From NCBI GenBank assembly GCA_024516035.1, contig CM044961.1, positions 4,887,022 through 4,951,021 on the forward strand: 64,000 bases of DNA, given 5' to 3'. Under the pieces are notes generated by a model, which did no database searches, was not told where the DNA came from, and was given only the letters and a program-made list of their open reading frames with translations. How positions within the stretch are numbered: the stretch's first letter is position 1; each line of letters begins with the position of its first letter. This document shows, piece by piece, positions 1 through 64,000 of the stretch. A program made the position numbers and the translations under genes. This stretch comes from Bactericera cockerelli. Lineage: Eukaryota > Arthropoda > Insecta > Hemiptera > Triozidae.

Positions 1-330
1 GCTACTGAGATCAGTACTGAAAAATGTATATTATTACTTATGGACTTACCTATCTATCAAGCTACATAGATCAGTACTAAAAAAATATTCTACTTATTAC
101 TAATGGACTTACCTATCTATGAAGCTACTGAGATCAGTACTGAAAAATGTATATTATTACTTATGGACTTACCTATATATCAAGCTACATAAATAGATCA
201 GTACTGAAAAATATTCTACTTATTACTAATGGACTTACCTATCTATGAAGCTACTGAGATCAGTACTGAAAAATGTATATATACTACTTATTTCTTATTG
301 ACTTACCTATCTATCAAGCTACTGAGATGT
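1..330. repeat. Minisatellite, about 60-bp unit, cut by window start
   Basis: Five or more tandem copies of a unit of about 60 bp beginning GCTACTGAGATCAGTACTG and ending in a CTTACCTATCTAT stretch. Two variants alternate (GCTACTGAGATC and GCTACATAGATC), so the true period is a dimer of about 123 bp. The phrase 'caagctactgagatcagt' resembles the reverse complement of the SINE B head, so the array may have grown from a SINE B fragment. It runs off the left edge. Confidence 0.85.
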
Positions 331-570
331 ACTCTATTTACCATTACCTCTACCTGAGATTTACAATGACTTATCTACGCCATGAGCTGAGGCTTAGATA
401 TCAGGGGGACAGCTACTGATAGACGCACGGCCTTCGCGAATGACTTCTGTATCTACTTACCTGGCGATATCGACAGCTAATAAATAGATAAAATTTACAT
501 AATATATTAAATATATCTATTATGACTGTAGAGCTCAAATAGTGTGCCTATCTATCTGACTATGAGCAGC
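331..570. other. Unannotated spacer
   Basis: No coding signal, RNA gene or recognised repeat seen. Confidence 0.5.
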
Positions 571-855
571 GATTATTATTATTGAATACTTTATTCAAAG
601 GACAAATACAAACAAATAATTACCTAAAAAAAAAAATTACAGCAAAAAAATATTTCTTTTTACAAGAACCAACACAATATTTCTGATGATTTCTAATATT
701 GGAAATTTCGCGGAAGTAATACAACATGGATAATAATAAAAACAAAAAAAAGCAAATTCATGAATTCTATTTACGTATAGAGGTGCCCCAACTAAAGGAA
801 AAAGGACGGGGTTATTGCCTATGGCAATCTCTACCACACAACCCTTATAAGTAGT
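571..855 (-). mobile_element. LINE-like 3' end, interrupted
   Basis: Reading on the - strand, it has the conserved 'gccataggcaataacc' block near 835-812 and ends in an AAT-rich run at 571-585, as in the better copy at 20070-20280. The middle carries a copy of palindromic repeat H at about 665-715 and A-rich runs. Confidence 0.5.
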
Positions 856-964
856 ACACAAAAAGGGACTGTCTGTTCTGTTACTTATGCCACAGTTTAA
901 GCTGTAACAGATATCAAAAATTAAAATGAAAAAAAAACAAACAAAAAAAAAATTAAAAAAAAAA

Positions 965-1080
965 AACAAATTCTAAGACAATGCTTCCGTTTCTAATATT
1001 AGAAGTCATCGGAGATTAAATTAAATGGCAATCGATCCCCCAAAAAACACCACCTCTTCTCGCTAAAAAACGGTAAGTTA
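965..1080. repeat. Repeat H fragment and relative of the 44252 inverted-repeat end
   Basis: Around 980-1010 is a degraded copy of the TTTCTAATATTAGAA palindromic repeat. At 1036-1070 the run 'gatcccccaaaaaacacca' resembles the outer end of the 550-bp inverted repeat at 44252, suggesting that element has relatives. Confidence 0.4.
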
Positions 1081-1194
1081 TTGAACAATAATTATGGGAT
1101 GAAGGTATGATAACAAAGGTAAGTAAAGGTAGAGAGTTATGGCTTATGGCAGGTAAGTATTGTAATAATAATTCCGAGTCCGTGAGTTAAACAC

Positions 1195-1268
1195 AGATAC
1201 CAATATCACGGTGGTGAGAGGATTATATGGACGCTCAGATCCAAAGTCTAGGCTCCTTTCATGTCTAT
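1195..1268. repeat. Dispersed repeat 'atcacggtggtgagagga'
   Basis: A block of about 70 bp recurs at 52361-52440, with 'tatcacggtggtgagagga' and 'ctcctttcatgtc' in the same order. Nature unknown. Confidence 0.55.
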
Positions 1269-1507
1269 TGGTTCTATTTGGTTTCAAAGTCCTGGTTTGA
1301 GTTAGTCAGGACCGGGGTTTTACCCTTCATTCTCTGGGAATCGTACCAGCTACCCACATTAACCTCAGCCTGGGTAGAGCCGGAAATGCCAGCCTCACGT
1401 GTTCGGAGGGAACAGAATTTTCTTCAAAAAGTCTGCCCCAACCGGGGATCGATCTTGGGATCTCCAGACTACGGGAAGTAGTCACAACCGTTACGCCACG
1501 GAGGCTG
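1262..1507 (-). mobile_element. SINE D, near full length
   Basis: On the - strand the head reads GCCTCCGTGGCGTAACGG and holds a tRNA-like B box (GATCGATCCCC, 1443-1453). A core 'tgaggttaatgtgggtagc' and 'gcgaatgaagggt' follow, then a tail that names an AGAAT/CCAATAG end. The same core is present in the 5S-derived SINEs. Confidence 0.75.
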
Positions 1508-1837
1508 GCGTATTAAATGAAAATAGGTAAGTAGGTACTTACAGTACCACACACATATGGATTGTGGGTATATCTTTCAAGCGTCTCATGCGCTGCAACT
1601 TAAGTGCGACTTAAGTGTAAGCACGAGCAATGAGCATGATAGCACATAAAGGCTTAATAGTAACTTAAGCGTGGCTGCGGCGTGAACAATGAACATGATA
1701 GGAAAGCAGATCTTTTGAGCCACGTGAAATTGTATCTTGTACTTTTAAAGTACATGAAGATAACAAATTAAATTAAGTGAGATAGTACGAGCACATATAT
1801 TATTTTATATACATAGGTATCTAGTGAAGCTGGAATT
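1508..1837. other. Unannotated spacer with a short duplication
   Basis: 'gtgaacaatgaacatgatag' (1681-1700) and 'gagcaatgagcatgatag' (1624-1641) look like a local duplication together with 'aacttaagcgtgg/aacttaagtgcg'. Nothing else seen. Confidence 0.45.
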
Positions 1838-1915
1838 TCCGGCCCCACACAGGCTGGGTTATTATGAGTAGCTGGTGCGATTCCTAGCGAATGGAGGGTT
1901 ATTTCTTATGACAAT
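1838..1915 (+). mobile_element. SINE core fragment (D/5S core)
   Basis: Only the shared core remains: 'ggccccacacaggctgggtt', then 'gagtagctggtgcgattcc' and 'agcgaatggagggtt'. It is followed by a LINE-tail motif 'gacaatctcttccaccca'. Confidence 0.6.
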
Positions 1916-1987
1916 CTCTTCCACCCAACTCGACATCACATCACGTTACTCCTTAAGACACTTCGTACACAGAGAGCGATCTTAGTC

Positions 1988-2280
1988 CGTCCCGGTAGCA
2001 CAGTGGTCAAGGAGTCTAACTGGTAATGAAGAGATGTATTTTCAGGCTGACTCAGTCGACCTATGGTTTTGCGGATCGTCAAACACCGGAAAACCAGTAT
2101 TAAGAAATTACCTACCTTCATCGGTAGAGTGGTTGAGGTTATAGCTGTAAAGGAGAGGAGTTTTTTCCGAATTAGCTTTCCAGGTCTTCTCTCCCATGGT
2201 AGCTGCTCTCCCATCACAATGGTCTCACAGTCCAAGGGTTGCCAGTTCGATAGCGCCAGAGGTGTATATTTCGAGGACGC
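1988..2280 (+). mobile_element. Degraded SINE C head and unclear sequence
   Basis: 'gtcccggtagcacagtggtc' at 1988 matches the SINE C tRNA-like head (A box), then diverges. The open frames here on both strands look accidental: no domain and no splice context. Confidence 0.4.
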
Positions 2281-2284
2281 CTGA

Positions 2285-2955
2285 AAAACGAAGATTTTGA
2301 ATATGAAGAAACGATGTAAGAGTATTTTTTGAATTCTCAAAGCTAGTCGAGCTCAAAAGATTTTAATACCAAAATAATTAAAATATCTTTGGTACGTACA
2401 TTGGGTGTAAATTGAACAATAAAAATAATTAATATTATTATATACCTAATAAACCTAGTTAGGTATTATAATAATTTTTTTTTAAATAATAATTGTTATT
2501 ACTAGGCTAGTAGTGACAGTTCTAACCGATAAATCATATATACCTAATTAATAATAAAAAAATCAGAGATTATCTTCACGAGATAACCCATGTAAATCAG
2601 GTGTGATTACGTAAATAGAAAGTAAAAAGTGGATGCAATCTTCATTAGAATTATTAGATTAGGTACTTATTATAAATTTTTCTGTAATTTAATAAAAAAA
2701 ATTCAGAGAATAACTTACAAATACCTTTATACCTACTTACAGATTAACAAATATGATAACTTTTACCTGCTCATATTTCTCAAACAATTCAACAAATACG
2801 ACTCCTGTGGTTTTGGAAGCTACTAGCATAGGACGCTTGCTGTCCATAAAGTCCCTGATAATAATTTATGAAGTCCAGGAGAAAGTGAAAGCTGAAACCT
2901 TCTGAAAGGATCATAAATGAAAGCCACCCAAGATGAAAACCTTGAGATGTTTAGG
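2285..2955. other. AT-rich spacer
   Basis: AT-rich DNA with TAATTATT/ACCTA runs. I see no gene or recognisable repeat. Confidence 0.5.
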
Positions 2956-2959
2956 AGCA

Positions 2960-3091
2960 CTTTATGAAACAGGATTAAAGTTAAGCTAAGCCTGACACGC
3001 CCAAAAAAGTCGGAGTTGGGATTCGAACCAACGGATCCTTACGCTACCTGGATTACCACAATAGCGTGTTAACCACTTGACTACCAGTGAT
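2960..3091 (-). mobile_element. Repeat K fragment followed by SINE A head
   Basis: 2960-3003 carries the 'acaggattaaagttaagc' and 'acacgccc' marks of repeat K. 3008-3091 is the reverse complement of the SINE A tRNA-like head, with B box ggattcgaacc and A-box region 'ccacttgactacca'. No SINE A tail is attached. Confidence 0.6.
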
Positions 3092-3094
3092 TAT

Positions 3095-3256
3095 GGCAAA
3101 CCACACGTTCTACTGGCTATTTTCGGCCCCATTCAGACTGGGTGAGGATAATTTGTATGGCTGGATTGTTTGCTTAGCGAATGGTGGGTAAAAGTGCCGT
3201 CGTTGTTAATTTTGTTAAAAAGGACCACGTAGTTGAAAGGGACGCGACATTCAACC
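3095..3256 (+). mobile_element. 5S-SINE, core and tail only
   Basis: Core 'ggccccattcagactgggtg' then 'gttgaaagggacgcgacatt' and the AAATAAAC end. The 5S-like head is missing. Confidence 0.6.
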
Positions 3257-3354
3257 CAAATAAACAAATGATATGGTAGCTTTAATATTTGGTGGATGTG
3301 CTCAAGTCACCAATCAGATGAACTAGAGTAGATATGTCGGTATGGCTTAATCAT

Positions 3355-3530
3355 CATCATAATAGGGTGGCGTCATCGTGAACGATGGTAGCCAGACAGT
3401 GGAGGAATGACTCAGCACTTCTACCACTGTCCTTACAAGGAGGCTAATAATAATTGACAAGGGCCCCCGGAACCAAGCCAATGCTGGTCTACTCCCTGTT
3501 TATAGTCCCCCAGCCAGACTATACATAAGT
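3355..3530 (+). mobile_element. Repeat F, one VNTR unit
   Basis: Starts 'agggtggcgtcatcgtgaac', passes 'ggtagccagacagtggagga', and ends with a single copy of the 38-bp unit (tctactccctgtttatagtc). Other copies carry two or five units. Confidence 0.7.
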
Positions 3531-3597
3531 AAAAAAATAAATGAAAAATTAACGGTTTCATAATGAGAACCCTTCGTCCCATTGATGACCCTTCCCC

Positions 3598-3800
3598 ATT
3601 TTTTCTGCTCTGTACTTGGGTGTTCTAGGTCCACTCATGCCTCTTGAGGAAAAATGAGTAGCTGCTTTAATGTTAGCAGCGCCCAGTGCCGAAATTATAG
3701 GCAAAAATAAGATATTGGGATATTAAAGATACGGAAAAATCCTTTAATTCTGCGCTACCCACTAAAATAGTAATATAATAACACAAAGAAACACATTATT
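3598..3800 (+). mobile_element. SINE E, 5' truncated
   Basis: Begins in the body (tctgctctgtacttgggtg), then 'tgaggaaaaatgagtagctg', 'aaaataagatattgggatat', and the tail 'gctacccactaaaa' plus 'aacacaaagaaacacat'. The tRNA-like head is absent. Confidence 0.7.
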
Positions 3801-4265
3801 TATTTATTATTTAGGTGTTATTTATTTATATCTAGGTTAATTTTATATCCATTGATTCTATTAGAATCTGGGAATCCATATAATCCTCTCATCATAGTGA
3901 TAAAGGCATCTGTGTTTATCACACGGACTCATATTATTAAATTTAATTCCAATGAAACACGTTTTTAATTTGTAATACGATTATAAGATTTAGAAAGAGT
4001 TGAAATGTCACGACGTACCTACCTACCATCTTGATCATGATTTATGAGGTTTTAAGTAAAAATATAAATCTAATACAAGCACCTACCTAATCACTTTGCG
4101 ATAGCCAGGTAAGTGTCTACCTATAATTACGTCATGAATTATATAATATATTATATATTATATTGTACTAATACATAAAAGATGTACATTGTCTTATTAT
4201 TGTCTTGTAAAGAAATAAATTAATGAAGATTTTAAAATTAAAAAAAAAACATTATAGTTACAGTA
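3801..4265. other. AT-rich spacer
   Basis: TA-rich sequence with TACCTACC runs and a palindromic TATAATATATTATATATTAT tract near 4140-4160. No gene seen. Confidence 0.5.
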
Positions 4266-4655
4266 GTCACCGTTGCAGAGTGAGTTAGTGTGGTAGGCAT
4301 TGCATGCACTGTTACCTGGGTTCGATCCCCAGCGGAGAAGGATTTTTTCTGCTCTGTACTTGGGTGTTCGGGGTCCACTCATAGGTACCTCGTGAGGAAA
4401 AATGAGTAGCTGCTTTAATGTTAGCAACGACCTGTCCTGGAATTATAGGCAAAAATAAGATATTGGGATATTAAAGAAATGAAAAACTTGAACCACCGAC
4501 CTCCAGATTACAAGTCCTCCGCCTTATCAATCAAGCTACTGAGGTCGGTGTAATATGTACCTAATTTTTTTGCATTAGAGTATTAGTTCTTGTAATGTTG
4601 ATGCTACCCACTAAAATTATGAAATAGTAACACAGATAACTAGCTCTTTATCTTT
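4266..4655 (+). mobile_element. SINE E with a SINE B head inserted
   Basis: 4266-4485 is SINE E with its tRNA-like head (tcaccgttgcagagtgagtt; B box gggttcgatccc). At 4486-4552 lies the - strand SINE B head (gaaccaccgacctccag). 4573-4655 is the SINE E2-type tail (gtaatgttgatgctaccc). The order suggests SINE B landed inside an E-type element. Confidence 0.65.
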
Positions 4656-4905
4656 TTATCTTGTGATGAAACAAAGCACTAATAATAGAATTATTGAATC
4701 ATACCTATTTCTGTTAACGTAACGTAGACATAATTAATTTAACAACCACCTATCTATTTTAGAAAATACACAGCATTTTAAAAAATATAAAACTATTTTT
4801 ACCTATTTCATAGAAAACACGTACCTAGGTATTACGGAAGAGAATGCAAGTCATTGTCACTACCCTTGATCTCTTGATCAGGCTTTGTTTACTATTAAAA
4901 GAAAA

Positions 4906-5206
4906 GAGCTAGTTATTTGTGTTATTATGTCACAATTTTTAGTGGGTAGCATCGACATTACGAGAACTAATGCTAATGCATCATATCTCCAAACAACCAT
5001 CATATTCCAATATCAATCTCGTAATGCCGCCAATGGTCGTTGCCCACTCTACAACTACCCCAATTGTCCCCACGAGGCTAGGATAGGCCCCGGCATCCAA
5101 AGTACAGAGCCGAAAAAATCCGAACCCGCCGGGATTCGAACCCGGGTCACCTGAAGTGCAAGCTGAGCAATCTGAGCACGCTATACCCCTAAGCCAAGGT
5201 GACTAC
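4906..5206 (-). mobile_element. SINE E2, full length
   Basis: On the - strand: tRNA-like head 'gtcaccttggcttaggggta' with B box gggttcgaatcc, body 'ggctctgtactttggatgcc', and tail 'atcgatgctacc...'. The tail is shared with SINE E while the body differs, so I treat it as a sister family. A frame at 4885-5154 across it has no protein meaning. Confidence 0.75.
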
Positions 5207-5676
5207 TTTGTTTACAATCACATAATTATACCTTTTCATTGTATCCATATAAAAAATGTAAAATGAGTTTGATCGAAATTGTTTAGTAAAATAAATTGTT
5301 TAGTAATATTATTGTACTAGTTATAGGTACTTACTTAGTTAACTCAGGTTTTCCATGTAATCACCGTGGGATTTGTTCTGTATGAGACAGGAACCTGATT
5401 GAAAAATGAACTTTAGGTAAAAGGATGAAAGTTTTATCAATGAATGAACTAGAGACTAGACTGTGTTGTTTACGAAAATAGTAAACACAGTTTCACACAT
5501 GTGGGATTCGAATTCACACCCAACGCTAGTGGAGTGTACTGTAGTATCATAGTACGAGTTATAAATGGAAAGCAGTGGCGTGTCTTGCCATTGAAAGTAG
5601 ACAGGTACTACCGTCGAACCTGGAGATAATATAATTATGATCAATTAATTTTATTTATAAAAAGATCAATTTTACG
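5207..5676. other. Spacer with a possible tRNA-like relic
   Basis: Mostly AT-rich. At 5501-5521 'gggattcgaattcacaccc' looks like the B-box end of a tRNA-derived SINE on the - strand, too degraded to place. Confidence 0.4.
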
Positions 5677-6028
5677 TGCACTGGTAGTCAAGTGGTTAAA
5701 GTGCTAGTCTGGTAATCCAGGTAGCGAAGGGATCCGTTAGTTCGAATCCCACCCAGTGCATGAATTTTTCCTCATTAGTTTGAGCTTGTGACCACATAAT
5801 AATAAGACTCTAAGGGCGGAATTAATAGACGTTTTTGTAATACCTCTGTGGTGCTAAGGCACGGATTGCGTACTGTGTAAGATAGGGAAAACCGATACTT
5901 ACCAACGACTTAAGTTATTGATGTTGTCTATTAATTCCGCCCTAAGGGTTAGGTGGTAGAAAATGCTTTGAGCATTAACCTCGCCTGGTGGTTAGCTTAC
6001 ACGAAAGAGTGTTATTATTATTATTATT
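5677..6028 (+). mobile_element. SINE A, full length, split by a MITE
   Basis: Head 5677-5761: acceptor-like ends GCACTGG/CCAGTGC, A box TAGTCAAGTGG, B box GTTCGAATCCC. The anticodon arm is about three bases too short for a real tRNA. Body 'ttgtgaccacataataataa' is cut by a 129-bp MITE at 5814-5942, then resumes 'gggttaggtggtagaaaatg' and ends in (ATT)n. Confidence 0.85.
5811..5945. mobile_element. Harbinger-like MITE, 129 bp, TSD TAA
   Basis: Element 5814-5942 with perfect 17-bp terminal inverted repeats (GGGCGGAATTAATAGAC) flanked by TAA at 5811-5813 and 5943-5945. A 3-bp TWA duplication and GGGC-type ends are typical of PIF/Harbinger. A second copy of exactly the same length is at 31506-31634. 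The SINE A host gives an empty-site reference (gactctgagggttagg). Confidence 0.8.
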
Positions 6029-6051
6029 TATTTTAGAGCTGAAATTTAGAG

Positions 6052-6140
6052 CTGACCTCAGTAGCTTGATAGATATGACGGCGGAAATTTTAACCTGGAT
6101 ATTAGAACCGACCTCAAGAACTAGGAGGTCGGAGGTTCCG
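6052..6140 (+). mobile_element. SINE B head, diverged
   Basis: 'gacctcagtagcttgatag' and 'ggaggtcggaggttccgacc' frame a decayed SINE B head with a duplicated 'aaccgacctcaa' segment. Confidence 0.5.
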
Positions 6141-6235
6141 ACCAATCAACCAAATAAAATTTATAAACACTTTCATGATAAGTACTTAAGTATTTTCGAG
6201 GTAAATTGTTTCAAATTCTACCTGTTCCAAATCTT

Positions 6236-6392
6236 AACCCACCTCGGTAGCTTGATCGATAAGGCGGCGGACTTGTAACCTGGAGGTCGGTGGTTTGAGT
6301 CCTGGTTTCAACGTAAATTTGGTAAAGCGAGTTTGAGTATGTGATATGTGATATCATGAAAGTGATTAACACAAAACATGATATTTTAACTT
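6236..6392 (+). mobile_element. SINE B, full length
   Basis: tRNA-like head 'cctcggtagcttgatcgata' with 'ggcggcggacttgtaacc', B-box region 'ggtggtttgagtcc', then the fixed tail 'taaagcgagtttgagta', 'gtgatatcatgaaagtgatt' and 'aacacaaaacatgata'. This is one of the most frequent repeats in the window. Confidence 0.8.
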
Positions 6393-6510
6393 AACTTTAC
6401 AGAGTGGAATCACCACCTCAAGATATTCATTTTTTTATTATTATTATTTTTCATATGTTTTCAAAATCGTGAAAATCTTGGCTCAGGAAAATCACAGGAA
6501 AAAAATTCTT

Positions 6511-6702
6511 TCATGTCTCGGTCAAGGCCTCGGTCTGGTAATCCAGAGGTCGCGGGTTCAAAACCCAAAAAGGACATGACAAGTTATATCCTACCATTGA
6601 GATTTTGACCACATAATAATACGTTTTGAGCTTAATACTGCTGGAATAATGGGACTCATTAGTTTTAATCGGGCAGTATTAATGAGGTGATATTATTATT
6701 TT
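6511..6702 (+). mobile_element. SINE C
   Basis: Head 'gtctcggtcaaggcctcggt' with 'ctggtaatccagaggtcgcg' and B box gggttcaaaacc. Body 'gaccacataataatacg', then 'ggaataatgggactcatta', 'cgggcagtatt' and an ATT tail. The phrase gaccacataataata is shared with SINE A. Confidence 0.75.
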
Positions 6703-6754
6703 TTCACCGTCATGCACAGAACAACCTTATCTGTTTGAGTCCGCGGAACATCGA

Positions 6755-7092
6755 AATAGACGTCGGTATGAGGTTAATGCCCTAAAGGCACAGGACTCGT
6801 AACGTGCATGTTGTCTGTTCGAATCTCAATAGAAGCGAATTTTATCAAGACGAAAGCGAGTGATTGTGGTATCAATTTCGATCCCCCGAGACGAAAAAAA
6901 AAAAAAAAAATATATTCTAAAATTGGTTACGAGCGCTTCCGGTGCGCTCGTGTTGACCCAGTACCTGAATGGGAAGTACCGTGTCACTTCTCGCCCATCA
7001 GAGGGGAGGCATACTACGGGATGGGTACCCTACAACACAGACCACAATCGTCTACAGTAGCTCCTGTTAAAAAAAAACACTCATCTATAATA
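6755..7092 (+). mobile_element. SINE G, diverged head
   Basis: The body 'cggtgcgctcgtgttgaccc', 'cgtgtcacttctcgcccatc', 'ctacaacacagaccacaa' and 'tacagtagctcctgtt' matches the complete copy at 19285-19592. The head (6755-6895) is badly diverged and includes an A18 run. The open frames here are accidental. Confidence 0.65.
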
Positions 7093-7215
7093 TAAATATA
7101 AAAAAATCTTTGTTATGATTCATATTTCTGATATTACTGATAGGTATAATTATGGTATATGATCATAAGTATTTATTTTACGACATCCGTCACTGTATGA
7201 AGCTCCAGGTATAAC

Positions 7216-7663
7216 ATGTTATCAGCAAGTTCTTATCATTCGGCTACCTCATTCAGCAAACATTTAGAGTTAAAAAGGAACAATAAATTTAATACACAGT
7301 CTAGTAGGTGGTCCTCACCCACCAACCTGTCTAAGCTACAAGTTTTTCAAAATAAAATTCTTAGAATTGCTGTCAACGCACCATGGTTTATAAGAAACAA
7401 ACAACTACATCAAGAACTCAGAATAGAAACCGTTCGTCATCACATTAAATCTCTCACAAAAAAATGTTTTATTCGTTTAAGAAAAACCAATAACCATTAT
7501 AAATTAGGTAAAAAACGTACACAAACGAGACTCAAACGTAGATTACCACAGGAAATCCTGTCGGATCTCTCGTCTGGTGAATCCTTAACCTCAGACGAGG
7601 AAAACACTTCCTAATATAATAATTATGCCATAAAAATAAATAAATAGGTAAAAAAAAAAAAAA
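7216..7663 (+). mobile_element. Jockey-like LINE, 3' end of reverse transcriptase ORF
   Basis: An open frame at 7216-7614 encodes 132 residues. From about residue 40 it reads SKLQVFQNKILRIAVNAPWF followed by HQELRIETVRHHI, the conserved segment after the RT domain in Jockey-type non-LTR retrotransposons. The lysine/arginine-rich end and acidic last 15 residues are also usual. The stop at 7612 is followed by a 3' UTR with AAATAAATAAATA and a poly(A) run at 7651-7663. It is a 5'-truncated insertion; the RT catalytic motifs are absent. The first ~30 residues probably come from flanking DNA. Confidence 0.8.
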
Positions 7664-8005
7664 TATATTTCAGGTAATTATTATATAAGCCTCCTTTTTA
7701 ATATCAATTAATTAATTATCAATTGATTTTTCCTTTTATTGTACATAATTTTATTCAATAAAATTAATGTTACAGCTCAGAAATAATGTACATCTCTTAT
7801 CACTGATTACCAATACTTTTCATAACACGTCACTAGCACACAAGTGCAGGGCGTTACTTTGTCATTCTTCTCTTGCCCAAACAACACTGATTTTACCCAC
7901 AACCACAAGTTGCTGAAAAGATGTAAATTATATCTGAGCGCAACATTTTACCAATTGTTGAAAAAAAAAAAAAAAAAAAAAAGTAGGTGGTAGCTCTACA
8001 AAGTA
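7664..8005. other. Spacer with A22 run
   Basis: AT-rich; an A-run at 7961-7982 could be the tail of a lost retroelement. No gene seen. Confidence 0.45.
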
Positions 8006-8009
8006 GGTA

Positions 8010-8173
8010 GCATGGGCGTAGGAGCAGGGGGGCCGCTAACCCCCCTTTCATAATAAAATTATAAGCAATTACTTATCTGAAGAAAAAAATCAACCCCCCC
8101 TGCCTATCGCCTTCCAATACCTTGACGAGGTACTTTGTTGCCCCCCCTTTTGCCCAACCCTTCCTACGCCCAT
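8010..8173. mobile_element. Small TIR element, C-rich
   Basis: Ends 'catgggcgtagga' (8010) and 'tcctacgcccatg' (8160) are inverted repeats around a core with G6-7 and C7 runs. The ends recall hAT-type MITEs, but I cannot find a clean target duplication. Confidence 0.5.
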
Positions 8174-8377
8174 GGTAATGGTAGGTAGGTATATCTACTA
8201 CTCATAATAATAGATAATATACTGGCCAACAGTCCGACGACGCTCGACAGCCAAATTTCTTGTTCTCACAATATTATAAAATTCGTAATTTTACTGCAAG
8301 TGTTTGTATTTTGACACAGATTTACATATTTGGTTAAAGAACCTTCTGAGTGGCTGTGGGCTAATAACCTACACCAC

Positions 8378-8617
8378 TTAAAACGGAAGAATAATATTTT
8401 CATACAACGGTCTTGAGGTTGTCGTCATTTCGGAAGCTTTTCCTCCCAAGTTAACTTTCAGATTAGGAAACAAGAGAAAGTCACTTGGTGTCAGATCAGG
8501 TGAATATGGTGGGTGGCCAAAAACTTCCCATCTGATAGAATTAGGGAGATCTTGAGTCTTTCGAGCTGAGTGGGGGCGAGCGTTATCTTGAGTCTTATGG
8601 ATCCTCGTTGTGGCCAA
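8378..8617 (-). pseudogene. mariner transposase C-terminal fragment
   Basis: The - strand frame reads QDNARPHSARKTQ, then WEVFGHPPYSPDLTPSD, FLLFPNLK and LGGK. These are the conserved mariner transposase segments around the second and third catalytic aspartates (D34D class). The frame is about 79 residues, against about 345 in a complete mariner. It lacks the helix-turn-helix domain and the first catalytic aspartate, and after LGGK it diverges from the family, so it is frameshifted or truncated. No inverted terminal repeats were located. Confidence 0.85.
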
Positions 8618-8639
8618 CTATCAAAGATGATGCGTATTG

Positions 8640-9487
8640 TTTTCCAAGAAATTTAAGCTCTGACTTGAACTTTTGATCTTGAAGTTGTTAATTAATTTCA
8701 CCCTATGTGTTGATTACCAGGTATGTGTCTATCTCAAATATCTTTTTCTCTCTAAAATTTTCATTTTTTTTTTTCTTTCTAAATTTCCGGAGTTGTAAAT
8801 TTTGTATTTTCTATATATATATATATATATAAAAACATCCATATTTGTAAATTTGTATCCATGTATGTATGATTTCCTTGTAAAAATTATAAATAAAACT
8901 ACAACTTAAGTTGTGAATATGTTTCAAATAAATAAATTAATTTCACCCTGAATCGCCTCCGAACCCAAAAGCCGTCGGTTTTGGGTCTGAATCCTATGCA
9001 TCGTAGACTTTACCAATAAATAATAAATAAATACCGCGACATTAACAAGATTCAAACACGGAAATGAATCGATCAAAAAATCTCACAAACTAATGCACGG
9101 ATATTAGCTCTATTTATCACACAACACGATAATTTGTAAACGCGCCTTGTGCATTACGAGTGGGAAGTGAGCCAGCTTTTAGTTTAGGCACACATCACGC
9201 GCGGTAATTTTCAAATTTCTAATAATTTTTGTTAAGTCGACTGTTTGGTGTTTTATGGTAACTCTGAAAGTTTTCAAGAAGTCAAGCTTCTTTACTAGGA
9301 AATGTAACCAAAGATTCGGTAGAAACATACCCCAGTTTTGTCAAAATATAAGAAGTACGTTAAAAATAGCGTCGAATCCTCTACAACTTGTTAACTTTGC
9401 GTCCATCTAGGCGGCAATAGACTGAGGCCAAATTGTGACCTTGGCTTTGAATAATTAAACCCCATCTGCTAGGAAAAAAAATTAATA
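8640..9487. other. MESD upstream region
   Basis: AT-rich with a (TA)n microsatellite at 8813-8831 and a short direct/inverted phrase 'aaaagccgtcggttttgggt' near 8968. The MESD promoter and 5' UTR must lie within it or just before 9488, but no TATA box or initiator stands out. Confidence 0.4.
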
Positions 9488-9658
9488 ATGCTCTTGTCAT
9501 TTGAATCGCAGTCGCTTATCTATTTGTTATCAGTGTGTTACGTGTGCTCCGTGGGTTGCAAGAAATTCAAGGAGGGTGAGGAAAAGCCACAGTGGGCCAA
9601 AAAAGATCTGAGTTTCTACAGTGATGCTGATCTGGAACGACTCTTTGATCAATGGGAG
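9488..9658 (+). CDS. MESD: MESD coding exon 1
   Basis: Encodes residues 1-57: signal peptide, the KKFKEGEEKPQWAKKD segment and the start of the MESD domain. The donor is GAG|GTGAGT at 9659, phase 0. In-frame read-through would stop after three codons, which supports the donor. Confidence 0.92.
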
Positions 9659-12600
9659 GTGAGTATGTAAATAATTTAATGACTAGGTATATACCTACTG
9701 TCTAAATTCAACATTGTAACATAATTTATATGATATAATCATAATTATTGTGGGTTTCACAGTATGATAAGTTCTTTGTTTTTAACCATCCAGAAATCAT
9801 GTTGTTGTTGGAGGAGGGAATGATGGTCTCTAGCCAATTTTTTTTCTTCAAAATTGGCTTGTCCCAAACCATATATTTTTATGTGTGGTCAACCATTGTT
9901 AGAACTTGGACATTTTCTTCATAAGCCATTAAACCCTTATGAATCTGCAATCTAGCCTGGCTTGTTAGGGTTGGCTAGTCAGTTCTCTGGTTATAGTCCT
10001 TTAGTGAGATACTGGTCTTCTCCCTGTTTAACCTCCCCCAGCCAGAAATTGTGTTGTAATGACATGAGCTACACCAAATTGTTATAATGGTCTCCAATAG
10101 CCAAATTATAGAACAGGATTAAGGTTAAGATAAGCCAGACCCTCCCTTATAATCAGAAATTCAACCAATCACAGCACACTATATGCCAGGGGTGCCCAAC
10201 CTTTACAGAAGAAGATCTACTATAAGGTCTCAGATAATCAACATGATTGAGCCCCCCCCCCCCAAGGTTTCTTAATACCTCCAGGTACCTTCCCTTCTAA
10301 ATTTCAATTTCTCCTCTTTTCTATTTTCTCCTTTTAATTCTCATGAGTTAAGGAAGGAGATCTCAAATTTGAGATATAAACCAGTTAACCTTGTTCACAA
10401 ATTAATGTACAACTAAAAACAATGTCACTAACTAGATTAATATCTGTCCCAGGAAGATGAAGAACCACTAGAGCCAGATGAACTCCCCGAGCACCTGAGA
10501 CCTGCACCCCCTATAGACCTCAGTCAAGTAAGCGAACAACAAATACATTACTAGCAATTTTATCTGTGTACAAGAAGTATTTTTTAAGATAAAAAATAAT
10601 CAACTTTTAACCATGAGCTCTTACTCATACATGAAGGAATGAAAATCAAATAGTTTCCCAGATTAAAAAAGAAAAGAAAAAAAATCAAATAGAAAGAAGG
10701 TTGACCCAGCATCTAAGTACCTTGAATGAACCCTGGTACCATTAGGTAAAATAATCTAACCATGTTATGAAATGCAATAGTATGATTGTGTGTGTATGCA
10801 TAAAATAATAATAAAATAAATGTTAGTGACCTCAACAGAGTCACAAATATTGTCCACATCAAGGTGTAGATACAAGGGCAAAGGATGCTCCTTTTTGGGC
10901 TCCTACTAATAGCCAAGACACTCGATCCAAGACCCTGGTACCTACAGCTTGATATAGATGATTTTCAGGACTCTGTTGAGGCCACTTGCATTTAATAACA
11001 TGTTTGGATTAATTTGTAACCAGCTACAGCTGTGGGGTGTGATGGTATCCACCCAAATTAAGTGGAGAAGTTGGCTTGTTCTAAACCACATATTTCTTTG
11101 TGCAATCAACCATCATGAAACTTGCAGTAATTCCTTTCCAGCTATTAAACCCTTGGAAAACTGCTTCCAAAGTATAAGGCTCTGTTGTGTTTGGACACTT
11201 ACATCTTAAATCTTCACACACTTTTAGAACCATACCATGACACATGGTGCTAGTGGTTACCAGGTAAATTGAAAATATTTTCAAACAAACTGTACAAATA
11301 TGGAGTTGAAAAGTCACACTTTTATCTTTTATTTTATAGTACCAATTTCATTGTCTTGATAATAAACCTATTTTAATTGTTTAAGATAAAAAAAATCAAC
11401 CAAATAGAATTTTCCGTCACTTTTGGATACATTTGGTACTCTTTTCCCCATTACTGAAACAGCAAAGCATCTTGGTGTTTATTCTTTTTCACTGCAGTTT
11501 TTCTCAAACCTAATGGAATATTCTGTTTTTTTCTTCAGTTCCAAAACAATCCTGACCCTGAATCTATGCTGAAGTTGTCCAAGAAGGGAAGAACGTTGAT
11601 GGCATTTGTGAGTGTGGATGGAAATCCTACTCGAGAAGAAGCTGAAAGCATAAGCAAACTGTGGCAAACCAGTTTGTTCAATAATCATATTCAAGCAGAA
11701 AGGTTTGTGTTGTTTGTTTGTTTTTTTTTTTTCAATGAATATTATGTTTTAAAGCAGCAGGGACTGTCCACACAACAATCTGTAGTTTCCCTGGTATCTT
11801 TAGGTAGCTTGTGATATCCAAACCTTTTTGTTTAGGGGTATCTTTATTAAGTAACAGTGCTCCTAACATTTTTTTGAAACTTACCAATCATTTTAATATT
11901 TCAGTAGATTGATGGGTCTGGAAGATTAGCAATTCCTGTTGTGTATGACTATCAGTAATCAAGTTAAGTACAACCGCCTCTTAAAAATACCCATCACTTA
12001 GTAAAAAAGTTTTTTTTTATGGCTTTAATTGGCAGGAAGAAGATCACCCTCCTTACAGAAAGACAGGTGTTAAGAATACACCTGCTTAGACCCAAAAAGT
12101 CTAATTTACCCGAAAACCAGACATTATTGATACATTTCTTTCTCTTTTCTTCTCAGGTATATGGTAGAAGACTCACGGGCCATATTTCTGTTCAAAGACG
12201 GGGCCCAAGCTTGGGATGCCAAGGATTTCCTGGTGCAACAGGAGAGATGTAAATCAGTCACTATCGAAAACAAAACCTATCCGGGCTTGAAAACACAAGA
12301 GGTGAGTTTACAAAAATGATATCATAGACAAAAAAAGTCTAATACAGTTGTTCCTCTGGACATTAAAGAACTCAAGGTAACGATTTTATATCTCTTAAAT
12401 TCAGAATTCTCTTAGAAAGAGTTTATTTCTCATATAGATACCTTTGTTGGTTTTGTGTTACAAATGTAGAGCTTTTTTAGTATATGTAGGTAACAAAATT
12501 TAGTACACATTATACACCAGTTCTTGCTAGATCACTGAAGTTAAGCAACGTCCAGCGAGGTCAGAACTTGGTTACTCAAATTCAAATCCTCGTGATGATG

Positions 12601-13445
12601 GCTAGTCCCGGCCCAACCCAGACTGGGTGAAACCATCCGTCATGTCCGAATAAATACCCAGATAAATTGAGAGGGTCGAGTCTAAAAAATGGTTAGATCA
12701 TTTGGGGGAAAAAAAAAAAAAAAAAATGAATTAATTAAGACGTGCTTTGTTATAAACTCTTGGCTTAATGGGACTACGTGTCTTGCGCTGGCAGTAAAAA
12801 AAGTGCGCTGTGATTGGTTGAAACACTGACTTGGTAGATGGTGTGGCTTATCTTTGTTGTAATCCTATTGAATATTTTTAAAGAGATGTGATAAACATAA
12901 GTAATATTGTGAGTTTTTTTTTTTTTTTTTTTTACTTTTTTATACTAAATTACCGAATTCTAATAATCAAAAACGAAAATTATTATAATATACAAATAAA
13001 ATACATTTTTTTGTAATTATTGTGTTCGTTTTTGTAAAATAAATAAGTATTTTTCAATTTCAATTTTTTTTTTTTCGGGTTTACCGTCGCTTTCAACTGC
13101 ATGGTCATATCAGGACGGGGGTGTTACCCTCCATTTGCAGAAAACTTACAAACCTGCTAACTACATTAACCTCACCCAGCATGGGTTAGACCGGAATGCC
13201 CAGCATCACGATTTATTAATATTTTATAATATTGTGAGTTGATACACACACCATCGACCAGTAATTTCAGTTTCTAATTCCTATATTTTCTAATATCCTA
13301 TATAAAAGAGACCAGTAATTTCACCTATTTCAGTTTCTAATTCCTAGATTTTCTCTCCCCCCAGGCTGAAACTCCTGAAGACATCCAGTCTGCTCAGTAC
13401 AGTAAGACTACAGTGGAGAAGGTTTCACCTCACGAAGAACTATAA
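9488..13445 (+). CDS. MESD: MESD (boca) LDL-receptor chaperone, five coding exons
   Basis: Joining exons 9488-9658, 10453-10527, 11539-11702, 12157-12301 and 13365-13445 gives 211 residues, all with GT-AG introns and compatible phases. The protein has a hydrophobic N-terminus (about residues 8-23, signal peptide), then a charged segment and the MESD domain: WAKKDLSFYSDADLERLFDQ, LPEHLRP, LSKKGRTLMAFVSV, LWQTSLFNNHIQAERYMV, AIFLFKDG, AWDAKDFL. It ends HEEL, a KDEL-type ER retrieval signal. In animals MESD/boca folds and escorts LDL-receptor-family proteins (LRP5/6-arrow, yolk receptors) through the ER, so Wnt signalling and lipoprotein uptake depend on it. The wording is closer to insect boca than to vertebrate MESD. 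The start is the only ATG giving a signal peptide. Introns hold SINE-type repeats but all exons look intact. Confidence 0.93.
9659..10452 (+). other. MESD intron 1 with repeats J and K
   Basis: Holds repeat J at about 9795-10060 (ggtctctagccaatt, aaccatatatttttatgtgt, ctagcctggcttgttaggg) and a piece of repeat K at 10100-10150 (aggattaaggttaagataag). A C14 run lies at about 10248-10262. The acceptor is CCCAG at 10448-10452. Confidence 0.75.
10453..10527 (+). CDS. MESD: MESD coding exon 2
   Basis: 25 codons, phase 0 at both ends: EDEEPLEPDELPEHLRPAPP then IDLSQ. The acidic DEEPLEPDELPEHLRP string is a hallmark of arthropod boca proteins. Donor CAA|GTAAGC. Confidence 0.9.
10528..11538 (+). other. 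MESD intron 2 with repeat J
   Basis: A second repeat J copy lies at about 11010-11165 (gtaaccagctacagctgtgg, gttggcttgttctaaaccac, atttctttgtgcaatcaacc). The frames predicted here are non-coding. Acceptor TTCTTCAG at 11531-11538. Confidence 0.75.
11539..11702 (+). CDS. MESD: MESD coding exon 3
   Basis: Encodes FQNNPDPESMLKLSKKGRTL through NNHIQAE plus two bases of an arginine codon (phase 2), the most conserved thioredoxin-like half of the domain. Donor AG|GTTTGT. Confidence 0.92.
12157..12301 (+). CDS. MESD: MESD coding exon 4
   Basis: Completes the split arginine (AG|G), then YMVEDSRAIFLFKDGAQAWD through the C-terminal NKTYPGLKTQE. Acceptor TTCTCAG, donor GAG|GTGAGT. Intron 3 (11703-12156) has no recognised repeat. 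Confidence 0.92.
12302..13364 (+). other. MESD intron 4 with 5S-SINE pieces
   Basis: 12505-12640 (+) is a 5S-SINE: 'gatcactgaagttaagcaac', 'gtccagcgaggtcagaactt', then the core 'cccagactgggtg'. 13068-13215 (-) is a second one with only tail and core. Between them are T-runs at 12918-12933 and 13066-13076 and a repeat K-like stretch at 12740-12850. Acceptor CCCCCCAG at 13357-13364. Confidence 0.75.
13365..13445 (+). CDS. MESD: MESD last coding exon, HEEL end
   Basis: 26 codons plus TAA. Serine/glutamate-rich tail AETPEDIQSAQYSKTTVEKV ending SPHEEL. The last four residues fit the ER retrieval motif. Confidence 0.88.
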   Translation, partial: AETPEDIQSAQYSKTTVEKVSPHEEL

Positions 13446-14504
13446 GCTTTCTAGAAGCTATCAGAAGGTATTCTGTAAGCTGTTAGAAGTTTCAAGGTTT
13501 CTGTAAGCTGTGAAAAATACCAAGCAAACAAGAACTATAATCAAACTCTCAGAAATCTTGCAATGACAGTTATACGAGGAATTTTTGCATAGAGCAATTC
13601 CATTTTGCAAAATTTATGAATCAACTACCTACTCTACTATCTTAAAGGCAAATAGAATTTTGGAGTTTCTTCAGTTTTAAGGAACTTACTGTTTTGGCAG
13701 TTTTTCTTTGAGCTCATTCATCCTGCTGTTGATAAACATAGTATTGAATTCCATAGCTTAATTATTGTGCTTTTTAAGCTATTTCCTTGATCAGGAAATT
13801 TAGATAATTTTGATATTTCATTTTTTGTTTGATTCTTTTCTTTTTGTTTTGGGTTTGTATTTTTTATATCATTTTATTTATAGTTTTCTTATTATTCTGT
13901 ACATATTTACTATTTTTGTTTAAATTGCCTATCTGAAAGTTTTTTGAACGATCATTTATCTCTGGTATATTAATTATTTCTAATATTAGAAATCGGAAGT
14001 ATTGTGTTTTTTGCCTTTTTTTACTAGCTCAAAAGTACTATTGGGGGTGTATCTGTATTATTTTTCAATATTTTTTTTTTTTTTTTTTAATACTTTATTT
14101 CTCCCTCTATATTAGAGGTTCAAAACTAACTAACCTACATAATTATCATGTAAAAAAGAAATTCTCAGAAAGCTAATAATTTCTCAATGAAATTTTCCCT
14201 AAACCCTTGAAAAGTTCACGTTAAGTTTCTTAGTTTAAAGTTGCCTAACCAAGCTAGTCTGAAAAAATCAGTTTAAACAGAATTGAATTTAAAATAAAGA
14301 TAAAAAAACACTTGGAGCAAACTTAAATTTATAAAAAAAAACCCTCACTTTGAACTAAACACTATAACAAAACAAGCCAAGTTTCGAATGGGTGTTCATC
14401 ATTGGAGTGACATCAAAAATAACAGTCGTATTTGGGACTCGAATCACCAACCTTGAAGTTGTGAGTCAGACCTTATTTTTTAATCGAACTAAAAACCCAC
14501 ATTA
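13446..14504 (+). other. MESD 3' UTR and following spacer
   Basis: Just after the stop are three near-repeats of 'agaagctatcagaagg/tgtaagctgttagaag' (13452-13515). No clean AATAAA close by; the poly(A) site is not assigned. A repeat H palindrome is at 13974-14005 and a T18 run at 14070-14088. Confidence 0.45.
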
Positions 14505-14645
14505 AGACCCAAATTATGAGACAGGATTAGATTAAATAATCCTACACTATCCCTTAACACGCCCTCTGGTGTTAATTTCAACCAATCACAAAGAATATCA
14601 GCTGTCAAGTGATAGTAGCTTGGATTAACAAATCCTAGATATTTT
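14505..14645 (+). mobile_element. Repeat K, longest copy
   Basis: Runs 'aaattatgagacaggattag', 'taacacgccctctggtg', 'atttcaaccaatcacaaaga', 'atatcagctgtcaagtg', 'gcttggattaacaaatccta'. The same order recurs at 31110-31260. Type unknown, perhaps a MITE. Confidence 0.6.
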
Positions 14646-14932
14646 AATCCTGTTTATCGGAAGTATTTTTTTTTTTTTAATGCTTACACTTGCAATAATA
14701 CTATTGCATTTACGTGTATGACAGTTAAAATAATATTTATTCTGATATCTGAAGATAGTATAGTATAGTATAGTAGTGCTTAATTTAGATTGTCGGCTCG
14801 AGACAGGCAGTCCCATTATGCTAACAGTTTAATATAGCACCTCTTTCTTTATTGTATATTTTATACAGGATATTATAACTAGAAAAACATAATAACTAGA
14901 AGATAAACTCGGAAGTACCAATCATTTTCACC
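14646..14932 (+). promoter_or_regulatory. Upstream region of MFSD9-like gene
   Basis: Short AT-rich region with (ATAGT)n at about 14755-14775 and a TATA-rich stretch at 14852-14866. It must hold at least part of the 5' UTR. The start codon sits in a strong context (CACCATGG). Confidence 0.35.
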
Positions 14933-16645
14933 ATGGGTCTGACGCCGCACAAAATCTCCTTCATCTGTTTCCTGGACCTGTTCGCCGCTAGCCTCATAGT
15001 TCCCCTCATGAACAACTACCTGCGCGGGGAAATCCGCCTGTCCAATTTCTCCATCGGTCTCATTTCCTCCACCTTTTCCCTGCTGCAAATCGTCAGCGCC
15101 CCCACAGTTGGCTATCTGAGCGACTTGTGTGGCCGAAAGTCCATCCTGCTTTGCTGTCTACTCGTTTGCGTTTTCTCCTATCTCCTGCTTGGTCTTTTTC
15201 GCAACGTGTTTGTGATTGTGTTCGTGCGAGTTCTTCTAGGTCTGTTCAAACACACCCAAGTCATCTGCAAAGCCTACGTCAGCGATATTTGCGTCGACTC
15301 GTCCAAAGCGTACAGCCAACTCATGACGGTCACGTTTCTCGGTTTCTTCATAGGGCCGGCTCTCGGCGGACATATCATCACGTACGAGAACGGATTCATG
15401 ATTATCTGCTGCATTGCCGCGTGCGTGTTTCTCGTGAATTTCGTCTATTCGTATTGGGTTGTGACCGATGAGAGGCGGTCGTCATCGACGGGCGGATTAT
15501 CTGAAGGTGGGAAAACTTCGGGCGATGGAAAGCCAGGTAAATATTTACCCGGCGAAGAGAGGAGTCCGCTACTGGACGAAGAAACTGACGGAACATTAGG
15601 TAACAGTTGTTGTAATTCAAGTGAATCTGATGCTGAAACGCAAATATTCAGAGGTAAGTCTCACAAGAGAGACACGAGGAAATCCCAGAAAGAGTCACCT
15701 ACCGATCTCGGAACTTACGAGGATGATTCCCACAAAATTAGACACAAGAAGTCCAAAAAAGGTGAATCCAAGAAACTGCTTTCTACGAGTCGAAAATCCC
15801 ATAAAACTGATGCTGAAACCCCCGAAGAAGTGACACCCACTGTCTTTACTGTTCATGAGACGTTGGGAGATGATTCCCAAAAAACCAACAGCAGAGAATC
15901 TATTAAAGTAGCTACCGATGACAAACCCCACAAAAGCGTGTCCGAAGAGACCACACCAATCGCCGAAAAGACCACACCAATCGCCGAAAAGTCCACACCA
16001 ATCGGTGCTTCTCCCGACATTTCCAAGTCCACTTTCCTCTCCTACTGCAAGGAGACTTTCAACATCGAGTGGTCCCGCTACTCGGGCATCTTCCTCATCA
16101 AGTTCCTGTACGCCCTCTCCATGTCTCTTTTCTACAGCAACTACATATCCGTCCTGACGCACAATTTCGACTCCTCTTCACAGCTAACTGGCTACACCGT
16201 GTCCTTCCAGGGGCTCGTAGGGTCTTTCGCGAACATCTTCATAAGTTTGAAACACAGGGACAACTACACAAGCTTGTTCCTGAGCTTCTTTCTTCTCAGT
16301 GCGTCCGTTCTCGGGTTATACCTCTGCACGCACCTCTACGTCTTTGTCGTCTTGCTCATCCCTCTGAGTGTGAGCTCTAGTCTGATCCGCGTGCTGTGCA
16401 TCAACATCACGATGACCGCCAGTGACGCCAATCGGAACGGCAACATTAGCGGCATCTACAACAGTCTGACGTCGATTGCCAAAGTTGTGACGCCCCTGCT
16501 CGGTGGGTTAGTGAGTGATTGGGTGCAGGATAACTACAAGGTGACGTTCCTGGTGGCTTTTGTGTTCGCCCTCCTGGGGGTGATTGTGTCGGGGGTGGTT
16601 ACTCTGAGGGCGCCGCGTAGCGTTAAGGAAACTAAGACGGAGTGA
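14933..16645 (+). CDS. MFSD9: MFSD9-like major facilitator transporter, intronless
   Basis: 570 residues in one frame. The N half has six membrane segments (about 8-28, 38-58, 71-89, 91-110, 129-150, 154-176) with the MFS motif A at 60-70 (GYLSDLCGRKS) and the MFSD9-type GLFKHTQVICKAYVSDI at 103-119. A long hydrophilic, Ser/Lys/Glu-rich loop follows at 178-365 with the 7-residue repeat TTPIAEK/TTPIAEK/STPIGAS near 340-358. The C half (366-570) supplies six more segments and NGNISGIYNSLTSIAKVVTP near 502-521. MFSD9 is a proton-coupled-type orphan transporter; the substrate is unknown. Vertebrate MFSD9 is shorter and multi-exon. The lack of introns suggests a retrocopy or intron loss. The membrane parts are GC-rich at third positions; the loop is AT-richer, as for a young, loosely constrained insert. 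The MFSD10/14 families are less likely alternatives. Confidence 0.82.
   Translation: MGLTPHKISFICFLDLFAASLIVPLMNNYLRGEIRLSNFSIGLISSTFSLLQIVSAPTVGYLSDLCGRKSILLCCLLVCVFSYLLLGLFRNVFVIVFVRVLLGLFKHTQVICKAYVSDICVDSSKAYSQLMTVTFLGFFIGPALGGHIITYENGFMIICCIAACVFLVNFVYSYWVVTDERRSSSTGGLSEGGKTSGDGKPGKYLPGEERSPLLDEETDGTLGNSCCNSSESDAETQIFRGKSHKRDTRKSQKESPTDLGTYEDDSHKIRHKKSKKGESKKLLSTSRKSHKTDAETPEEVTPTVFTVHETLGDDSQKTNSRESIKVATDDKPHKSVSEETTPIAEKTTPIAEKSTPIGASPDISKSTFLSYCKETFNIEWSRYSGIFLIKFLYALSMSLFYSNYISVLTHNFDSSSQLTGYTVSFQGLVGSFANIFISLKHRDNYTSLFLSFFLLSASVLGLYLCTHLYVFVVLLIPLSVSSSLIRVLCINITMTASDANRNGNISGIYNSLTSIAKVVTPLLGGLVSDWVQDNYKVTFLVAFVFALLGVIVSGVVTLRAPRSVKETKTE
15950..16012 (+). repeat. 21-bp tandem repeat inside the transporter loop
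   Basis: Three in-frame copies of 'accacaccaatcgccgaaa' plus 'ag', encoding TTPIAEK units; the last copy diverges. In-frame expansion in the cytoplasmic loop, away from membrane segments. Confidence 0.85.
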
Positions 16646-17029
16646 ACTAGATTCGTAATTTTCCATACAAGTACTTACTCACTTACTTTCCGCGTCCATG
16701 ATAGTTGTGTGATGGTGGTGGGATTGTTGATGGGGGTATTGAAGATCCTGGACACCCAGAAGAAATGTTCTGAGCTCCTTGCATGTCCTTTGTGTAGTGT
16801 AAAGGTCTATTGTTTACAGTATTCAACGGTAAATTTGATATCAAGGATTTTCCAATATGTACGTATAAATTTCACTAGTGAAGATATTTCTTAAGAAACT
16901 GGAATTTATAAAGTCCGGAGCTTTAAAATTCTCTTTGAAAGCTGGCCCACACACGTGGGCAAAGCAGCCGATGCCAAGACGTGAAAACTCTTTTTGTATT
17001 TAAATACATTGTAATGTTTTTGTTGTTGT
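16646..17029 (+). other. MFSD9-like 3' region
   Basis: No repeat recognised. Contains no clear AATAAA; 'tatttaaatacattgtaatg' at 16998-17017 is the most AT-rich point. The small frame at 16709-16894 has no visible support. Confidence 0.4.
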
Positions 17030-17346
17030 AACCAGCTTGGCTACAAATAGGGGGAGTGATGGTCTCCAGCCAACTTAGGTTAGTGGAAAAGTTGACTCGT
17101 CCTGAACCACATATTTCTATGTGCGATAAACCAACTAGAGGTCTTTCTCTTATTGAGCCATGAAACCCTTGGGAATCTGCAAGCTAGCCTTGCTTGTTAG
17201 AGTTGGCTAGTCTGTTATCTGTTTATAGTCCTCGAGACTTTCGTCTTTTGCCTGTTTAACGTTCCCCATCGAATCGAAAAAAAAGGGATCGAACTCAAGA
17301 TCTCTGGACTACGGGCAGTAGTCACAACCGTTACGCCACGGAGGCA
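17030..17346 (+). mobile_element. Repeat J followed by SINE D head
   Basis: 17030-17270 is repeat J in its best form: 'gtaaccagcttggctacaa', 'gggagtgatggtctccagcc', 'cctgaaccacatatttctat', 'gagttggctagtctgttatc', 'cctgtttaacgttccccat'. 17282-17346 is a - strand SINE D head (gatcgaactcaagatctctg...acgccacggaggc). Confidence 0.7.
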
Positions 17347-17436
17347 TGTCCTGACTACTCACTCACCCTTCATAAAAACGACCATGACTACGATCTGATC
17401 CGATGTTTCGATTGTAAGGGTCCTCCTACCTTGGTC

Positions 17437-17610
17437 TGTCCCTGTAGCTCAGTGGTCAAGGCGTTGGTCTTTTAATCCAGACTTCCTGGGTCCGAATCCA
17501 GCCGATAGCCCGATACAACTCATTCTCCCTCTAGCCTCTTAGCCTTTCTACAGGAATAATGGGATTTATTATTAGTCTTAGTTAGGCAGTATAAATGAGG
17601 GCGATATTAT
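17437..17610 (+). mobile_element. SINE C
   Basis: 'gtccctgtagctcagtggtc' with 'gtcttttaatccagacttcc' and B box gggtccgaatcc; then 'aataatgggatttattatta' and 'ggcagtataaatgagggcga'. An internal piece of the body is deleted. Confidence 0.7.
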
Positions 17611-17665
17611 TAAATTTAAATTGTGATAATGCTATTACCTCTTGCTTCCTTGAGCTTCATGTGAC

Positions 17666-17731
17666 AATAAAACCTCTTCAATTTATACTCTAGAAGTCTA
17701 GAGAGTATAAAATGAAGAGATTTTATTGAGA
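17666..17731. repeat. 32-bp perfect-type hairpin
   Basis: 'caataaaacctcttcaattt' followed by 'atactctaga' is matched by the inverted copy 'tctagagagtataaaatgaa' and 'gagattttattg', with almost no loop. Not part of any family recognised here. Confidence 0.7.
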
Positions 17732-17817
17732 CAACTTGAAAAAGTAGTGAAGAACTACTCTTCTTTTTCTTTAGGCAAGTTGCCTTTTTATTATTATTAT
17801 TATTTTTTTTTTTTTTA

Positions 17818-18066
17818 AGTGGGGTTTAACGTCGCTTTCAACTGCCATGGTCATATCACGACGGGGGTTTTACCCTCCATTCGCAGGAAACTCACAAACC
17901 TGCTACTCACATTGACCTCACCCAGCCTGAGTGGGGCCGGGAAAAGCCAGCGTCACGAGAATTAGAATTTGAATGGTCACCCATCCAAGTCTTAACCTCG
18001 CTGGATGACGCTTAACTTCGGTGTTCTGAAGGGAACCGGTGTATTCAACATGCCATCGACGCTGGC
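17818..18066 (-). mobile_element. 5S-SINE, complete, long subfamily
   Basis: Best reference copy. On the - strand the head reads 'gccagcgtcgatggcatgtt', then 'aagttaagcgtcatccagcg', 'aagacttggatgggtgacca' (5S C box), 'cgtgacgctggc', the core 'ggccccactcaggctg...' and tail 'agttgaaagcgacgttaaac'. A T13 run at 17803-17815 (A-tail on the - strand) closes it. Confidence 0.85.
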
Positions 18067-18599
18067 TTTTTATTAATTTAATCCATCGTCTATTGCTGAT
18101 TTATGTTGTGTTTGAACTTGTAAGGGTTTGGTGGAAGTTTTTACGAGTATATGTTTAAGTTTTACACTTAATATTGTACAAAATAAAGAAAGTTATTTGA
18201 TGTTTAAACTAGTAACTGTTACTTGATGTTATTTAATTATCTCTTTCATTGCGCACCGTATAAAATACTTTTGAATTCTTACCAGCATTATTTGTTATTT
18301 TAGTAAAATTATGAACGTATTTTTGATATCTTATACGAAACACATGAAAGTGAAAAGATAAGAACAATTAGCGCTACTATCCCTGCACCTACAAGTCGCT
18401 AGTTCGATTCCCGCCCACAGCAAATATTTAGAGCAACCATTCATTTATTAAGGGTGGGCTGCTTTTTCCAATATCACAATCACCTTAATTGCTATGAAAA
18501 TTATTCATCATATTATGGATTCATAACATGAAATTATTTCATGCTATTAGTTTTTACTTATTCTTACTATTTTTGTTTCCAATCTTCTTCTTCTTTTAC
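18067..18599. other. AT-rich spacer
   Basis: At 18395-18418 'gctagttcgattcccgccca' looks like the B-box end of another tRNA-headed SINE whose 5' part is lost. Otherwise nothing. Confidence 0.45.
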
Positions 18600-18940
18600 T
18601 CAGTCTTAGCCCGCTAAAGCAGGGTCGACGTTGTTCAACCTCATGGTTGAGTTTGGTTGGTTTTGGCACATTTCTTTACGGCTGGGCGCCCTTCCTAACG
18701 GCAACGATTCTATTTGATTTACCGTCCTGGATTAGGACGGAGGTTGTACCCTCCATTCGCTGGGAATCGTACCAGCTACCCACATTAACCTCACCCAGCC
18801 TGGGCAGGGCCGAAAATGCCAGTCTCACATGTACGGAGGGAACAGAAGTTTCTGTGTGAAAAGTCTGCTCCGACCGGGGATCGAACTCAGGATCTCTGGA
18901 CTACGGGCAGTAGTCAAAACCGTTACGCCACGGAGGCTGG
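18600..18940 (-). mobile_element. SINE D, full length with extended 3' part
   Basis: - strand order: head 'gcctccgtggcgtaacggtt', 'ctgcccgtagtccagagatc', B box GTTCGATCCCC, linker 'ttctgttccctccgtacatg', core 'ccctgcccaggctgggtgag', 'gtgggtagctggtacgattc', 'cccagcgaatggagggtac', then the 3' part through 'ggttgaacaacgtcgaccc'. Confidence 0.85.
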
Positions 18941-19284
18941 CTAATGTTTCTATTTGTTTCTAATCAACGATGTCTATTTACTCATGTTTAATTTATACAA
19001 AGAAATAATTTCATAATTTCTGGAGTAAATGCAAAACCATGATCTTTTCTTCAGATGTTCCTCCGACTAGGTGCCTATTCTTAATAACTGTAATTTTACT
19101 TTCTTAATTCTCTCTAATTGCATCGTTTGTCTTTTCATTTATCTATTTATTTTTTAAGTCCAACACCATCCAGCTGAGATCATCCACAATAGTTTCCATT
19201 ATATGCAGTCTGTGTCAAAGTGCTTGGATGGAAATATAATTTTGTTTACTTAAAAATAAACTTTTCATTTTCAAAAATATATTT
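18941..19284. other. AT-rich spacer
   Basis: No gene or known repeat seen. Confidence 0.5.
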
Positions 19285-19592
19285 TTTTAAAGATGAGTGT
19301 TTCACAGTCGTTTTTATTTCGTAGCCATGAAACAGGAACTACTGTAGACGCTTGTGGTCTGTGTTGTAGCCTGCCCATCCCGTAGTACCTATGCCTTCCC
19401 TCTGATGAGCGAGAAGTGACACAATACTTCCCGAATAGGTGCTGGGTCAACACGAGCGCACGGAAGGTATCCCTTACGAACAATTGTAACCATATTAAGA
19501 ATACAATTTTTTGTGGGCACGGGGGATCGAACCCGGGACCTTCCGCATGGCAAGCGAGTGCTTAACCACCGAGCTAATCGCGCGCGTATCTA
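19285..19592 (-). mobile_element. SINE G, complete, tRNA-Gly-like head
   Basis: On the - strand the head reads 'gcgattagctcggtggttaa', 'gcactcgcttgccatgcgga', 'ggtcccgggttcgatccccc'. The loop TTGCCAT carries GCC, as in tRNA-Gly, with good A and B boxes. The body follows: 'cgtgcgctcgtgttgaccca', 'acttctcgctcatcagaggg', 'ctacaacacagaccacaagc', 'tcatggctacgaaataaaa'. Confidence 0.8.
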
Positions 19593-19654
19593 TACGACTT
19601 TTTTTCTTTCCGACAGAGGGCCTCAACTACTTGCTTGCACTGAAATTTTACTTC

Positions 19655-19952
19655 CAATAAATTTCTAATATTAGAAATCGGACGTATTGTGTTCGTTTTT
19701 TTTTTTTTTTTTTTTTTTTTTGGGTTTCAACTTTATGGTCATATCACAATAGTTATCAGTGAAATGGCTCTTAAGACAATTTAGGACTCGGAGTTCCTGT
19801 CCAACAACAGTGATCATGTTTCCTCAGAGTTCAAGTTCAATGACCTAGGCAAGTTCATTGACCTAGGCAAGATCAACATTTTGCTGTCTATTTGCTGTCC
19901 ACCTCGTAATGACGTCAGGGCGCGCTTTCGCGGAACAGTTCAGGTAAGTTAC
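19655..19952. repeat. Repeat H, T-run, and a short direct repeat
   Basis: 19657-19690 is the repeat H palindrome (aatttctaatattagaaat). T24 at 19699-19722 is joined to a 5S-SINE tail scrap. At 19833-19870 'caatgacctaggcaag' and 'cattgacctaggcaag' form a direct repeat. Confidence 0.55.
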
Positions 19953-20025
19953 CCACCTCTGTAGCTTGATCCATAAGGTGGCGGACTTGTAGGTCGGTGG
20001 TTCAAGTCTCTTGTTAGGCAAACAT
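19953..20025 (+). mobile_element. SINE B head
   Basis: 'cacctctgtagcttgatcca', 'taaggtggcggacttgtagg', B-box region 'tcggtggttcaagtc'. The usual tail is missing. Confidence 0.65.
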
Positions 20026-20069
20026 TTATGGCCGGGTTGACATTCGACTGCTAAGTCCCTGCTGCAATA

Positions 20070-20280
20070 AATAATTACTAATATACATTATTATTATTAT
20101 TAAACACTTCATTAGATATAAAAAATACATATGTACAATACGAATAATAATTTTAACAATGAAAAGAATGGAAACAATATATACAATAAAAAGTAGAAAG
20201 AATAGGAAAATATAAATAAACATAATGTCCTAATTAAAGGGCGGTGTTATTGCCTATGGCAATCTCTTCCACCCAACCCT
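20070..20280 (-). mobile_element. LINE-like 3' end, reference copy
   Basis: On the - strand it starts 'gggttgggtggaagagattg', then 'ccataggcaataacaccgcc', 'ctttaattaggacattatg', and ends in (AAT)n. The same 3' end recurs at six sites, always oriented towards the AAT tail, like a non-LTR element 3' UTR. The coding part is not attached anywhere in the window. Confidence 0.6.
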
Positions 20281-20520
20281 TTTGCATGAGCAGGGACCTA
20301 GCAGTTCCTCGACCCATTCCTTTAGTAAAGCGAGTTTTTTAAAACAAATGAACGGATTCAACCCATGTGTAAACGACGGAGGTTTTACCCTCCATTTGAG
20401 TTGTTGTGATATCACGTATGTGATCAACAAATACATGAAAACTTTTTTTTTCAGTTCAGGTAAGTTATTTAAAAACCTTTTATTTTTATTACATCAGTAG
20501 AACCCTCAGTGAGACTAGTA
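20281..20520 (+). mobile_element. Disrupted SINE B tail with foreign insert
   Basis: 'tttagtaaagcgag' (20322) and 'gagttgttgtgatatcacg' (20398) are consecutive in SINE B. Here they are separated by about 60 bp that include 'cgacggaggttttaccctcc', a piece of the reverse-strand SINE D/5S core. Confidence 0.55.
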
Positions 20521-20523
20521 GCC

Positions 20524-20965
20524 CGTTCCAGAAACACTCTCCACTCTCATAGTCCCCGAATCTCCGTTTCAACCGACACACAACGCACTCTGATTGGTTA
20601 TTGGGTTCAAATTATCAATCAGAGTGCGTTGTGTGACGCTTTGCTGCAGTTAACTCTCTTGATTGTCTCTAGCAATCCAGAGAGGTAACGCAGCAAGTGT
20701 TCTCTCTGGATTGCCAAAGGGAAAAACTGTGTGACAAGACCTGATGAACGTTGATGGTGGACAATGTTACTTTAGTATTTGATTTTAGTTCACATTCAGT
20801 CACTGAAGTTAAAAGCAACGCCTAGAAATACTAAGACTTGGATGGGCGAACAAAACAAAATATAATAAATGTTACACATCAGAAAGTGATTGGCAACCCA
20901 ATCAGAGTGCGTTGTGTGACAGTTGAAAGAGAGATTATGAGAGTGGAGAGTGTTTCTGGAACGGA
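20524..20965. mobile_element. MITE with about 75-bp inverted ends
   Basis: Left end 'ccgttccagaaacactctcc' then 'actctcatagtcc' and 'cacacaacgcactctgattg'. The right end is the inverted copy finishing 'gagagtgtttctggaacgg'. Inside are extra copies of 'caatcagagtgcgttgtgtg' and a 5S-SINE fragment (20790-20852). No clean target duplication found. Related to the element at 36400-36962. Confidence 0.75.
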
Positions 20966-20984
20966 CTATAATAGGTAAACTCGA

Positions 20985-21210
20985 AAGGGTCTAATAATAG
21001 CAATATGTTTCTTTGTGTTATTATATCACAAATTTAGTGGGTAGCGCCGAATTATAGGACTTTTGCGTATCTTCAATATCCCAATATCTTACTTTTGCCG
21101 CTAAGCAGCTACTCCGGGGTGCCAAGCTACAACACTGATCACAAGCGTCTTCATTGATATTAATAGAACAACTGCTGTTTCATGGCTACGAAAAAAACCG
21201 ACCGAAAACA
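20985..21210 (-). mobile_element. SINE E fragment joined to SINE G fragment
   Basis: 20985-21113 is the SINE E 3' half on the - strand (tttagtgggtagcgccgaat, atcttcaatatcccaatatc). 21115-21210 is a + strand SINE G piece (gccaagctacaacactgatc, ctgctgtttcatggctacga). Confidence 0.6.
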
Positions 21211-21542
21211 ATACTTTCTATAACTTATAAGTAGGTAATAGAAAGTAAAAAAATAATTTCTATACCTTATAAATTAATAATAGAAAGCAAAAAAAACTAA
21301 AACTGTTTCTCAAGGACATGTTATTTTTCTCAGGAAAAGAAGGGTAATGTGTCATCAGGAGCATGTTCTCCTGTCTTCTTATTGTGAACTTCGTCCTTAA
21401 ATAAATTGTTCATCAGAATAACTATCAGTGAATTAATTAGTCTTTACTCAGGCTAACTTCATAGAGATAGCATTACATGTCGCTAGTCCCTCAATATACA
21501 TACCTACTAATCATACTATCCATACACAATATACTTACATAC
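21211..21542. other. AT-rich spacer with small direct repeat
   Basis: 'tttctataacttataagta' (21210) and 'tttctataccttataaatta' (21257) are tandem relatives, each followed by 'atagaaag.aaaaaa'. Nothing else. Confidence 0.45.
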
Positions 21543-21794
21543 CAGGCGCGGCCGGTGCTAAGGAGCTGCGGAACTGCAGCACCCCAGACGAAAAAGAGAG
21601 TATTTTCTCAAGTCCTGGCTCATACACAATGAAAATTATCCCACATTTCTAGAATAATTAATGCATAGTTAGTATGATTGGCATGGTAAACAAACTGAAA
21701 CTCTTTAGATACTAAAAAAGGGACTCTTTATATCCCATTTCAGTCCGGTTTATGTGGCAGCACCCGCAAAAAAAATTCCCACCGGCCGCGCCTG
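21543..21794. mobile_element. hAT-type MITE, CAGGCGCGGC ends
   Basis: 252 bp. Left end CAGGCGCGGCCGGTGCTAAG, right end ccaccggccgcgcctg: inverted repeats of about 15 bp. The interior 'gcggaactgcagcaccccag' is shared with the element at 57408-58087. Flanks (ttacatac / ttatacat) do not form a perfect 8-bp duplication. Confidence 0.7.
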
Positions 21795-22024
21795 TTATAC
21801 ATACATAATTATGTACATATCTGTATAATGCGTGTAAATCGTGTAATTGATAAGTAGGTATACTCTGGTATACGTATACTCATGTGTGTGATAATGTGAC
21901 AATATTATAATTGTTTTATTTATTCAGAACAAATGAAAATATAGGTCAACAATATTTTTATTATTATCTGACCTGGTTGCAGGGTTTTCGGTGAAACCCT
22001 TACAGTTAACACTGCGACCTAATT
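21795..22024. other. AT-rich spacer
   Basis: GTATAC/TATA-rich; nothing recognised. Confidence 0.45.
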
Positions 22025-22255
22025 ATATCTATTGTGACCAGTTGATTCTATTTGGTTTTAACGTCCTGATTTGAGATGGATAGTCAGGATGGGGTTTTAC
22101 TCTCTATTCGCTGGGTATCGTACCAGGTACTCACATTAACCTCACCCAGCCTTGGAAGGGGCGGAAATGCCAGAAAAGTCTGCTTTAATCGGGAATCGAA
22201 CTCAGGATCTCTGAACTATGGCAGAAGTCACAACCGTTACGCCACGGAAGCTTGC
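22025..22255 (-). mobile_element. SINE D
   Basis: Core 'acattaacctcacccagcct' and head 'aaccgttacgccacggaag' read on the - strand; the linker between core and head is shortened by about 25 bp (no 'ccctccg...cacgtgag' block). Confidence 0.75.
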
Positions 22256-22296
22256 AACAATAATCAATATACACTTAAATGAAGAAAAAAAAAACC

Positions 22297-22365
22297 GATC
22301 ATAGTTAGCTTGATCGATAAGGCGGCGTTGGTCTTGAAATCTGATGGTCGGTGGTTCGAGTTACA
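22297..22365 (+). mobile_element. SINE B head
   Basis: 'tagttagcttgatcgataag', 'gcggcgttggtcttgaaatc', 'tggtcggtggttcgagtta'. Tail missing. Confidence 0.6.
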
Positions 22366-22431
22366 AGTCAAGCAAAAAAAACAACACAGTTGAATATGTA
22401 GATATGTAGATTTGTAGGTACCTATGCATTA

Positions 22432-22478
<47 letters not shown>
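22432..22478. repeat. (GA)n microsatellite
   Basis: About 22 AG dinucleotides with one GGG interruption near the start. Confidence 0.95.
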
Positions 22479-22481
<3 letters not shown>

Positions 22482-22484
22482 AAC

Positions 22485-22680
22485 ATTATTATTATTATAG
22501 TACCTACGCTTTATTAGGTAAGACAAAAATATATACAGTGGAATACAATGAAATTATAAAGAAAAAATAAATAGATTGAACAAAGAAACAAGAACAAAAA
22601 AGAGAATTAAGCTAATGTCCTACCTAGAGGGCGGGGTTATTGCCTGTGGCAATCTGTTCCACACAACATTAGTTCAATTG
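22485..22680 (-). mobile_element. LINE-like 3' end
   Basis: - strand: 'gttgtgtggaacagattgcc', 'acaggcaataaccccgccct', 'ctaggtaggacattagctt', ending 'taataaagcg' and (AAT)n. Closely matches the copy at 49946-50107. Confidence 0.6.
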
Positions 22681-22954
22681 CCAATATTTAAATGAGTGAG
22701 TATGTTGAATGGGTAACTAAATACCTGATAGAGATTTCGAGAAGTGAGCAAATATTCTAATTACAAAACTGAAACAACGCAAAATAATTAGCAAAAACGA
22801 CAGCCAACGGAATTCACTTGCAATTTTTTCGCCTAAACAGATCGTTGCTTCTGAAACAGAGAACCCCTTAATGAACAGCTATACCACATTACAGTAAATG
22901 GTAACCATGCAACATTTCAGATCAGTCCGAGTTGAAATTCTCAAGTTAATGAAA
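22681..22954. other. Spacer
   Basis: Moderately AT-rich; nothing recognised. Confidence 0.45.
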
Positions 22955-23233
22955 AATGTGTTTATTTGTGTTATTATATCACAATTTTTAGTGGATAGCG
23001 CAGAAGTATAGGACTTTTCCATATTTTTTAACATCCTAATATCTTTTTATTCCCTATAATTCCACCACTGGTCGCTGCTCACATTAAAGCAGCTACTCAT
23101 TTTTCCTCACGAGGTATGAGTGGACCCCGAACACCCAAGAACAGAGCAGAAAAACCCTGCCCTGCTGGGGATCGAACCCAGGTCACCGTGGTTGCAATGC
23201 CTAGCGTGCTAACTCACTCGGCCACGGTGACTT
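22955..23233 (-). mobile_element. SINE E, full length
   Basis: - strand head 'agtcaccgtggccgagtgag', 'ttagcacgctaggcattgca', B box GGGTTCGATCCCC; body 'ttctgctctgttcttgggtg', 'tcgtgaggaaaaatgagtag'; tail 'ctgcgctatccactaaaaa'. Good family reference. Confidence 0.8.
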
Positions 23234-23239
23234 CTCGAG

Positions 23240-23433
23240 TTAATGATGATATTAATATCGCCTTATTTATACTGCTCGATTGGGACTATTAAAGTCCCAT
23301 TATTCCAGCAGTACCTAAGCCCAAGGCATATTATTGTGTGGTAAAAATCCCAAATGGGAGGATATCCCCCTTTTGATGATTATTATGACCATGTAGTTGA
23401 AAGCGACGTTAAACTCAAATTAAAAAAAAAAAA
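23240..23433. mobile_element. SINE C tail (-) and 5S-SINE tail (+)
   Basis: 23240-23365 reads on - as 'caaatgggatttttaccaca', 'ataatatgccttgggcttag', 'aataatgggactttaatagt'. 23370-23433 (+) is 'gaccatgtagttgaaagcga' with 'cgttaaactcaaatt' and A12, a 5S-SINE 3' end. Confidence 0.6.
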
Positions 23434-23682
23434 CACGAGGAAGCCAAATTAGTTCGATTTCTGTTCTGTGAAAAATTTCCGACTCTACATATACATAGCT
23501 TGAAAACTTCCTAACGTCGAAACGCGCCTCTTTAAAAAGGCATTAATTTGTTTTTTCTTGAAATGACGCCGAATTTCCAAATTGGTCCACACCACAGTAT
23601 TTCTAGAAGGTAATGTAGTATATAAATATGTACCCAGGCCCGCATTCATGAACGTTGGACAATCTGGACAATGTTTCCATAG

Positions 23683-23872
23683 TATTTGATTCCAGTTCAC
23701 ATTCAGTCACTGAAGTTAAGCAACGTCTAGCGATACTAAGACTTGAATAGGCGACCATTTTAATTCAAACCATCGTGATGCTGATGTCTATTCGCGGCCC
23801 TACTCAGACTGGGTGAGATCAATTTGAGTAGACGTTATGTGATTGGCTGTTACCATGGTAGTAACAACACTT
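23683..23872 (+). mobile_element. 5S-SINE, long subfamily
   Basis: 'cagtcactgaagttaagcaa', 'cgtctagcgatactaagact', 'tgaataggcgaccatttta' (5S C box with two changes), 'atcgtgatgctgatg', core 'cctactcagactgggtgag'. Confidence 0.75.
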
Positions 23873-23909
23873 TTAATAGTCTTCGTCTTCGCTTTAGCGT
23901 CGTTCATTA

Positions 23910-24010
23910 TTATTATTATTGCTTCCGATAAATTTCTAATATTAGAAATCGGAAGTATTGGGTTCGTTCTTGAACAAATAAATATTCTTTTGCTCCGATT
24001 TCAATTTTTT
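23910..24010 (+). repeat. Repeat H, short copy
   Basis: 'cttccgataaatttctaata' and 'ttagaaatcggaagtattgg' form the palindromic start, then 'cgttcttgaacaaataaata' and 'ttgctccgatttcaa'. It stops after about 90 bp. Confidence 0.7.
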
Positions 24011-24440
24011 TAATTTTTTTTTTATTCTACAAAGTGGCAGGGTTCTCATATGTGACCTCTTTCAGAAATTCGGGCCCTATATTGGTTGAAACTATGCGGA
24101 AGTGCTAGGAAAAATAGACAATACATGGTTGATTGTACTACTACATGCGTATTTCTGCGTTAACGTAGTGTTACGCATATTTCTACGTTGAAGGCACGTT
24201 ATTGAGTACAATAGCGTATTTGGGAAGATCGAGGATAGAACGATTTTTTACGTTATAAATTGTTTTAACAATTATTATTGTTAAAGTGGTGTGTATGACC
24301 ATAGATGTTGACATGCATCACTATGATCTAATAAAAGATAGATAGATTATTGTTAAATTCTTTATTAACATTATTCTTTATTGCCATAGGTAATAACCCC
24401 ACCCTTTAGTTAGGACATGTTTGTGTATATATTATGTTTA
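24011..24440. other. Spacer with a short LINE-like end
   Basis: 24375-24440 (+) has 'attgccataggtaataaccc' and 'tttagttaggacatgtttg', a short 3' end of the LINE-like family. 24115-24215 has two near copies of 'catgcgtatttctgcgtta/acgcatatttctacgttg'. Confidence 0.5.
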
Positions 24441-24442
24441 TT

Positions 24443-25115
24443 ACTTCCGATAAATTTCTAATATTAGAAATCGGAAGTATTGTGTTCGTTTTTGTAAAAA
24501 AAAATATTTTTTTGCTCCGATTTCAATTTTTTTCATATTTCTGGACGTTTCATAACCTCCTGAGCAAATTTGGTTTTGTGTCCGTCTGTCGGTCTGTTAA
24601 AACGATTCCTTGTAACGCGCAAATCTCAGAAACTACTCGACCGATTTTGATGAAATTTTGCACACATCTAGGAGACATTCTGTAGATGGTCCCATTTTAA
24701 ATTCATTGAATTCGTACTAGCGGCTCTGGGTGAAAGAGACCATGCGCCTGACCACTAACTTTTTACTTAAATGCTTATATCTCGTGAACGGTACACCCGA
24801 TTTTGATGAAATTTTATATGTATATGCATATTATTGTTTTACACAGGCTTTTTATATTTTCTTATTAATTAATTTTAATTTGACTCTGATATTTAAGAAA
24901 ATCCGAAATTTTGGACAATAAAGTCAAAAAATAAGGACCACGACTTGCCGATACAGAATTTTTTGCAAAATCTAGAATGTAGAAAAAATGGTTTTCTACC
25001 ATATAAAACAAATTTGAAGAGAATCGGTTCAGCCGTTTTGGAGATACAAGCAATTTAGTATAAAAACTCAAAATTCGCACGTGTACACAATGTGAAACAA
25101 TCACGAGGAAGTATT
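24443..25115 (+). mobile_element. Repeat H, longest copy
   Basis: Begins with the palindrome 'cttccgataaatttctaata/ttagaaatcggaag', then 'tattgtgttcgtttttgt', 'tgtccgtctgtcggtctgtt', 'aaactactcgaccgattttg', 'atgaaattttgcacacat' and a second 'cccgattttgatgaaatttt'. It ends 'gaggaagtattgtgtcc', repeating its own start. No coding frame with meaning. Elements with the 'ACCGATTTTGATGAAATTTT' phrase are common in arthropods. Confidence 0.6.
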
Positions 25116-25336
25116 GTGTCCATAATTGGCAGTGTTTTTTTTTCCTGTTTATATTTATACTGTCAATTTTGTATTTTAATTTTTACCTTTATTTGTTTGT
25201 ATATATGTTTTTCTAATAAAGAGTTTAATAACAATAACCAATAACAATAACAGGACATATGCATGTATATTACATACAACTAATGATAAAAATAAAATAC
25301 AAGATAATATGACCATTGGAGTAAATGACGCTCTTA

Positions 25337-25409
25337 TAATAATAATAATACTCTTTAGTGGAAGGTAACCACTAGGCGAGGTTAATGCTCAAAGCATTTT
25401 CTACCAGTG
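25337..25409 (-). mobile_element. SINE A 3' end only
   Basis: (AAT)n then 'actctttagtggaaggtaac', 'cactaggcgaggttaatgct', 'caaagcattttctacca'. Truncated before the head. Confidence 0.7.
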
Positions 25410-25497
25410 CACCTGGAACTACTGCTCTTAGATCTCTCTGGAGTGACTTTGTGCAATGCTTGACCTAAACTTTGAAAGTGACATAAGCTTTTTAATA

Positions 25498-25857
25498 TTC
25501 TACACCAGGGGTCGGCAATTAAATCCTGTTTAGGCCCGGATTGACATGAGAAAAATCTCCGCGGTCCGGATTAATAAAAAACATCGGCCGATACTGTCTC
25601 TTTGCACATTGTTACGACTACTTCTTCTTGCAAATCAATGATTTCCATCTGCAATGAGGTCTTTTGACTACAAAACAATGCATTGGCTCCATTCACCGAT
25701 TTGCCAGACGGTGATTTTTTATGAAGAAAGAGAAAAAAATGATTTACTTTCGGATTTGATTTACTTCGATTTTTTGTTCTGTCTGCGGGCCGGACAAAAG
25801 AGCTTCGCGGTCCGGATTCGGACTGCGGTCCGCTAATTGCCGACCGAGGATCTACAC
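25498..25857. mobile_element. hAT-type MITE with near-perfect 8-bp TSD
   Basis: Element 25506-25849. Left end CAGGGGTCGGCAATTAAATC, right end 'gcggtccgctaattgccgac' then 'cgagg'. Ends of the form CAGGGGTCGGCAA are classic for hAT (Charlie-like) elements. Flanks ttctacac (25498-25505) and atctacac (25850-25857) match at 7 of 8 bases. 'gcggtccggatt' occurs twice inside. No transposase remains. Confidence 0.8.
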
Positions 25858-26447
25858 AACCTTCAAAATATAGGAGGTACTACATTTTGAAAAATATGTA
25901 GAATATTTCCAACTCAATGCAGGTATGAAATGCATTAATAGTAAGTAGACTATTAATGCAAAAATAAGAATAGACCAAAAAAAAAGTAAGTATACACAGC
26001 AGTTATCCCAAATGTACCTAATAAATGTAGAGCAAAAATCAAATACAGATGTGATCTCGGGAAAAAGCAGACACCATTCACCCACTTTTTTCTGACAAGT
26101 CATCGAATATAGTCATAAAATAAAAACTTGTGTCCGTTTGAGTTTTAATAATCTTTATTTTATGTTTTTTCGGTCGATTAATTTGTGTATGGGTAAATAA
26201 TTTTTATTATTAGGATAGGAAGTCGCGCGACACAAAACTAACGGTCTACATGCTTCTAGAATTCCTCTTTCAAAGGAAGTGATTAAGATTCAGCACATGC
26301 AGATCAAGGATGACCTCGCTTCTGAATGCTCCAGCTATAACATCAACAATGAAAATTTCTCCGCTCAGTCAGTAAGATATTTCATTATTATTATTTGAAA
26401 TTTGAAGTTTTTTTAAAAAAATATCCTGGTATTAAGGGGTTAAGGTA
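25858..26447. other. Spacer
   Basis: 'atgcattaatag' with 'tactattaatgcaa' near 25930-25960 forms a small hairpin. The segment 26205-26370 is less AT-rich (agtcgcgcgacacaaaacta, ctcgcttctgaatgctccag) but I could not find an exon with splice sites and a recognisable product. Confidence 0.4.
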
Positions 26448-26606
26448 ATGCTGGCTGGGGTACTATAAACAGGGAGTATACCAGCATTGGCTTGGTTCTG
26501 GGGGCTCTTGTCAATTATTAGCCTCCTTGTAAAGACAGTGGTAGCAGTGCTGAGTCATTCCTCCACTGTCTGGCTACCATCGTTCACGAAGACGCCACCC
26601 TATGAT
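26448..26606 (-). mobile_element. Repeat F, one VNTR unit
   Basis: - strand view of 'actataaacagggagtatac', 'cttggttctgggggctcttg', 'gtcaattattagcctccttg', 'ccactgtctggctaccatcg', 'ttcacgaagacgccacccta'. One change in the first VNTR unit (gtataccagc). Confidence 0.7.
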
Positions 26607-26691
26607 GATGAAGGTAATGCCACTACTGCATGGCAACTCTTTCCGTTCTCTTTTATTCTTACTCGTACAAGTTACTCATATGTACAAGTAA

Positions 26692-26925
26692 TTACTCATT
26701 TTTCCTCACGAGGTGTGAGTGGACCCTGGACATCCAAAGTATAGAGTGGTATTTTTTTTTAAAACTCAGCTGGGATTCGAACCCAGGACACCAGTGCATT
26801 GGTCGTCGAGTGGTTGAGACGCTAGTCTGCTAATCCAGGTAGCGGAATGCGTTGGTTTGAATCCTTGCAAATGTATGAAATTTTATCTTCGTGTATTTGA
26901 GACTCTGATTAAGTAATAATGCCAC
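26692..26925. mobile_element. SINE E piece (-) and diverged SINE A (+)
   Basis: 26692-26786 is SINE E head and body on - (tcctcacgaggtgtgagtgg; B box ggattcgaaccc). It runs straight into a + strand SINE A-like head at 26788 (cagtgcattggtcgtcgagt, cgctagtctgctaatccagg). Confidence 0.6.
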
Positions 26926-26977
26926 CAAAACAAATGCTTCGATCAAATCTATACTACTCAGATTACTGGGTCAGATA

Positions 26978-27176
26978 ATAATAATACTTTTTAGTGGAAG
27001 GTAACCAACAGGCGAGGTTAATGCTCAAAGCATTTTCTACCACCTAACCCTCAGAGTCTTATTAATTTTTGGTCGCATACTCAAATAAATGAGGAAAAAT
27101 CCATGCATTGGGTGGGATTCAAACCACTTTATCTGGATTACCAGACTAGCGCCTTGTCCACCTGACTACCAATGCA
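26978..27176 (-). mobile_element. SINE A, full length
   Basis: Tail (AAT)n at 26978, 'ttagtggaaggtaaccaaca', 'ctaccacctaaccctcagag', 'ggtgggattcaaaccacttt', head end 'ctgactaccaatgca'. Confidence 0.8.
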
Positions 27177-27234
27177 CTTATAAGTCCCATCATTAAAATT
27201 ATTATGTACCTACATCTCTTCTTTCACATTGCTT

Positions 27235-27566
27235 TTTCCCAAACCTACATGGGGTTGACATTGTTCAACCTCATGATTGAGGTCGGTATGTTGTGGCACA
27301 GTTTTACGGCTGGATGGTTTTCCTAACGCCAACGAGTCTATTTGATATTTCGTCATGATTGGACCGGCTGTTTAACCTTCCATTCGCCTGAAGTACCAGG
27401 TACCCATTTGAACCTCACGCGGCCTGGGTAGGAGGGCCGAAAATGCCAGCCTCACGTGTTCGGAGGGAACAGATTTTTCTGTGTAAAAAGTCTGTTTAAA
27501 CCGGTAGTCGAACTCAGGATCTTTGGACCACGAGCAGTAGTCACAACCGTTACGCCACGAAGGCTA
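27235..27566 (-). mobile_element. SINE D, full length
   Basis: 3' part 'ttgttcaacctcatgattga', 'ggctggatggttttcctaac'; core 'tttgaacctcacgcggcctg'; linker 'ctcacgtgttcggagggaac'; head 'cacaaccgttacgccacga'. The head anticodon-like 'ctgctcgtggtcc' differs from other copies. Confidence 0.8.
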
Positions 27567-27603
27567 ACAATATTATTATGTACTATGATTCTTTTATTAT
27601 TTA

Positions 27604-28490
27604 TACAGGGTGAGCATAAAGTCTCACCCCACCCCCGTATCTCGAGAATGGCTGAAAATACAAGAAAACGCAAAAACCCGTATTCCTTAATTTTTAGGGG
27701 GATTAATTTTCAGCCAAAAAAAAATTGCCTACACGGCCCCAGTCAGGCTGGGCATGGTCCAACTTTAAAATCTTAAATAGAATGGTATGTCTTGTGGCAT
27801 ATTGTTTTAAAGGCCTCATAAATCGAAGTTCATTACAACAAATTTTAGTGAGCTACAACTTACCGTTCTTGAGATACAGGGTCGAACGTCCTGCGTAATA
27901 TCTATATATTTTGACCTATAACTCGTTAACCGTAAATTATAGAAAAATTAAATTTGTTGATAATAACTCCTTATGACAAGCACTTTCGAAAAAATTATAA
28001 CTCGACATACTCTGTTGATATTAGTTTCTGGTCGGTTTCGTCAGCCACCCGGACGAAAAGTCCGAAAAAATTTAACGAAAAAACAAATCCAGTTTTAACT
28101 TGTTCGAAAGTTCTTGCAATAAGGAGTTATTATCAACAAATTTCATTTTTCTGGAATTTACGGTCAACGAGTTATAGGTCAAAATATATGGATATTACGC
28201 AGGACGTCCAAACCTGTATCTCGAGAACGGTAAGTTGTAGCTCACTGAAATTTGTTGTAATGAATTTCTCTCTATGAGACCTTTAAAACAATATGCCACA
28301 AGACATACCATTCTATTTAAGATTTTAAAGTTGGTCCATGCCCAGCCTGACTGGGGCCGTGTAGGCAAATTTTTTTTGGCTGAAATCTAATCCCCCTAAA
28401 AATTAAGGAATACGGGTTTTTGCGTTTTCTTGTATTTTCAGCCATTCTCGAGATACGGGGGGTGGGGTGAGACTTTATGCTCACCCTGTA
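27604..28490. mobile_element. Foldback element with TA TSD, about 883 bp
   Basis: Element 27606-28488 bounded by TA. The two arms, about 385 bp each, are inverted copies: left 'cagggtgagcataaagtctc', right 'gagactttatgctcaccctg'. The loop near 28000-28100 is short. TA duplication and a CAGGGTG end suggest a Tc1/mariner-class non-autonomous element. Open frames inside come in mirrored pairs and are not genes. Confidence 0.85.
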
Positions 28491-28506
28491 TATACATCGT
28501 TGTATA

Positions 28507-28812
28507 TACAGGGTGACCAAGTTTTATTTTATAGAAAATTTCAGTATCAACCCCAGAAGACATTCTAAAACTAAAATAATCTTGGTTAATTTTTCGAAAA
28601 AGGAAAAAAAAAAAAGATTCACAAAAAACTTTTCCCCTGAAAAATAAACTTGAAATTTTTGAAAATAAGTGAAAATAGTTCTCATGTCTTTGTGTATACC
28701 TAATGCTTCTTCAGTAAATTTTCCGAGTAAATAACTAAACCCTAACTTTTTCTACCTATTTTCATTTAAAACTGAATTATTATTTTGTTCATAATATTTC
28801 CGTTCGATTTTT

Positions 28813-28849
<37 letters not shown>

Positions 28850-29460
28850 ACCTGTGAAATAAAATGTACGATATCTCCGGCCCTGTTTTGATTAAAAATC
28901 TCAAACTTGTCTTAAAATACTTTTAATGTCAGTTACTTTTCAGAAATGTATTACAAATAGGGTGGTTCCATTTAAGATTCCAAGGTGTACCCCCCTAGGG
29001 CCGCCCCTAGTAATGGTAAAAAGTCAAATCCTAGTAGAAAAAGTTTCCCCCTCGATATTATGGTACACGTGTTTTAGCATTTTTTAAAATTTTAATCCGT
29101 TCTCTAGATATTTCAAGTGGCTCCTTTTTTTGGCGGACCCTGAGTAATTTTTTTATATGCATCGTTGTATCGAACAAATTATGCACGATTTATCACCTAT
29201 ATGTCCGCATAATAAAAGTCAGTGGACGTGTGACACATGTACACAGGGCGAAGACAAGAACTGATAACAGACCACACGAAGTAGTGACATAAGGAACCCC
29301 CGAAAAAGACGTGGACATACGTCAATAAATAATCATTAAACATGCACATAACTTATTGAAACGAAACCGCACCGGTTGTAATAAAAAATCAACGAAATTT
29401 TCCGGCAGGGAACAGTTAGTTGAGATAGTACGTTGAGACATCTTCGGTGACGAGGGGTAC
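28507..29460. mobile_element. One-ended CAGGGTG element and spacer
   Basis: At 28509 a different element starts 'cagggtgaccaagttttatt' after TA. No matching right end is seen, so it is truncated or diverged. An A33-like run lies at 28815-28847. 'atacatcgttgtat' (28494) recurs as 'atgcatcgttgtat' (29157). The rest, to 29460, holds nothing recognisable. Confidence 0.5.
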
Positions 29461-29466
29461 ACTTCT

Positions 29467-29720
29467 CCTTCTTCCCGGTAGCTCAGTGGTAAAGGCGGCA
29501 CTCTGTGAATCCAGAGATTCCAGAGGTCGTGGGTTTGAAACCCAACCGGGACATGACAAGTTATCCTCCCATTTGGGACAGACAGACAGACCAATGGCTG
29601 AAACTTTGAATTTAAGAACTGGGGACCTTAAAACGTGTTTTGGCACTGAAAACTGACTATCAAAATTTTTGGGTGATTCCATTACCTTCCTATCTATAGG
29701 ATAAGGAAAGTAAAAAGATA
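29467..29720 (+). mobile_element. SINE C head joined to repeat L
   Basis: 29467-29575: 'cttcccggtagctcagtggt', 'cagaggtcgtgggtttgaaa'. From 29578 the sequence 'gacagacagaccaatggctg', 'gaactggggaccttaaaacg', 'gggtgattccattaccttcc' matches the inverse of 40440-40570. Two repeats are fused at 'tcccatttgggacagac'. Confidence 0.65.
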
Positions 29721-29984
29721 TCTTCACAGAATGATCAATGATATATTTATTATTAAAATTACATAGTAATTGGTTTTTGAATTATTATTCCTGAATCGAA
29801 ATTTTGATAAAATACATAAAATCAACAGTAATGGGCACATAAGAAAAAAGATATTTGAAAAAAAAAAAAAAAAAAAAAACATTCAAAATTTCTTACTCGT
29901 GACTTAAAATCTGTTGATGATGATCAAAATTAAAGAGAAAGTAAAATAAAATAAAGGTTAAAAACAGGGATCCGTTGTAGCGTA
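29721..29984. other. AT-rich spacer
   Basis: An A20 run at 29860-29879 may mark an old retro-insertion. Confidence 0.4.
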
Positions 29985-30210
29985 GCGCGGAGATCCGTTG
30001 ATTCGAATCCCACCCAGTGCATGAATATTTCCTCATTCATTTGAGTTTGTGAACACTTAATAATAATGATAAGACTCTGAGGTAACCCTCAAAATTCTTT
30101 GAGTAAAATAAGTAAAAGTATAGTGAATTTTTTTGAGCATTAACCTCGCCTGCTGTGTACCTTCCATTAAATGACAGAAGAGTGTTATTATTATTATTTT
30201 AAGTTTGTTC
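29985..30210 (+). mobile_element. SINE A, head truncated
   Basis: Starts inside the head (agatccgttgattcgaatcc), 'ctcattcatttgagtttgtg'. The tail is interrupted by about 40 bp ('ttctttgagtaaaataagta') before 'gagcattaacctcgcctgct'. Confidence 0.7.
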
Positions 30211-30334
30211 GACAAAGTTGTTCGATGTTATTGTATTTAAAAAAAATAAAAATTATAGTAAAATTGTCAATACTTTCCTAAATCCTAGCTACAAAAAAGT
30301 TTAAAAGTTGTCATATTTTGTTAGTTAACACTTT

Positions 30335-30463
30335 CGTAATGTCACAACTACTCAAGCTCAAATTACTAAATCTACGCTGAAACCGGGACTTGAACCACCG
30401 ACCTCCAAGTTACAAGTCCACCGCCTTACTGATCAAGCTACTGAGGTCGGTAAATCCCAGCTA
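30335..30463 (-). mobile_element. SINE B
   Basis: 'aatgtcacaactactcaagc', 'tctacgctgaaaccgggact', 'tgaaccaccgacctccaagt', 'tgatcaagctactgaggtcg' read as the - strand SINE. Confidence 0.75.
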
Positions 30464-31109
30464 CAATTTTAACAGATAGCCACCGAAGAGGCACTAAACC
30501 AATTCTTCCCTGGATAATTACAGCTAAGTAGCATAGGAACCACTGAAATGTTGCACACACTTGGCTTTCAGAAATAATATAATATATGAGCACATTAAGA
30601 ACCTGTGTACATAGATAAAAGAAATGACAACTATTACCATATACCTGCCCGCTTGCTGAAACATACATTGGACGTTACGCTAGGTCCGAATTCAAAAGGG
30701 ACTGTCCCAAAGTGACCAGGTTAGGAGAAGTAATAATAATAATAATGCTCATCTTATGCTTAAGCTCACTACAACCATCACGAAGCTATGTTTGTCCTCT
30801 GTGCAGTTTATGAAGATGTTTCAGAAACCTCTAATTATTATTAACAAATCTATGTTTGCTATATTAACCCATAGATAAATGTATGTACCATTTAAATAAA
30901 TGAGAAAATATATGAATAATAATAACACTCTTCAGTGGAAGGTAACCTTCAGTGGAAGACCGCATTAGCCAAAGCAGTAACAAAACTTTACAACACATTT
31001 CGGTACTCTAATGAACCGATAAAATTAGATCAAAATTGTGGCATTTGTCAAAGAAATCTCGCGTCACACACGTAAACAAGGCTATCTAAAAAATCGTCTT
31101 GTTGACACT
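30464..31109. other. Spacer with SINE A tail scrap
   Basis: 30918-30960 repeats 'ttcagtggaaggtaaccttc' and 'agtggaagaccgcatta', a scrap of SINE A 3' end with a local duplication. Nothing else is seen. Confidence 0.4.
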
Positions 31110-31262
31110 AAGGTCCAAATTATGAAGCAGGATGAAATTAATATAATTTAAAACAGGATCAACACGCCCTCTAGTGGGAATTTCAACCAATCACGGCGCA
31201 TTTATATCAGCTGTTAAGTGGCTTGGATTAACAAATTCTAGATATTTCTGAATTTGTTAGAA
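31110..31262 (+). mobile_element. Repeat K
   Basis: 'aaattatgaagcaggatgaa', 'caacacgccctctagtggga', 'atttcaaccaatcacggcgc', 'cagctgttaagtggcttgga', 'ttaacaaattctagatattt'. Confidence 0.6.
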
Positions 31263-31502
31263 AAGAATGTGTAGGATTTATTTTATAAAAAAAGATAGCA
31301 CCTTGCGTGACAAGTCTGCTACTCTGGGCGCAGAGGTTAGAATCTCCGGTTCAGCATGATTTTCCAAGAAAAAATTGCATTTCATTCCAAGTAATGAACA
31401 CGTAATGTTTGTATATCAGGAGACATTCGATGATTTGAATATTGTAATCCGCAAATCTGGAAAAGAAACGAGACGTATATAAAATTAAACTTTTGACAAG
31501 TC

Positions 31503-31637
31503 TAAGGGCGGAATTAATAGACGTTTTTGTAATACCTCTATGACGGTAAGTCACAGCTTGCGTACTGTGTAATATAGGGAAAACCGACGCTTAGCAATGA
31601 CATGAGTTATAGAATTTGTCTATTAATTTCGCCCTAA
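31503..31637. mobile_element. Harbinger-like MITE, second copy
   Basis: Element 31506-31634, 129 bp, TAA duplications at 31503-31505 and 31635-31637. Right end gtctattaatttcgccc has one mismatch to the left end. The inside matches the 5814 copy (gtttttgtaatacctct, gcgtactgtgtaa, agggaaaaccga). Confidence 0.8.
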
Positions 31638-31651
31638 GTACACTGATTTGG

Positions 31652-31742
31652 GTAGCATCACGAAGTCTTCTACCCGCTGGACGTGGCTTAACTTCGGTGA
31701 TCCTACCAGAACCAGTGCATTCAACGCGTCATCGACGCTGGC
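31652..31742 (-). mobile_element. 5S-SINE head, short subfamily
   Basis: - strand: 'ggccagcgtcgatgacgcgt', 'tgaatgcactggttctggta', 'ggatcaccgaagttaagcca', 'agacttcgtgatgct'. The 5S C box is deleted. Core and tail absent. Confidence 0.75.
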
Positions 31743-31799
31743 CGGAGGTAAGTCCGGTAAGTAGCCTCTAATTACTCCCGGAGGATCTCTTTAGACAGC

Positions 31800-32398
31800 G
31801 CCTGTTCCGCGAATTCATCAATCATGAATTCCTATTTAAATAACTAGGCGACAATATTTCAGATAGTCCTCCTGTCTTTTCTGTGTGTTCGCAAAAACAG
31901 AAAAACAAAACTCATTCGTACGGCGATCGACCGAGAGTTTGGTTTTCAGTTCAGTTTTTTATCTGGGCGTCGCTCGCGTTGTGTGAACCAAATTTTCCAG
32001 GCGACTAGTGGTTCCATTTTCGCGCATCGAAAAAGAAAACTTCAGGCTCTTGAGATTATCGACACAAATATTGGACGAAAGAGAAAATTTGAAATTTTTG
32101 AGGTTGTTCGACTTGCAAAAAGCTTTCGACACAGTCAATCATTTGCACAAAATAACCCTTTTGCGAATTCGAAGATAAAAAAGAGAGGAGAAAATAGAAA
32201 GTATAAAAACAGACCAAAACAAATTAAAAAAGAGTCGAAGGAACTGGGAGAAATTTTCAGCCCAAAAAAATTCTCAATATCTTGAGCAAATTCCGAAATT
32301 TTCCTGATCTACGCACCAAGGAAACAAGACTTCTGGTGACCGCTAGTCACCCGCACACCCTAAAGTTTACCCTTATAGGGTAAACACTCGAGGGAAAT
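31800..32398 (+). promoter_or_regulatory. Probable promoter and 5' UTR of the 32399 gene
   Basis: GC and CpG are higher than in the flanks (gtacggcgatcgaccgagag, gggcgtcgctcgcgttgtg). 'tttcagttcagttt' at 31945-31958 contains two arthropod initiator-like TCAGTT motifs. A 100-codon frame at 31983-32285 begins with GTG, not ATG, so I do not call it a gene. 32104-32142 encodes a relic reverse-transcriptase motif in another frame. Confidence 0.4.
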
Positions 32399-32532
32399 AT
32401 GACCGCCCCAGGGAGCCAAACTCCCACCCTTCTGATTATTGGAGCCCTCTCTGGTTTTCTTCTTATTCTTATCCAAGGAACCTACAGTCAAGACGCTTCG
32501 TACCAGACTGACCTGCCTCCAACATGTGAAAG
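32399..32532 (+). CDS. Putative first coding exon, secreted or membrane protein
   Basis: ATG at 32399 opens 44 codons plus two bases, ending AAG|GTAAGT, an excellent donor (phase 2). Residues 11-25 (LLIIGALSGFLLILI) form a strong hydrophobic helix. GTYS|QDASYQTD looks like a signal-peptidase site, and a cysteine follows in DLPPTCE. Reading on without splicing stops at once (AGG TAA). I do not recognise the family: the mature part is too short. Later exons should lie downstream on + but none was identified in the following 20 kb, so introns may be large and repeat-filled. What is seen: start, hydrophobic segment, donor. What is inferred: a gene for a secreted or type-I membrane protein. Confidence 0.6.
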
Positions 32533-33070
32533 GTAAGTTTGGGATTTTTTTTCTTCATTTTTTACTTTCTATTACCTATAAGATAAAGAAAAAAATATAT
32601 ATATAAAATAAAATCATCCACCAAGATAAAGAAAAAAATATATATATATAAAATAAAATCATCCACCAATATTAATGTTCAAAATCACCAAACTATGTAC
32701 CTACTGTGTCTGTAGACAAACATCATGAGATGTTAGTTGTTCTTATTAATATATTCAAAGTTTATTATTATTAAAGTATTGTTTATTGAGCATTTTTAAG
32801 ATGTCATATTTTATTTTAAATATGAAGTTTAAATTAATCATCCCTTTTACTTTTTTAATGATGTTGAAATAGTGTATTGTCTCTGCTTTATCTATTCCTG
32901 TATGAGCATTAATTTGAGTGTTTTTTTTCACTTTGTTCGTTTTCACCAAGATTTTCGTATTTCCGAAAAGAAATTAAATTGATAAATGATAATTATAATA
33001 TGAAATCTAATAAAGGCAAAGAAAAAATAAAACTACTAACACCAGAACTATCAATAATAATTATACTTTT
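32533..33070 (+). other. Presumed intron start with a 45-bp duplication
   Basis: 'aagataaagaaaaaaatata' through 'aaaatcatccacca' occurs twice in tandem (32579-32668). The rest is AT-rich. Confidence 0.5.
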
Positions 33071-33272
33071 GTACATTTGTTGTCAAGTGGTTAACGCGCT
33101 AGTCTGGTAATCCAGGTAGCGTAGGCATCCGTTAGTTCGAATTTTCCACCCAGTGCATGAATTTTTTTATTTATTTGAGTTTGTGACCACATAATAATAA
33201 GACTCTGCGGGTTAGGTTTAAGCATTAACCTCGCCTGGTGATTGTTTTCCACTGAAGAGTATTATTGTTTTT
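33071..33272 (+). mobile_element. SINE A, full length
   Basis: 'ttgttgtcaagtggttaacg', 'cgctagtctggtaatccagg', B box 'gttagttcgaatttt', body and 'gaagagtattattg' end. The first few head bases are changed. Confidence 0.75.
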
Positions 33273-33954
33273 ATTTGTCATTTTTTAATTTGATTCAAAG
33301 ATACTCGGAAGTGTTGGTCGGACGGGATCCTTGACACTTCATTCGGTATTCTAAGGAGTAAGTCGTGATATATTGTGCTCTAGAATAATAGATCAGACAT
33401 TAAGAGAAGGTAGGTATCTCTAAAACCCGCGAATCTGACATTGAGGTTTATTTTTCAGAAAACAGGTAGTAGGAAGAGAGGTAGTGGATAGGAACACAGG
33501 TAGGTGTAGTAGGTACTCTAAATGAGACTTGGCCGTGAAAGACAAAAGAACTAGGCGCATTCAGTGTAATGACTTAACGCATTAGACTACGTATTCGGTG
33601 TTAAGAAAACAGATAATGTGAGGTGGTTCAACACATCAAATCTAATGTGATGGATGGACAGTTTACAATTGAGCTAGTCCTTCGAGTCTTATTATTTATC
33701 TGAAATCAAAACACTTCCTCTATCTTTACGGACTCTTATCAGATAATAGACAACATTTACTAGGCCAATCTTAAAGCATCAAAAGAATATTGCCATGTCC
33801 TGAATACCAATAATAAGATCAGACCATCTACGCCTTTTTTTTCAATCAATTACTTTTTTATTTACAAAACATAACAATCAACGAATTGTTGATTATTGTA
33901 TCTTTGTTATAATATTAAAAAGCCTAGTATCTCCTTTCCACCTAAAAATCAACC
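33273..33954. other. Spacer
   Basis: No recognised repeat or exon. 'gaattgttgattattg' and 'caatcaacgaattgttgatt' near 33868-33900 give a small hairpin. Confidence 0.4.
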
Positions 33955-34092
33955 TGGGCTTGGTTCTGGGGGCCCTTATCAATTATTAGCCTCCTTGTAA
34001 AGATACTGGTAGAAGGGCTGAGTCGTTCCTCCACTGTCTGGCTACCATCGTTCACGATGACGCCACCCTATGATGATATGATGATTAGTAAA
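33955..34092 (-). mobile_element. Repeat F, VNTR lost
   Basis: Starts at 'gcttggttctgggggccctt' and ends 'gatgacgccaccctatgatg'. Truncated exactly where the VNTR would begin. Confidence 0.7.
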
Positions 34093-34125
34093 CTATATCA
34101 TGTCTTAAATACCATTAATAGGAAC

Positions 34126-34330
34126 AGTCTGTCCCGTACCTCAGTGGTCAAGGCGTCTGCCTGGTAATCTAGAGGTCGCGAGTTCAAAACCCAGCCGGTA
34201 CATGACAATTTACCCTCCCATAAGGGAATTTGACCACACAATAATACGTGTTGGGCTTACACTGGTGGAATAATGGGACTCAATAGTCCTAATCGGGCAG
34301 TATAAATAAGGCGATATTATTGTTATTAAC
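34126..34330 (+). mobile_element. SINE C, full length
   Basis: 'gtcccgtacctcagtggtca', 'gtctgcctggtaatctagag', B box 'cgagttcaaaacccag', 'ataatacgtgttgggcttac', 'ggactcaatagtcctaatcg', 'gcagtataaataaggcgat', ATT tail. Confidence 0.8.
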
Positions 34331-34597
34331 ATAATTGCAGTAAGTTTACGTAATTGCAGCATTATTGTTGCGTGTAAACAGAGATTTAAAAAAAACAGCA
34401 ACATCAAAACACACCACCTAGCGTTTGTCCCCTCCACCTTATCATCCACTCATCAAAGTTATCACAACAAAAGCACCACAAGGGATGGCACTTCCTATTT
34501 CCTAGTCAGATTTTCCTATTTTCCTAGACGCTTCTTATAATAGATTTTTATTGCTTCCGAGTCTGCTGAGATTAGAACAGGGCCTTGCCACCGTCAA

Positions 34598-34740
34598 TGG
34601 CGCGTTAAATGCACCAGTTCTAGTAGGATCACCGAAGTTAAGCAATGTCCAGCGAGGTGAATACTTCGTGATGCTGGCATTCCTGCCCAACCCAGGCTTG
34701 GTGAGGTTAATGTGGTTAGTAGGTTTGTAATTCTATTCTA
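34598..34740 (+). mobile_element. 5S-SINE, short subfamily
   Basis: 'aatggcgcgttaaatgcacc', 'tagtaggatcaccgaagtta', 'agcaatgtccagcgaggtga', 'atacttcgtgatgctggcat', core 'cccaacccaggcttggtgag'. Followed at 34770-34830 by a repeat K-like stretch. Confidence 0.8.
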
Positions 34741-34837
34741 TACTTCGGCCCTTATAGTTAACTGTGACAGGTTGAGACTTGAGTGACGGTGGTCTGGCTT
34801 ATCTTTGTTATACTCCTATTGTCTTGTTAATCTTGTT

Positions 34838-35150
34838 GGGGGACTATAAACAGGGAGTAGATCAGCAGTCTGGCAAGTGGACTATAAAGAGGGAGTAGAC
34901 CAGCAGTCTGGCTGGTGGACTATAAACAGGGAGTAGACCAGCAGTCTGGCTGGGGGACTATAAACAGGGAGTAGACCAGCAGTCTGGCTGGGGGACTATA
35001 AACAGCGAGTAGACCAGCATTGGCTTGGTTTTGGGGACCATTGTCAATTATTAGCCTCTTTGTAAAGACAGTGGTAGAAGTGCTGAGTCTTTCCTCCACT
35101 GTCTGGCTACCATCGGCATCGTTCACGATGACGACAACCTATGATGATAA
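34838..35150 (-). mobile_element. Repeat F with five VNTR units
   Basis: 34838-35020 holds five copies of a 38-bp unit (actataaacagggagtagac, cagcagtctggctg), with small differences. Then the unique part 'ggcttggttttggggaccat' to 'catcgttcacgatgacgaca'. Frames across the array are repeat artefacts. Confidence 0.85.
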
Positions 35151-35469
35151 TCCTATTCAATAATTTGGGCCGAATAGCCGAATAGATACACTCGAGGAAG
35201 ATATTTGGCACTTTTATTATCTATAGTATTTCTTTTATTATCTATAGTATCTATAGTATTCATGTATTATTGATATTGTGAGTATGCATTATTAATTAGA
35301 GTGTTCTATTATGTCTGGGTATATCAGTGAGATGATTGATGATAGCAAAGTGCCAGAACTGATACATTGCCAGTGAATACCTAATTTACCTTTGTACGTG
35401 AACTAGTGAACTTCTTTTGATACACCTGCATATGACTACACAAAAGGCGGCTGAATGGAAATGATGACT
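35151..35469. other. AT-rich spacer with short tandem
   Basis: 'tttattatctatagtat' is repeated two to three times near 35213-35260. Nothing else. Confidence 0.45.
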
Positions 35470-35680
35470 GTCTGGCCCGGTAGCTCAGAATCCAGAGGTT
35501 CCAGAGGTCGTGGGTTTGAAACCCAGCCGGGACATGACGAGTTATCCTCCCATTTGGTATTTTTACCACGCATAATAATACGTCTTGGGCTTATACTGCT
35601 GGAATAATGGGACTTTAATAGTCCTTATCGGGCAGTACGAGTATAAATAAGGCGATATGGTTGTTATTATTATTATTATT
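35470..35680 (+). mobile_element. SINE C, head shortened
   Basis: 'tggcccggtagctcagaatc', missing about 20 bases between A box and the 'cagaggt' segment; B box 'gggtttgaaacccag'; full body and long (ATT)n tail. Confidence 0.8.
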
Positions 35681-35748
35681 GATGATAATAAAATTATACA
35701 ATGATTCGTGCTATAGCGCGCTGTACAAGAACTAAAATCTTTATATAC

Positions 35749-35972
35749 CAGCCTCGATGGCGCATTGAATGCCCCGGCTCTCGCAGAATCACCGAAGTTA
35801 AGCAACGTCCAGCGTGGTGAAGTCCTCGTGATGCTGGCATTCCGGCCCCCACCCAGGCTGGGTGAGGTTAATGAGGGTAGCAGTTTTGAGAATTTCCTGC
35901 GAATGGAGGGTAACACTCCCGTCGTGATATGACCAATTGACTATGCAGTTGAAAGTGACGTCAAACTCAAAA
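35749..35972 (+). mobile_element. 5S-SINE, complete, short subfamily
   Basis: Reference for the short form: 'ccagcctcgatggcgcattg', 'aatcaccgaagttaagcaac', 'gtccagcgtggtgaagtcct', 'cgtgatgctggcattccggc', core 'acccaggctgggtgaggtta', 'cctgcgaatggagggtaaca', tail 'gcagttgaaagtgacgtcaa' and A14. Confidence 0.85.
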
Positions 35973-36105
35973 AAAAAAAAAATCTTTATGCTTAAAAAAT
36001 CTCTCCCTATAAAAGCCATCAAACTTGAACCTCTGTACAAAAGAAAACGTAATTCGTGTTATATTTCAGACCAGTCGTTAGAATATTCAGGCCTGTAGGT
36101 CATTC

Positions 36106-36318
36106 AGACTAAGTAGTCAAGTGGTTAAGGCGCTACTGTAGTAATCCAGGTAGCGTAGGGATCCGTTGGTTCGAATGCCACCCAGTGCACAAATTTTTCC
36201 TCATTAATTTGAGTTTGTGACCACATAATAATAAGACTCTGAGGATTAGGTGGTAGGAAATGCTTTGAGCAACAACCTCGCCTGGTGGTTACCTTCCACT
36301 AAAGAGTATTATTATTGT
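36106..36318 (+). mobile_element. SINE A
   Basis: 'gtagtcaagtggttaaggcg', 'tgtagtaatccaggtagcgt', 'gttggttcgaatgccaccca', full body, (ATT)n tail. Confidence 0.8.
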
Positions 36319-36399
36319 TCAGCACGCGTGCCACATCCACCAAAAGAGTAAACAAATAACATTTCGTAAATAGTAAATATATAACATTTCGCTAACATT

Positions 36400-36962
36400 T
36401 CTAGAAATCTTTCTCGCTCTCATATAATCCCCAAATCTCCCTTTCAACTGCTTTCTGATTGAATTGAGGAAACAATACACTCTGATTGGGTTATTTGGGT
36501 AAACAACACACTCTGATTGGGTTATTTGAGTAAACAATACACTCTGATTGGGTTATTTGAGTAAACAACACATTCTGATTGAGTTATTTGAGTAAACAAC
36601 ACACTCTGATTGGGTTATTTGGGTAAACAACACACTCTGATTGGGTTATTTGGATAAACAACACATTTTGATTGTGTTATTTGAGTAAACAACACACTCT
36701 GATTGGGTTATTTGAGTAAACAACACATTCTGATTGGGTTATTTGGGTAAACAATACACTCTGATTGGGTTATTTGGGTAAACAACACACTCTGATTGGG
36801 TTATTTGTGTAACAAAACACACTGATTGGGTATTTTAGTAAACAATACACTCTGATTGGGTTATACTTGGGTAAACAATACACTCTGATTGGGTTATTTG
36901 AACGAAATTTGACGGTTCAAAGGGAAATTTGGGGATTTTGAGAGTGATTCTGGAATGAGGAC
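36400..36962. mobile_element. MITE with inverted ends around a minisatellite
   Basis: Left end 'tcgctctcatataatcccca' with 'aatctccctttcaactg'; right end, inverted, 'cagttgaacc..' type 'caaagggaaatttggggatt' with 'ttgagagtgattctgga'. These match the ends of the 20524-20965 MITE. The interior is replaced by a 31-bp tandem array. Confidence 0.7.
36460..36905. repeat. 31-bp minisatellite, about 14 units
   Basis: Unit 'acactctgattgggttattt' plus 'gggtaaacaac'. Variants gggtaa/gagtaa and caacac/caatac alternate. Each unit holds ATTGG, an inverted CCAAT box. The unit matches the inner edge of the related MITE (actctgattggttattgggtt). Confidence 0.9.
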
Positions 36963-37241
36963 CAGGATACCTAGAGGGAACAACTAGCGATTTCGGGTTG
37001 TAATAATAATAATACTAATAATATAATCGCCTTATTTATACTGCGTGACTAGGACAGACGGTAAGTAAATGCAAAAGCAAAGTGAACATCATTAGCCTGG
37101 ATTATTTTCCTTTGAAAGGCAATCAAAAGCTATTCATCGAATCCCAGCCCTATTTACCTACTTATTATGACTTTCATTGAAATCCCCTTGACATTCTATT
37201 AGTTCTATTCACATGGTTATAAAAATGCAACTTTGATAGGG

Positions 37242-37500
37242 TAGTCACCGTTGCCGAGTGAGTTAGCGCGCTAGGCATTGCACGCACGGTGACCTGGGTT
37301 CGATCCTCAGCGGGGCAGGAACTTTGTGTTCTGTACTTGGATGTTCGAGGTCCACTCATACCTCGTGAGGAAAATGAGTAGTTACTTGTATGAGTAACGA
37401 CCAGTGACGGCATTAGTAGAGTAAAAAAAAATAATGTAATATAATTTGAAAAGTATAGGAGGCTCTGAGTAATGCTGCGCAACCCACAAAAACTGTTATA
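37242..37500 (+). mobile_element. SINE E
   Basis: 'agtcaccgttgccgagtgag', 'ttagcgcgctaggcattgca', 'ctgggttcgatcctcagcgg', body 'ttctgtacttggatgttcga', then a shortened tail. Preceded by a SINE C tail scrap at 37015-37050. Confidence 0.75.
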
Positions 37501-38217
37501 AAATCATACCTATATTAATTATAAACAAATGTGAAGAGGCCTTGTGCTTCACCACAAAGAAATTCGTACATATAAACAAATCTAACTTATTGACACAGTA
37601 ATGACTACCCATCTAGATATGTGTATGTATATCTACAATTCTCCACGTAAGAATCCGACTATGCCATTTTATTCGTGATGCCAAATTTAATAATATACAT
37701 AATGGGTACAGGTACACCAAAGTATATAGGTTTCAGATACCTCATCTATGTTCTTTGATGCCAAATTTAATAATATACATATGGGTACATATGTAAGTTT
37801 CAGACACCCCATCTACATCTATGAATGCTCATTCCAAATCTACTGTCACACAAGTTCTAGTTGTACTTTTGGTTCGCGAAAGCTCTAACAAAAATCATAA
37901 CTTTATTTATTTATTTTATTCTAAAATATTTTTTAGTGTTTATCAATTAATTTTCTTTTTATAATCAAAAAGTTTGAAACTATTTATTTTTAGATATAAT
38001 CAACACTTTCAAAAACTTTTTTATTTAATCATTTTTATTTAATTTATTTTTTTATTACCAATTATTATAGTATTTTTTCCTCAGTTTTAATTAAATTTTA
38101 ACTAGTGCACAGATACAAAAGTATCTATCTGGGTAAGGTATTTTTCATTTTTTAAATATGTCTCACATCTAAATTTCTGTTAGCAACCTTTGATTCAGTA
38201 AGTAGATTCAAGGTCTT
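37501..38217. other. AT-rich spacer with an 80-bp direct repeat
   Basis: 'gatgccaaatttaataatat' occurs at 37678 and 37757, each followed by 'gggtaca' and 'gtttcagaca/atacctcatct'. The rest is very AT-rich with no gene. Confidence 0.5.
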
Positions 38218-38372
38218 ACCGACCTCAGTAGCTTGATCGATAAGGCGGCGGACTTGTAACTTGGAGATCGGTGGTTCAAGTCACGGATTCAGCGTTTTTT
38301 TTTTTAGTAAAGCGAGTTTGAGTTGTTGTGATATCATGAAAGTGATTAACACAAATATGATAACTTAACTTG
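38218..38372 (+). mobile_element. SINE B, full length
   Basis: Cleanest copy: 'cgacctcagtagcttgatcg', 'ataaggcggcggacttgtaa', 'cggtggttcaagtcacggat', 'gtaaagcgagtttgagttgt', 'catgaaagtgattaacacaa'. Confidence 0.85.
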
Positions 38373-38559
38373 GATTTAAGGCTTTTTTAGGGCACAAAAT
38401 AAATTATTTTTCAAACATCAAATTTTTTGATCTCTCACAGACTATAAAAAGTTAAACTTTGGTGGCTAATTTGAATGACTACCTTCGCACTCTTCTCTCA
38501 GTATAACGCCATTTAAGTCAATTTGCTGGTAACAACTCAGTCGGTGGTACCCAGATAGG

Positions 38560-38700
38560 TGGCTGGTCTACTTCCTCTTAATAGGTCTACTTAGTATTAA
38601 TAGGTCTACTTCCTATTAATAGGTCTATTTTCTCTTAATAGGTCTACTTCCTCTTATAATAGGTCTACTTCCTATTAATAGGTCTAACTCCTGTTTGTAG
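38560..38700. repeat. 20-bp tandem repeat
   Basis: About seven copies of 'aataggtctacttcctctt', with cctctt/cctatt variants. Confidence 0.85.
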
Positions 38701-38987
38701 TTCCTCGGACGATCTTGTCTTGTCTGCAATAGTCTGCATGGTTTACCATTTTGAAAATATACAGTCGAATAAACGTATTGAAAATTGAATTAACATCTTG
38801 AACCATTCTGTATGAATATGAAAGGTCACACTGTTTTAATTACTAATTTTTTAGTGGCCAAGATCAGGTGAAAGTGATATTCCGGCTATGGTTGGGTATG
38901 AGGTGACCTTAGCAAACCTGAAGACATGTTTAGTTGGTCCGGTAAGTCTGGCTAGCCAGACAGCCTTAATGACGTAAACAATGACGT

Positions 38988-40142
38988 CACCTTTGCAAGC
39001 ACATGTCTAGTTGATCAGGAAACTCAGTATCGATGACAATGACGTCACCTTTGCAAGCACATGTCTACTTGATCAGGAGACTCAGACTTGATGACGTCAC
39101 CTTAGCAAGCACATGTCTAGTTGATCAGGAGACTCAGACTTGATGACGTCACCTTAGCAAGCACATGTCTAGTTGATCAGGAGACTCAGACTTGATGACG
39201 TCATCTTAGCAAGCACATGTCTAGTTGATCAGGAGACTCAGACTTGATGACGTCACCTTAGCAAGCACATGTCTACTTGATCAGGAGACTCAGACTTGAT
39301 GACGTCACCTTAGCAAGCACATGTCTAGTTGATCAGGAGACTCAGACTTGATGACTTCATCTTAGCAAGCACATGTCTAGTTGATCAGGAGACTCAGTAT
39401 TGATGACAATGACGTCATCTTATCAAGCACATGTCTAGTTGATCAGGAGACTCAGACTTGATGACGTCATCTTATCAAGAACATGTCTAGTTGATCAGGA
39501 GACTCAGACTTGATGACGTCATCTTGGCAAGCACATGTCTAGTTGATCAGGAGACTCAGACTTGATGACGTCATCTTATCAAGAACATGTCTAGTTGATC
39601 AGGAGACTCAGACTTGATGACGTCATCTTATCAAGAACATGTCTAGTTGATCAGGAGACTCAGACTTGATGACGTCATCTTAGCAAGCACATGTCTAGTT
39701 GATCAGGAGACTCAGACTTGATGACGTCATCTTATCAAGAACATGTCTAGTTGATCAGGAGACTCAGACTTGATGACGTCACCTTAGCAAGCACATGTCT
39801 AGTTGATCGTGAGACTCAGACTTGATGACGTCACCTTAGCAAGCACATGTCTAGTTGCTCAGGAGACTCAGACTTGATGACCTCATCTTAGCAAGCACAT
39901 GTCTAGTTGATCAGGAGACTCAGACTTGATGACGTCACCTTAGCAAGCACATGTCTAGTTGATCGTGAGACTCAGACTTGATGACCTCATCTTAGCAAGC
40001 ACATGTCTAGTTGATCAGGAGACTCAGACTTGATGACGTCACCTTAGCAAGCACATGTCTAGTTGATCGTGAGACTCAGACTTGATGACGTCACCTTAGC
40101 AAGCACATGTCTAGTTGATCAGGCGACTCTGATATGACGTCA
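38988..40142. repeat. 52-bp minisatellite with CRE sites, about 22 units
   Basis: Unit: 'tgatgacgtcaccttagcaa', 'gcacatgtctagttgatcag', 'gagactcagact'. Most units contain the palindrome TGACGTCA; a few are mutated (gacttcat, gacctcat). Each also has CACATGT and TGATCA. A degenerate precursor lies at 38905-38945. Variants (tgatcgtgag, cttatcaagaac) recur at intervals of two or three units, which suggests block duplication. Confidence 0.95.
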
Positions 40143-40430
40143 CGAGATTTTGTCACCTGATGCGGAATGCTGACCTTGCAGACAGATCGCTAGAGTAATG
40201 TCAGGCAGAGAAAAACGTTAGCACACCTGATAAGAATAATGGCCTGAATGAAATGTGCTGCAAATTAGCAGTAGTAGTAAGAAAAATAGTATTATTATAA
40301 ACATTAGCAGTATTCGTACGCTAATAGTGGGTGAAACAATCGGCGCATTCGAATCCCGGCCGAGCAAATGTCGAATTACTCCCTAAAAATACAACATGCA
40401 TGTAAAGAGGACGAAAGAAAGAAAAAAAAA
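40143..40430. other. Spacer
   Basis: No gene seen. 'gcattcgaatcccggccgag' at 40343-40362 looks like an orphan tRNA-type B box. Confidence 0.4.
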
Positions 40431-40680
40431 ATCCGGATGGATGCCCATTTTACTTTCCTTAACATATAGAAATAAAAGTAATGGAATCACCCATAATTTT
40501 CGATTGTCAGTGCCAAAACACGTTTTAGGGTCCCCAGAGCTTAAATCCCAAGTTTCAGCCATTGGTCCGTGTGTCGGTCTGTCTGTAAACATAATATCTC
40601 AAGAACGGCATAAGCTAGAGACTTGAAATTCAGTACAGAGGTTATATCTTTTGAAAACAACCGGTGCCGCCAGTGGCGGC
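40431..40680 (+). repeat. Repeat L
   Basis: 'aaagtaatggaatcacccat', 'cagtgccaaaacacgtttta', 'gggtccccagagcttaaatc', 'gccattggtccgtgtgtcgg', 'aacataatatctcaagaacg'. The first 130 bp are the inverse of 29585-29700. Confidence 0.6.
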
Positions 40681-41420
40681 CTTTTGACCGACATTTGTTA
40701 GCGTTTGGCGGTTCTGGCTATACGATAGTAGATACGAAAAATTTATAGGAACAACTTTTTCTTACAATTAAAAAATAATAGGGGTCTATTCTGATCATTT
40801 TTTTTTTTTTTTTTTTTTTTTTTGATATCTTGAACTTTCTGGACCTCGGCCCCAATTTAACGGTATTTTGGGGGGGGGGGGGGGGGTACCCGCTTTGGCT
40901 AACTTTTTTATTATTCATCCTATATGGGGATTGTGACATATCAAAGCTAATGACTTTGAGGTGCTGATTACGAATTTGGCATTGTTTTTTTTTGCTATCT
41001 GTTACCGTTGAGTCACCAGTGGCGGACTTTGACTTCTTTTCGGGGGATAAGGGAAGTCGTAATTTTTTACCATCAACTCTGTTAAGAGCGCCAATGATTA
41101 GTGTTCATGTCTATGGTACCATATTAAATTTGTTCAACCTCCCCCGGGGGACTAATATTCAAGCCATCTACGAACGTCTCTATTTTGATGTTACACTGTA
41201 TATTATTATTACAGACTTCTATGAAAATGATTATAGAGAATTTAATTACTTATGTTGGTCTTGATGGCAAAATTATTATACCTCACATGAACATTATTGG
41301 CAGTATAGGTCCCTATAGTTTGCACAAGGGAAGAATTGAGCAGTAGGTCAGTTATACCGACGGTGCCAATCTATGAGGGTGCATCGCTGACATCTTCGTA
41401 GCTATTGGTACTGTCTGGTG
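40681..41420. other. Spacer with homopolymers and array relative
   Basis: T25 at 40798-40823, G17 at 40870-40886. 40920-41030 ('atgactttgaggtgctgatt', 'cgttgagtcaccagtggcgg') matches part of the 61144-61876 tandem unit. The 90-codon frame at 40992-41264 shows no domain. Confidence 0.5.
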
Positions 41421-41775
41421 CGCGATCGTAGTACTGTGGGTACTGTCACGGTATTGTTCGTGGTACTGTCTCGCGCGTGATACTGTCGTTACTCTTTAGA
41501 AAATAATTGCAATTTTACTGTTGCTAGATAAGGTTTATCTAGCTTTTTTTGGTAAGCGGCTCCTGTTTTTTTTCTTAAAATGTTGGTACTGTCAACGGTA
41601 GTGTTCGTAATACTGTCTCGCGCGTGAAACTGTAGGTACTGTCAGTAGTATAGTTCGTGGTACTGTCTCGAGCGTGATTCTGTAGGTATACTATCAACAG
41701 TATTGTTCGTGTTACTGTCTCGGGCGTGATACTGTAGGTACTATCAACGGTATAACAGGTATTGTCTTTGTATTA
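41421..41775. repeat. 50-bp tandem repeat, interrupted
   Basis: Four to five copies of 'ggtactgtcaacggtagtgt', 'tcgtggtactgtctcgcgcg', 'tgatactgta', with an unrelated 90-bp break at about 41487-41580. High in CpG for this window. Confidence 0.8.
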
Positions 41776-41814
41776 CTATGGTGGTATTTTTTCGAGCAAG
41801 GTACTTACTATCTA

Positions 41815-42150
41815 TGGTACTTAAAAAATAAGCCCTCTTAAAAAATAAGTCCCTCTTACAAAATGAGCCTCTCCTACAAAATAAGCCCCTCTTACAAAAT
41901 AAGCCTTGCATGCAAAAAAAGCCCCTCTTACAAAATAAACCTTGATTGCTTACAAAAAAAGCCTTACTTAAAAAAAGTCCCTCTTAAAAAATAAGGCCCT
42001 CTGACAAAGTGAACCTTTCTTACAAAATAAGACCTTCTTACAAAATAAGCCTCTCTTAAAGAATAAGCCCCTCTTCCGAAATAAGCCCCTCTTCCGAAAT
42101 AAGCCCCTCTTACAAAATAAGTCCCTCGTATAAAATAAGCCCCGTTTACA
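41815..42150. repeat. 18-bp minisatellite, about 17 units
   Basis: Unit 'acaaaataagcccctctt', with deletions in some copies. The period is a multiple of three, but indels break every frame, so it is not coding. Confidence 0.9.
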
Positions 42151-42668
42151 TTAAATGTTGTAAAATAAATAAAAAAGAAAGAAGAAAAGAGAACTTCAAA
42201 AGTATGTGCCGAAGTAGGTCGTACTTCTCTCTTTTTCGTAACTATAGGATTCCATTACTCTATAAATATCTATAAACTTATCTATACAAATACTTACCTC
42301 GGTAATTGTCACACACACCTCATAAAGACATGGGAAATTACCTATTTACATAGGTAAGTATGCAATACATCACGTTTGAAGACAATATCAGCTATTGTAC
42401 CTTGTAATTATTTAAATGGCTAATATGGGTATCATGTTTCAAGACAGTATCACCTGCATTGTATACGTAGATATAGTAATATGTATACCTGTAGTAAGAT
42501 GTATTCATTGTATACCTATTAGTGTCATATTGCAACCATTATAGTCTCCTTCATTGGCAGATAGCCTCCTTCATTGGCACATAACCAATGAGGGTGAATG
42601 CACTCTACGTCTGCTATCTATGGATTGTTGAACTTTGCATAGTTTAATTAGTTTGTTACGTTAAACTC
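42151..42668. other. AT-rich spacer
   Basis: 'cctccttcattggcagata' and 'cctccttcattggcacata' (42548, 42567) are a tandem pair. No gene. Confidence 0.45.
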
Positions 42669-43011
42669 AAATGTTGCCAAAGCCAACATTCACCAGCAGA
42701 ATTTCTCTTTGCAAAAAAGAAGAAGAAGAAGTAGAAGAAGAAATTTTTTTAAGATCGCAGAAAGATGAGGTCTTGCTCACTTTGAGAAATGTCCAATAAT
42801 ACCTAACACTCTTTAGTGGAAGGTAACCACCAGGCGAGGTGAATGCTTAAAGCATTTTCTACCACCTAACCCTCAGAGTCTTATTATTATATGGTCACAA
42901 ACTCAAATTAATGAGGAAAAATCGATACACTGGGCGAAATTCGAACCAACGGATCCCTACGCTACCTGAATTACCAGACTAGCGCGTTAACCACTTGGCT
43001 ACCAGTGCACT
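42669..43011 (-). mobile_element. Repeat M with SINE A behind it
   Basis: 42669-42800 is repeat M (atgttgccaaagccaacatt, aagatcgcagaaagatgagg). 42811-43011 is a full SINE A on - (ttagtggaaggtaaccacca ... ttggctaccagtgca). The same junction exists at 58425-58660. Confidence 0.75.
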
Positions 43012-43024
43012 AATCAGTTGTTAA

Positions 43025-44250
43025 AATGAAATGTTATCAAAGCCAACATTTACTAGCAGAATGCCTCCTTGCAAAAGGGTTCTTTCTTCTTTTGCACAAA
43101 ACTCGAAAAAAACAATTCCTCTAAAGATCGCAGCAGGATGTGGTCTGTGAAAAGTCCAATATTACTCTACTAAACTGTACAGAAGCCCTATGCAAAACAG
43201 TAGAGTAGAAAAGGCGTTTTCAAATATTCATGGCGTGCAAACTAGGTTGATTACCCGGTTAAAAAAAATCAATAAAAGTATAATTACTATGCCAATTATG
43301 CTACTGTTTGATTATTTCAAAATTATACGAAGGAATCTCAGGTCTATAGACTCTAAAGTGACCATCAGGTGATTATCTTATACATGTGCAGGGGTGATAA
43401 GTAGAATCTGCACTCTGCTTTGATAACTGGTATAAATAGCCATCCGAGATAGCATGTGCATAACCATCCCAGATAGCAGACAGAAATGTTAGCGACAGCA
43501 CTTATCATGTGCTCATGTCTATGTACAACTTCTCAAATGAGAAGTTCTCATATGATAAATATCATCTCTTTTTTTAATACTCTTTATTTTTAATTTTAAA
43601 TTACAAAATACAATTGTAGAAATAAAAAAAATATAGATAAAAATAGAAGCATTTTATACAAGAGATAAAATTATGAATTGAGTTATAGAAGAGTAAATGT
43701 GTGCTTAAAGCATGTCCTCCGTTTTAAAAATACAGAAGATATAGCATATATATCTTATACAGATATATGCATTCAGTTGTGTGTGCTTCAGCGATAGTAC
43801 ACTTGTCAGTCAGCTGATTTAGGACTTGATTCTGGTGAATTCTGCTGATTAAGTTTCCTTTGATAAAGGAACATGTGCTGATTGAAGGCGTGTGATGAAA
43901 CGATTTGGAGTCAGTATTATAAGGACCTGAAGAAGTGACATAGCTAGAATTTCATTGCTTTACAATCAGATTAGCTTTGTTCTTTGCTAATATTGCTGAT
44001 GGTCTGTTTTATATAGACTCCTTAGTTCAGCAGCAAATATTTTTCATGTCAAAGGAAAAAAAAAAATGACCAACCATTTCAACACCAATTGGGATAGTTT
44101 GCCTTAACAATCAAAATACTGGTATAGGTTTCCTTAATAATGGAAATATTGAGATAGGTTGCCTTAACAACTGAGCAACTGGGATTTGTTGAGTAAATAA
44201 ATATCAGATTCTAAATTTGAATTCCACAAATGGTTACAGTTGTTTGTAAA
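43025..44250. other. Repeat M copy, then unannotated AT-rich DNA
   Basis: 43025-43165 is another repeat M (atgttatcaaagccaacatt, aagatcgcagcaggatgtgg). 43166-44250 shows no gene. 44080-44190 has three near copies of 'gggataggttgccttaacaa'. Confidence 0.5.
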
Positions 44251-44251
44251 G

Positions 44252-44801
44252 GATATCCCCCCAAAAACACCACTTCGTGGTTAAAAAAATAAGAACGCCT
44301 CAATCAAAAGAATGATTATAATTAGCTAAAAATAAATGATATCAAATTGAGAACACCTTACCCCCTCTCTTTCTATATCTCTGCACTCCTCTCTGAATTT
44401 ATTCCTCTTATGTTTATCTTTCTTTATCCTTTCTAGGGGTCATCCCAAACTTGATTTCTCTTTAAATTTACTTGTTGCACGGCAATAAAAAATGGCGGTC
44501 GGAGTATGATTTTTCTGAACTTATTTGATTTGAATCGAGAAAATTACACCGCGATCGCCATTTTTTATTGCCGTGCAACAAGTAAATTTAAAGAGAAATC
44601 AAGTTTGGGATGACCCCTAGAAAGGATAAAGAAAGATAAACATAAGAGGAATAAATTCAGAGAGGAGTGCAGAGATATAGAAAGAGAGGGGGTAAGGTGT
44701 TCTCAATTTGATATCATTTATTTTTAGCTAATTATAATCATTCTTTTGATTGAGGCGTTCTTATTTTTTTAACCACGAAGTGGTGTTTTTGGGGGGATAT
44801 C
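44252..44801. repeat. 550-bp inverted repeat with identical 246-bp arms
   Basis: Arms 44252-44497 and 44556-44801; I found no mismatch on reading. The loop is 58 bp. Both ends are GATATC next to a C6/G6 run. The outer 'accacttcgtggt' is itself palindromic and the inner end is 'gcaataaaaaatggcg'. Probably a recent MITE or foldback element with an ATAT-type target duplication; no transposase. Confidence 0.9.
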
Positions 44802-45076
44802 AGTTCTTTTTGTACGAAAATATAGGTTCATACACTACTGAAACATTATGAGTAACAAAAGTAAATAAGCTGGGAAAATGTGAATGTACCAAGTCGTCTT
44901 TTTTTTAAGATATAGTTTAACAGTAGGTATTTAATTTTTCTAAGGTCAATATGTATTTGGATCACAGATTTGGCCCCCTGAGTCCCCAAAGTGAGTAAAT
45001 AATATATAAATTTGCAATGCAAGACCTTTTGATTCTATATTCTACATGATTAGGTTTAACTTCAGTATATCAGTAT
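44802..45076. other. AT-rich spacer
   Basis: Nothing recognised. Confidence 0.4.
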
Positions 45077-45283
45077 AATCAGTATAAACAGAAAAGTGAG
45101 AAGTTGTACTAGATGTACATGAATATTAGAACATACCTGGACAGCTGTTTCGAGCTTATTTGCTCTCATCAGCAGGTAATAGTTCTGAATATTCATGCCA
45201 TCAACTAACCTCTCTATTTTAATCAGTATAAACAGAAAAGTGATAATTTGTACTAGATGTACATGAATATCAGAACATACCAG
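45077..45283 (-). mobile_element. Retrozyme-like element, about 1.4 units of 144 bp
   Basis: The segment 45079-45139 is repeated at 45223-45283 (tcagtataaacagaaaagtg, tactagatgtacatgaatat), giving a 144-bp period. Between them is a hammerhead ribozyme on the - strand. Read on -, the element starts at 45283, the exact homologue of the first base after the ribozyme cleavage site, and ends near 45077. A partial dimer starting at the cut site is what reverse transcription of a self-cleaved, circular or multimeric RNA would leave. Confidence 0.75.
45117..45198 (-). ncRNA. Type I hammerhead ribozyme
   Basis: On the - strand: CUGAUGA at 45172-45166; helix II GAGC (45165-45162) / GCUC (45155-45152) closing an AAAUAA loop; GAAA at 45151-45148; UC ahead of the cut at 45141-45140, with cleavage predicted between 45140 and 45139. 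Helix I is long: CCUG/CAGG next to the core, an internal loop, AGAAC/GUUCU, then ATGAATAT/ATATTCAT. Helix III is tiny (ACA/UGU around GC); the self-complementary ACAGCUGU would favour dimers. Short helix III and dimer action are known for hammerheads in Penelope-like elements and animal retrozymes. All core bases are present, so it should be active. Confidence 0.85.
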
Positions 45284-45599
45284 GTGCTAAATAGACTTTC
45301 AATGCTAAATAGACCTCGGAGCCTCCTATGAGGGACACCAAAACACCTGGATTTACAAATGCCAAAGAAATTAATTTGTAATCATCTTATCAAGGTGAGG
45401 TAATGAGTTCTCTAACGTTGACCTTTTCTTACCCGAATACTCTACGGCAGGGGTCACCACGAGTATCTCTCCCGGAAATAAGACCATGCTTTTTACATTA
45501 GGTATTTAAGAAAATAAAAACTATAAAATTATCATTTTTATATAAGAATCGGCCTTTTATAAGGAAATCTTTAAAATCTCTTATTAATGAAAGGCAATA
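45284..45599. other. Spacer
   Basis: Starts with a small duplication ('ggtgctaaatagac', 'aatgctaaatagacc'). 45449-45462 'caggggtcaccac' recalls a hAT end but lacks a partner. Confidence 0.4.
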
Positions 45600-45795
45600 C
45601 CTTCAGTGTATAGTAGAGTTAGGTAAAATACATAGAAGGCCATGCCTCAGGAATATAGTAGGGTTAGGGATAATACATAGAAGGCAATGCCTCGGGTTTA
45701 TAGTAGGGTTAGGTAAATATATAGAAGGCCATGCCTTGGGTTTATCATAGGGTTAGAAAAAATACATAGAAGGCCATGCCTCAGGTCTATATCAA
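45600..45795. repeat. Tandem repeat, about 60 bp
   Basis: Four copies of 'catagaaggccatgcctcag', 'gtttatagtagggttaggta'. Units differ at several sites. Confidence 0.85.
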
Positions 45796-45944
45796 TGGTT
45801 CCTAGGTGTTTCGATTATAATGTTTATGCTAGGCCTAAACTATGTAGATTTAAACTCAGGTAAAAATGCAAGCGACACGACGGGAGACAATTTGGTGTTG
45901 ATAAAACCATGAGCGGGAGAGAACTCGGTGGTGACGTCCCTTAT

Positions 45945-46408
45945 CAATACCTCACGAGGTATGAGTGTACCCTGTACCCCGGACATAATGGACAGAGAAA
46001 AAAATCTTCCCTGAAGGGGATCGAACCCAAGTCATCGTGCGTGCAAGCCTAGTATGCTACCCACTTCGCCAAAGTCACTACTTTGGCACAACTTTTAGTG
46101 AGTAGCATCGACATTATGAGAGCTAATTCATCATATTTTATCTCCATCAATCATTGTCCAACCATGATTGTCCAAAATCAATCTCGTAATGCCGCCACAG
46201 GTCATTGGACAATTCTGCAACTACTAAAATTTTCCTCGCGAGGGTAATGGGGTCGTCATGAAGATCAAATATAAAGATCGGAAAAACAAAACAACGTTAA
46301 GCCCAAATTGAAAATATAGAGCTAAAAAAATTCGTCCCCGCCAGGATTCGAACCCATGCTGACTGAGTTGCAGGTCGAGCATGCTACCAATAGACAAAGT
46401 TGTCTTCT
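45945..46408 (-). mobile_element. SINE E then SINE E2, both on -
   Basis: 45945-46083 is the head half of SINE E (cctcacgaggtatgagtgta; ggggatcgaacccaagtcat). It abuts a SINE E2 at 46086-46408 (tttagtgagtagcatcgaca, ... ccaggattcgaacccatgct). E2 here has an extra insert near 46255-46310. Confidence 0.7.
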
Positions 46409-47149
46409 TAAGAAACGGACGGAAAATGAACTAACTAAATTAATACTTGGAAACTTAAACATTAAAATTTTGCAGTGAGAGAGCGAGGTCATCTCGAAAA
46501 ATACATACTGGCCAAGATCTGACGACTAAGCTAAGGATTCGAAGGTACCTACCCGCCAAAGAAAATGAAAAGGCCACCAGGTGCCACCCAGTGGACCGGA
46601 TGAAGGAATAAAATCAATAAATTTGGTATCTGCTCATCAAGATCTTTCATTTGATACCACTTAAGATTAGTATTATCCTTCAATTACCGATTTGGGCTCC
46701 CAAAACCCGAGGCCGCCCAAATGGGCCGCCCGCTTATAATTTAGAATTTTTTTTTAGTCCGGGCTCATCTCCATTATATCTTGATCACTTTAGACACCTC
46801 ACTTAATCTTCAGTGCCAAGTTAAGGACACGAAGTCGGGTCTCAAAGGATCCGTATGAAAAAAAAAAACAGAAGAAAAAAATTATGAATCTTTTCATGTC
46901 TTTCACGATTGTTGGGGGGTCTCAAAAATAGGGTTCCCGTTGGCCTAGGAAGTCAAACAAAAAGTCAAATCAATTTATTTTTCAACGTAGAGTCCATTTC
47001 TGCAATAAAAATCATAATTTTCGAAATTCATGTTGCACTTTTCGCTGGCTGAAAGTACATGAAATGCATGGGAACTATGTTTTCCGTAACCTTACACTCT
47101 GCCGGGCTGTCTCTTTCTTTGTATAGGCGTTCTTCACACCTCGGCCGAG
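46409..47149. other. Spacer
   Basis: No gene or known repeat. 46506-46540 'actggccaagatctgacgac' resembles 8221-8240 'actggccaacagtccgacga', perhaps ends of one element. Confidence 0.4.
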
Positions 47150-47340
47150 GTGTTTGATCTTCCGGTGCGCTTGTGTTGACGCAGTACTTAAATAGGAAGT
47201 ATTGTGTCACTTCTCGCCCATCAGAGGGGAGGCATACAGGGCATACTACAAGATGGGCAAGCTACAACACAGACCATAAGCGTCTACAGTAGCTCCTATT
47301 TCATGGCTACGAAACAAAAAAGGCTGTGACACTCATCTTT
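47150..47340 (+). mobile_element. SINE G, head missing
   Basis: 'cggtgcgcttgtgttgacgc', 'tgtcacttctcgcccatcag', 'ctacaacacagaccataagc', 'tagctcctatttcatggcta', 'gacactcatcttt'. A 10-bp duplication 'catacagggcatac' is inside. Confidence 0.75.
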
Positions 47341-47600
47341 TTTTGTATTGTTTAAAGATAATTTTTTTTATCACACGGATGTCGGAATGGACCATATAAA
47401 ATGGCGGAAATAAAATCTAAAATCTGCAAAAACAATGTGAAAAATTAGTTTTCTTAAAAATGATATCATATTTGTGTTAATCACTTTCGTAACTACTCAA
47501 ACTCACTTTACTAAATTTTGCTTAACTTGGGACTTGAACCACCGACCGCCAGGTTACAAGTCCGCCGCCTTATCGATCAAGCTACTGAGGTCGGTGGAAA
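47341..47600 (-). mobile_element. SINE B, full length
   Basis: 47455-47597 on -: 'tgaaccaccgaccgccaggt', 'ccttatcgatcaagctactg', tail 'atcatatttgtgttaatcac'. Confidence 0.8.
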
Positions 47601-48072
47601 AACAAAGTGTTTCGCAAGCCTACTGTAGAAACAGGCTGTCAACAAAGCGCCAGGAGGCTGTATGGAGTGTATATGGCTTCCAGTTGAATCAACAAGATTG
47701 GTATTATGAGCGAAGTGGAACTTACTATTGACTTAGATATTACCTTTATTCAGGGCACCAGTATAGAGCCCTGAGGTAGTTCCAGAAACACTCTGGAAAT
47801 CTCCTATATTCTGGTTTTGATTTATATTTTAGCATATACATTTTTGTAGTCCTAGGTACAAGGTACATGATATATATGATAACAAATTACGAGATCATGT
47901 TTTAATTACCAGCTAAAAAAAAAAAAAAAACATAAAAAACTATACTATTAAAAAATAAAAATAGGTACCAACTTACCTAATTACGTGTATTTGTTCTTTA
48001 ATGAAAGCGTGGATAGACGGCGTGATACAACTCGTAAAAGGAGTGGAATATTTTTTTAAGTCTACGTTATCA
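47601..48072. other. Spacer
   Basis: 47772-47795 'tagttccagaaacactctgg' matches the end of the 20524 MITE, perhaps a solo end. A17 at 47915-47930. No gene. Confidence 0.45.
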
Positions 48073-48074
48073 AA

Positions 48075-48395
48075 GCCGGCCTCCGTGGCGTGACGGTTGA
48101 GACTACTGCCCGCAGTCCAGAGATCCCGAGTTCGATCCCAGGTTGGAGCAGACTTTTCGAAGAAAATTCTGTTCCCTCCAAACACGTGAGGCTGGCATTT
48201 AAGGCCCTACCCAGGCTGGGTGAGCTTAATGTGGGTAGCTGGTGCAATTCCCAGCGAATGGAGAGTGAATCCCCCGTTCTGACTACTTCAGGACGTTAAA
48301 ACCAAATAGAATCAACTGGTAACAATAGATCTAAATAGAAGTCAATGTGATAATTGGTGCTTCTCTTGTGAAACTCCAACCAGTCTATAAGTATA
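48075..48395 (+). mobile_element. SINE D, full length
   Basis: Best + strand copy. Head 'gcctccgtggcgtgacggtt', 'gcccgcagtccagagatccc', 'gagttcgatcccaggttgga'; linker 'ttctgttccctccaaacacg'; core 'ctacccaggctgggtgagct', 'ttcccagcgaatggagagtg'; 3' part 'aaaccaaatagaatcaactg' to 'ttctcttgtgaaactccaac'. Confidence 0.85.
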
Positions 48396-48499
48396 AGTTA
48401 TCATATTTGTGTTGATCACAATTCTTAAATACTGGGTTAAATCCCAAGGGATAGGAACCAGCTGCTATGTCCATGTTCATATTATTGTCATTTGTAAAT

Positions 48500-48677
48500 A
48501 AATGAATATTTAAAAAAAAAATGTGTTGATCACAATCGTGATATCACAACTACTCAAACTAGCTTTACTAATTTATTATTATTTGCTAATAACAAATAAT
48601 ATTATTATTTGGACTCGAACCACCGACCTCCAGGTTACAAGTCCGCCGCCTTATCGTTCAAGCTACTGAGGTCGGTA
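48500..48677 (-). mobile_element. SINE B with small internal insert
   Basis: Tail 'tgtgttgatcacaatcgtga' then, after 'agctttacta', a 40-bp AAT-rich insert, then 'gactcgaaccaccgacctcc' and 'gttcaagctactgaggtcgg'. Confidence 0.75.
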
Positions 48678-48851
48678 GAGAGAGGATTAATTACAATACT
48701 CTAATTATTCTCATTCTTTAGTGAAGCCGACAGAAACACACCAACATTCCTAATCAGTTGATTAGTACTATTCAGATATTTGTCACTCCGTTTTAAATGT
48801 AGTTGCAGATAAACGCACTCTTGGGGCATAATTTATATAGGCCTTCCTCTG

Positions 48852-49158
48852 GACTATAAACAGGGAGTAGACCAGCAGTCTGGCTGGGGGACTATAAACA
48901 GGGAGTAGACCAGCAGTCTGGCTGGGGGACTATAAACAGGGAGTAGACCAGCAGTCTGGCTGGGCGACTATAAACAGGGAGTAGACCAGCAGTCTGGCTG
49001 GGGGACTATAAACAGGGAGTAGACCAGCATTGGCTTGGTTCTGGGGGCCCTTGTCAATTATTAGCCTCCTTGTAAAGACAGTGGTATTAGAAGTGCTGAG
49101 TCATTCCTCCACTGTCTAGCTACCATCGTTCACGATGACGCCACCCTATAATGATGAT
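48852..49158 (-). mobile_element. Repeat F with five VNTR units
   Basis: 48852-49028 is five near-identical 38-bp units. The unique part has one 3-bp insertion ('ggtattagaagtgctgag') compared with other copies. Confidence 0.85.
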
Positions 49159-49179
49159 ATATTCTATTTAGATATACAG

Positions 49180-49378
49180 TCAAACCTGGATATAAGGGAA
49201 CTCAAAGGACCGAAATTTTTTTCTCCAATAAGTCCAGATTTTTCTTATATGCGTAAAGATATTTTCACAGAAGTAAATTGGTCCTGTGATTTTTTCTCGG
49301 GTATCCAGGTATTCTTGAGTGAGGCTTTCGAGAAGAAACACATGATTTTCAGCTGGTACATTTTATCAAGGTACAGTA
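49180..49378 (+). mobile_element. pogo/Tigger-like end
   Basis: 'tacagtcaaacctggatata' then 'agggaactcaaaggaccg' has the TA + CAGT..AACCT form of pogo/Tigger ends. Related phrases 'acctggatataagagaacta' form an array at 53215-53340. No right end seen. Confidence 0.4.
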
Positions 49379-49588
49379 CACTGGTAGTCAAGTGGTTAAA
49401 GCTCTAGTTACTCAGGTAGCGTAGGTATCCGTTGGTTCGAATCCCACCCAGTGCATGACTTTCTTCTCATTAATTTGAGTTTGTGACCACATAATAATAA
49501 GACTCTATGGGTTAGGTGGTAGAAAATGCTTTGAGCATTAACCTCGCCTGGTGGTTACCTTCCACTAAAGAATGTTATTATTATTATT
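49379..49588 (+). mobile_element. SINE A, full length
   Basis: 'cactggtagtcaagtggtta', head shortened at the anticodon arm (agctctagttactcaggtag), 'cgttggttcgaatcccaccc', complete body and (ATT)n. Confidence 0.8.
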
Positions 49589-49684
49589 GTTAACATCAAT
49601 GTTACGATGTGAATGAATTTTGCATTCATTATAAGTAGAGATAAGGTATTCTTCTCATAGAATTTTAAACTGCTTTTTCTTCTT

Positions 49685-49815
49685 CTTTCACTTTGCCTTT
49701 TCCCAACCCTACTTGTGGTTGTCATTGATCAACCTCTTCCTCATTGTTAAGGTTGATTGATTCTGGCATTCCTGTTTCCACATTTTAAGGCTGGATGATA
49801 TTCCTACAGCCAACC
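49685..49815 (-). mobile_element. SINE D 3' part only
   Basis: 'cactttgccttttcccaacc', 'gtggttgtcattgatcaacc', 'ggctggatgatattcctaca' match the 3' extension of SINE D at 27235-27330. Confidence 0.55.
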
Positions 49816-49945
49816 CTGATAATAAGGCGTCTTCGAAATTTAAACATTGAGGGAAAAATACCCGTCACCTGTCTAGGATTAGAAAGTGCTGTGATCGTTT
49901 GTATCTCCAAAAAGACATGGTTAATTAATTATTATATTTTTATTA

Positions 49946-50107
49946 TATTATGTTTTAGTAGGTAAGACAAAGTAAAATATATACAGTAAAATACAATGAA
50001 ATTATAAAGAAAAAACAAATAGATTGAACAAAGAAACAAGAACAAAAAAGAGAATAGAGCTAATGTCCTACCTAAAGGGTGGGGGATTATTGCTTGTGGC
50101 AATCTTA
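49946..50107 (-). mobile_element. LINE-like 3' end
   Basis: 'agtaggtaagacaaagtaaa', 'aaacaagaacaaaaaagaga', 'taatgtcctacctaaagggt', 'attgcttgtggcaatctta' on +, reading outwards on -. Confidence 0.6.
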
Positions 50108-50128
50108 GTTATAAAATTTTTGTAATAC

Positions 50129-52262
50129 CTTAACACCAGTGGCGGCTCGTCGGGTGAAGACACTGAAGACATTTTCACCTAATTTTGAACAGTGAAAACA
50201 CTACTCATAATCCCTTGAACATGGCACAATTGATCCAACTCAAAGAAAAAAAAAAAAAAAAAAAGAGTAAGCTTTGTGTAAAATAGATCAATGCTGCTTA
50301 ACATTTCATGTTACTTTCCAAGGAGAACACCAAATGTGAAGACAATTCGAAATTGTCTTCAGTTGTCCTTGAATCAACCAATCAGAGTTGAGTATTTCCA
50401 AGTAGGTATCATGAAATATTAGGCAAGAACTATATCTATGTAATATGCTACTGAGGACAGTCTTCAGTTGTATTCAGTTTACATTATCTACACGACCTCA
50501 TACGAAATGTCACGAAGCCACATACCATGTGCGATGTCATGTGTTTTTGATATTAACATTGTTGCCAGTAGCATTATGCCAGACCTAGGAAACCAGTCAA
50601 TGATTTAGCCTCCCATATCTAGCACAATCTTGTAATATTAAAAAAAAAAAAATAATAATAATAACGTAGGCGCTAGGAAAGCAGGATTTTGTGTCAGGAA
50701 TTTTGGATATTATTTCTCATTTTTTGGGTTCTAGTTTTGTACATAGTTCCTAAACGATAGCCGATACCAATAAATTTTAACTATATTAATTTTATGTATC
50801 TTGTCAACTATAATATATGTAGTATTAAAAAGGACATCTCGATTGAAGTCAAATCTCGGAAATAATTATTTATTGTAGGTACCGAAATTGAGCCAAATAA
50901 GATAATCTGGTATCTAGTTGTTCCAAGAAGTTTTTAAATAGGGACAATGGTGGTCCTGTTTAAGATCCTGACTATGGAACCACTTTAAAAAAAATCATGA
51001 AATTAGACGTGTTGAAATGAAATTCTCAAGAGAAAATTCTGTTCAGGCGGTGTAGTATTATTTTTTTAAATAAATAAATACGTCTTACATGATTTGAGGG
51101 ATTTCTTCAAATTTAAAATATAGCTCTTGAAGTTTGTAGAAATTTAGCAATGAAATTAACTTGGCAACATTGTATCTCTTATCTTTAGAATGTAAACAAA
51201 ACTTGTCGCGCACTTTTTAAATTTTATTAGACCATTTTCAAATCTTTTCAACGGTAATCAAGTGACTTTTAATTGGTGTAACTAGTTAATAAAGTTATTT
51301 CCCAGTATTTGATACAGGATAGAAACATTATTCCTACCTGATCTGACCTGTGCTTTTCATAATAAGTTGAATATGAAGTAGCTATGTACTTCTTTCAGTG
51401 TCAGAAATAACATTATAATTATGCAGGTTGCAGGTAGCTAAGCACACAGCTTCCAGTGAAGTACTTAAAATTATAAGGCAATATCTGTGTTTTTCTTAAA
51501 TACCTAGTCATTTAAACATCAATGGTAACACAAATTTAAGCTGATTTTATATTTGTAGTAAGTATGTTTTCTTAGATTTATTTTGTAATCTGGTGGTGGA
51601 TTTTCTTCCAGTTTTGGATTGTAATTTTTAGTCTTCAACTAACTTTCTTTCCTTCCTAGTTCTAACTACTGAGGTATAATCCTAATATTTTTATTTTAAT
51701 TCCTTTTTACCAACTTTTAGTTAATATTTTTTATTAAGATGAATAAATATTTTTTATTAAGATGAATAATTAATAACAATATTTCAAAGAAACAATGAGA
51801 TCCCCACAAAATTATGGGGTTCAAACATTAAAAGTAACCCCATTCAGATTAAGAAGTAATGAGGATAAGAAAGATATTATGATTACTGGATCTCCAATTT
51901 CTCCAATTACTATAACCACCACTAAAAAAGTAAAGCAAATGCCTGCCCCACAGCCATACAGTTCAAGCCTGAATGGCTTATGAAAAATGAATGGCTGTGT
52001 ACCAGCTCAAGTGTTGACAAATTGTTCTGCTGGCCTTGTTTATTTATGAAGTACCAAGTGTTCTCCAAAAAAAGTACCTATAAAAACTTATATGATGCAA
52101 AACTGGTATGAGAGAAAATCATGCTCTGCAGGGAAACAGCCATAACTTACAATGGGCTGTGTTTATGAGATCTGATAAATTAATAATTTTATTTTTTCAA
52201 TACTTCTGGGTATAATTTGTCTTCACCTAGTCTTGAAGTCAGGAGCCGCCACTGCTTAACAC
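50129..52262. mobile_element. hAT element, 2118 bp, perfect 8-bp TSD
   Basis: Element 50137-52254 flanked by CTTAACAC at 50129-50136 and 52255-52262. Ends CAGTGGCGGCTC and GAGCCGCCACTG are perfect 12-bp inverted repeats, with 'gtgaagac' subterminal on both sides. Eight-base duplications and CAGTG-type ends define hAT. About 1.6 kb from the left shows no coding frame; near the right end is a transposase N-terminal fragment. An internally deleted, non-autonomous copy. Confidence 0.9.
51795..52126 (+). pseudogene. hAT transposase N-terminal remnant (TTF-type zinc finger)
   Basis: A 62-codon frame starts at 51795. In a second frame, 51970-52119 reads FKPEWLMKNEWLCTSSSVDK, then LFCWPCLFMKYQVF and a stop. 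W-L, K-L-F-C-x-x-C-L is the TTF-type zinc finger at the start of ZMYM/DUF4371-type hAT transposases. The frame change between the two parts and the early stop show it is dead. The catalytic DDE domain is gone: the right terminal repeat follows within 140 bp. Confidence 0.7.
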
Positions 52263-52360
52263 GAGATTTTTTAGAAGACCTTACAAGAGAATGGTCTTTT
52301 GTTAATCTAATCTCAATAGGTTGGACGGAAATGATAAAGGATTTTATAAGGAAGGTCGAG

Positions 52361-52440
52361 ATAGGGGCAGATACCTATATCACGGTGGTGAGAGGATTAT
52401 ATAGACGCCCAGATCCATTGTCTATGCTCCTTTCATGTCC
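52361..52440. repeat. Dispersed repeat 'atcacggtggtgagagga'
   Basis: Second copy of the block at 1195-1268, including 'gacgcccagatccattgtct'. Here it is followed by a SINE G piece; there by a SINE D. Confidence 0.55.
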
Positions 52441-52489
52441 ATCTCTTGTTAAAAAGATAAAAAACATTGAAGATATTGTAATCAGAGGT

Positions 52490-52772
52490 ATTCAATACAT
52501 ACTAAGCATCAGAGGGGAGCCATACAACGGGATGGGCGGGCTACAACACAGACCACAAGCGTCTATACAGTAGCTCCTGTTTCATGGCTACGAAATAAAA
52601 CAGCTGTGAAACACTCATCTTTAAATAAAAAAAGCATAGATATTGTTATCATCCGACCTCAGTATCTTGATTAATAAGACGGTGGACTTGTCATCTGGAA
52701 GTCGTTGGTTCAAGTCCGGGCTTTAGCGTAGATGTAGGTGTGATATCACGAAAGTAATTAACACAAATATGA
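52490..52772 (+). mobile_element. SINE G 3' half, then SINE B
   Basis: 52490-52625: 'catcagaggggagccataca', 'ctacaacacagaccacaagc', 'aacagctgtgaaacactcat'. 52652-52772: 'gacctcagtatcttgattaa', 'tcgttggttcaagtccgggc', 'gtgatatcacgaaagtaatt'. Confidence 0.7.
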
Positions 52773-52799
52773 TACCTTTTCAAAACTTGCGGATATTAT

Positions 52800-53010
52800 T
52801 TTTATTAGAACGCACGATTAGTTCAGTGGTATGATACTCGCTTGATACCCAACAAAAAAATTGTATTCAAAATTTGGTTGATACAAAGAAATAAAAAAAT
52901 GGAAACAATATAAACCATAAAATAGAAAGAAATAGATAAATACATAATTATGTCCTAACTAAAGGGCGGCGTTATTTCATATGGCAATCTCTTCCACCCA
53001 ACCCAGTATA
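52800..53010 (-). mobile_element. tRNA-like scrap (+) and LINE-like 3' end (-)
   Basis: 52803-52845 'cgcacgattagttcagtggt' and 'atgatactcgcttgataccc' is the 5' half of a SINE G-like head on +. 52880-53010 carries 'tatgtcctaactaaagggcg' and 'atatggcaatctcttccacc'. Confidence 0.5.
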
Positions 53011-53214
53011 ACTAGAAAGAGCACTATATGTACATTTTGTATGATTTTGTACACATAATATTTATATAAGTACATATATAAGTCGCACGGTCTAGGTACT
53101 TAAACTTGTTCTGTGTGGTAGGTATGTCGCTGTGCATGGTGGATAAAATAGAAAGAAAACTGCACAAAATTCACTCCAGGTTTATTGTTTTGTTAATACT
53201 GAATATATTAGGTA

Positions 53215-53340
53215 TACATACCTAAGAGAACTAGATGTAAGAGAACTGGATGTAAGAGAAACCTGGATATAAGAGAACTAGAAGTAAGAGAAACCTGGAT
53301 ATAAGAGAACTAGATGTAAGAGAAACCTGAATAAAAGATA
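53215..53340. repeat. Short tandem array, pogo-end-like
   Basis: Repeats of 'gtaagagaaacctggatata' with 'agagaactagat', five or so partial units. Confidence 0.75.
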
Positions 53341-53341
53341 A

Positions 53342-53660
53342 AGAGCTAGTTATTTGTGTTATTATGTCACAATTTTTAGTGGGTAGCATCAACATTACGA
53401 GAACTAATGCTTAGGTATGCATTATATCTCCAACCAACCATCATATTCCAATTTTTATGTTGGAAAATTCAGCCCAACCAGGGAATCGAACTAAGGATCT
53501 CTGGACCACGGGCAGTAGTCACAACCGTATGAACTATGCTCTTTTTCTTTAGGGTTCATTGAACCCAGCGTCACTGGTGGCAAGATGAATACACTAGTGC
53601 TCGTAGGATCGCTGAAGTTAAGCAACGTCCAGTAAGGTCAAGATTCGGTGGGCCCAGGAT
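53342..53660. mobile_element. SINE E2 tail, SINE D head, 5S-SINE fragment
   Basis: 53342-53455 (-): 'tttagtgggtagcatcaaca'. 53455-53530 (-): 'gggaatcgaactaaggatct'. 53583-53660 (+): 'gtaggatcgctgaagttaag', 'caacgtccagtaaggtcaag'. Three truncated SINEs joined end to end. Confidence 0.6.
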
Positions 53661-53835
53661 GATATAGAAGAGATCGGAGCGCATCTTTTGACTATAATAA
53701 TGTTGAGCCTCGGATAAACGAGACCCGAGTTATATCAAATTCGAGCTTAAACACATTGACCACAGTTTTTACATCTACTACCATTGAAACTTGAAACCTT
53801 TCTAATGCAGGCTATTTCCAGCCCGAAAGTGTTAG

Positions 53836-53994
53836 TTAACACGTAGACGACCGGGGTGTACCACCGGTGGTACACGCACGTTCGTACGGAATGGACCGGG
53901 TGTACCACCGGTGGTACACGGGGTCAGATAGCCGTATTATCGCCGGTCCCACAAGAGAATTCACGAAAAACCATGCCGCTCGTCTAAGTGTTAA
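53836..53994. mobile_element. piggyBac-like MITE, TTAA flanks
   Basis: Element 53840-53990 between TTAA (53836-53839 and 53991-53994). Ends CACGTAGACGA and TCGTCTAAGTG are imperfect inverted repeats. Inside is the perfect 20-bp palindrome GTGTACCACCGGTGGTACAC, twice (53856-53875 and 53900-53919), both within 'ccgggtgtacc' context. TTAA targets are the mark of piggyBac. Confidence 0.75.
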
Positions 53995-55480
53995 TAGTAT
54001 TTTAGTTATGTAGGTAGCTTAGTTTTTGAGATTCTGGAAAGGACTTTCAATTTTGCAGAAATGGTAAAGCCAACTAAAAAAATCTGAATAATATTAGCAG
54101 AACAAAAATTAATGTTGTTCCCTCGGAATCGCACTAGCTAAATTTAGGTGTATATTGAAATTGAATGAATCATCAAAATAACGTAATAAAATTTCTAATT
54201 AAATAAATAGTGCATTAATATTAGTCATGCTGTTTTTAATTTCCAAGAAAGTAGAGAGCTCCCGCGATAGATAGAATTTTTTTAAATTATTAGTACATTG
54301 GCAGGATACGGGATTGTCAATTCTGTCATACTCGAGTTTTGAACTAGCTTTTGTCTTTATTGGGAATATTTTTTTTTTTTTTTTTCGGCAGTGGGCAAAG
54401 CAAACCATCTCGTACATAATAATGGATGTATCGGTTGTTTAGCACTCTGCCAATGCTGGTTCTGGTGTCTAGTTGAATAAATACTCCCCTTTCTCAACAC
54501 AGTTTTTTAACTTTGAGAAAGGGTACCATTCTATAATTTTAAATTTTGCAATAATTCAAGGTAATAATATATTTTTTTAAATTATATATAAACTTACGGG
54601 AACTACCCATCGATACAAGTTTTCTCTACTTGAGACTACAAATCTTAATATAATAAGAAATATCCAAGCTTGAAAAAAAAAGACAGATTCAATACATCGG
54701 ATTTATTAAAAAATATAAAAAACAATAGTACATGTTTTCACTTCCCTAACTTTGGATTAAAAGAGAGAGCAAATGAGATATTTAAACTACGATAAAACCT
54801 GATTTTATTTTTTCTTATTTAAAAAATACAAAGTTTATTGTTTGAAATTCCACATCTTGAAAGCGATCCAGTTGAGGTTTGTTTACCTAGGAAGTGGTGG
54901 CCGGATCGGATCTAGGTAAATAATTAGTCGAGGGTAATATTTCTTTTTTTTTTTGGGACAAATTTTTATTATAAAAAAACGAGTTTTAGAAAAACTGATT
55001 TTTTTTGTCAGTTTGCTAAAAAATATTCCCCACACACGTCAATGACAAATCCATCAGCTTTAGTCAGTTTCTATTAAAAAGTGTATGATTTTAAACTATT
55101 TTATTTTTATAAATACTAAATTAATTTTGTGTTTTTTTTTTCTCGTGATATTTCTTGTGTTAATTTAGTAGAGAATCAGACGGAGATTAATGAGAGATTA
55201 ATTTTAGAGTGTATAGACAGTATTTTTTCATTTTAAAATCCCAATAGAAATTCCTGTCATAGGCATCGTGCAAGCTTTAAATTGATTTTGCCACATCCAT
55301 ACAATCCAATCGCTGGAAATTACTACAACAACAGCAAAAATCAAGTGATATTTTTTTTAATTTTTCGTAACCATTCGTACTTTTCGTTGATCCGTTTTCC
55401 CTTTAAAAAGACAATAATAAATACATCAATCCTAAATCCGGCCATTTCCTAAAACACAACCCCGTTTTTTATTTGTGAGT
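53995..55480. other. Unannotated AT-rich spacer
   Basis: About 1.5 kb with T-runs (54371-54385, 54944-54956) and no recognised repeat, gene or RNA. It is the longest stretch in the window without a familiar repeat. Confidence 0.45.
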
Positions 55481-55760
55481 TTAAACTCTTCAACCCTTTT
55501 TTTGCGTCAACTTTTTTAACGGTCAAATTCATTTGCCCTTTTAATTGGTCGAACTGTTTACGGGTCAACTACTTTTCGCCCGACATTTTACGGGTCAACC
55601 CATTTGCGTCGGACTTTTTTTGCGGGTCATAATCCTCCTCGACACTTCTCTGTTCGGACTTTTCGTGGGTCAAGTTCCATTGCTCCGTTAATCCGTCGGA
55701 CTTTTTAGGGCTCAAAAGTTTCTTCGACCCTAAGTTCCGGCGGAATCCGCCGCTGGTACG
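55481..55760 (+). promoter_or_regulatory. Probable promoter/5' UTR with degenerate 40-bp repeats
   Basis: 'acgggtcaac' and variants recur about every 40 bp: 55560, 55600, 55624 (gcgggtcat), 55665 (gtgggtcaag), 55709 (gggctcaaaa), usually after 'tcggacttttt'. CpG is frequent. Position next to an ATG with a good splice donor suggests a promoter or 5' UTR. Confidence 0.5.
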
Positions 55761-55939
55761 ATGGTTCTCGCGGAGACCCTTACCGAGACCCTACCCGCCG
55801 GCACTGATGAGCTGGACAGGGTCAGTCTGATAGCTCTGGAAGACTTTCTGCCCTACCCAGTGGGGGAGGGTGAGGCAGAGGCGGAACACTATGCGGAGGA
55901 GAAGAAACCGCATCGACTGACCACCATCGATGACTACAG
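55761..55939 (+). CDS. Putative first coding exon, unknown protein
   Basis: ATG in the context acgATGG opens 59 codons plus two bases to TACAG|GTAAAG, phase 2. The peptide is acidic (MVLAETLTETLPAGTDELDR, then SLIALEDFLPYPVGEGEAEA, EHYAEEKKPHRLTTIDDY), with no signal peptide or membrane segment. Codon choice is balanced and GC-richer than the surroundings, as in the MESD and MFSD9-like exons. I do not recognise the family. Unspliced reading stops at the next codon (AGG TAA). After the donor, 'gaccactacag' repeats three times with a second GTAAAA, probably slippage. The following exon was not found. Confidence 0.6.
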
Positions 55940-56473
55940 GTAAAGTTGACCACTACAGATAGACCACTACAGGTAAAATCACTCTCCATGTAAATTTACG
56001 AGGTACTTTTTAATGGCCTTGTAAATACCGATAAAAAGTGAGAAAAAAAAGCCAGCTTCGATGGCACGTTGAATTAACCAATTCTTGTTCAGTCACTGAA
56101 GTTAAGCAACGTACAGCGCGGTTATAACTTGGATGGGTGACCATTCAAATTCGAACTCTCGTGATGCAGGCTATTCCCAGCCCCGCTCAGGATGAGTGAG
56201 GTTAATTTGAGTAACTGTACGATGTTTTCATTGGTTTGTTTCCCTATTGATCTTTCTTGTGTATTACCAACAGCGCATTGTGGAGAGGCCTTTTGCTTCA
56301 CCACAAATAAATCATAGTTTAACCTTTTTTAAATTTTCTTTTATTTTTCTCTCCCAACATGTCTTTCTCGTAACGCTGGTGAGCAGAAGGTAACTTAATG
56401 TTTATGCAACCGTAGATTCAGAAAATTGTTCCTCAATTTTTGTTTGTAGATCCTATTCACAAATTTATGTATA
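55940..56473 (+). mobile_element. Presumed intron start with 5S-SINE, long subfamily
   Basis: 56052-56236 is a 5S-SINE: 'gccagcttcgatggcacgtt', 'cagtcactgaagttaagcaa', 'cgtacagcgcggttataact', 'tggatgggtgaccattcaaa' (C box intact), core 'gccccgctcaggatgagtga'. 56265-56310 'tggagaggccttttgcttca' resembles 37530-37560. Confidence 0.75.
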
Positions 56474-57339
56474 CAGGGTGGGGCAAAAGTCTGGAAACCC
56501 CTGAATAACTTTCGAATGGCTTCTTCGGTAAAATTAAAATTTTGTAAGGTAAACCGGGCTAATAAGACCTTCTTTTAGAGTCGGGTCGATTTTTGTTATC
56601 AGCCCCCATGTCGGGGCCAGGGGGGCCAACTTCATTTTTTTAAATACGAACCCCCACATTGCGATACATTTTTGGAAAGGTCTTTAAATAAGAAATACAT
56701 TGGTGCAAATTTTATTTTTTAAATATTAAACTATTTGCAAATGGCGTCCAACTTTGTGTATGCAGTAAAGTCTGGAAACCCCTGAATATCTTTTGAAAGG
56801 GCTTTCTCAGTTAATTTAAAATTTGCACCAATGTATTTCTTATTTAAAGACCTTTCCAAAAATGTATCGCTAGGTGGGGTTTCGTATTTAAAAAATGAAG
56901 CTGACCTCCCTGGCCCCGACATGGGGGCCAGTAAAAAAAATCGGTCCAATTCTAATATAAGGTCTAATTACCAAGGATGACCGTACACAATTTTAAATTT
57001 ACTGAGAAAGTTCTTTCGAAAGATCTTCAGGGTTTTGCAGACTTTACTGCATACACAAAGTTGGACGCCATTTGCAAACAAAAAATATTAAAAAAATAAA
57101 ATTTGCACCAATGTATTTCTAATTTGAAGACCTTTCCAAAAATGTATCGCAAGGTGGGGGTTCGTATTTAAAAAAATGAAGTTGGACCCCCTGGCCCCGA
57201 CATGGGGGCCGGTAACAATAATCGATCTCACTCTAAAAGAAGGTCTTATTAGCCCGGTTTACCATACAAAATTTTAAGTTTACCGAAGAAGGCATTCGAA
57301 AGTTATTCAGGGGTTTCCAGACTTTTGCCCCACCCTGTA
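56472..57339. mobile_element. Foldback element with TA TSD and nested inner ends
   Basis: Element 56474-57337 bounded by TA. Ends 'cagggtggggcaaaagtctg' and inverted 'cagacttttgccccaccctg'. A second inverted pair lies inside: 'aaatggcgtccaactttgtg' at 56740 and its complement near 57055. Each is next to another copy of 'agtctggaaacccctgaata', so terminal sequence was duplicated inward. 'cccgacatgggggcc' recurs around the centre. No transposase. Confidence 0.85.
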
Positions 57340-57399
57340 TATTTATTTATTTTTTCTTCATTTTTTTCTCTTTTTACCTCACCCTATATTGTATATTAA

Positions 57400-58095
57400 T
57401 TTGTAATCAGGCGCGGCTGGTGTTAAGGAACTGCGGAACTGCAGCACCTCCAGACTAAAAGAAATTAACTGTTGTAACAAAACACGACTTTCCTTATTAC
57501 TCGAAAATAAGTCAAATTCCGAAAATAAGTCAAATGACTCAACGGTAACAGTTGGTTACAAATTAATGCCAAAATCGTAATCAGCAACACAAAATCAATG
57601 GATTTGATTTGTCACGAACCCCATCTAGGATGAATAATAAAAAAGTTAGTCTATCCGGGTCCCCCCAAAATACAGGTAATTTTGGGCCAGGTTCCAAAAA
57701 TTTCAGGATATAAAATACATGATCAGAGTAAACCCCTTTTACTTTTTTATCTAAAAAAAAAAATTGTTCTCTATTTTTTTGTATCTCTAATCCAAGGAGA
57801 GGCCCTTGCGGCCGCTCTTTGCGGCCCTGCGGTAGCAGAGTATGACCGATTTCAAGCAAAAGTTTCGCGGCTCATGTGGTATATAAAATCAACTTCCATA
57901 CCCATTCTAAGTCTCTAGGTCTTACCGTTCTCGAGATTTCATTCTCGAGATAGGATGGACGGACACAGACGGACGCAAGGACCAATCAAACAAACTCAAA
58001 CTTATTGGGTTTCAAAAGAGCTACTCTAATATAAATCCCGGTTTATGTGACAGCACCCCCCAATCATTTTCCCACCGGCCGTGCCTGTTTGTAAT
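57400..58095. mobile_element. hAT-type MITE, 680 bp, perfect TSD TTTGTAAT
   Basis: Element 57408-58087; TTTGTAAT at 57400-57407 and 58088-58095. Ends CAGGCGCGGCTGGTG / caccggccgtgcctg. Shares ends and 'gcggaactgcagcacc' with 21543-21794. The interior (57700-57960) carries an unrelated GC-rich piece (gcccttgcggccgctctttg). Confidence 0.85.
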
Positions 58096-58154
58096 TATCT
58101 GTCTTGTATATATGTCCATATAAATAAAGTGTTAAATAATAATTTATAGTAATC

Positions 58155-58352
58155 ATCATAGGGTGGCGTCATCGTGAACGATGGTAGCCAGACAGTAGAG
58201 GAATGACTGAGTACTTCTACCACTGTCTTTACAATGAGGCTAAGAATTGACAAGGGCCCCCAGAACCAAGCAAATGCTGGTCTACTCCCTGTTTATAGTC
58301 CCTCAGCCAGACTCCTGGTCTACTCCCTGTTTATAGTCCCCCAGCCAGACAA
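58155..58352 (+). mobile_element. Repeat F with two VNTR units
   Basis: 'agggtggcgtcatcgtgaac' to 'caagggcccccagaaccaag', then two 38-bp units ending 'gtcccccagccagac'. Confidence 0.8.
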
Positions 58353-58424
58353 ATAATAGATAGTAATAATAATAGTGGAATTTGCATGAGTTTGGTACAC
58401 GTCCTGAAATGTCACTGATATGTT

Positions 58425-58660
58425 GCCAAAGCCAAGATTCACAAGCAGAATTTCTCTTTACCAAAAAATAGAAGAAAAACAAATCAATTTCTCTTAAGAT
58501 CGCAGCGAAATGAGGTCTTGTTGACTTTGAGAATCGTGCAATAAAAATAATACTCTTTAGTAGAAGGTAACCATAAGGCGAGGTTAATTCTCAATGCATT
58601 TTCTACCACCTAGCCCTCAGAGTCTTATTATTAAGTGCTCACAACCTCAAATTGATGAAG
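58425..58660 (-). mobile_element. Repeat M followed by SINE A, head lost
   Basis: 58425-58545 repeat M (atgttgccaaagccaagatt; aagatcgcagcgaaatgagg). 58548-58660 is SINE A on - up to 'cttattattaagtgctcaca'. Paralogue of 42669-43011. Confidence 0.7.
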
Positions 58661-58821
58661 AAAATGTCCAGATTAATTTTTTCATCGTACTCAAATTTTT
58701 GGTCAGCGAAAAACACGTTTTTTTACTGGCTCATGACATTCTCAATTGTATTATTGCATCATCCACTTACTAATATTACATAACCGAGCACATGTTTTCT
58801 AGCTTATTTATTTACCAATAA

Positions 58822-58937
58822 TAATAATAACACTCTTTAGTGGAAGGTAACTACCAGGCGAGGTTGATGCTCAAAGCATTTTCTACCACCTAACCCTCAG
58901 AGTCTTATTATGTGGTCACAAACTCAAATTAATGAGG
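58822..58937 (-). mobile_element. SINE A, head lost
   Basis: (AAT)n, 'ttagtggaaggtaactacca', 'ctcagagtcttattatgtgg', 'aactcaaattaatgagga' and stop. It breaks at almost the same point as the previous copy. Confidence 0.75.
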
Positions 58938-59139
58938 AGCATTTTAATGATTTTATACAAGAACTAGTAAAATCCCCAGAACTTTGTTGCCGTTATGAAT
59001 TTTTCCCGTGGCTGTCGTTGAACTTGATTTCTCTCGACTTTTCAAGCAAAGTTTGAGAGTAAAAAAAATCAATCACTAGTGGGCTTAATAGCTATTTATG
59101 CTTTGCCCTCATTAGATTTTTTCTTATTTTGTAGGTCAC

Positions 59140-59432
59140 AATAGATCTAATAGAGGTCGGTGTGAGCATTGGGGCTTCTCTTGTGGGACCCTAACGAGTT
59201 TATAATAATAAACTGGTTAGGGTCCCACAAGAGTCGCTAGTAGTCAAGTGGTTAACGCGCTAGTCTGGTAATCCAGGTAGCGTAGGGATTCGTTGGTTCG
59301 AATCCCTCCCAGTGTATGCATTTTCCTCATTAATTTGAGTTTGTGACCACATAATAATAAGACTCTGAACTTTAGGTGGTAGACAATGCTTTGATCATTA
59401 ACCTCGCCTGATGGTTCCACTGAAGATTGTTA
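59140..59432 (+). mobile_element. SINE D end with hairpin, then SINE A
   Basis: 59140-59236 matches the far 3' end of SINE D (caatagatctaatagaggtc, gcttctcttgtggga) but folds back: 'ctcttgtgggaccctaac' is followed by its complement 'gttagggtcccacaagag' after a 24-base loop region. 59236-59432 is a full SINE A. Confidence 0.7.
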
Positions 59433-60000
59433 TTATACAATTGCAAAAGAGAAACCAGGGAAAAAAAGTCCACGTTTTGCAACACAAACAAATCCGCCCC
59501 CAGCCATTTCGTCTAGTGAAGTGTTAACTTTCAATCGGTTAAGGTTGAAGGGGCCACTTGTAAATAGAATTTTTTTTCGTGAATGACTGATTCTGAAGTA
59601 AATCTACCAGAAAGCAACATTCCTGCCATCGAAAACACGAAAAAAAGGACGCAAAAAACCTTGAAGAGCCTCTCAAAGTTGCCAAATCGAAAAAAGCAGA
59701 CACGTATTTGTGACGTCATATCTACCTAGTTGGATTTTTCAGTCTATAGTTTCTTATGGGGCTTTTTTTCTACCAAGGATTTCATCGTGCACTATGCAAG
59801 AGATAATAGACATGTGTCTTTCAATAGAATAGACATACTCAGTTTTAAGATTTTTTTTTTAAGTACCTGTACAATGGAGCCTCAACTCCGTAGACTTAAA
59901 AAAAAAATCGTGTTCCCGGCTTCGGTCACCTTTATCGCTCATAATAAAGTCCCTTTTAATTTTTTGTCGAAAATCGTTTCGTGTATTCAGAACTTATACA
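59433..60000. other. Spacer
   Basis: A 48-codon ATG frame at 59583-59729 (+) and a 62-codon frame on - overlap here; neither has support. 'tgacgtcata' at 59710 is a single CRE-like site. Confidence 0.4.
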
Positions 60001-60310
60001 AAACACAATACTTCCGATTTCTATATAATATTAGAAATTTCTCGGAAGTAAAATGATTTGCAAATGTCCACTGATTGACGTAAAATTTAACAAAGTTTCT
60101 CGGAAGTAAAATGATTTGCAAATGTCCACTGATTGACGTAAAATTTAACAAGGTTGCTGTGCTCGGAAAAAAATACCATAGAACCTTACGACTGACTTTC
60201 GATACAGCCAATAAAACGACTTTCGATAGAGCCAATAGAACGACTTTCGATAGAGCCAATAAAACGACTTTCGATAGAGCCAATAAAAAAAATACGTGCA
60301 AGTGAACCAT
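60001..60310 (-). repeat. Repeat H end and two tandem repeats
   Basis: 60007-60052 is the repeat H palindrome on -. 'tctcggaagtaaaatgattt', 'gcaaatgtccactgattgac', 'gtaaaatttaacaa' is duplicated (60040-60095, 60098-60151). Then four copies of a 23-bp unit 'cgactttcgatagagccaat' at 60188-60286. Confidence 0.8.
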
Positions 60311-60721
60311 TTAATGACCCCACAATAAATAATTTACATTCTCATACATTAATATAATACCTATGGATTTCAAACCAGACATGATACAAAAACGTTTCAT
60401 CAGACTGTCTGGAAAGCTAAGATATAAAAAACCAGAAATTGTTTCGTCCTGAAGTATGTCCGTGTGTGCAATTTTACTGTGCCATTTAGATTTAAATTGC
60501 TGATATGATATTGTGGAGACTAGAACTTGCTGATTCGCTATCAGTGGCCATGACAATCACCTCATTATGTTTGGTTGGTGCAATTTTTTGCACGATTACC
60601 TCATATCAGCAATTCTACTTGTTACGTTAAGATAATATTGAGATAGAATTGAGATAGAAAAATGTGTTTCTATCAAAATGGTTTTGCAGGGGGCTCGTCC
60701 AATTTTAATTTTGAAAAAAGT
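60311..60721. other. Spacer
   Basis: Nothing recognised. Confidence 0.4.
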
Positions 60722-61090
60722 TATCATATTTGTTATCACTTTCGTGATAATCCACAACTATTCAAGCTCGCTTTATTAAATCTACCCTGAAACCGAGACT
60801 TGAACCACCGACCTCTAGGTTACAAGTCCGCCGTCTTAACGATCAAGCTACTGAAGTCGGTAAATTTTACTTTCCTTATCGAGCCAGCTGATATGGCACT
60901 TTGAATACACTAGCGTGGTGAGGACATGGATGGGTGACCGTTCTAGTTTCGAATATCTCCATGGTCATATTGGTCATCATGGCAATCCACGTTCTGCTGG
61001 TTATTCCCGGCCCCACTCAGGCTGGGTGAGGTTAATCTGAGTAGTTGGGTTGTTTCTAATGCAGTTGAAAGTGACGTTAAACCAAAATAA
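60722..61090. mobile_element. SINE B (-) and 5S-SINE (+)
   Basis: 60722-60862: 'aaaccgagacttgaaccacc', 'gatcaagctactgaagtcgg'. 60886-61090: 'gagccagctgatatggcact', 'gaggacatggatgggtgacc' (C box present, A-box part of the 5S head lost), core 'ccccactcaggctgggtgag', tail 'gcagttgaaagtgacgttaa'. Confidence 0.75.
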
Positions 61091-61143
61091 ACAAAACACT
61101 TATCCTTGTTCTATAAGAAAAGGAAAATAAGCGCCCGAAAATA

Positions 61144-61876
61144 CATGAGCCAGAATAACCAATCTATACTAAGAGATATCTTTAGAAAATACTCACTCTT
61201 GGTTGTGACATAAATCAATTCAATGATTTTGAGGTGCTGATAACGAATTTGAAATTGATTTTTAGCTAACTGTTACCTTTGAGTCACCAGTGGCTTTTGG
61301 TCCTGTTTCCATTCCTAATATGATAAGGAAAGTCGTGTGATGTTTACACCAGATTTTTAAATAAATATTGATTTTTAGCTAACTGTTACCTTTGCCATGA
61401 GCCAGAATAACCTATCTATACTAAGAGATATATTTAGAAAATAATATACTCACTCTTGGTTGTGACAAATCAAATCAATGATTTTGAAGTGCTGATTACG
61501 CATTTGAAATTGATTTTTTGCTGACTGTTACCTTTTAGTCACCAGTGGCTTTTGGTCCTGTTTCCATTCCTAATATGATAAGGAAAGTCTAGTGATGTTT
61601 ACACCAGATTTTTAAATAAATATTGATTTTTAGCTAACTGTTACCTTTGCCATGAGCCAGAATAACCTATCTAAACTAAGAGATATATTATTACTCACTC
61701 TTGGTTGTGACAAATCAAATCAATGATTTTGTGTTGATTACGAATTTGAAATTGATTTTTAGCTAACTGTTACCTTTGAGTCACCAGTGAATTTTGGTCC
61801 TGTTTGCATTCCTAATATATGATAAGGAAAGTCGTGTGATGTTTACACCAGATTTTTTTAATAAATATTGAGTGTA
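61144..61876. repeat. About 253-bp tandem repeat, three copies
   Basis: Units start 'catgagccagaataacc' at 61144, 61396 and 61651. Each contains 'gtcaccagtggcttttggtc', 'taatatgataaggaaagtc', 'gatgtttacaccagattttt'. A single related fragment is at 40920-41030. Confidence 0.9.
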
Positions 61877-62173
61877 CCTCAACGATGGAATTAAGATTCT
61901 AAACTTAGAATCTAAGAAATTAAGATAATGAAAAATATCAAAATAAAATACTGTTTATACTGATATACCGAAAATTTTGAGACTTTTTTCTATGCGCAAT
62001 GCATTACCTACCTACTTTTTTTTAACCTTATTTTTTTTAACGAATTACATCGTAAAACGTTTTCATCAAACTTTTAGTTACCTACTTCATGTCAAACTAG
62101 AATCTAGGTAGTAAATATTTAGAACTGGTATCTAGCTGGTATGTATCATGGGATTTTCACTATAAATACCTAC
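61877..62173. other. AT-rich spacer
   Basis: Nothing recognised. Confidence 0.4.
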
Positions 62174-62455
62174 TATAATAATAATACTCTTTAGTGGAAG
62201 GTAACCACCATGCGAAGTTGATGCTTAAAGCATTTTCTGCCACCTGACCCTAAATCAAGTAGTTTCGCAACGCCAAGTACATTTAGAACTGGTTTACCAT
62301 GCGTGAGGTGTCGCGTTCGAACCCCAGAGTCTTATTATTATGTGGTCATATACTCGAATTAATGAGGACAAATTCATGCACAGGGTGGGATTCGAACCAA
62401 TGGATCCCTACGGTTCCTGGATCACCAGACTAGCGCCGCACTACCAATGCATGTT
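62174..62455 (-). mobile_element. SINE A split by a tRNA-like insert
   Basis: Tail and body on - are interrupted at 'cacctgaccct' by about 75 bp (62252-62327) ending 'gaggtgtcgcgttcgaaccc', a B-box-like string. The body then resumes 'agagtcttattattatgtgg' to the head end near 62450. Confidence 0.65.
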
Positions 62456-63040
62456 ACTATACCTACCTAGTACCTAGTATTCCAGCTTTAGTAGATACTC
62501 AAACAGGAAGAACGGGATCTCGACAGAGCCATGAGTAGTATAGTTTTACGTTGTATAAACTAGGTTTTAAAAATAATAAAACTGATAACTAGTAAATCTA
62601 ATGATTGAAAAGCAAAGTACCCCATAAACTAGATTTTAATATATTTTTTTATTTAAATATAAATAAATAATAATAATAAATATAAAACCTAGTAAATCTA
62701 ATGACTACAAAAAAAACCTTAACGGCGGCAAAGTGCCGGGTTTTAGCTAGTGTTAAATAAAAAGGAGATCAATTTTAGAATCGCATAGAAGTTCAAATAC
62801 CTGGAGTAATCTATGTTGGTCATAAATAAAAGACTACTAGCTACTAGCGGCAGGTGATGGGACTGATAGATAAAGTACAACGCCATTGACCTATGCTAAG
62901 CACCTGTCAAGAAAAGTTACAGGAACTGGTTTCTCTGACTATGATAGTATTGATACAATGGTTTCACGATCATTATGTGCTAATAGTAATTTTCACAACC
63001 ATGACATAATAAGTTTATTTATCTATAGTATTAAGATTTT
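62456..63040. other. AT-rich spacer
   Basis: Two related lines 'aaactagattttaa/aaactaggttttaa' with 'aacctagtaaatctaatga' near 62565-62705 form a loose direct repeat. No gene. Confidence 0.4.
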
Positions 63041-63418
63041 CACCGATCTCAGTAGCTTGATCGATAAGGCGGCGGACATTTTTTTTAATTTTCTGTTTTT
63101 TATTTACAAAATAAACTTCATCTACAGACAATAAGGTTATACCCACTTTCAAAATATAAAAATCTTGTGCTGAATGTGAGGAAGAAAATTTGTAATAAGG
63201 AGGTCGGAGGTTCAAGTCCCGGTTTCAGCGTAGATTTAGTAAAGCGAGTTTAAGTAGTTGTGATATTGTTTTGCCTGGTGTCCGATGGTACCGGTAAACC
63301 ATTGTCGATTTCTTACGCTGAGCCTGCAGTTTTGGGTTGGATGTAACGCTGGGTGTAACGCTCAAACCTATTTTTCCGATCATACAATATCACGAAAGTT
63401 ATTAACACAAATTTGATA
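63041..63418 (+). mobile_element. SINE B split by two insertions
   Basis: Host SINE pieces: 63041-63077 (ccgatctcagtagcttgatc), 63191-63267 (ggaggtcggaggttcaagtc), 63388-63418 (atcacgaaagttattaacac). Between them lie about 113 bp and 120 bp of unrelated sequence; the second has 'ggtaccggtaaaccattgtc' and a doubled 'gtaacgctgggtgtaacgct'. Confidence 0.75.
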
Positions 63419-63526
63419 ATTTTTAGAGACAGATAACTTTTTTTTTATATTAAGATTTTCAATTTTTACAGACATTTTACAATAAATTTAAAATGCTCAG
63501 GTATAGTTTGACGTAATGGGACTCAC

Positions 63527-63676
63527 CTAGTTCTCAGTCCCTTTGAAAATGTCCCTCACAGCCTCTGCAAAGTTCTCGTAGACAAAAGCAGGGGCGGTCT
63601 CAATGGTGTTCTCATCCTGGGGGCGATACTTGCCCGTCTTTACTAGACAGCCTCTGATGCCCACTGCCTGGGCCCC
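63527..63676 (-). CDS. HAD phosphatase, last coding exon (LHPP/HDHD2 type)
   Basis: Reading -, an acceptor TTCCAG precedes GGGGCC; the exon gives 49 residues and a stop: GAQAVGIRGCLVKTGKYRPQ, DENTIETAPAFVYENFAEAV, RDIFKGTEN. GAQxVGxxxxLVKTGKYRxxDE is the C-terminal end of the HAD IIA group, after the magnesium-binding aspartate. It contains LHPP (phospholysine/phosphohistidine pyrophosphatase) and HDHD2. RPxDE and NLAEAV-like FAEAV lean to LHPP, LVKTGKYR to HDHD2, so I leave the symbol blank. The catalytic DxD and the cap domain lie upstream, beyond 64000. Directly after the TAG stop is GTGAGT, so the exon may be followed by a 3' UTR intron. Confidence 0.82.
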   Translation of the reverse strand, partial: GAQAVGIRGCLVKTGKYRPQDENTIETAPAFVYENFAEAVRDIFKGTEN

Positions 63677-63709
63677 CTGGAATAAAAAATGTTTTTTTTT
63701 TTAATTTGG

Positions 63710-63920
63710 GTTTAACGTCGCTTTCAACTGCATGGTCATATCACGACGAGGGTGTTACCCTCCATTCGCAGGAAACTTACAAACCTGCTACCCACATTCA
63801 TTCAAACATTCTAAATTGGGCCGGAATGCCAGCATCACGAAGTCTTCACCTCACTGGGCGTTGCTTAACTTCAGTGATCCTACGAGAAACGATGCATTCA
63901 ATGCGCCATCGACGCTGACA
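63710..63920 (-). mobile_element. 5S-SINE, short subfamily, in HAD gene intron
   Basis: - strand head 'gtcagcgtcgatggcgcatt', 'gtaggatcactgaagttaag', 'caacgcccagtgaggtgaag', 'acttcgtgatgctggcattc', tail 'gcagttgaaagcgacgttaa'. It lies inside the intron just upstream of the last exon. 63921-64000 shows nothing further. Confidence 0.8.
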
Positions 63921-64000
63921 AAAAAAATACAAGTTATAAGAAACTGAGAGGAATAAGCAAACTCATACCTACCTCGAGAGGAAAAAATGTGAAGTTACTT

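Follow-up and report, generated by a model that had tools for sequence, protein, structure and literature searches.

A type I hammerhead ribozyme sequence in a 144-nt partial tandem repeat of a psyllid genome, probably the insertion of a small retrozyme

The hammerhead sequence and its fold

The 64-kb stretch of the Bactericera cockerelli genome analysed here (the window) carries on its minus strand the sequence of a type I hammerhead ribozyme, set within a partial tandem repeat (Table 1). The CUGAUGA core (45172-45166) is followed by a 4-bp helix II, in which GAGC (45165-45162) pairs with GCUC (45155-45152) beneath an AAAUAA hexaloop, then by GAA (45151-45149) and by ACAGCUGU (45148-45141), which makes up helix III. 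C17 falls at 45140, and GUC precedes the predicted cut between 45140 and 45139. When the fold is constrained to the hammerhead, a 3x1 internal loop and a single bulge break up helix I; this internal loop and the hexaloop of helix II are candidates for a tertiary contact between loop 1 and loop 2, and 16 helix I pairs lie outside the inner six that are scored by the descriptor described below. The parts that define a type I hammerhead (CUGANGA, GAAA, an NUH triplet before the cut and three helices, with the molecule open at helix I) are all found, in a fold that is permitted but is not the one of minimum energy.

Table 1. Features of the hammerhead locus, with positions in the window
Feature	Positions	Strand	Basis
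Type I hammerhead ribozyme, long interrupted helix I (6 + 5 + 11 bp)	45117..45198	-	Rfam RF02275 at 45119-45189; constrained fold
Compact hammerhead core (helix I, inner 6 bp; helix II, 4 bp; helix III, short)	45134..45178	-	Descriptor match
Predicted self-cleavage site GUC / C	45139..45140	-	C17 position in the hammerhead fold; predicted
Full 144-nt unit, predicted cut to predicted cut	45140..45283	-	144-bp offset repeat
Second unit, first 64 nt, downstream of the cut	45076..45139	-	60/64 identical to 45220-45283
Possible 3' tail TACTGATATACTGA, perhaps a slipped repeat of the unit's last bases TATACTGAT	45062..45075	-	Sequence reading; interpretation putative

A sequence-only reading of this DNA had proposed a type I hammerhead on the minus strand, with a covariance-model search and a fold of 45117-45198 as checks on it. 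The search bears the proposal out. The best Rfam family is RF02275 (Hammerhead_HH9), which matches with 34.6 bits and an E-value of 5.8e-5 over the 64-kb window (5.5e-7 when 601 nt are searched), and its alignment recovers the three helices and the 6-nt loop II. This falls short of the family's gathering score (52), and an Rfam search at the curated threshold therefore misses the locus. We take HH9 to be a conserved intronic hammerhead of amniotes, and the match is accordingly one of fold likeness, not of membership. A strict descriptor (helix I of at least 5 bp, helix II of at least 4 bp and helix III of at least 2 bp) gives one match in the window and none in 150 dinucleotide-shuffled control windows. 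Two looser settings also give one match each in the window, with two and three matches across the 150 shuffles. This is the only hammerhead in the window, both by Rfam (reporting E-values up to 0.5) and by descriptor.

It could be argued that a chance look-alike has arisen inside an unrelated 144-bp duplication, since the Rfam score falls under the curated cut-off and the looser settings find occasional matches in shuffled DNA. The E-value over the window, the empty strict control and the 16 helix I pairs beyond the descriptor's inner six make such a coincidence highly improbable; as a sequence, the hammerhead is genuine and beyond chance.

The hammerhead fold is possible for the 82-nt segment at -25.9 kcal/mol, but the unconstrained minimum differs from it, pairing part of the hammerhead core, and reaches -31.9 kcal/mol, a gap of 6 kcal/mol under an energy model that ignores loop contacts. 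The fold z-score of -5.98 was computed for this unconstrained, core-pairing structure and therefore supports a long hairpin, not the ribozyme.

Repeat architecture and insertion ends

The 144-bp period claimed in the earlier reading holds: at an offset of 144, positions 45139-45076 agree with 45283-45220 at 60 of 64 bases, with mismatches at unit positions 2, 13, 37 and 40. In the minus-strand direction one 144-nt unit (34% GC) is followed by 64 nt of a second, in all 208 nt or 1.44 units. The four mismatches between the copies suggest an insertion which is not recent, or one built from a mixed template. The upstream copy carries U at the second position of the unit, and for this reason the second pair of helix I, when closed inside a single cut-to-cut unit, would be a U-U mismatch.

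The 5' end had been placed exactly at the first base after the cut. Its proximity to the cut stands and its exactness does not: base 45284, one past the cut, matches as well, and unit position 2 is mismatched, so that an end anywhere in 45281-45284, some 4 of 144 positions, would fit. The repeat comparison thus places the 5' end no more than about 2 nt from the predicted cut. At the other end, the TACTGATATACTGA tail, which repeats the last bases of the unit, could reflect slippage as reverse transcription starts.

No clear target-site duplication is seen at the repeat ends when 61 nt of 5' flank are compared, for exact matches of 5-12 nt, with 80 nt taken from the 3' end onwards. The flanks share two 6-mers, AGGTCT and GCATTG, and six 5-mers, four of which are parts of those 6-mers. 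The number of shared 6-mers is about that expected by chance; they occur in the same order with different spacing, and they were rejected as a duplication, since in the upstream flank they sit 15-26 nt before the repeat and in the downstream flank tens of bases after it.

A tandem period that contains a hammerhead is also what is found in satellite DNA such as the newt repeats or pDo500 of Dolichopoda cave crickets (PMC2837043, PMC7229834), and the locus might accordingly be satellite DNA spread by unequal crossing-over rather than by retrotransposition. Like the present element, pDo500 is an insect repeat with a hammerhead inside it, for which both single and double mechanisms have been suggested; it differs in its repeat length of about 500 bp, in belonging to another insect order and in having been studied as satellite DNA (PMC2837043, as far as its available text goes). 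A satellite origin is nonetheless distinctly unlikely here, given that just 1.44 units lie isolated in the window and that crossing-over would not be expected to leave one of their ends, as here, at or close to the cut; the amphibian satellites, moreover, are now interpreted as retrozymes in the accessible part of PMC7229834.

Other copies and coding content nearby

Tandem 144-bp copies, a further check put forward in the sequence-only reading, were sought within the window by BLASTN, which found no second locus and no other match longer than 36 nt. The 36-nt match, at 41154-41189 (+), is 86% identical to the sequence that immediately precedes the hammerhead and was rejected as a second copy because no hammerhead follows it. 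Those at 14266-14282, 43518-43535 and 63400-63425 were set aside as weak and short; the matches are mostly AT-rich. Positions 61948-61972 match the 3' end of the element and its tail at 23 of 25 bases, and may represent a strongly 5'-truncated copy or a common tail motif.

Between 39 and 51 kb there are 21 ORFs of at least 65 aa, 20 of which, including the ORF across the element, were scanned without a Pfam match at E<=0.1. The frame translated through the element (45062-45286) drew three candidates from the protein collection, none at E<=1. Low GC (below 50%) and non-coding character, by which animal retrozymes are recognised, are therefore both found at the locus, since the unit is AT-rich and the spanning ORF has neither Pfam match nor protein relative.

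These results bear on a further explanation, that the locus is a fragment of a Penelope-like element, a piece of pseudo-LTR left with its hammerhead by truncation. Penelope-like elements do bear type I hammerheads in tandem or partial-tandem pseudo-LTRs (PMC7761336), and for one of them an internal start of reverse transcription has been demonstrated in vitro (PMC11167929). No reverse transcriptase or GIY-YIG domain lies beside the hammerhead repeat among the 20 ORFs scanned, however, in a search that reached about 6 kb to each side and that shorter or decayed frames would escape; no ORF is recognisable at the locus itself, and a period of 144 nt is too short to fit one between copies. The extended helix I with its internal loop, and the hexaloop of helix II, are also fuller than in the minimal Penelope hammerheads described, in the available text of PMC7761336, as being devoid of helix III or loop contacts. 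A Penelope fragment is on these grounds unlikely, although somewhat less so than a satellite.

In a wider search, the family-specific hammerhead pattern had no match in viral contigs. A general hammerhead pattern, which captures the core only, had one there (L001:982-1015, in an IMG/VR contig of 41.7 kb) and three in genome contigs labelled bacterial (L002-L004).

What the locus can produce

The upstream copy begins past a cut site and the downstream copy ends short of the next ribozyme, so that the locus holds one ribozyme and one predicted cut site. A transcript of it could, by the modelled fold, be cut once. A 144-nt monomer, a circle and a double hammerhead in cis are consequently all impossible from the locus itself; the monomer or circle of about 144 nt anticipated in the sequence-only reading is not available here, and a mobile family would need tandem master copies elsewhere.

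The same reading held a dimeric ribozyme to be likely, on account of the self-complementary helix III. A double hammerhead can indeed form: folding of two strands gives one with an 8-bp helix III at -67.7 kcal/mol, where two separate monomers reach 2 x -31.9. This energy was discounted as evidence, since any long hairpin gives such a duplex in calculation. The argument from self-complementarity is itself weak because, with helix III set at 3 bp, only the central GC need be self-complementary, which would be expected by chance in one case out of four; helix III can alternatively be read as 2 bp closed by an AGCU tetraloop, a form likened to that of invertebrate hammerheads (PMC7229834, in its accessible part). 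A dimeric ribozyme is thus possible, if weakly supported. Most invertebrate hammerheads are reported to cleave efficiently as monomers and amphibian ones to require dimers (PMC7229834, PMC7761336). Many type I hammerheads are also said to be kept from cleaving as monomers by a weak helix III, and dimeric Penelope hammerheads are treated in a study cited there (PMC7761336).

Origin of the element

What can be read directly from the DNA is the ribozyme sequence with its possible fold, the 144-nt period and the two ends of the repeat, of which the 5' end is placed to about 2 nt. Taken together, the significance of the hammerhead, the tandem unit, its 34% GC, the lack of an ORF with a Pfam match and a 5' end near the cut suggest that at this locus a small animal-type retrozyme, non-LTR and non-autonomous, probably inserted once in the psyllid genome, as a partial tandem and probably long ago. 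The unit of the earlier reading holds up as retrozyme-like, with a period just under the published lengths. Animal non-LTR retrozymes have a type I hammerhead with a weak helix III in a short tandem repeat of less than 50% GC (PMC7229834, PMC7761336), with genomic repeats of 150-450 bp and RNAs of 170-400 nt (Cervera and de la Pena 2020, PMC7229834), and insects are among their reported hosts, alongside many other phyla (PMC7229834). The present element resembles those in the available text of PMC7229834 in its hammerhead type, its short AT-rich tandem unit, the form with a 2-bp helix III and a tetraloop, and its insect host; it differs in unit length, in having only 1.44 units and in being known here from DNA alone.

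Several observations weigh against a retrozyme: there is only one copy in the window and no clear target-site duplication, 144 nt is slightly below the published range, the hammerhead fold is not the minimum of the monomer, and the cut-to-cut helix I carries the U-U mismatch. The earlier suggestion that this 144-nt family is something to describe stands in part. No description of a psyllid hammerhead or retrozyme family was found in the literature searched, a body of work in which subscription papers are mostly absent, but the kind is already reported from insects and many phyla (PMC7229834, available text). Judged from sequence, the element probably adds a slightly undersized family member to the known animal retrozymes, not a new kind.

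On the retrozyme interpretation, tandem master copies elsewhere would be transcribed and the hammerhead would cut the multimers at GUC/C into units with 5'-OH ends. A resident Penelope-like or LINE element would presumably supply the reverse transcriptase, which would start inside a unit, 64 nt past the cut, at the TACTGATTA stretch, where slippage would perhaps yield the TACTGATATACTGA tail. The enzyme would then copy back across one uncut ribozyme and run off at the self-cut 5' end, giving an insertion of 208 nt. In favour of the internal start is its counterpart in vitro in a Penelope-like element (PMC11167929). Weighing against a 5' end determined by the cut, hammerhead mutants of that element left insertion in vitro unchanged, the main substrate was unprocessed RNA, and no RNA-seq reads were found to start or end at the cut (PMC11167929); such an end is therefore not a known Penelope rule.

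A more specific form of this scheme is put forward tentatively, and we consider it rather doubtful: a retrozyme of less than 150 nt in which every insertion has the same two ends, 5' at the cut and 3' at an internal start point, the template of reverse transcription being a self-cut linear dimer with its middle site uncut and not a circle.

The form of the template in retrozyme spread, circle or self-cut linear RNA, has been proposed and not shown, and circles are favoured in the accessible text of PMC7229834. With a family whose insertions regularly end on one side at the ribozyme cut, the form of the template would become testable from genome sequence alone. The single insertion described here is a pointer only, and its 5' end near the cut a mildly interesting clue that is worth a genome-wide look.

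Other features of the window

An ORF at 14900-16645 encodes an MFS transporter resembling MFSD9. It has 21 protein matches (among the 7998 candidates sharing most words with it), the top six of which are 60-75% identical over 32-47% of the query and the seventh 33%; four of the top six carry names, two being proteins of Cacopsylla melanoneura and two of Diaphorina citri, which makes a psyllid the most likely host. In genome contigs, 35 stretches fit the pattern of this protein and none was confirmed.

Five stretches resemble 5S rRNA (Rfam RF00001), at 17945-18066 (-), 56051-56172 (+), 31650-31742 (-), 34587-34679 (+) and 63827-63919 (-), of which only one scores above the gathering threshold. 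All ten pairs align, some of them past the 5S part, and the five are probably 5S-derived SINEs. Two similar tRNA-like matches (5678-5760, +; 27104-27175, -), one with an oversized variable region, are possibly tRNA genes or tRNA-derived SINEs. A 38-bp minisatellite unit is common to 34837-35019, 48851-49029 and, inverted, 58277-58350, and may be an internal repeat of a dispersed element. Finally, 22 copies of a 52-bp tandem repeat occupy 38981-40143.
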